From: a virus
Virus record (IMG/VR): IMGVR_UViG_3300022935_000103
Location: 1-25,950 of that record
DNA length: 25,950 nucleotides
Strand: one strand, 5' to 3'
Shown here: one piece after another, positions 1-25,950 of the stretch
How positions within the stretch are numbered: position 1 is the first letter of the stretch
Layout of the letters: every line of letters starts with the position of its first letter
Notes under the pieces: generated by a model
Seen by the model: the letters and a program-made list of their open reading frames with translations, nothing else
Databases searched by the model: none
What the model was told of the DNA's origin: nothing
Made by a program: the position numbers and the translations under genes

Positions 1-234
1 ATAGAAGGTGGCACGCATTGTGTTGCTACTGGAATGAACTATTTTGTGTTTAATATTCTTAACGTATTACATGCAGAAAAAACTTATGGCATTAGTGTTA
101 AAGATACTGTAGATACTTTTGTTAATCAGCGTCAAGAAAGAATTAATTTATGGGAGAAAAGAGCTAACAGTTCACCAATACTTTCTAACTATTTAAAAGA
201 GAATATCTATAATGACACAACAGATTCCGACTGA
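1..234 (+). CDS. C-terminal fragment of an unassigned protein
   Basis: The reading frame is open from the first base of the window to the TGA at 232-234, so this is the last 77 residues of a gene that begins outside. The first in-frame ATG (34) is internal and unlikely to be the real start. The fragment has a Gly/His/Cys-containing segment at its beginning (IEGGTHCVATGMN), followed by charged, probably helical sequence with many Arg, Glu and Lys. The next gene starts inside it (23-nt overlap), so the two are translationally coupled and belong to the same accessory operon. I do not recognise the family. The neighbourhood (2OG oxygenase, glycosyltransferase, carbamoyltransferase) suggests an enzyme, but the visible part shows no diagnostic catalytic motif. 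Confidence 0.8.
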   Translation: MEGGTHCVATGMNYFVFNILNVLHAEKTYGISVKDTVDTFVNQRQERINLWEKRANSSPILSNYLKENIYNDTTDSD

Positions 235-826
235 GATTTACCCTTTATTTTCGCAGCCTGTGTTTGTCGTTAATAACGACAAAACTCCGCATCAAGATGC
301 TATTGATTTTTTAAAGTCGTTAGACAGTCGTAAAAATTCAGGTGGCAATTTTTCAACCTGGGAAGATAACATACTTGAATTGCCAGAATTTTCTGAAATT
401 AAAAGTCAAATTGTCACAGCGGTAACAGAGTTTACAAATCATATTATGGGGTGGACTACTACTGATTTTTATATTACACAATCGTGGGGTAATGTAAATC
501 CAAAAGATACAACACATCACATACACTATCATTATAACAGTGTTGTTAGTGGAACATTTTATTTACAAACAGGAACAGAAGATCATATTGTATTTTATAA
601 CGATCCTAAGCCAATGTTAGACTTTGAAAAGACACATTTCAATATATACAATGCATCCAGTTATAAAGTGCCTGTAAGTACAAACACTATTGCAGTGTTT
701 CCTTCTACTTTAATGCACAGCGTAGATCAAAATAAAGATGATTGGGAGCGAATTAGTATAGCATTTAATGTCTTTGTTAAAGGACCAATAGGATCAAGAG
801 AAGCATTAACATATTTAGAGTTATAA
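212..826 (+). CDS. 2OG-Fe(II) oxygenase, TIGR02466-like
   Basis: A 204-aa protein with the layout of the 'putative 2OG-Fe(II) oxygenase' family TIGR02466/PF13759, which is common in marine phages. A His-rich iron-binding segment (HHIHYHYN, residues 102-108) is followed by SGTFYLQ, then FYNDPKP, and a C-terminal FPSTLMHSV containing H169. The motif ERISIAFN follows, in which R180 is the likely 2-oxoglutarate carboxylate ligand. Such enzymes couple 2OG decarboxylation to hydroxylation of a substrate; here the substrate is unknown. The ATG at 212 lies within the end of the previous gene, and the downstream gene begins within 10 nt, so it is part of a tight operon. The ribosome-binding site is weak, which fits translational coupling. 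It is clearly different from the second 2OG oxygenase at 3590-4099, so the operon carries two separate hydroxylases. Confidence 0.85.
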   Translation: MTQQIPTEIYPLFSQPVFVVNNDKTPHQDAIDFLKSLDSRKNSGGNFSTWEDNILELPEFSEIKSQIVTAVTEFTNHIMGWTTTDFYITQSWGNVNPKDTTHHIHYHYNSVVSGTFYLQTGTEDHIVFYNDPKPMLDFEKTHFNIYNASSYKVPVSTNTIAVFPSTLMHSVDQNKDDWERISIAFNVFVKGPIGSREALTYLEL

Positions 827-832
827 TTGATA

Positions 833-1768
833 ATGATAAAATTTGATACAGCATTTAATATTAATGGCGGGGCAGGAAGGGTATTGTGTTCAATACCTGC
901 ACTAGAACAGTACGAACAAGAAAATCCAGACGATAATTTTATTGTAGTAGTTGATTACGGAACTGAACTTTTTATTTCTCATCCTACACTTCACAAAAGA
1001 GTGTACGACTGGCGACATAAAAATTTATTTACAGATATTATTGAAGATATGAATTATTTGCAGCCTGAACCATATCACGTAAGAGAGTATTATACACAAC
1101 AATGTTCTATTTCTCAAGCGTTTGATATTGCTATTAATAAAAAAGGTATAAGAAATTTGCCTCCGGCAAATTTAATACTTACAAGAGACGAAGATCAAAG
1201 TGCAAAAGAAACAATAAAAAATATTAAATCTGATCGTAAAAATAAAAAAACAATTGTTTTTCAGCCTTTTGGAAGGGGTTCTGATTTAGAACCAGATAGA
1301 GTAAATCTCGACCCTTACGGAAAATCCTTCTCAATAAATGATGCTGTTAAGATTATCAACAAGTTACAAGAAAAATATACAGTAATTGTTATGGTCGAAA
1401 AACAGTTAGATTTTAATGAGTTAGGATGTAAAGACGTACCAGCACAAATACCAAATTTAAATCTACGTCAATGGGCAGGTATAATAAAACATGCCGACTA
1501 TTTTTTAGGATGCGACAGCGTAGGTCAACACATAGCACACAGTATGAATAAAAAATCAACTGTTATACTAGGAAGTACATTTGCAATTAATGTTACTTAC
1601 CCAGAATACAAAACATTTGATATAATTGATTTTGGCGAAGGTAAAAAAATGTATAGTCCATTAAGAATGTGTTATGACGAAGTTGCTGATATTAATAATG
1701 AACGATTAATGGATTTAGATAACGATAAGTTGTTGTTAATTGTAGATTCAGTTAGTAAAAATATCTGA
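833..1768 (+). CDS. GT9/heptosyltransferase-like glycosyltransferase
   Basis: A protein of about 311 aa with a GT-B-like layout. The N-terminal half opens with GGAGRVLCSIPALEQY (about residues 11-26), resembling the acceptor-side 'GD.l...P.l..l' start of heptosyltransferases. The second half has the GT9-like nucleotide-sugar signature: VFQPFGRGSD, then later ADYFLGCDSVGQHIAHSM followed by KSTVILGST. This matches the family pattern 'D..ig.DSg..HlA.....p.v.lfG.t'. It probably transfers a sugar from an activated donor. The frame can be opened six nt earlier at a TTG (827), but the ATG at 833 is the more likely start. The TGA at 1766-1768 is fused to the GAGG ribosome-binding site of the carbamoyltransferase gene. 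Acceptor and donor cannot be read from the sequence; the neighbouring carbamoyltransferase suggests a glycan that is further decorated. Confidence 0.7.
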   Translation: MIKFDTAFNINGGAGRVLCSIPALEQYEQENPDDNFIVVVDYGTELFISHPTLHKRVYDWRHKNLFTDIIEDMNYLQPEPYHVREYYTQQCSISQAFDIAINKKGIRNLPPANLILTRDEDQSAKETIKNIKSDRKNKKTIVFQPFGRGSDLEPDRVNLDPYGKSFSINDAVKIINKLQEKYTVIVMVEKQLDFNELGCKDVPAQIPNLNLRQWAGIIKHADYFLGCDSVGQHIAHSMNKKSTVILGSTFAINVTYPEYKTFDIIDFGEGKKMYSPLRMCYDEVADINNERLMDLDNDKLLLIVDSVSKNI

Positions 1769-1776
1769 GGTAATTT

Positions 1777-3597
1777 ATGAAAACAGGTTGGATAGCAGCA
1801 ATTGCTAGAGGACATAATTCGGGTGTATGCTTACTTAAAGACGGAAAAGTAATTTTTTCTATTGAAGAAGAACGCCTAAGTCGAATTAAGTACGACGGCG
1901 GTCCTTATGCATCTATGGTTAAAATTTTAGAATATACAGACAAAATTGATTATTTGTTTATAGCACACACTCAGTCGTTAAAGGACACAGCAGGACAAGT
2001 TGATTTTACTGGCGATGACGTTTATACTGGATTAGCAAGAAAATTAGGACTTATCGAACAAAGAGATGTTCCGTATGAGCATCCTCAAGTCATTGATTTA
2101 AGCCACATGCACCATAAATTACATTCTGCTTGTGCGTTTTATCGATCAGGATTTGATAAAGCAGTAAGTGTCATTGTAGACGGTGCTGGAACATTTATTC
2201 CTATGAATATTAATGGCGAAGACCATATGACATGGGAACTTGAAAGTATTATTAATTGTAATTATCCTGCAAAATTTACTACTCTTTATAAACACCAAGG
2301 AGGCAGAGGTCCTTACCTTAGTAAACATATACCTAACATGGCATCTGATGATTTTAACGAACAAGATAGTACACACGAATTATTTTTAGATGATAGTGCA
2401 GGCATAGTTAAAGCATACGAAGCAGTAACACAATATTGCGGATGGCAACCAATTGAAGCTGGAAAAACTATGGGGCTATTTCCATATGGTAAACCTAATG
2501 ATAGAATTCCTCAAATTTACACAGACGGCAATGGTGGTAAATGGAGGACTTCTGATCGTAATGTAATTATTCCTACATACCCTAATGGTGCATTAGTTAA
2601 CGAAGGAAGATATGAAGAACTGACAACAGACGAATCTGTAAATGACTTAACTTTATTACAAAATAGACGAGATTTAGCATATGCTGTACAAACTCAAAGT
2701 CAAGCAGAAGTACTAAGACTTATTCGAAAAGCTGTTGCTATGTCAGGATGTAAAAATGTAGTACTTAGCGGAGGATATGGACTAAACTGTGTTGCTAATT
2801 ATTGGTATTTAGGACAATTAAAAGACGAAGGTATTAATTTTTATGTAGAACCAATATCTAACGATGCAGGTACAGCAATGGGTGCAGCATTACTAGGATA
2901 TCATTCACTAACTGACGACAATAACGTTAGAGAGTATGCAGATAGTTTATATTTAGGACCACAATACACTTATACTAATGACGAAATTGTTCTAACAGCA
3001 AAAAAATATAATGCAGAAATTCAAACCGTTACTAAGAAAGATGTAGTTGAACTTATGACAGGTAAAGTAACTGGTAATAGAAATATTGTTACTATATTTC
3101 AAGGACGTTCAGAAAACGGGCCTAGAGCACTAGGTAACAGAAGTATTATGTATGATGCAACTGATCCGGATGGCAAAGACTTTGTAAACAAAGTAAAACG
3201 CCGTGAATATTTCCGTCCATTTGCAGGTAGTATCCTACATGAGTTTGCACACGAATGGTTTGACATGAGGGGTATGGATCAAAGCCCGCACATGATGTAC
3301 GCTATGAACTGTCAGCCAGGTGTTGCTGAAAAGATTCCTAGTATTATTCATGTAGATGGTACATGTCGTATTCAAACAGTAAAGCGTGAACAAAATCCTC
3401 ATTACTATGATATAATTAAAGAATTATATGAGCAAACCGGTGTACCTATTGTGTTTAATACTTCGTTTAATCTAGGGGGAGAACCGTTAGTTGAAACCTT
3501 AGACGATGCTATACGTACACTTGCTAATAGCGACATTGAGTATCTATATTTGCCAGAATATAACAAACTAATAACAGTTAGGAATATTAATGATTAA
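1777..3597 (+). CDS. O-carbamoyltransferase, NodU/CmcH/TobZ family
   Basis: At 606 aa this is full length for the family, with both domains. The N-terminal Kae1-like (ASKHA) domain shows ARGHNSGVCLL (residues 10-20), IEEERLSRIK (29-38), HMHHKLHSA (110-118), IVDGAGTF (133-140), GKTMGLFPYGKPN (229-241), VVLSGGYGLNCVAN (328-341) and ISNDAGTAMGA (360-370). The His/Asp residues at 113, 117, 135 and 363 correspond to the metal-binding set known in TobZ. The C-terminal YrdC-like carbamoyl-adenylate-forming part holds GRSENGPRALGNRS (443-456), KRREYFRPFAGS (474-485) and FNTSFNLGGEP (560-570). Family members use carbamoyl phosphate and ATP to form carbamoyl-adenylate and pass the carbamoyl group to a hydroxyl of a sugar or antibiotic. 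The start has a good ribosome-binding site (TGAGGTAATTT-ATG). The last codons overlap the next gene by 8 nt. Homologues occur in marine T4-like phages; the phage substrate is unknown. Confidence 0.95.
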   Translation: MKTGWIAAIARGHNSGVCLLKDGKVIFSIEEERLSRIKYDGGPYASMVKILEYTDKIDYLFIAHTQSLKDTAGQVDFTGDDVYTGLARKLGLIEQRDVPYEHPQVIDLSHMHHKLHSACAFYRSGFDKAVSVIVDGAGTFIPMNINGEDHMTWELESIINCNYPAKFTTLYKHQGGRGPYLSKHIPNMASDDFNEQDSTHELFLDDSAGIVKAYEAVTQYCGWQPIEAGKTMGLFPYGKPNDRIPQIYTDGNGGKWRTSDRNVIIPTYPNGALVNEGRYEELTTDESVNDLTLLQNRRDLAYAVQTQSQAEVLRLIRKAVAMSGCKNVVLSGGYGLNCVANYWYLGQLKDEGINFYVEPISNDAGTAMGAALLGYHSLTDDNNVREYADSLYLGPQYTYTNDEIVLTAKKYNAEIQTVTKKDVVELMTGKVTGNRNIVTIFQGRSENGPRALGNRSIMYDATDPDGKDFVNKVKRREYFRPFAGSILHEFAHEWFDMRGMDQSPHMMYAMNCQPGVAEKIPSIIHVDGTCRIQTVKREQNPHYYDIIKELYEQTGVPIVFNTSFNLGGEPLVETLDDAIRTLANSDIEYLYLPEYNKLITVRNIND

Positions 3598-4099
3598 ACA
3601 TTTTGAAAACTTTGCACCTACATGGTTACATAATAGAGCAAAGAATCAATTGTTGTCTCCATTAATTGATTGGCATTATCCAGGTTTTGGTGGACATAAT
3701 ATTACACTAGACAAAGCATGTTTTGCTAAACAACCTTTTAATATTGCAACTAACTACGAAGATTGGTCAAATGTAGATTCTTTAATGTATATGTTAGACT
3801 GGTGGATTGATGATAACAAAGAATGGTTTCAGTTTGAAGGGTTAAATCGTTGTTTAATTAATTTTTATACCCCTGGGCAAAGTACAGGCTGGCATACAGA
3901 TCACGAGTCTAGTAATTTTTTTAGTTTATTATACTATGTAAATGAAAGCGACGGTGGCACAATGTTTGAAGATAAAAAAATAATGCATAAAGAAAACAGT
4001 GCAATATTATTCAATTCCACTACTCCACATTCTCCTATATTATCTAAAGCGCCAAGGCGCATTAATGTAAATTGGATTATGGGAGGAAAATTGTTATGA
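3590..4099 (+). CDS. 2OG-Fe(II) oxygenase, prolyl-4-hydroxylase/AlkB-like
   Basis: A 169-aa compact 2OG-Fe(II) dioxygenase. The iron facial triad is readable: HxD in GWHTDHES (H102, D104) and the distal His in TTPHSP (H147), followed by the 2OG-binding Arg in PRRINVNW (R156 or R157). The segment FFSLLYYVNESDGGTMFED between them is the usual double-stranded beta-helix core with a Gly-Gly turn. It hydroxylates or oxidatively modifies an unknown substrate. Its ATG lies inside the end of the carbamoyltransferase gene and has an AGGA ribosome-binding site (TTAGGAATATTA-ATG), so the two are coupled. It is the last gene of the + operon, closed by the terminator at 4141-4165. The P4H-like HxD...H...R spacing separates it from the TIGR02466-type enzyme at 212-826. 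Confidence 0.85.
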   Translation: MIKHFENFAPTWLHNRAKNQLLSPLIDWHYPGFGGHNITLDKACFAKQPFNIATNYEDWSNVDSLMYMLDWWIDDNKEWFQFEGLNRCLINFYTPGQSTGWHTDHESSNFFSLLYYVNESDGGTMFEDKKIMHKENSAILFNSTTPHSPILSKAPRRINVNWIMGGKLL

Positions 4100-4140
4100 T
4101 AGAAAGATAACTGCCATTAAAATTTAAAAGGAAAGATTAA

Positions 4141-4165
4141 AAAAACCCGCTTAACGCGGGTTTTT
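4141..4165. terminator. Bidirectional intrinsic terminator
   Basis: Perfect 10-bp inverted repeat AAAAACCCGC / GCGGGTTTTT with a 5-nt loop (TTAAC). It has a T run on the + strand side (GGGTTTTTATT) and, read on the - strand, GGGTTTTTTTAATC. It sits between the converging + accessory operon and the - strand tail module and can serve both. Confidence 0.93.
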
Positions 4166-4166
4166 A

Positions 4167-4697
4167 TTATTCAGGATCTGGTGCTGGGGCTTGTTCCCAC
4201 TTACCACCAATACCGGAACCATCTAATGGACCCGGCGGTGTTGGCCAATCAATTTCTTCTGGGCTTGACATGTTTGCTAGATCATTATCATCTGTTATAG
4301 ATCTTAAAGCAGCTCTATAAGTAGCCCATGCTGCTTTATCTTCATCAGATAACGGACTGTCGTTCATTTGAGTCCAATCTGTTTTAAATAAACGTTGTTC
4401 TCTTGGGCCAAGAATCCAACGGCGAACTTTTTCAGCAACATCAATAGTTTCTACAATCCACTCTCTTTCATATGTACCGTCATCATTTTTAATAATGTTG
4501 TCAGTACCTTCCCAGTTTTTATCTGTACCTGTTCCAATAACGTCTGGATCTGGACCATGTGGATGCAGTACTTCAGCATATCCATTTTCTGTTAAAAGTT
4601 CAGAAGTGATCTCTTTTGTACCTAAAATATATTCTAGATTTTCAGGAAGTATCATTCCGCTTATTGGATCACCGTTTTCGTCAATTTTTACATACAT
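4167..4697 (-). CDS. Tail fibre assembly chaperone-like protein
   Basis: A 176-aa protein whose residues ~105-135 carry the signature of phage tail-fibre assembly chaperones (PF16778-like): RLFKTDWTQMNDSPL, then EDKAAWATYRAALRSI. The N-terminal part (MYVKIDENGDPISGMI) resembles the small beta domain many such chaperones use to bind the fibre tip. The tail is Pro/Gly/Glu-rich (PPGPLDGSGIGG...APAPDPE). These proteins help fold or trimerise the distal fibre or adhesin and may remain on the tip. It is the last gene of the - strand module, directly downstream of the Gly-rich adhesin-like gene (17-nt gap), which makes that protein the probable client. A ribosome-binding site, AGGAAG, lies upstream of the ATG. 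The stop lies next to the terminator at 4141-4165. Confidence 0.82.
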   Translation of the reverse strand: MYVKIDENGDPISGMILPENLEYILGTKEITSELLTENGYAEVLHPHGPDPDVIGTGTDKNWEGTDNIIKNDDGTYEREWIVETIDVAEKVRRWILGPREQRLFKTDWTQMNDSPLSDEDKAAWATYRAALRSITDDNDLANMSSPEEIDWPTPPGPLDGSGIGGKWEQAPAPDPE

Positions 4698-4714
4698 GTT
4701 ATAATCTTCCTATA

Positions 4715-6499
4715 TTATTGATCAGCTGTACCTGTTGATGGCCATTCTCGGTTTGGACCCCAAATAATACGGACAGCACCTTTACCACCCCAGCCGCCGC
4801 CGTGCGATGTGCCGCCACCGCCGCCACCGCCGCCAAAGCAGCCGCCGCAGCTATATCCGTTTCCTCGCCCGTTTGACCACGGTTCGCCTGGCCTACCACA
4901 AGTACCACCAGAACCGCCTTGGCCGCCTGATCCAGTTTGGTGTGAGTATCCTGGGTTACCACATGCTCCGTTAGCTCCTTGACCATAAATGCCGGTGCCG
5001 CCACCGCCACCTGTTCCATAAGTCGAACTATGGTGACTTGTAGCACTGCCGCCACCACCATAACAGCCTGTATAACCTGAATTGTTTGTATTTCCTCGGT
5101 TGGGGCCGTAGCCAGCGCCGCCGCCTCCGCCTCCAGCGGTGTTTGGATATGCGACTGTGCCGCAGCCGCCGCCTGCATTACCATTAATACTTGCAGTAAC
5201 AACACAACAACCCGGACAACAACCACATCTGCCGCCACCGCCTATTACACCTGGAAAACAACTATAACCTCCGCCGTTGGCGTTCCAACAGCCACCGCGG
5301 CCTACTTTAATTGTATAGCTTTGACCTGGTGTTACAGGAATTCCGTTAGCCCATGCTAATCCTCCTCCGGCTCCGCCGCAAGCTGCCCAGTCATAACGAC
5401 CGCCGGATCCTGCGCCAATTGCAGCTACGCCTACAGATGTTACACCTGAAGGTGCTGTCCATGTATAAGTATCTTCGCCACCGTTTGTACTACTATTTGA
5501 TCCAGTATACAATTGTTGACCAATTGGAGGTGTAATTGTTAACTGGTAAGTAAATGTTCTATCAACACTAAATGTATTAGCTGTTGCTCTAATAGTAAAG
5601 TTATAGTTATATGTTTGATCTGGAGTATCGCTTGAATTACCTGTAATTGCACCAGTATTGGCATTTAAGGTTGTACCTCCTGGCAAGCTACCAGATACTA
5701 AACTATATGTAATTGCTCCTGATCCAACTGTAGCTGTTACTTGTAAACTAATACTGGTCCCGGAAGATATTGTTGCAGATCCTAAATTTGTTGCTGTACT
5801 CCAGGTTGGGACAGAGTTTGTTAATGAAACTCCTAGTACAAAGTTAATCTTTTTAATTCCGCTGCCATCGTCTACTTGGATTGGTATAGTATAAGATGAT
5901 TCTGTAGCAGTCGACAACGAACCGCTTAAAACACCTGCAGAAGTTAATGATAAGCCAATTGGAAGAGTTTCTAGTGCTGTAAAGGTTAATGGAGCACTGG
6001 ATGCAGAAGTTGCATAACCTTCAGCAACAAGGTCAATATTAATTGAAGAGTTTTTATTATATGTTCCTAAATCGTTATTAGTAGCAATATTTGTTGAACC
6101 CCAATATAATCCACCGGTATAACCATCTGATGTTAAAACAGTTCCATCTGATCCAGTTTTATCTGGCAGATTTTCCCAAACTGCATAATAATTAGTTCCG
6201 TCTGACTGAACTCCGAGTGTAAACCCGTCTTCAATAACAACCGTATTTGTATCGTTTCCACTAGGACCTTTAAAAAATCCTGATGGTGTTTGCACTGTAA
6301 CATCACCGCCGGTGTTATTCCAATAGTATGAATTAACTGCAACAAACGAAGCTGGATTTGGTAATATAACTGTGTACGGTGCTGCGCCTGTAAGTTGCAC
6401 AACCTGTCCACTTTGTAAGTATGTTTCAGTTGTAGCGCCGGTTATTTTTCTAGGTGTGCCGGAACCTGCTCCTGAACTGTTGTTTAACCTTCTTCCCAT
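4715..6499 (-). CDS. Gly/Cys-rich adhesin-like tail fibre protein
   Basis: A 594-aa protein with three zones. The N-terminal zone (1-135) is beta-rich; its start, MGRRLNNSSGAGSGTP, is reminiscent of the MGRPLNKRYFGTPTAG start of the protein at 25178-25576. It is followed by two cadherin/He_PIG-like Ig repeats (about 165-225 and 230-323; PIGLSLTSAGVLSG and LPGGTTLNANTGAITG are the typical turns). The C-terminal zone (~345-594) is glycine-rich and ends in GGKGAVRIIWGPN, a common ending of phage Gly-rich tip domains. All 14 cysteines are in this zone, including RCGCCPGCC (424-432). It probably sits at the fibre tip and binds the host receptor, by analogy with Gly-rich adhesins such as gp38 of T2/S16-type phages. 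A late promoter lies just upstream (6525-6533), with AGGAGAG before the ATG. The Gly-rich part is locally GC-rich because of GGN codons. Confidence 0.8.
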   Translation of the reverse strand: MGRRLNNSSGAGSGTPRKITGATTETYLQSGQVVQLTGAAPYTVILPNPASFVAVNSYYWNNTGGDVTVQTPSGFFKGPSGNDTNTVVIEDGFTLGVQSDGTNYYAVWENLPDKTGSDGTVLTSDGYTGGLYWGSTNIATNNDLGTYNKNSSINIDLVAEGYATSASSAPLTFTALETLPIGLSLTSAGVLSGSLSTATESSYTIPIQVDDGSGIKKINFVLGVSLTNSVPTWSTATNLGSATISSGTSISLQVTATVGSGAITYSLVSGSLPGGTTLNANTGAITGNSSDTPDQTYNYNFTIRATANTFSVDRTFTYQLTITPPIGQQLYTGSNSSTNGGEDTYTWTAPSGVTSVGVAAIGAGSGGRYDWAACGGAGGGLAWANGIPVTPGQSYTIKVGRGGCWNANGGGYSCFPGVIGGGGRCGCCPGCCVVTASINGNAGGGCGTVAYPNTAGGGGGGAGYGPNRGNTNNSGYTGCYGGGGSATSHHSSTYGTGGGGGTGIYGQGANGACGNPGYSHQTGSGGQGGSGGTCGRPGEPWSNGRGNGYSCGGCFGGGGGGGGTSHGGGWGGKGAVRIIWGPNREWPSTGTADQ

Positions 6500-6524
6500 T
6501 TGTGTACTCTCCTAATACTTAATG

Positions 6525-6533
6525 TTATTTATC
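6525..6533 (-). promoter_or_regulatory. T4-like late promoter (GATAAATAA)
   Basis: GATAAATAA on the - strand matches the T4-type late -10 element TATAAATA, recognised by a gp55-like sigma factor, in seven of its eight positions. It lies in the 37-nt gap between the 106-aa gene and the Gly-rich adhesin gene, 26 nt before the ATG. Confidence 0.7.
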
Positions 6534-6536
6534 TAC

Positions 6537-6857
6537 TTAAACTGAACTAGTTTCAATGCCCATTGCAACTGCAGAGCATGAAGTTGCACTAGATCTAACT
6601 ACTAAAAGTTTTCCAGCTTGCATTACTATGCCGGTTCTTTCTAATACGTTTTTAGGAAGTATTGTAGCTTCAAATTCAATAAATTCATCGTTAGTAGGTG
6701 TTGCTGCGTCACACACTGCAACTCTAACTGTTATAGGGTCAGTACCTCTGTTAACCATGTTAACAGCGGCTACTGTAAATGTATCGACAGGGCAAGTATA
6801 TAATGTTGTATCTGCGCCTGCACTAAGGTCTGATGTACCTAAAATTCCTGTTGCCAT
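6537..6857 (-). CDS. Small beta-rich structural protein, unassigned
   Basis: A 106-aa protein starting MATGILGTSDLSAGADTTLYTCP. Alternating hydrophobic strands suggest an all-beta fold: TFTVAAVNMVNR, ITVRVAVCD and LLVVRSS. The segment NVLERTGIVMQAGKLLVV resembles the '...GE....l..GD.i.v' region of the small proteins at 23406-23744 and 23744-24127. It may therefore be a distant member of the same small virion-protein family; this rests on layout, not strong identity. The ribosome-binding site GGAGAG lies before the ATG. It sits 15 nt after the 1688-aa fibre gene and is probably cotranscribed with it. Its exact role (fibre attachment, spacer or trimerisation factor) is unknown. Confidence 0.7.
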   Translation of the reverse strand: MATGILGTSDLSAGADTTLYTCPVDTFTVAAVNMVNRGTDPITVRVAVCDAATPTNDEFIEFEATILPKNVLERTGIVMQAGKLLVVRSSATSCSAVAMGIETSSV

Positions 6858-6872
6858 TTTAAATTCTCTCCA

Positions 6873-9800
6873 TTATTTTAAGAAATAGTTCCATGCTTGC
6901 GGATATCCATTAATACCCACATTAAAGTTCATCGGTGCAGTAACATCTATTGTAACCCCTGTTGGAGTTGTGATTTCTGTTCCTATTAACTTTACTTGGC
7001 CTGCTGTAATACTATTTACATTTAGTGTTGCAGCACCGCCACCAATTTGAGATGTGATATACGTTTTTATCGCTTTCTGCGTTGGAACAACGTTGTCACT
7101 ATCTGCAGCAAACGTACCGTCTGCTGAGAATTCAGTAATTAAAGCACTTGTGCCTCCTAACTGTACTGAACCTAATTGTAACTCTTGTAGACCGCTGATG
7201 TTAAATGCATCAGCATCTAGTGTTGCAATACCTGTTGATTGCTCAACACTAAACAAATCACCAACTCTAAAGTTACCATCTTGGTCTGTTGATGTATAGA
7301 ATACTCTACCACCACCAGATTCAACAGTTTCTTTAGTTGGATCAGGATCTATTAGAGGTATCCCTGGATAATTTGTATTAGTGAAGTTTCCAGTACCAAT
7401 GTCTAAGAAGTCGTGTCCTGTTAGACGTACTTGCGAATAACGGAATCTAATATCAAAACTATCACCATGATCCGGTGCATCTGCAATTGTTATGTTTGGA
7501 CTTACTTGTAGTAGCGCACTATAAGGTCCTGATCCTCTTAGAGTTCTTACAGTTACTAATTTGAAATAAACTCCTGGAATGCTTGCAAATTCTACGTTAG
7601 AACCTGGTAGCGGAACATCATCAAGATTTTCAACTTGTATATAAGCGCCAGGTTGATATCTATCAGCATAACCGTCTCCTGTAATACTTACAGCTACAAC
7701 ACTATATGTACTTCCTCTATTAGTCCAAGTAGGCTGTGCTAATACACCGTCACCAATACGTACAGTATGCGGAACATCTATAGTATTACTAGGATCTACT
7801 ACAGTCATAGTAGGAGGTGTTACATAACCTGATCCTGGATCTGTAATTCTAATTTCAACTATACTTCCGTCTTCAACTCTTGCTCTTGCTTTTGCAAGAT
7901 TTGCATAGCCGCCCGATGGTGAAGCAGCGAACACAATTCTTGGTTCAATTGAATATGCAGTACTATCATCTAATGTTGACGATATTGCTGCGTTAGTTAA
8001 ATGATCCCATCCTTGTGAATCGTCGCTCATTTTACGTACAGTTGCAATTTTAGTACCAGAATTGTATGTATCAATATAACCGTATTGTCCAACTCCTAAG
8101 CCACTAGTAATATAAATTGCCATTCCTATAAATGCTGCACTTGTATTAGTGTCAGTATTCGAAATTGTAATCGATGTGCTATTACCTGTTTGTGCATAGT
8201 TACTTGCAGCTACATATCCAGCACCTCCAAAGTCTCCTTCGCCATCTGCGTCAACATCAGTATTTAAAAGTCTGACTTCGTAAACACCGCCGTTAACTAT
8301 ATTAGCATTATCAACTTCTGCATTAATTCCGTCTCCGGTGACATCAAATACTGTAGCATCGCCTACAACTTGTACATCAAATGTTAAGTTAGCTGCTCCG
8401 CCACCGCCAAGATCTGAATCTTGAATTGTAATAGTATCTCCTGGCGAATGTCCTGTACCTCCCTTAACAATTGTAAGGGTGTTTACAAGCCCGCCTGCTT
8501 CGATAGTAATATCAAATTCTTGTAGTGTGCCACCACCTGATGAAGTACCTACTACTCCGTTATAGCTTCCAACTGTACGCAATGCATCAGCTGCACCAAT
8601 ATTAGTTACAGTCTTAATTGCCGAAGTTGATGTTGTATAGTTAACGCCAGCATTTAAATACTCTAGTTGAAGTATTTGATCACCGTCTGTAAATACATTT
8701 TGTACAATTGCATCAGTTGAGAAGTTATCAACAACACCTGTAATCGGAGTTTCGGTTACATCTACACCTTCAGCTACAGTTCCGTGTTCACCATAAGATG
8801 AGTTACCGTTTGTAGCACGAATTTTACCACCTTCTTCTGCTAGATAACCAATATGTCCGTAATACGAGAACACTGATACAAGTTCTGTTCTTGCTAGATT
8901 AGTACACCATACACCAATACCGTCACTTAGGACTTGTGTAAAGTCGTTAGCAACAATAGAGTCGTTGCCTCCGGCGTGTAAGTCTCCGTCAATTTTACAA
9001 CCTACACATCCTGTACCAAATGTTGTTACGTTTTGTACGTACGGAGATTTATTTGTAATCCATGCACGATTGTCATTTGGTCCCCAGCCAGGATCAAGTG
9101 ATACATAAGCGCCTGCTGTTGGACGTTTGGTTCCGTAACTATTAGCTGCTCCTAATGTACCATTTAAACTAGTAACAGTACAGTTACGCAAGCCTGTTCC
9201 GTTTCTCATATAGAACATATCTTCTAGTTCTGAGCCATTGACTGCATTTACATAATATCTTGCTGCTAATTTTGCTTTATAATTACCTGTATAAATTAAA
9301 TCGTATTGTAATGCATCGATATATCTGTTAACGTCTCTTTCACATGCTGCACTATCGTAATTAGTATTTCCTGGTTGGTTATCTGCAATATATGCTGTAA
9401 TTTCTGCAACTAAAAATACTCTGTTTGCTTCAATTGCTTCAATTGCTTGTGTATAACCTGTGTCGGTATTTGGCGTATTTGTTCCTGCTAGTGTAGGCGC
9501 TGCGCCGTTTGCATTAATATCAAAATCAATTTGGTCATATATATCTTGTATGATGCCGGCTGCGGCTGTTCCAGCGGCTGCACTACCTGCAGGAGTACTA
9601 GTTACTTGTACTTCTGTATTACTTACAGATTTTGTAATTCCAATATTTTGTGTAACATCGCTAATAATTGCTTGTAGTCTTGAAATAGCATCTAAGCTAA
9701 ATGGAACATCTGTTCCTGCAACAAAACTTCCGCCTGCATTAATTCTAGTTGAACGCAATTCGTCGCCAACTACTGCTGTATTTTTTGGAACAATAATTGG

Positions 9801-11939
9801 AAGTACTTCGTCAAACGAACCAGTTTTAACAAATATTGTACTGTTAACTTGTATTTCTGCAGGAATGCCGGCTGAACTTGCTGCATCTAATGCATTAGTA
9901 ATAATAGGCACCAATAACTCTATTTGTGCTTGTGCATCTGATTCTTCTATGTAATCTGTATCTTTATATTGAGCAACTGGGGACGGCACACTATTAGTTG
10001 TTTGATAGTTAACTGCTGGATCAAAGTTACTTAATACAGCATCCATTACTTCAATCGAATATGTGATTGCTGCTGAAGTTTCACCGTCTTCATCGGCTAT
10101 TGCTGCAATAAGTGCCCCAGCATTGTCAAAATAAGTTAGAGCTGCTGCTCTTGTTTTTTCATTTCCACCGTGTGTTAAATCCCATATTAATGCATCTACA
10201 ATTTGCCCAACATCTCTATAACATGTAGCTTTGTTGTATGTAAATGCTCCTGTAAATGGTGCTAAACTGTTAGCAATTTGATAATCAACCCATTCTGTAA
10301 CCTCTGCTTGAATAAATGTTTTATTCATTTTTAAAAGATATGCTGCATTTGGTCTTAAAGCACCTTTATCAACCTGCTCTGCTGCATATCTTACAGTTTT
10401 AAATGGCTGGTCAATAGTTGTACCATATGTAGGTGACGGACTGTCAACACCTTGGTTTGTGTCAACATAGTAGATATGATTTATGCTTCCTAAGTATGTC
10501 CACTCCGGAGCATTAGCATCGGAGTTGACTTTTAATACTTGTCCAGGAGTTCCTACAGGTAACCTAGTAGGACCTGCTCCACCATAGAAAACAATATCAC
10601 CTTCGGTAGTCAATACAGAAACTTCAGGACCGCCCGACATAATATTCCAGTATAGTCCGTTTGTATCTTGATCTGGTCTATTTTGTGCAGCTATTTCGTC
10701 CGATGTATGTCCGTCAATACAAACATATGAGTTAACACCATAACTTACTACATCTCCTAATTGATATATAGTTGAGTCGGCCCAAGCCCCTTTCCAAAAG
10801 AAACCACTGTTTAACCTTTCCCAGTAAAGTGTATTTGGTGGTTGTTGTCCAAAATGTTCTTGTATACATACATATGTATAACCGTTAAGTCTAACAACAT
10901 CACCAACTTCGTAGTTTTGAGCAGAGCTGTCATCTCCCCAATCGCCTAAAAATTTAAATCCTGTATTAAATAAGTCCCATTCTACTGGACTTACATTTGG
11001 CTTCATTGCTTTATGGTTTGTTTTAGCAACATAGGTGTAACCGCCATAGCTTACTAAATCGCCTGGTTGATAAACTACATCAATATCCCACGAATCTTCA
11101 AATTCTAAACCAGGAACAAATATAGCAAATTTACTATCATCAAAAGAATTATAACCGCCACTAGTATGATAATCAGTACATATCCATAGTCCGCCGCCAT
11201 TTTTTACAACATCATTTACTTTATATCTTGTATCTCTTGCCCAGTCACCTTTGTATTCTATGCCTTTGTGTAAATATTCCCAAGCTGATTGGTTAGCTTC
11301 TAAACCTTCTGTTTCAGACACTGCAGAAGTGTGACCTGTGATACAAACATAAAGTTGTCCGCCGTAGCGAGTAACATCGTTTGGCTTATATCTTGTAGAT
11401 ATAGTCCAACTATCTTTCCAATCAAAGCTAGATGAAAATACTTCCCATTTTGCTAAATCTATTTCTAATCCGTCAGTTAAATTATTAGCACTTGTATGTC
11501 CTTCTAAACACAAATATACTACTGCACCATACTTAACAAGATCATTTACTTTATATCTTGTAGATACAGTCCAATTTGACTTATAGTCAAATCCTTCTGC
11601 AAACAAATCCCATTTCTCTTGGTCATTTTCTAAACCTGATGTTAAACTAGATGCTGATGTATGTTCTAAATTACAAATATAAAGATATCCGCCATACTTA
11701 ACAATATCGTCTACATAGTACAGTGTATCAATAGCCCAATCGCCTCTCCACTCTTGACCGTCTGACATTTTTTGCCAATTATCAGAACTTTGAGCAAATT
11801 GAGCTTGGCTTGTATGTCCTGCTATACAAATGTATGTTGTGCCGCCAGCGCGAACAATATCATCTTTATAGTAAATTGTATTGGTGAGCCAATTGCCCTT
11901 CCATACAAATCTAATTCTACCTAATTTAAATTCAGCCAT
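6873..11939 (-). CDS. Giant tail fibre with CBM-like repeats and beta-helix
   Basis: A 1688-aa fibre protein. Residues ~13-435 are eight repeats of about 55 aa with the chitin-binding/CBM5_12-like pattern W..dt.Y...DiVkygg..Y.c...Hts. Next come a linker and a beta-helix start (YYVDTNQGVD..., QPFKTVRYAAEQV, 490-523). Two helical insertions follow (~532-696 and ~736-905), sharing a C-x-R-D-V...DAL..DL...GN motif. The conserved beta-helix core then has KSPYVQNVTTFG (964-975) and SIVANDFTQVLSDGIG (994-1009). The C-terminal part holds YSQVRLTGHDFLDIGTGN (1501-1518), VFYTSTDQDGNFRVGDLF (1546-1563) and VVPTQKAIKTYI (1617-1628), typical of marine T4-like fibres. It is paralogous to the 1572-aa protein upstream. 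It probably binds host surface polysaccharide. A late promoter (11957-11965) and the ribosome-binding site GGGAG precede the ATG. Confidence 0.88.
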   Translation of the reverse strand: MAEFKLGRIRFVWKGNWLTNTIYYKDDIVRAGGTTYICIAGHTSQAQFAQSSDNWQKMSDGQEWRGDWAIDTLYYVDDIVKYGGYLYICNLEHTSASSLTSGLENDQEKWDLFAEGFDYKSNWTVSTRYKVNDLVKYGAVVYLCLEGHTSANNLTDGLEIDLAKWEVFSSSFDWKDSWTISTRYKPNDVTRYGGQLYVCITGHTSAVSETEGLEANQSAWEYLHKGIEYKGDWARDTRYKVNDVVKNGGGLWICTDYHTSGGYNSFDDSKFAIFVPGLEFEDSWDIDVVYQPGDLVSYGGYTYVAKTNHKAMKPNVSPVEWDLFNTGFKFLGDWGDDSSAQNYEVGDVVRLNGYTYVCIQEHFGQQPPNTLYWERLNSGFFWKGAWADSTIYQLGDVVSYGVNSYVCIDGHTSDEIAAQNRPDQDTNGLYWNIMSGGPEVSVLTTEGDIVFYGGAGPTRLPVGTPGQVLKVNSDANAPEWTYLGSINHIYYVDTNQGVDSPSPTYGTTIDQPFKTVRYAAEQVDKGALRPNAAYLLKMNKTFIQAEVTEWVDYQIANSLAPFTGAFTYNKATCYRDVGQIVDALIWDLTHGGNEKTRAAALTYFDNAGALIAAIADEDGETSAAITYSIEVMDAVLSNFDPAVNYQTTNSVPSPVAQYKDTDYIEESDAQAQIELLVPIITNALDAASSAGIPAEIQVNSTIFVKTGSFDEVLPIIVPKNTAVVGDELRSTRINAGGSFVAGTDVPFSLDAISRLQAIISDVTQNIGITKSVSNTEVQVTSTPAGSAAAGTAAAGIIQDIYDQIDFDINANGAAPTLAGTNTPNTDTGYTQAIEAIEANRVFLVAEITAYIADNQPGNTNYDSAACERDVNRYIDALQYDLIYTGNYKAKLAARYYVNAVNGSELEDMFYMRNGTGLRNCTVTSLNGTLGAANSYGTKRPTAGAYVSLDPGWGPNDNRAWITNKSPYVQNVTTFGTGCVGCKIDGDLHAGGNDSIVANDFTQVLSDGIGVWCTNLARTELVSVFSYYGHIGYLAEEGGKIRATNGNSSYGEHGTVAEGVDVTETPITGVVDNFSTDAIVQNVFTDGDQILQLEYLNAGVNYTTSTSAIKTVTNIGAADALRTVGSYNGVVGTSSGGGTLQEFDITIEAGGLVNTLTIVKGGTGHSPGDTITIQDSDLGGGGAANLTFDVQVVGDATVFDVTGDGINAEVDNANIVNGGVYEVRLLNTDVDADGEGDFGGAGYVAASNYAQTGNSTSITISNTDTNTSAAFIGMAIYITSGLGVGQYGYIDTYNSGTKIATVRKMSDDSQGWDHLTNAAISSTLDDSTAYSIEPRIVFAASPSGGYANLAKARARVEDGSIVEIRITDPGSGYVTPPTMTVVDPSNTIDVPHTVRIGDGVLAQPTWTNRGSTYSVVAVSITGDGYADRYQPGAYIQVENLDDVPLPGSNVEFASIPGVYFKLVTVRTLRGSGPYSALLQVSPNITIADAPDHGDSFDIRFRYSQVRLTGHDFLDIGTGNFTNTNYPGIPLIDPDPTKETVESGGGRVFYTSTDQDGNFRVGDLFSVEQSTGIATLDADAFNISGLQELQLGSVQLGGTSALITEFSADGTFAADSDNVVPTQKAIKTYITSQIGGGAATLNVNSITAGQVKLIGTEITTPTGVTIDVTAPMNFNVGINGYPQAWNYFLK
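7258..7310. repeat. 53-nt block identical to 12368-12420
   Basis: This stretch in the 1688-aa gene is identical base for base to 12368-12420 in the 1572-aa gene. It encodes the VFYTSTDQDGNFRVG region. Flanking sequence of the same paralogous module differs at many synonymous sites. Confidence 0.9.
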
Positions 11940-11956
11940 TTGGCACTCCCTTTAGT

Positions 11957-11965
11957 GTATTTATC
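11957..11965 (-). promoter_or_regulatory. T4-like late promoter (GATAAATAC)
   Basis: GATAAATAC on the - strand in the 31-nt gap before the 1688-aa fibre gene, 18 nt upstream of its ATG. It is the same nine bases as at 20250-20258 and 25670-25678. Confidence 0.72.
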
Positions 11966-11970
11966 ACCCG

Positions 11971-14900
11971 TTAAATATTTCCATGTAATGTAAACATTGC
12001 ATTGGCTAACATAGATCCTGCAACCCCTGTTCTAAAGTTTACAGTTCGATTTACATTAATTGTGCTGCCGCCGCCGGTGCCAATAGTACTGCCTGTAACA
12101 ACAATTTCACCTGCTATTAATGTATTTGTAGACACATTAGATGTTCCGCCGCCAAGTCTACTTTCAATATATGTTTTAATTGCTCTCTGTGTAGGAACAA
12201 TATTATTACTGTTAGCAATAAATGATCCATCTTTAGAAAATTCTCTAATAACAACTTCTGATCCGCCAACAACAATTCCGCCTAATCTTAATTCAGTTAA
12301 TCCTTCTAATTCAAAATAACTTGCATTGATACTAACAACACCAGTTCTTTGTTGTACTTCAAACAGCTCACCAACTCTAAAGTTACCATCTTGGTCTGTT
12401 GATGTATAGAATACTCTACCGCCACCAAACTGTACAACTTCATTGTAAGGTTTTGGTTCGTTAACACCTTCATATCCAAACACATACAATCCTGGATAAT
12501 TAGTATCTGAACTGTTACCAGTACCAATATCTAAGAAGTCATGACCTGTTAGACGTACTTGTGAATAGCGTTGACGTATAATAATATCAGTACCGTGTAC
12601 TGGAGATTCATCTCTATCAAGACTTGGTGTTATAGTAAATGTTGTTTCATAGTTTCCTGCAGAACCTGTAGGAGTACCAATCTGAACAATACTATAAGTA
12701 ACTTCGTCAATTCCGTCAATGATTAAGTTGTCTCCAGGTCCTGGGATTCTATCTAGTCCAGATACCTTTAGTTTATCGCTAATTTGGAAAATATCAGCAA
12801 ACCCGTCACCTGTAATAGCAATAGTTGCTGTTGCATATTCACTTCCTCTATTTGTATAAATAGGTTGTGGTAATACTCCATTGTTAATTCTTGGTTCAAA
12901 AGTAACATCAATAGTATTGTTAGGGTCAACTAACACTATGCCCATTTCATCTGATGCATATCCACTACCTGGGTTATAAATATGGAATTCTTTAATTCTA
13001 CTAGAATCAACAACTGAACGTATTGTAGGTCTTGAACCTGATTCTAGTACATCAACATTTGATTGTCCTGTTTGGGCTGCAAGGAAAACAGGACCTTTGT
13101 TTGACTCGCCTGCTGCTAATACTGCATATGCTCCTGTTCTACTCATTGCTTTTATACTACTATCTTCAAATTCTGTTGTCCAAACATATCCGTCTTGCGA
13201 AGTAGAAACTAGATTAGTAGTAGAATTCATTGCTACAAATAATCCTTGACTATATGCTAATTTGTTCCATGTTCCGTTTGTGTTAATATCAACTGAGCTG
13301 TTATACCATGTTGTACCGTCAAAACTGTATATTCTTAAATCTGAACCAGTTTGTTGTGCAACAAATCTTCCATTTCCGTATTCAATTTGATTCCAGTTAC
13401 CATTTGGAACTGTAATATTACTCCAGGATGTTCCGTCTGTTGATGTTGCAAAAGTTACACCATATTTTACTGCAATAAATAATCCTCTTCCGTTAGTAAC
13501 ATCTAAAAATCCTGAACTTGGAAGATTTCCACCTTGTGTCCAAGTATTGCCACTGTCATCGGAATATGCTGTATAGTTTGTACCTCCTGTGCCATTTGAT
13601 ACTAGTACTACTCTGCTAGATGTTTTATCGTATGCACCAGAAACCCATTGACTTGACGCAAATAAAAGTTCATTAACCCATGTATTACCATCTGATGTTC
13701 TTGCAATAGAATTAGTTGTACTAGTAGTTTGTAAAAACAATGCTGTTCCTCCAGCACTAATTCCTTTAGTCCAAGTTCCAGCTGGGATAGTTCTATTACT
13801 CCATGTTACACCATCATCTGTTGATAATGATCCTTGAGTTCCTCCAGATTGTGCAGCAACCCAAGAATTTCCGCCAAGCCATGCAAATGCTCCAAACGAA
13901 TTATTAGTGTCTCTATTAGTAACTACAAACGGCGCTTCATCAATTGAAACTCTAGGCTCAATTGAATATCGTGTTGTAGCATTAAGTTGTGATGCAATAG
14001 GATAACCTGGATATAAATGTTCCCATCCATTTTTTAAATCACTTTCTCTAGATACAATAAGTTTTTTGCTTAATGAATTATATCCAGTAATTATTCCATA
14101 TTGTCCTACTCCTGCACCTTGTGTAATTACAATCCTCATTCCTTCAAGTGTTGCAATAGTATTAACATCGGCATTTGATAATGTAATACTAAATTCGTCA
14201 CCACCTTGTGCATAGTTAACAACCTGTCCATAATTAATACCGCCAGCAGTACTAGAATCACCAGGATCTGTTATTCTTAATTCAGAAATAGCACCTTTTC
14301 TATATTCTTCAAAAGTTGCAGTAGCATTTGCTCCCGGTCCACTTATTGTTGCTGATGCTGACGTATATTCTTGTCCAGAATGTGTAAATCCTGCTACAAG
14401 AACTTTATCTGTATTTGTTAAAACACTAGCAACTGTTGCTTCGTTTGATCTGTTGTCTACTGTAGCAGTAATAGGAACTTCTGTAGCGTCAAATCCTTCA
14501 GCAACTGAACCATATGTTCCATAGGAGTTGTTACCATTTGTACCACGAAGTTTTCCGCCATCTGACGAAAGATATCCTATATGGCAGTAGTATGTGAATA
14601 CTGAAACAAGTTCTGATAAACCATTATTAGAAGCCCAATAACCAATACCGTCTGATATAATTTGTGTAAAGTCGTTAGCAACAATAGATTTGTTTCCACC
14701 ATTATGCAAGGAGCCATCAATTCTCATTCCTACACAAGCATTTCCAAATGTTGTTACGTTTTGTACATAAGGTGATTTATTTGTAATCCAAACTGATGTA
14801 TCATCTGGACCAGTACCTGGATCTAAACTAGCAAATGCTCCAGCAGTAACACGTCTTGTTAAGTATTGATTTGGAGCTGTTAATTCTCCAGATAAACCTT

Positions 14901-16689
14901 GTAGCGTCATATTCCTTAAACCTGATGCATTTCTTAAATAAAACATATTACTAGTTTCACTACCAATCATAGGCTGAACTATTGTACTTCTTAATTCGTC
15001 TCCAACAACTGCAACACTTGCAGGAATAGAGATTGGTAACTCTTCTTCGTAAATTCCTGTTTTTACAAAGATTGTTGCAGGTGCTCTATTTGCTTCATCA
15101 GCTAAAATATAATCACATGCGTATTTTATTGATTTAAATGAAGATGTCTGCGTCAAGCCTCTTTCTGGTGAATCAACACCGTCAGTTGATACAAAATAAA
15201 CTTTCTGGGTAAAATCTTGTTTTGCCCAATCAATTGCACTAGAAGGTGTAACTTTTAATACGTCTCCTGCAATGCCAATATTTAAATTTGCTTCGTCGGT
15301 TCCGTCGTGTACTCTAAGGTCTCCTCGTTGTTCTAAAACGTTTCCAGAATTACCTTGGATTAAAATTTCCCAATATGAGCCAGCGCCTGCGACATCTACT
15401 TCAGGATCTTGTCCGGTGTGCTGTGCTATTGATCTATATGCTGTTCCTTTAAATAATACAATATCTCTCAAATAATACAGTGTTGTAGAATTCCAATCTC
15501 CGACATTTTGATCACCTTGAATAAGTATTTGCCATCCTGCTGATGTATTTGGATATTCTCCCGCTGCATGATCAGTTCTTGCAACATATAAATTACCATT
15601 ATTTCTTACAACATCACCAGTTTTATATGTAGCAGTAGTTGTCCATTCGCCTTGAATTTTATAAGAAGTTAAAACTACTTCCCAATCACCTGTGTTTTGT
15701 GCCAAGCCGTTTGCTGACGGAATACTATTAATGTTATTAGTAAGAGATACATAAATGTAGCCGCCGTATTCAACAATATCACCTACACTATAATGAATAT
15801 TATTAATCCAAACATTTTCAAAACCTAAACCAGGTATCCATAAGTTCCAGTTTGAATCGTCGGTGGATAACGAGGTAGTACTAGTATGTGTTACATTACA
15901 TTTCCATAATGAGTTTCCGTATTTTACAATATCATTAATATAATAAATTGTTTCCGCTTGCCAATCAGAACGGTATTCTAAATCTTTTAAAACAATTTCC
16001 CAATTTGAAGAATTGTCTTCAAGTAGTAAATTGCTAGTATGTTCTTGTGTGCAGCGATAAACATTACCGCTATATTTTACAATGTCGTTAACAATGTATC
16101 TAGTATCTTCTGCATGATCAGATTTCCAATAATCCGAAATTGTAACAATTTTCCATTTAGCTTGATCAACTTCTAGACCTATTATTGTATCTGCCGATGA
16201 TTGGTGCTTTTCTATACACTCGTAGACGTTTCCATTGTATCTAACAATATCTCCTAAATCATAATATTGTAGGGGAGCCCATGTGCTTAACCAGTTACTA
16301 GTAGTTGCATAAATATTCCACTCGTCGATATTTGCAGGAAGCCCTAATTGACTAGCTGGATTTGAAGTGTGTGGCAATGTACACTTATAAACATAGCCGT
16401 CATATTTTACTAAATCAAAAGTATCATAGTATGTATTAGGTGCCCAGTCGCCCTTCCAAACTACACCATGTGTCTGCATTTCCCATTTTGGTTGAGCTGC
16501 TTGTAAGTCAGAATAGAAACCTGAATCTACAACAGCAGCATCATATTCAACATTAGATGTGTGTCCAGCTATACAAACATAAGTTGATCCACCATAGTAA
16601 ACTATGTCATCTCTAATGTAAACCTTTTCGCCTTCCCAAGGTCCTAACCATCTAAACTTTAATCGTTCAATTTTAAAAGTATCTGCCAT
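11971..16689 (-). CDS. Giant tail fibre with CBM-like repeats and Asp-box propeller
   Basis: A 1572-aa paralogue of the 1688-aa fibre. Residues ~14-445 form eight CBM5_12-like repeats (W..dt.Y...DiV.y.g..Y.c...Hts). The beta-helix body follows: FVKTGIYEEELPISIP (541-556), VGDELRST (562-569), KSPYVQNVTTFG (638-649) and SIVANDFTQIISDGIG (668-683). Unlike its paralogue, it lacks the helical insertions. Instead it carries about 290 residues (~921-1212) with at least six Asp-box-like motifs (STDDGVTW, RTSDGNTW, SDDSGNTW, STDGTSW, SFDGTTW, STSQDGYVW). These suggest a sialidase/BNR-type beta-propeller. The C-terminal part again has YSQVRLTGHDFLDIGTGN (1375-1392), VFYTSTDQDGNFRVGELF (1426-1443) and VPTQRAIKTYI (1498-1508). 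It starts 4 nt after the previous stop, with the SD inside TTAGGATAA. Likely role: host-surface recognition; sialidase catalytic residues are not evident. Confidence 0.88.
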   Translation of the reverse strand: MADTFKIERLKFRWLGPWEGEKVYIRDDIVYYGGSTYVCIAGHTSNVEYDAAVVDSGFYSDLQAAQPKWEMQTHGVVWKGDWAPNTYYDTFDLVKYDGYVYKCTLPHTSNPASQLGLPANIDEWNIYATTSNWLSTWAPLQYYDLGDIVRYNGNVYECIEKHQSSADTIIGLEVDQAKWKIVTISDYWKSDHAEDTRYIVNDIVKYSGNVYRCTQEHTSNLLLEDNSSNWEIVLKDLEYRSDWQAETIYYINDIVKYGNSLWKCNVTHTSTTSLSTDDSNWNLWIPGLGFENVWINNIHYSVGDIVEYGGYIYVSLTNNINSIPSANGLAQNTGDWEVVLTSYKIQGEWTTTATYKTGDVVRNNGNLYVARTDHAAGEYPNTSAGWQILIQGDQNVGDWNSTTLYYLRDIVLFKGTAYRSIAQHTGQDPEVDVAGAGSYWEILIQGNSGNVLEQRGDLRVHDGTDEANLNIGIAGDVLKVTPSSAIDWAKQDFTQKVYFVSTDGVDSPERGLTQTSSFKSIKYACDYILADEANRAPATIFVKTGIYEEELPISIPASVAVVGDELRSTIVQPMIGSETSNMFYLRNASGLRNMTLQGLSGELTAPNQYLTRRVTAGAFASLDPGTGPDDTSVWITNKSPYVQNVTTFGNACVGMRIDGSLHNGGNKSIVANDFTQIISDGIGYWASNNGLSELVSVFTYYCHIGYLSSDGGKLRGTNGNNSYGTYGSVAEGFDATEVPITATVDNRSNEATVASVLTNTDKVLVAGFTHSGQEYTSASATISGPGANATATFEEYRKGAISELRITDPGDSSTAGGINYGQVVNYAQGGDEFSITLSNADVNTIATLEGMRIVITQGAGVGQYGIITGYNSLSKKLIVSRESDLKNGWEHLYPGYPIASQLNATTRYSIEPRVSIDEAPFVVTNRDTNNSFGAFAWLGGNSWVAAQSGGTQGSLSTDDGVTWSNRTIPAGTWTKGISAGGTALFLQTTSTTNSIARTSDGNTWVNELLFASSQWVSGAYDKTSSRVVLVSNGTGGTNYTAYSDDSGNTWTQGGNLPSSGFLDVTNGRGLFIAVKYGVTFATSTDGTSWSNITVPNGNWNQIEYGNGRFVAQQTGSDLRIYSFDGTTWYNSSVDINTNGTWNKLAYSQGLFVAMNSTTNLVSTSQDGYVWTTEFEDSSIKAMSRTGAYAVLAAGESNKGPVFLAAQTGQSNVDVLESGSRPTIRSVVDSSRIKEFHIYNPGSGYASDEMGIVLVDPNNTIDVTFEPRINNGVLPQPIYTNRGSEYATATIAITGDGFADIFQISDKLKVSGLDRIPGPGDNLIIDGIDEVTYSIVQIGTPTGSAGNYETTFTITPSLDRDESPVHGTDIIIRQRYSQVRLTGHDFLDIGTGNSSDTNYPGLYVFGYEGVNEPKPYNEVVQFGGGRVFYTSTDQDGNFRVGELFEVQQRTGVVSINASYFELEGLTELRLGGIVVGGSEVVIREFSKDGSFIANSNNIVPTQRAIKTYIESRLGGGTSNVSTNTLIAGEIVVTGSTIGTGGGSTINVNRTVNFRTGVAGSMLANAMFTLHGNI
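12368..12420. repeat. 53-nt block identical to 7258-7310
   Basis: Second copy of the identical block, in the 1572-aa gene, at the equivalent position of the shared FYTSTDQDGNFRVG module. Confidence 0.9.
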
Positions 16690-16693
16690 TTTT

Positions 16694-17071
16694 TTATCCT
16701 AATCCGTTAGACGAGTCGCCTTCATCATAAACGTGCTTTTGATTTACACTAAGAACTAATTCGCCGTCATCATTAACATAATAGTAAATGTTTTTATTGT
16801 CCCAGCGATATTGTTCATAATTTAAGTTATCATAAACTTTTTCATGGTAAACATCTCTCCCTTCAAAAAAGTTTTGTCCTTCTTGAAATCCTGGAAAGTT
16901 TTGATCTGGGTCGCCTGCTTTGTTAATCGTAATACTATCTTCTTTTTTAAGTTGATCAGCTTTTCCTAAAAAAAGTTCACCTTCATTGGTTCTGCGTAAT
17001 CCGTACCAATAACGATGAGACGTTGCTCCAATTATTGAATCCGGTGTTTCTCCTATATAATAATTACTCAT
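16694..17071 (-). CDS. Small conserved virion-type protein, 125 aa
   Basis: A 125-aa protein beginning MSNYYIGETPDSIIGATSHR and rich in Tyr, Asn and Asp (YWYGLRRTNEGELFLG, YEQYRWDNKNIYYYVNDDGELVLSV). It has no signal peptide or membrane segment. It resembles hypothetical proteins encoded among tail-fibre genes of marine T4-like phages, but I cannot name a function. The frame can be opened 18 nt earlier at a TTG (17087-17089). I chose the ATG at 17069-17071 because an AAGGA ribosome-binding site sits directly before it. The coding end is TTAGGATAA, so the last two residues (Leu-Gly) and the stop also form the ribosome-binding site of the giant fibre gene that follows. The two are therefore likely translationally coupled. 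Confidence 0.8.
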   Translation of the reverse strand: MSNYYIGETPDSIIGATSHRYWYGLRRTNEGELFLGKADQLKKEDSITINKAGDPDQNFPGFQEGQNFFEGRDVYHEKVYDNLNYEQYRWDNKNIYYYVNDDGELVLSVNQKHVYDEGDSSNGLG

Positions 17072-17081
17072 AACATATTCC

Positions 17082-17411
17082 TTATACAATATCTACATAA
17101 CTAAACACTGCGTCTAAACTATCATTAGCATCTGCTTGAATTAGTAATCCACATGAAGGAGCAACAATTAATTTTTCTCCTCCGTTGACTGCTTTTAATG
17201 TTCCGTTTGGCGGTATCATAGCATCTTTAATGTAATGTGCTGTAACACTTGTATCGTCTTGTATTAACAAGTTTACATATACTGGTTCTTCTGTTAAATT
17301 TGTCAATGATGCACCAATTACAGTTGATTGCGTTGCTGCATTATTTTCTATTACTAAAATAGGAACTGTTCCTACATCTTTAATAGCTTTATTTCTAAAT
17401 AACGTTGCCAT
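17082..17411 (-). CDS. Small beta-rich virion-type protein, 109 aa
   Basis: A 109-aa protein (MATLFRNKAIKDVGTVP...) with an all-beta look: VIGASLTNLTEEPVYVNLLI, GTLKAVNGGEKLIVAPSCGLLI and DAVFSYVDIV. The order (a strand pair near 'N.t..pv.V.l', a short acidic loop, 'G....vn.GekL.v', then a final strand ending SYVDIV) parallels the small proteins at 23406-23744 and 23744-24127, which end ISYMEV and VSYLEI. It may thus be a divergent family member. It starts 4 nt after the 906-aa fibre stop, with the SD (AGGATAA) overlapping that stop, and ends 10 nt before the 125-aa gene. Function unknown; probably a small virion or fibre-adaptor component. Confidence 0.75.
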   Translation of the reverse strand: MATLFRNKAIKDVGTVPILVIENNAATQSTVIGASLTNLTEEPVYVNLLIQDDTSVTAHYIKDAMIPPNGTLKAVNGGEKLIVAPSCGLLIQADANDSLDAVFSYVDIV

Positions 17412-17415
17412 ATCT

Positions 17416-20136
17416 TTATCCTAATACTAACACATATTCTAATGCAAGTTCTTCAGCTCTAGCTACTGAGATACCTGCTGCTTGACCTGCTACTGATCCC
17501 CACGTTGTACCATCAAACACTTCTAAGAAACTTTGCTGTGTATTCCATCTTATCATTCCGGTTTCTCTATATCCAAAACCAGGTCTTTCTGCGTCAACGC
17601 CGGAAGGAACAACAAACCCGTCTGTTCCAGTTATTTTAACATAGCCGTTTCCGGTATTACCAAGAAGTGTTATACCGTCTATAGTTCTATTTATTATAGT
17701 ATTGTCTTTAAACGCCAATTCATCTATTACTACACTACCTGTTCCATCAGCATCTAATATTAAATCAGTATTAGCTGTTGTAGTTTCGATTGTGTTTCCG
17801 TCTATTGCAATATCATCAACTTCTATTCTATCAGATCTTAATCTTGTTGAATCAATATCAGCTACTAACGAATTAGCTGAATAAAATCTGATAGTATCAT
17901 CGTTTGCACCAGGTGTCAACTCTGCTGTAATATATGTGTCTAAATCTAGATCATAAACGCCGTTTAGTGCAATCCAATTACCATCATAACCTTCAAACAA
18001 GTTTGTATCTGTGTTATAACGAATCATTCCTGTTACAGGAGTTCCAGGACGCTCTAATGTTGTACCTTTTGGCAGATTTAGTGCGCCTGTTGAATCAACA
18101 TTTACAGTTCCGCTTGCTGCTACTAAATTAATTTCTCCACTTAAACTTTCAATAGTATTACCACTAATTCTTAAGTTACCAGTATCAATTCTTTCACCTG
18201 TAATAACCGTGGTACTTGAATTTGTTGTAATAGATACACCATTTGTAGTTGCAATGTTAACATCACTTGAACTAAAAGTTACAGATCCTGTTTGCTGATC
18301 AACATGAAATAAATCTCCAACTCTAAAGTCACCTTGTTGATCAACTGTATTATATCTAACTTTTGCTTCGTTAAGTTCAACTACTTCGTTTGCTTGAACA
18401 ACAGTATTTGGATTATTTGTTGTTTCTTTACCGTTACCAATATATGCCATATTATGTCCAATAGCATACATAATAACACCAGGACCGTCGCCATATAATC
18501 CGTAATTTCCGTAAACACTTGCTGATCCAAGTAATCTAACTTCAGCACCAAAATCTTTTAAATCGTAATTTACTATTTCTGTTGCGCTTGCTGCGCCTGC
18601 TGTTATACTTTGAGGAGTTGTGTCAAAACCAATAAGACTATCAAATGATCCGTTTATTGCAATAATATCTCCGTCAACACTATCAATAGTTGCAGTATAT
18701 ACAGTTGAATTATCAGTTGATGTAAATGTTATTGTTTGTCCTGCACTAAATGTTCCTGATATTCCTGCAAGTTTAACATATGTTTTTCCTGCATTTTTTA
18801 ATCCTGCAGAACCATCAAATGCATAAATGGATCTATCTGCAAAATATGTAAAACTATTAAGCCATTCTATTCTAACACCATTAGTAAGTGTAATAGCATC
18901 AACACCCGGTGTAATAAATGTTACTGCATGAAATAATACACTTGCTTCTCTTGAATCTACATGAGCAAGACTTCCGTCTAAGTATGCACCTTTACCTGCA
19001 TCAGCAGTATTAAACCCTCTAGGATCAGTTCCACTAGTTACTGAGCCTTGAGTAATAACACTAACATTTCTAATATATGGTGATCTAGTTGTTACTTTAA
19101 AATTATTTGCTAGTTTAAATGCATAACCTGTATCATTAATAGCATTATAAAAATAATTTTTAATAGTTATATCCTCAATAGTAACTTCGCCATTTAATAA
19201 AAATGCATCGTTAGTTTGTGTTCCTATTGTAGGAGAAATGTTAACACTTCTCAAACTGTGTCCGCGAATAGTTACTCCTGCCGGAACTGTTATCGGAAAT
19301 ATTTCGGCGAAATTACCTGGATATATGTGTACAGTATCACCAGCTTGCGCATTTTCTACTGCATACTTAATTGAACCATACGGATCATTTGGATGATCAC
19401 CTGAATATGTATCGTCGCCATTTTCAGCAACATACCAAATGTTACCTTGACGTAGTGCCAAATCAATGCCGTCGACAGAAACATTAGTAGTATTGATACT
19501 TCCTGCATAAAGGGTGTTAGTCCATGTATCATTCCATTGCTTGCCGTTGTTAACATTTGGATCACTACCTAAAGAATAAGTGTTTGATAAATCTGGAATT
19601 ATGTCAGAAGTAATTTCTGCATTAAATGTAACATTGTCTGTATCTGCATCACCAATTGTAATGTTACCATTTGCTGTAATACTTCCTGTAGCAACAATAT
19701 TTCCATTAACTTGGGTGTTAGCAAATATTTCTACTTGGCCCGATCCTGACGGCGATAATTCTAAATTTTCATCAGATACGTTAGTACTAATAACATTATT
19801 TTCAATATCGATACTATCAACGTTTAATTTGTTTTGGTAAACAACTGTGTCATTTGTACCTAATTGTAGTATTGGATTACTTGTTTCAATGGTGTTACCA
19901 GAAATTGTAATATCTGCAATATTTGCAATATTACCTACAATTAATCCTGTACTTCTAGTAGTTCCATTAACATCTAAATCGTATTGAGGTGTGCTAGTGT
20001 TTATACCGACACGTGGGTTTGTGTCGTCAGGCTTGCTAACTTTTAGATACAATAGGTCATTCTCAAAAGCCAGATCTACCCCATTTCGAAGCAGATTGGA
20101 TTTTAAGAGCGGACCACTAATTCGACCAAGTGCCAT
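17416..20136 (-). CDS. Beta-helix tail fibre protein, 906 aa
   Basis: A 906-aa fibre. The N-terminus (GRISGPLLKSNLLRNGVDLAF, residues 4-24) is a fibre-attachment-like segment shared with the 870-aa paralogue. Next is a phage-fibre region with VGINTSTPQYDLDVNG (43-58) and repeated 'isgNtIets' units. A right-handed beta-helix region follows (about 232-570), containing GDTVHIYPGNFAEIFPITVP (266-285) and RSPYIRNVSVITQGS (351-365), and then the shared GDFRVGDLFHVDQQTG module (602-617). Two copies of a C-terminal module, P.G....RP...G.IR.NT....E.....W, lie at ~689-722 and ~844-879. A stretch of about 75 residues (~450-527) is absent from the paralogue. The protein ends EYVLVLG. A late promoter (20250-20258) gives it a leader of over 100 nt, and GAGGAG precedes the ATG. 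Likely a side or long tail fibre. Confidence 0.88.
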   Translation of the reverse strand: MALGRISGPLLKSNLLRNGVDLAFENDLLYLKVSKPDDTNPRVGINTSTPQYDLDVNGTTRSTGLIVGNIANIADITISGNTIETSNPILQLGTNDTVVYQNKLNVDSIDIENNVISTNVSDENLELSPSGSGQVEIFANTQVNGNIVATGSITANGNITIGDADTDNVTFNAEITSDIIPDLSNTYSLGSDPNVNNGKQWNDTWTNTLYAGSINTTNVSVDGIDLALRQGNIWYVAENGDDTYSGDHPNDPYGSIKYAVENAQAGDTVHIYPGNFAEIFPITVPAGVTIRGHSLRSVNISPTIGTQTNDAFLLNGEVTIEDITIKNYFYNAINDTGYAFKLANNFKVTTRSPYIRNVSVITQGSVTSGTDPRGFNTADAGKGAYLDGSLAHVDSREASVLFHAVTFITPGVDAITLTNGVRIEWLNSFTYFADRSIYAFDGSAGLKNAGKTYVKLAGISGTFSAGQTITFTSTDNSTVYTATIDSVDGDIIAINGSFDSLIGFDTTPQSITAGAASATEIVNYDLKDFGAEVRLLGSASVYGNYGLYGDGPGVIMYAIGHNMAYIGNGKETTNNPNTVVQANEVVELNEAKVRYNTVDQQGDFRVGDLFHVDQQTGSVTFSSSDVNIATTNGVSITTNSSTTVITGERIDTGNLRISGNTIESLSGEINLVAASGTVNVDSTGALNLPKGTTLERPGTPVTGMIRYNTDTNLFEGYDGNWIALNGVYDLDLDTYITAELTPGANDDTIRFYSANSLVADIDSTRLRSDRIEVDDIAIDGNTIETTTANTDLILDADGTGSVVIDELAFKDNTIINRTIDGITLLGNTGNGYVKITGTDGFVVPSGVDAERPGFGYRETGMIRWNTQQSFLEVFDGTTWGSVAGQAAGISVARAEELALEYVLVLG

Positions 20137-20249
20137 CTCTTCTCCTCAACACGGGGATCCCGTCCCTCTAGCCTAAATTTTCAGCTCTCGCTCTTTGCTG
20201 GCTAACCACAGTTTGACCCTGCAGATATTGGTCTTATGCTGCATTAATA
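20137..20249 (-). promoter_or_regulatory. Structured 5' leader of the 906-aa fibre gene
   Basis: No gene fits here. Read on the - strand, the leader contains nested pairs TAGC(20204-20201)/GCTA(20172-20169) and CAGC(20200-20197)/GCTG(20185-20182). It also has a perfect ACGGG-ATC-CCCGT hairpin (20163-20151) just before the GAGGAG ribosome-binding site. The region is more GC-rich than the surrounding genes. Confidence 0.45.
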
Positions 20250-20258
20250 GTATTTATC
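20250..20258 (-). promoter_or_regulatory. T4-like late promoter (GATAAATAC)
   Basis: GATAAATAC on the - strand, 114 nt upstream of the 906-aa fibre ATG and just downstream of the 870-aa gene stop. Same nine-base element as at 11957 and 25670. Confidence 0.72.
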
Positions 20259-20269
20259 GTTTTATGGAA

Positions 20270-22882
20270 TTATCCTAATACAAGGACATATAAATTGAGG
20301 AATTCTTGCATATCAGCTTCAGTTGCACCTTCGCTATCTTCGATAACATTAACCCATGCAGTTCCGCTCCATATTTCTAATGAATCAACATCGCTGTTAA
20401 AACGTACTGTACCAACTTCTGGATTTTGGTGTCTGTTAGATGAATCTCCTGCAGGAATAACTAATCCTCCAGTAGTATTAAATTTTAAATATCCTTGACC
20501 AGTGTGAGAAAAATTTAATTGCCCAGTTGACACGTCAATTGAGCTTGCTGATATAATAATGTTATCTATAGTTACATTTTCATTAACACTATTTGGAATT
20601 AATAGATCTGTGTTTGCAGTTGATGATTTTATTATATTATTATTAATATTAACATCATCAATTTGTACACTGTTAAATTGAAGTGTTCCTGGAACAAGCC
20701 TACCCATTTCGGTAGCTCCAGCAGTAAAAATTAAGTTGTCATCTAAACTTTGATCAGCTGTTATACTAGTTAATCGATCTTGGCTGAAAATTCCATTAAA
20801 GGTTACATTTGACTCACCGTAACCTTCGTATATATTAAAGTCGGTATTCCATCTAATATCACCATCTGTTTCTTTACGTTTGCCAGTGTCGCCTTTAGGT
20901 ATTATAAATTTATCATTTGTTGATATTAAAAACTCTGTTGAATCAGGATGCCAAATTAAATCTCCATCTACTGTAGATATTGTATTTCCACTAAAGCGAA
21001 TATTTCCTGTACTAATTCTCTCACCGTCGATGTATGTTATATTTCCATTAGTATTAATATATATTGCACTGACGTCTTGTAAACTTACTTCACCAATATT
21101 CAAACTAGTTGTTCCATCTTCAAAATTAACAAAGAATGCATCACCTACACGAAATGCCCCTGCATGATCTGTTGTTACATAATATATTTTTCCGTTGTTT
21201 AATTCTACTGTTTCTTGATCTTGTAGTGCTAAACTTGGGTCGTTTCTTGTATCAACACCTGAACCAATGTATGCAAAGTTATGTTGTATTAGATACATTA
21301 ATGTGTCTGCACCATTTGCTACTGCACCGTAATTACCATATATGTTTGCACTATTAATACTTCTTAATTCTGAACCATATCGAACACCGTTATCTCCTAA
21401 ACTAGAAGTACCTTGTTCTGCCTTTAGTCCTACTGTTGCGTAATATGTAAAACAGTTTAACCATTCAACTCTAACACCGTTTGTCATTATGATACAATCG
21501 ACACCTGGTGTAATAAAGGTACAGCTATGAAATAACATACTACCTTCTAGTGTAGCACTATCTAATACGCTGCCGTCAATATATGCGCCACCACCCGGAA
21601 CTGTGCCGGTGGTTCCTAAGAGACCATCTAGTATATCTGTCGCTTCTGTACTACCACTTCCGCCGTCAAAAGTATCTGTAATTGTGCCGCCTGCGGCATC
21701 GCCAGCATCGTAAATATCTGTTACAGGTGCGTATGTAAAACTACCTTGTGTAATTACAGTTACGTTTCTAATGTATGGAGATCTTTCTGATATAATTGCT
21801 CCGTTTTGAAATACAAATGCATATCCTGGTGCATAAAAATCTTTAATAGTTATATTTTCTATAGTAGTATTGTGTGTTAATTCAAATGCATTATTAGTAC
21901 TAGTTGCATTTGTTGGTTTAACTATAACATTTCTTAAATCTTCTCCGCTAATTGAAACATTTTCAGGTACAACTAATGGAAAGGCTTCTTCATATTCTCC
22001 TGGAAATATATGTATCGTAACAGGGCCGCCGCTACTAGCATCAACAACATCAAGTGCATGTTCTAATGTGCGAAATGCACCATGTTGGTGATCACCAACA
22101 TTTGTGTTATCACCAAGTGTACTAACATAAAATACATTTCCTTGTCTTCTAGATAAGCTAATTTCGTCTGCTAACAATTCTTCTGCATTTACTGTTTCGC
22201 CATGTGCTTGATTAGTATAAAGTGCTTGCCATTTTTTAGTTTGAGATCCTAAGTTATAAAGTCCAGTAACATCTGGAATAATATCACTGTTTACATCAGA
22301 TTCAAATGTTACAGAATCTGTGTCGTCGTCGCCTAAAGTTAAATTGCCACCAAATGTTATGTCTCCAGTAGCATGTATGTCTCCCCAGTTTTTCCAATTA
22401 CTATTAATAATTAACTGCCCATTACCGTTAGGTCTAATCTCTAAGTTAGATCCGTCGGTTGTTGAAATTGTATTATCGTTTATTCTAAGATTTTGTGTTT
22501 CTAGTGTAGAAACAACTATCTCGTCTGCTGAATTAAAATTTAAATTTCCAAGAACTGCTGTTATACTATTATTATTAATTTCAATATTTGGAGAAACATT
22601 TAAATATGACGCTTCTAAATTAGTAGTTCCAAGTTGTGCGTTAACATCTAGTGTGCTATTAGGAGCGTTAGTATTAACACCAATTCCAATGTTTGCTGAA
22701 CCTATATCAGGTTCTTGGTAGTTTGGATCGCCATCGTCAAATTCAGGACCCGAAGCAAATGGTGGATCTCTATTAGGATCTACTTTTAAATATATTAGGT
22801 CAGATTCAAATGCAAGATCAATGCCTTGTCTTAAAAGATTATCTTTTAATACTGCGCCGGATATTCTACCTACTTGTGCCAC
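20270..22882 (-). CDS. Beta-helix tail fibre protein, 870 aa
   Basis: An 870-aa paralogue of the 906-aa fibre. It shares the N-terminus (GRISGAVLKDNLLRQGIDLAF, residues 5-25), an NIGIGVNTNAPNSTLDVNA region, and SDIIPDVTGLYNLGS (199-213). Its beta-helix contains VTIHIFPGEYEEAFPLVVP (288-306), RSPYIRNVTVITQGS (367-381) and TFITPGVDCIIMTNGVRVEWLN. It also shares GAFRVGDAFFVN and two P.G....R...G..R.N....E.....W modules (~661-692 and ~809-844). A Gly/Asp/Thr-rich segment of its own lies at ~387-430. It ends LNLYVLVLG, like its paralogue. The start is GTG (22880-22882), chosen because the N-terminus then aligns with the paralogue and AAAGGAG lies 7 nt upstream; the ATG 2 nt earlier is out of frame. 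A late promoter lies 20 nt upstream, inside the end of the preceding gene. Confidence 0.87.
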   Translation of the reverse strand: MAQVGRISGAVLKDNLLRQGIDLAFESDLIYLKVDPNRDPPFASGPEFDDGDPNYQEPDIGSANIGIGVNTNAPNSTLDVNAQLGTTNLEASYLNVSPNIEINNNSITAVLGNLNFNSADEIVVSTLETQNLRINDNTISTTDGSNLEIRPNGNGQLIINSNWKNWGDIHATGDITFGGNLTLGDDDTDSVTFESDVNSDIIPDVTGLYNLGSQTKKWQALYTNQAHGETVNAEELLADEISLSRRQGNVFYVSTLGDNTNVGDHQHGAFRTLEHALDVVDASSGGPVTIHIFPGEYEEAFPLVVPENVSISGEDLRNVIVKPTNATSTNNAFELTHNTTIENITIKDFYAPGYAFVFQNGAIISERSPYIRNVTVITQGSFTYAPVTDIYDAGDAAGGTITDTFDGGSGSTEATDILDGLLGTTGTVPGGGAYIDGSVLDSATLEGSMLFHSCTFITPGVDCIIMTNGVRVEWLNCFTYYATVGLKAEQGTSSLGDNGVRYGSELRSINSANIYGNYGAVANGADTLMYLIQHNFAYIGSGVDTRNDPSLALQDQETVELNNGKIYYVTTDHAGAFRVGDAFFVNFEDGTTSLNIGEVSLQDVSAIYINTNGNITYIDGERISTGNIRFSGNTISTVDGDLIWHPDSTEFLISTNDKFIIPKGDTGKRKETDGDIRWNTDFNIYEGYGESNVTFNGIFSQDRLTSITADQSLDDNLIFTAGATEMGRLVPGTLQFNSVQIDDVNINNNIIKSSTANTDLLIPNSVNENVTIDNIIISASSIDVSTGQLNFSHTGQGYLKFNTTGGLVIPAGDSSNRHQNPEVGTVRFNSDVDSLEIWSGTAWVNVIEDSEGATEADMQEFLNLYVLVLG

Positions 22883-22891
22883 TCATGTCTC

Positions 22892-22919
22892 CTTTGACAA
22901 TTGTATTTATTTGTCAAAG
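22892..22919. promoter_or_regulatory. Inverted repeat enclosing a late promoter
   Basis: Perfect 9-bp arms CTTTGACAA (22892-22900) and TTGTCAAAG (22911-22919) flank a 10-nt centre that contains most of the late promoter AATAAATAC (- strand, 22903-22911). The arm nearest the 870-aa gene overlaps its ribosome-binding site (AAAGGAG). The other arm and part of the centre hold the last codons and stop of the 165-aa gene. Confidence 0.7.
22903..22911 (-). promoter_or_regulatory. T4-like late promoter (AATAAATAC)
   Basis: AATAAATAC on the - strand, 20 nt before the GTG of the 870-aa fibre gene. It overlaps the TAA of the 165-aa gene and differs from the other copies only at the first base. Confidence 0.6.
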
Positions 22920-23404
22920 TTATGAAGTACAGTTACAGGTTTTCCAAATGGGACTGGTGTTCCAAAGCGGATATACCATCCGTCTGGTTGTTGAAAAATT
23001 GTATAATTTGTTTCTGCAATTTGAAAAACATTTTCAACAAATACTAAAATATTTTGTGATGCAATAGGACCTGTAAAGTTAGGATCTCCACTATTTAACG
23101 GCCCAAAATCTGTATTTGACGAATCTCCGTTTCCTAAATTTTGTTGTACAATTCCAGGATTTCTGTTTGGTTCTTTAAATCTAATATTGCGCCATGCTCC
23201 GTTCTGTCTAACTTCAAACTCTTCGTTATCTGTATTATAACGCATCATTCCGTCTACTAGTGCTTGAGGACGTTCAGCTGTTGTGCCTTTTGGAACTATA
23301 ACTACATTTGTTGAATCTAAAATAACTTCGTCAGTTGTACTATAGTGTACACCTTTGCCAGCTAAATTACTTCTACTTGTAGTTTGTCTTTTAATATATC
23401 TCAT
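22907..23404 (-). CDS. Fibre-tip-like structural protein, 165 aa
   Basis: A 165-aa protein with two recognisable modules. Residues ~36-74 hold VPKGTTAERPQALVDGMMRY, followed by NTDNEEFEVRQNGAWRNI. This is the same P.GTT.ERP...GM.RYNT...FE...G.W module that occurs twice in the 906-aa fibre and, more divergently, in the 870-aa fibre. Residues ~118-165 (NILVFVENVFQIAETNYTIF, then WYIRFGTPVPFGKPVTVLH) match a common phage-fibre beta module of the type 'iLV.vngv.q....Yt......I.F..pp..g..v.v'. It could be a short fibre tip or a detached C-terminal module of a larger fibre. The ATG lies 1 nt after the upstream stop. The C-terminal codons (Phe-Asp-Lys-stop) lie inside the palindrome at 22892-22919. 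Confidence 0.78.
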   Translation of the reverse strand: MRYIKRQTTSRSNLAGKGVHYSTTDEVILDSTNVVIVPKGTTAERPQALVDGMMRYNTDNEEFEVRQNGAWRNIRFKEPNRNPGIVQQNLGNGDSSNTDFGPLNSGDPNFTGPIASQNILVFVENVFQIAETNYTIFQQPDGWYIRFGTPVPFGKPVTVLHNFDK

Positions 23405-23405
23405 G

Positions 23406-23744
23406 TTATACTTCCATATAGCTTATAGTTGCACTTAAGACCGTTGGCGATTCTCCTAGAAATACAATAGTATCTCCTTCACTTAAAACTATTCTTTCGC
23501 TATCAAAACTAAATGTTTCACTTGCAGGCATCGGTAAGTCTCTAACAACCATATTAATTAAACTTTTAGGTTCACCAGCTTTTACTAAATGCATATCAAA
23601 TCTAGTAGTGCCGTGTTCTTCATGACCTGTGTTTACAGCTTCATTATTACAAACAAATATATTTGTAATTGCATAACGTTTTCCAATTGGCACAGTTAGT
23701 AATGTTGTATCTGTTGCGTTAATTAATCCATTTACAATAGCCAT
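23406..23744 (-). CDS. Small beta protein, paralogue of its upstream neighbour
   Basis: A 112-aa protein closely related to the product of 23744-24127. Shared segments in order are LLTVP.G..YA.T...VCN, FD.HL, V..DL....E..SFDSE...L.EGD and LSAT.SY.E. All-beta, with no cysteine pattern beyond the shared VCN and no membrane segment. Probably a small virion protein (tail or fibre accessory); the exact role is unknown. The ATG overlaps the stop of the upstream paralogue (TAATG). The ribosome-binding site GGAGA lies within the end of that gene, and the next gene starts 1 nt after this stop. The pair therefore looks like a tandem gene duplication kept under coupled translation. Confidence 0.8.
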   Translation of the reverse strand: MAIVNGLINATDTTLLTVPIGKRYAITNIFVCNNEAVNTGHEEHGTTRFDMHLVKAGEPKSLINMVVRDLPMPASETFSFDSERIVLSEGDTIVFLGESPTVLSATISYMEV

Positions 23745-24127
23745 TATATCTCCAAATAACTTACTGTTGCAGATAATGTATTAATTGAGCCGGCGACTGC
23801 AATAACATCGCCTTCTTCTAAAATTAATTTTTCGCTATCAAAACTATAACTTTCACCTGCTAATAATTCTAAATCTTTTATAACTCTATTATTATCGGCA
23901 ATTGCGTTAGTTACAGAACCAGCTGATATTACTTCGCTTGATGGTATTAAATGTAAATCAAACTCGCCTGCATTGAGAGTTGGGTTTACAGGATCAACAA
24001 TTGCTGTATTACATACAATAACTGTTGTTACAGCATATTGTTCTCCAGCAGGCACAGTTAATAAAGAATCAACAATTCTGTTAAAACTTCCGTCTAGCCC
24101 GCTAAAATTTATATTCTCAATTGCCAT
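23744..24127 (-). CDS. Small beta protein, tandem paralogue
   Basis: A 127-aa protein, the upstream member of a tandem pair. Its core (LLTVPAGEQYAVTTVIVCN, EFDLHLIPSSE, DLELLAGESYSFDSEKLILE, EGDVIAVAG, NTLSATVSYLEI) aligns block by block with the 112-aa downstream protein. It has an N-terminal extension (MAIENINFSGLDGSFNRI) and a longer variable loop after VCN. The likely fold is a small beta-sandwich. The role is probably structural, as with other small proteins between fibre genes, but it is not identified. The ribosome-binding site AAGGA precedes the ATG, 12 nt after the 328-aa gene stop. Confidence 0.8.
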   Translation of the reverse strand: MAIENINFSGLDGSFNRIVDSLLTVPAGEQYAVTTVIVCNTAIVDPVNPTLNAGEFDLHLIPSSEVISAGSVTNAIADNNRVIKDLELLAGESYSFDSEKLILEEGDVIAVAGSINTLSATVSYLEI

Positions 24128-24139
24128 TAAAATAAATCC

Positions 24140-25126
24140 TTAAAAAATCATTCCATACACTAATGATCTATTATTACTTATAAGTTCGTCTCTAGTATTG
24201 TTGCCATTAGCGAAAAATATTCCTGTGCCGCCAGTATTTTGATTTGCAATATAAATCTTTACTCCGCTATCTGGAAACGAAGGTGCAAATGTTAAAGGAT
24301 CTAAAGGATCAGTATCGATTCCCGGAACACTTGTAAGTTCTAAAGTATCTTTAACTACAACAGAACCTGTACCTGGTGCGGACAAAACTAAATCTTCGTT
24401 TGACGCTATAGTTTCGATCATTGTTCCAGTAATTCTAATATCAGTTAGATCAAGTCTATCATCATAAAATTCTGCAACTGTTGAGTTATCTATATTAATT
24501 TGAACTAAACTGTCGTTGCCTGTTGTTTCATTATCTAAAACTTTAACAGTAGAAGGATCAACAGATCCGTCACCAATTTGTGTTAAAAACACTGTAGCAA
24601 ACGCAGTTAAGATAGCATCATCTACATATTTTTTATTTGTAATGTCGTCATCGTCTGTAACATTTTGTTCGTAGTTAGTAGTTCCTGATACAGAAATTAC
24701 ATTACTGCCTGTATTAACTAATAAATTTTCGCCGCCTGTAGTGATCGAGTTGGTTTGAATACTAACTAATGATCCTGCATCAGCTGCACCTTGTCTAAAT
24801 ACAAATCCGTTTGTATTTTCGTCATACACAAACCAAACATCATTAGTTGTACCAGTTCCTCGATTTATTTGTAGTCCTGATTGATCTAGTGTAATACCAG
24901 GTCCTGGATCGCCGTCATTAAGAACAATAATATTATCCTTAACAACCATAGTTTCAGATTCTACAATAGTCTGATTTCCTAGAACCTCTAAGTCTCCAGT
25001 GATAACAACTTTACCTTGTTGGTCGTCATTAGAATTTCCGTTAGGATTAGTGTCTAAGGTAATAGTTTGACCTTGTGCAACTATAATTTTATATCCACCG
25101 GATGGTACTTTTACATACTTTGACAT
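24140..25126 (-). CDS. Tail fibre-like structural protein, 328 aa
   Basis: A 328-aa beta-rich protein. The N-terminal part (MSKYVKVPSGGYKIIVAQGQ, then GKVVITGDLEVLGNQTIVES) looks like the start of marine T4-like fibre proteins that describe 'layers' of short beta repeats. DVWFVYDENTNGFVFRQGA follows at ~96-114. The middle has ITNKKYVDDAILTAF (161-175), resembling the 'T.KYVD' element common before phage fibre tips. The ITGTMIETIASNEDLVLSAPGTGSV stretch (~232-256) repeats the 'i.gt.Iet..sn.dl.l...GtGsv' unit found in the 906- and 870-aa fibres. It is probably a short fibre or fibre connector in the same complex. The ribosome-binding site is AGGAA. A 9-bp hairpin (25147-25168) lies in the gap after the upstream 132-aa gene. 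Confidence 0.8.
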   Translation of the reverse strand: MSKYVKVPSGGYKIIVAQGQTITLDTNPNGNSNDDQQGKVVITGDLEVLGNQTIVESETMVVKDNIIVLNDGDPGPGITLDQSGLQINRGTGTTNDVWFVYDENTNGFVFRQGAADAGSLVSIQTNSITTGGENLLVNTGSNVISVSGTTNYEQNVTDDDDITNKKYVDDAILTAFATVFLTQIGDGSVDPSTVKVLDNETTGNDSLVQINIDNSTVAEFYDDRLDLTDIRITGTMIETIASNEDLVLSAPGTGSVVVKDTLELTSVPGIDTDPLDPLTFAPSFPDSGVKIYIANQNTGGTGIFFANGNNTRDELISNNRSLVYGMIF

Positions 25127-25146
25127 TCTTAAATTCCTAATAATAA

Positions 25147-25168
25147 TGTAGGGGATTTCTCCCCTACA
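25147..25168. other. GAAA-capped intergenic hairpin
   Basis: Perfect 9-bp arms TGTAGGGGA / TCCCCTACA with a 4-nt loop, which reads GAAA (a GNRA tetraloop) on the - strand. It lies between the 132-aa stop and the 328-aa start. It is followed on the - strand by ATTATTATTAGG rather than a T run, so it is more likely a processing, stability or attenuation element than a strong terminator. Confidence 0.6.
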
Positions 25169-25177
25169 CTACAAGTC

Positions 25178-25576
25178 TTACTCTACATCGCCTTCAATGT
25201 TAGTTGCGTTTGTTAATGCATCATCATCACCTGCTTCTTCAATCTCAGCTACATCACCTGTACCTGTGAAGTCCCAAGCAGTTGTAGAACCGTTGTCCAT
25301 TGTTGCTTTACGTGCAGCAATCTTAATTACTTGACGTGCTGTTCCGCCGTCATCAACTGTAATTGACATCTGTCCTGCTGTTAGTGCTGCTGCCGCTGCA
25401 TCTGTTAACACACAATCTTTTGTTGCAGTACCGTCTGTGCAACGAAACTTTTTAGATCCTAGTTGCTTAACGATCCAACCTGGAACGCTTGATGTACCAT
25501 TGTGAAATTGAACTTTGATTTCGTCGCCGCCTGCTGTAGGTGTTCCGAAATATCTTTTATTAAGTGGTCTTCCCAT
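25178..25576 (-). CDS. Conserved virion-type protein, 132 aa (MGRPLNKRYFG)
   Basis: A 132-aa protein starting MGRPLNKRYFGTPTAGGDEI, with KVQFHNGTSSVPGWIVKQLG, FRCTDGTATKDCVL and a strongly acidic C-terminus (EIEEAGDDDALTNATNIEGDVE). It resembles a small protein recurrent in marine T4-like phages near structural genes and is probably virion-associated; I do not know its function. The frame extends upstream to 25750 without an ATG that makes sense: the extension would run through the terminator and the late promoter. The ATG at 25574-25576, with AAGGAGA just before it, is therefore the start. It is the first gene after the late promoter at 25670-25678 and probably one of the more strongly expressed late genes. 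Its codon choice and GC content look higher than those of its neighbours. Confidence 0.85.
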   Translation of the reverse strand: MGRPLNKRYFGTPTAGGDEIKVQFHNGTSSVPGWIVKQLGSKKFRCTDGTATKDCVLTDAAAAALTAGQMSITVDDGGTARQVIKIAARKATMDNGSTTAWDFTGTGDVAEIEEAGDDDALTNATNIEGDVE

Positions 25577-25669
25577 TTGTTTTCTCCTTATTAGAAGTCC
25601 GATGCGGGTTCTAGCCGCTACGCTGTGGGTACAGCATAAGTCCGCCTCGCGGCACACTATCTGACACAA
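25577..25669 (-). promoter_or_regulatory. Structured 5' leader of the 132-aa gene
   Basis: Gene-free leader between the late promoter and the ATG. On the - strand it can form UAUGCUGU-ACCC-ACAGCGUA (25638-25619, 8 bp with one G-U). It can also form CCGC-GAG-GCGG (25652-25642) and GCGG-7 nt-CCGC (25618-25604). The G-U pair would be a C-A mismatch in + strand RNA, which favours a - strand transcript. The AAGGAGA site stays single-stranded. Confidence 0.5.
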
Positions 25670-25678
25670 GTATTTATC
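25670..25678 (-). promoter_or_regulatory. T4-like late promoter (GATAAATAC)
   Basis: GATAAATAC on the - strand, directly after the terminator at 25689-25712, so it restarts transcription for the 132-aa gene and what follows. Identical to the elements at 11957 and 20250. Confidence 0.73.
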
Positions 25679-25688
25679 ACAAATAGAA

Positions 25689-25712
25689 AAAGCCCGCACA
25701 GTGGCGGGCTTT
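25689..25712 (-). terminator. Intrinsic terminator (- strand)
   Basis: 9-bp arms AAAGCCCGC / GCGGGCTTT with a 6-nt loop. The T run (TTTTTCTATTT) follows only on the - strand side; the + side reads TTTAAAATAAG. It therefore ends transcripts coming from the right, just before the next late promoter. Confidence 0.9.
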
Positions 25713-25930
25713 AAAATAAGGGTGGGTGAAGGACTTGGGTTTACCTCCAACTAAGCGCCTAGATACCTGTCTATGTTACGCCTAGAACCTCAGTTCTGCT
25801 TAGTATCGCAGTTAGCATACTCTACGTCTCCGTAGTACATGCCGGGCACTACCCCTAACCAAGTGCGCTTATCCTCTCTAGCCAAGGATTGTTAGCGCCA
25901 ACCCGTATAACAACGTCTTGTTATATTATT
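25713..25930 (-). ncRNA. Candidate structured small RNA
   Basis: No convincing reading frame lies on either strand, and the base composition is more GC-rich than the flanking genes. Read on the - strand it folds into successive helices. They are: TATAACAA-4 nt-TTGTTATA (25925-25906); GCGCT/AGCGC enclosing ATCCT/AGGAT (25898-25865); a 12-nt stem GCAUGUACUACG-GAGA-CGUAGAGUAUGC with one A-A mismatch and a GNRA loop (25842-25815); and ACUAAGC/GCUUAGU (25804-25798 with 25756-25750) around AGAAC-UGAG-GUUCU (25797-25784). GGGUU (25904-25900) can pair with AACCC (25741-25737), closing the whole set. Two G-U pairs in the GNRA stem would be A-C mismatches in + strand RNA, so the - strand is the likely transcript. 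It would end at the terminator 25689-25712. No tRNA or tmRNA signature was found. The 5' end and promoter are not certain. Confidence 0.5.
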
Positions 25931-25950
25931 AATATAGCATCAATAAAATA

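Follow-up and report, generated by a model that had tools for sequence, protein, structure and literature searches.

The window analyzed here, a stretch of 25,950 nucleotides from an IMG/VR virus record (IMGVR_UViG_3300022935_000103), carries on its reverse strand a junction between a 165-aa ORF, which we call U, and an 870-aa ORF, which we call D (Table 1). The 906-aa ORF that follows D also belongs to the tail/baseplate wedge family. Reading the sequence directly, we find the palindrome CTTTGACAA-N10-TTGTCAAAG at 22892-22919, so a feature described in an earlier note on this DNA is real. On the reverse strand the junction reads CTTTGACAA ATAAATACAA TTGTCAAAG GAGACATGAGTGGCACAAG, with arms that are perfect 9-mers (22911-22919 and 22892-22900) and a 10-nt loop (22901-22910) that contains a T4-type late-promoter box, ATAAATA, and the TAA of U. 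The end of U, ..TTT GAC AAA TAA, runs directly into ATAAATAC, followed by AATTGTCAAAGGAG and then by the GTG of D (22882-22880), which lies 6 nt past the Shine-Dalgarno sequence (SD) and 24 nt past the stop codon of U. Only the AAAG of the window's SD, AAAGGAG, is paired, within the 3' arm. The sequence therefore bears out the earlier description of a perfect palindrome with a late box in its loop, overlapping a stop codon and an SD. The box is indeed in the loop, but the loop is ATAAATACAA, and the A that opens "AATAAATAC" is part of the arm.

Table 1. Coordinates of the features at and around the U/D junction.
Feature	Position	Strand	Basis
Next late-type box upstream; possible source of read-through	25671..25677	-	Box scan
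Upstream gene U, 165-aa ORF, ends ..HNFDK-TAA	22907..23404	-	TAA at 22907-22909; relatives end in same residues
5' arm CTTTGACAA, last U codons TTT GAC AA(A)	22911..22919	-	Sequence, fold
Late-promoter box ATAAATA, in loop (ATAAATAC = 22903-22910)	22904..22910	-	Motif scan, relatives
Predicted transcription start, +/- ~2 nt	22898	-	Box at -13 to -6 as in T4 (PMC2988020, in part)
3' arm TTGTCAAAG, takes AAAG of SD	22892..22900	-	Sequence
Shine-Dalgarno AAAGGAG	22889..22895	-	Sequence
Gene D, 870 aa, GTG start, tail/baseplate wedge family	20270..22882	-	phrog_13163, E 2.5e-91

As RNA, the 28-mer folds at -7.4 kcal/mol (z -5.1), a value that 0 of 200 shuffles equaled. The window holds 8 perfect hairpins with arms of at least 9 and loops of 3-14, compared to 1.5 (sd 1.4) in 20 dinucleotide shuffles, and from the shuffle counts we calculate a chance of about 0.002 for such a hairpin on this 30-nt site. 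Some of the other perfect hairpins look terminator-like, so the junction site must be judged by its place and by its relatives. A perfect 20-bp palindrome, ATGTTGGTGATCACCAACAT, lies within D at 22082-22101, and an out-of-frame ATG overlaps the GTG of D in the sequence ATGAGTG (22880-22886, reverse strand), as it does in L094, L107, L119 and L136, though not in all relatives. Elsewhere in the window are a 1688-aa ORF (6873-11939, reverse strand) with six stretches matching the CBM_5_12 carbohydrate-binding module and a late-type box 25 nt before its start, and an opposite-strand cluster (212-4099, forward) comprising two 2OG-Fe(II) oxygenase-like ORFs, a carbamoyltransferase and a weak glycosyltransferase match below the cut-off.

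According to the accessible part of PMC2988020, a T4 late promoter is an 8-bp TATA box lying roughly one turn of the helix upstream of the start, with position -13 named, and closely similar late consensus sequences are reported there for the cyanophage S-PM2; excerpts of PMC3014915 give the letters of the T4 late promoter as TATAAATA. The box motif is not enriched by itself in the window (10 occurrences, compared to 16.3 expected). The promoter call rests on the place of the box and on the relatives. Among 242 distinct D-type junctions, drawn from 456 loci and defined by an N-terminus with GRI[STGA]G, 151 carry NTAAATA 23-32 nt upstream of the start, nearly always at 23-29. The late sigma factor of T4, gp55, has a distant match in three of the four contigs searched (E 5e-7 to 2e-6, 33-35% identity over ~80-100 residues) and none in the fourth, of 35.5 kb. 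We infer that the box is an active late promoter with +1 near 22898.

Other kinds of element were considered at this site and rejected. Matches to a sigma-70-type promoter occur at chance level in the window (78, compared to 75.2 expected), and an intrinsic terminator is neither listed at the palindrome nor suggested by a T run past the stem. Unlike the divergent late-promoter palindromes of T4 26/51 and 4/53, the site has no forward-strand box, and U and D are co-directional. On the reverse strand, no terminator-like site is listed between D and the next late-type box upstream. That upstream box is located between two Rfam matches on the same strand (25574-25923), a manA RNA (25718-25923, 81.3 bits) and a freshwater-2 RNA (25574-25656, 75.5 bits); manA RNA is reported from T4-like cyanophages in the consulted part of PMC2864571. 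In L153, a late-type box at ~1528 (forward strand) lies in the loop of a 14-bp terminator-like hairpin, which is followed by a T run and precedes a 128-aa ORF.

A junction identical to that of the window was found in another contig, of 35,512 bases. The nearest cultured relatives are T4-like cyanophages, of which 84 records match the full D protein, all partially; cultured phages gave no DNA match to the junction region and no match to the D N-terminus. ATAAATA is present within 25 nt of the stop codon in 89 of 101 distinct HNFDK-stop junctions. Three layouts recur among the homologous junctions. In layout A (the window, L163, L171, L165, L168, L144 and L160), the FDK-stop codons pair with TGTCAAAG at the SD, and the exact pattern, with a fixed 3-nt spacer, occurs in 12 contigs. 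In layout B, the SD (..ATAGGA, ATCGGA, ATTGGA or TGTAAGGA) is paired by TCCTAT, TCCGAT, TCCAAT or TCCTTACA, located immediately before the box or on it. In layout C, ATACTGTAT, which begins in the box, pairs with ATACAGTAT, which ends in the start codon, and the SD is in the loop. Varied arm pairs have the same role: CTTTGACA/TGTCAAAG, TCCTTACA/TGTAAGGA, TCCTATA/TATAGGA, TCCGAT/ATCGGA, TCCAATAA/TTATTGGA and ATACTG/CAGTAT. Because the left arm of layout A is fixed by the protein through the NFDK codons, selection there can have acted on the right arm only. TTT GAC AAA is present in 11 of the 11 listed junctions whose box overlaps the stop codon at the same offset, including three with a hairpin that does not use that arm; since these three also have TTT, the choice of TTT over TTC is unusable as evidence for the arm.

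To measure pairing, we grouped the 151 box-bearing junctions into 57 clusters (edit distance >6), with kinship handled by clustering alone. The junctions were cut at the predicted +1, 12 nt past the first base of ATAAATA, and the halves were swapped between clusters with the box, stop codon and SD kept. Pairing energy was -6.05 kcal/mol in the native junctions, compared to -3.82 kcal/mol (sd 0.24) after recombination (0/10,000). Watson-Crick stems of at least 6 were present in 29.8% of native and 12.3% of recombined junctions (2/10,000), and stems of at least 7 in 14.0% and 4.0% (5/10,000). The result was robust to stricter clustering (42 and 24 clusters), to shifting the cut 2 nt either way, and to restriction to the 38 clusters with an [F/L]DK-type stop, and the GC contents of the two halves are not positively correlated (-0.16). 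When hairpins were sought with no cut imposed, 33 of the 57 clusters showed a stem of at least 6, with the 5' arm ending at +3 or earlier in 33 of 33. In 25 of the 57, a stem of at least 6 bp has a 5' arm ending by ~+1 and a 3' arm on the SD-start region, compared to 5.0, 11.8 and 6.4 in three kinds of shuffle (0/200 each), the first of which keeps the box and SD fixed. As judged from these sequence comparisons, selection in the relatives acts on the pairing, not on the letters of the arms. Conservation of both arms had been proposed in the earlier note as a check; the letters are not kept beyond what the codons dictate, the left arm being set by ..NFDK-stop, but the pairing is.

No excess pairing was found between a farther-upstream segment and the right half (2262/5000) or in three samples of 57 box-less genes (1452, 1207 and 1527 of 2000). 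The same was true of 32 other box-bearing starts chosen by loose criteria from G002, G003 and the window (905/5000), and of 30 non-D starts chosen by stricter gene criteria with G001 and G004 added (1720/5000), 4 of which have a stem of at least 6, matching recombination (0.133 compared to 0.130). The absence of an excess at these other late promoters of the same phages, a small sample, indicates that the excess belongs to the D gene. Even there, pairing is kept but not universal: 24 of the 57 clusters are without a perfect stem of at least 6, including the two most populous (21 and 10 junctions), and some of these, for example L113 and L302, have imperfect pairing of the post-box region with the start codon region. 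The SD by itself was, on average, no more paired than in recombinants (0.524 compared to 0.521, 2229/5000); this measure is uninformative because layout C leaves the SD unpaired in the loop, and it was dropped. One-position covariation in the TCCN arms is weak, at 8/23 compared to 5.9 expected among clusters (p 0.17) and 29/64 compared to 23.3 without clustering (p 0.014).

These features suggest a way in which translation of D could depend on where its mRNA begins. On read-through mRNA both arms would be present, and their pairing would hide the SD, or the start codon in some relatives, raising the cost of opening. An mRNA begun at the promoter in the loop would start near 22898, would be without the 5' arm and would have an open start region; the loss of this arm is expected from the position of the box and the T4 spacing, which together predict the 5' end. 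Consistent with this, the SD or start codon lies in a helix in the predicted folds of the longer RNA, and the late box is within or just after the 5' arm. The mean cost of opening the region from SD to start was 6.53 kcal/mol for read-through RNA, 2.68 kcal/mol for late RNA and 5.25 kcal/mol (sd 0.17) for recombined read-through RNA; late RNA is less structured because it is shorter, so the informative contrast is that between native and recombined. In the window, the costs are 10.8 kcal/mol for read-through and 3.1 kcal/mol for late RNA. The earlier note had proposed that read-through mRNA hides the SD of the 870-aa gene and that promoter-derived mRNA is without the upstream arm, and the comparison of relatives supports this proposal, given that pairing recurs with different arms, that the 5' arm ends by ~+1 and that the 3' arm is mostly on the SD or start codon. 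We infer an effect of the hairpin on translation from these patterns, and we think it fairly probable that the palindrome works as an RNA hairpin through which translation of D comes to depend on the promoter of origin.

Control of this kind has been described for T4 e, soc, 49 and I-TevI, in which long transcripts sequester the start, whereas translation proceeds from late transcripts, which are missing the structure's 5' portion (PMC3014915 and PMC2988022, both in part); the genes so controlled are late genes on early or middle polycistronic RNA (excerpts of PMC2988022). As in T4 e, soc and 49, the late box at the D junction lies just before a short leader, the 5' arm is at or before the late start, the SD/AUG is in the 3' arm and the late RNA is predicted to be without the 5' arm (accessible part of PMC3014915). 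However, the T4 hairpins are on early or middle read-through mRNA and silence it early, whereas the neighboring upstream genes here look late, and the 5' arm in the window belongs to the coding region of the upstream gene. I-TevI, I-TevII, I-TevIII, segB and Aeh1 mobE have the same promoter/hairpin layout (PMC2988022, in part), but they are homing endonucleases in early or middle units, not tail genes. T4 gene 26, named among the genes with a sequestered start in excerpts of PMC2988022, is a baseplate gene in which, along GCTCCTTT..TATAAATA..AAAGGAGC, an anti-SD arm and an SD arm flank the late box; the anti-SD arm is provided by the SD of gene 51, which is divergent, whereas the window has no opposing gene. 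In both T4 26/51 and 4/53 (L496), the SDs of divergent late genes are mutual anti-SDs across late boxes, forming start-blocking hairpins both ways.

As a yardstick, we examined 40 T4 starts and found a box within 75 nt for 18 of them. The starts of T4 e, soc, 49 and I-TevII gave -11.4, compared to -4.1 with any right half, as expected for regulated genes; the other 14 box-bearing starts, which include the sequestration-regulated gene 26, gave -5.9 compared to -5.3. The local fold of the window (-12.1) falls between those of T4 soc (-10.9) and e (-14.9), although the flanks used differ slightly. Literature listings showed no relevant cyanophage paper describing such hairpins. Our best reading is that the D junction is a further example of the arrangement already known from T4 e, soc, 49 and I-TevI, placed here inside a late operon. 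Since the upstream box is late-type and no terminator-like site is listed between it and D, the read-through RNA is probably late too. The neighboring upstream genes look like late virion genes, and for this reason we prefer a role in dosage over the early/late timing of T4 e; we think that the device would set the supply of D from its own short mRNA.

The hairpin could also gate coupling, with D closed on read-through mRNA unless a ribosome terminating on U melts the 5' arm, which would keep D in step with U, while free D mRNA would come in addition from its own promoter. In the window, the stop codon is in the loop, the 5' arm is U coding sequence and D starts 24 nt past the stop, and in most hairpin-bearing relatives the upstream ORF ends 21-47 nt before D. 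The opening of the hairpin by a ribosome ending U also counts against promoter-dependent silencing of D, as do the stem-less clusters (24 of 57), the pairing of AAAG alone within the window's AAAGGAG and the protein-fixed left arm. Sequence alone cannot separate silencing from coupling, which is an equally legal use of the hairpin and would fit most junctions. Two clusters, L309 and L310 (5 junctions), do not fit, since their upstream stop is ~26 nt before the 5' arm, beyond the reach of a terminating ribosome, and the 8-bp stem is still present; as an explanation of the hairpin, coupling seems rather unlikely to us.

The earlier note raised the possibility that the palindrome acts as DNA, as a cruciform or an operator at which a dimeric protein would control the late promoter. 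The symmetry in the window is perfect about the box, and the site also folds as DNA, at -6.3 kcal/mol. Among relatives, however, the letters of the arms vary widely, many palindromes are centered on the SD and not on the box, the position of the 3' arm follows that of the SD or start codon, and layout C is not centered on the promoter; in addition, AT-rich arms of 9 bp are short for cruciform extrusion. A DNA-level element is therefore very improbable. It might instead be argued that the complementarity is an accidental or inherited by-product of fixed motifs, the promoter, stop codon and SD, given that the NFDK codons dictate the 5' arm, that SDs are G-rich and that some lineages are stem-less. 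Yet recombined halves keep the fixed motifs and pair worse (0/10,000), and shuffles with the box and SD fixed fall short as well (0/200), so we disfavor this explanation as improbable.

A different structure precedes the 906-aa paralogue. Between the box at 20251-20257 and this ORF is a conserved structured leader of ~115 nt (window 20137-20257, reverse strand) of the form ACAAACYGYGGTYAACC..GGTTRGAGGGACAGGATCCCCG..AGGAG, and 62 distinct leaders of this kind are present in the loci (89 places). In an alignment of 34 sequences, consisting of 33 of 38 clustered leaders plus the window (L187, L215, L236, L256 and L280 were left out), for 7 of the 9 pairs in two helices at least one sequence has both partners changed, and 96.4% of cells are paired. 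The covariation score is 0.302, compared to 0.110 when shuffled (0/500) and at most 0.116 when slid. An Rfam search with E up to 10 gave nothing for the window leader and, for L218 and L222, only weak matches far below threshold, and a narrow literature search, including part of PMC2864571, found no description of it. The leader is a candidate, possibly undescribed, cis-regulatory RNA.

We tentatively suggest, as a possibility about which we remain doubtful, that marine T4-like phages carry a self-occluding late promoter on one tail gene, repeatedly rebuilt with different arms in three geometries (an anti-SD upstream of the box, an arm in the last codons of the upstream gene, or pairing of the start codon that leaves the SD in the loop), and that it may serve as a dosage valve in an all-late operon, separating the supply of a tail protein from read-through transcription. 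This raises the question of why a late gene would be shut off on late read-through mRNA. Promoter-dependent translation of D would mean that a control device familiar from textbooks on T4 also operates in uncultured marine phages and on a tail/baseplate gene. The comparison shows that it is the pairing that is kept, not the sequence. The presence of complementary halves across a late start is a sequence rule that could be used to find such genes in metagenomic phages.
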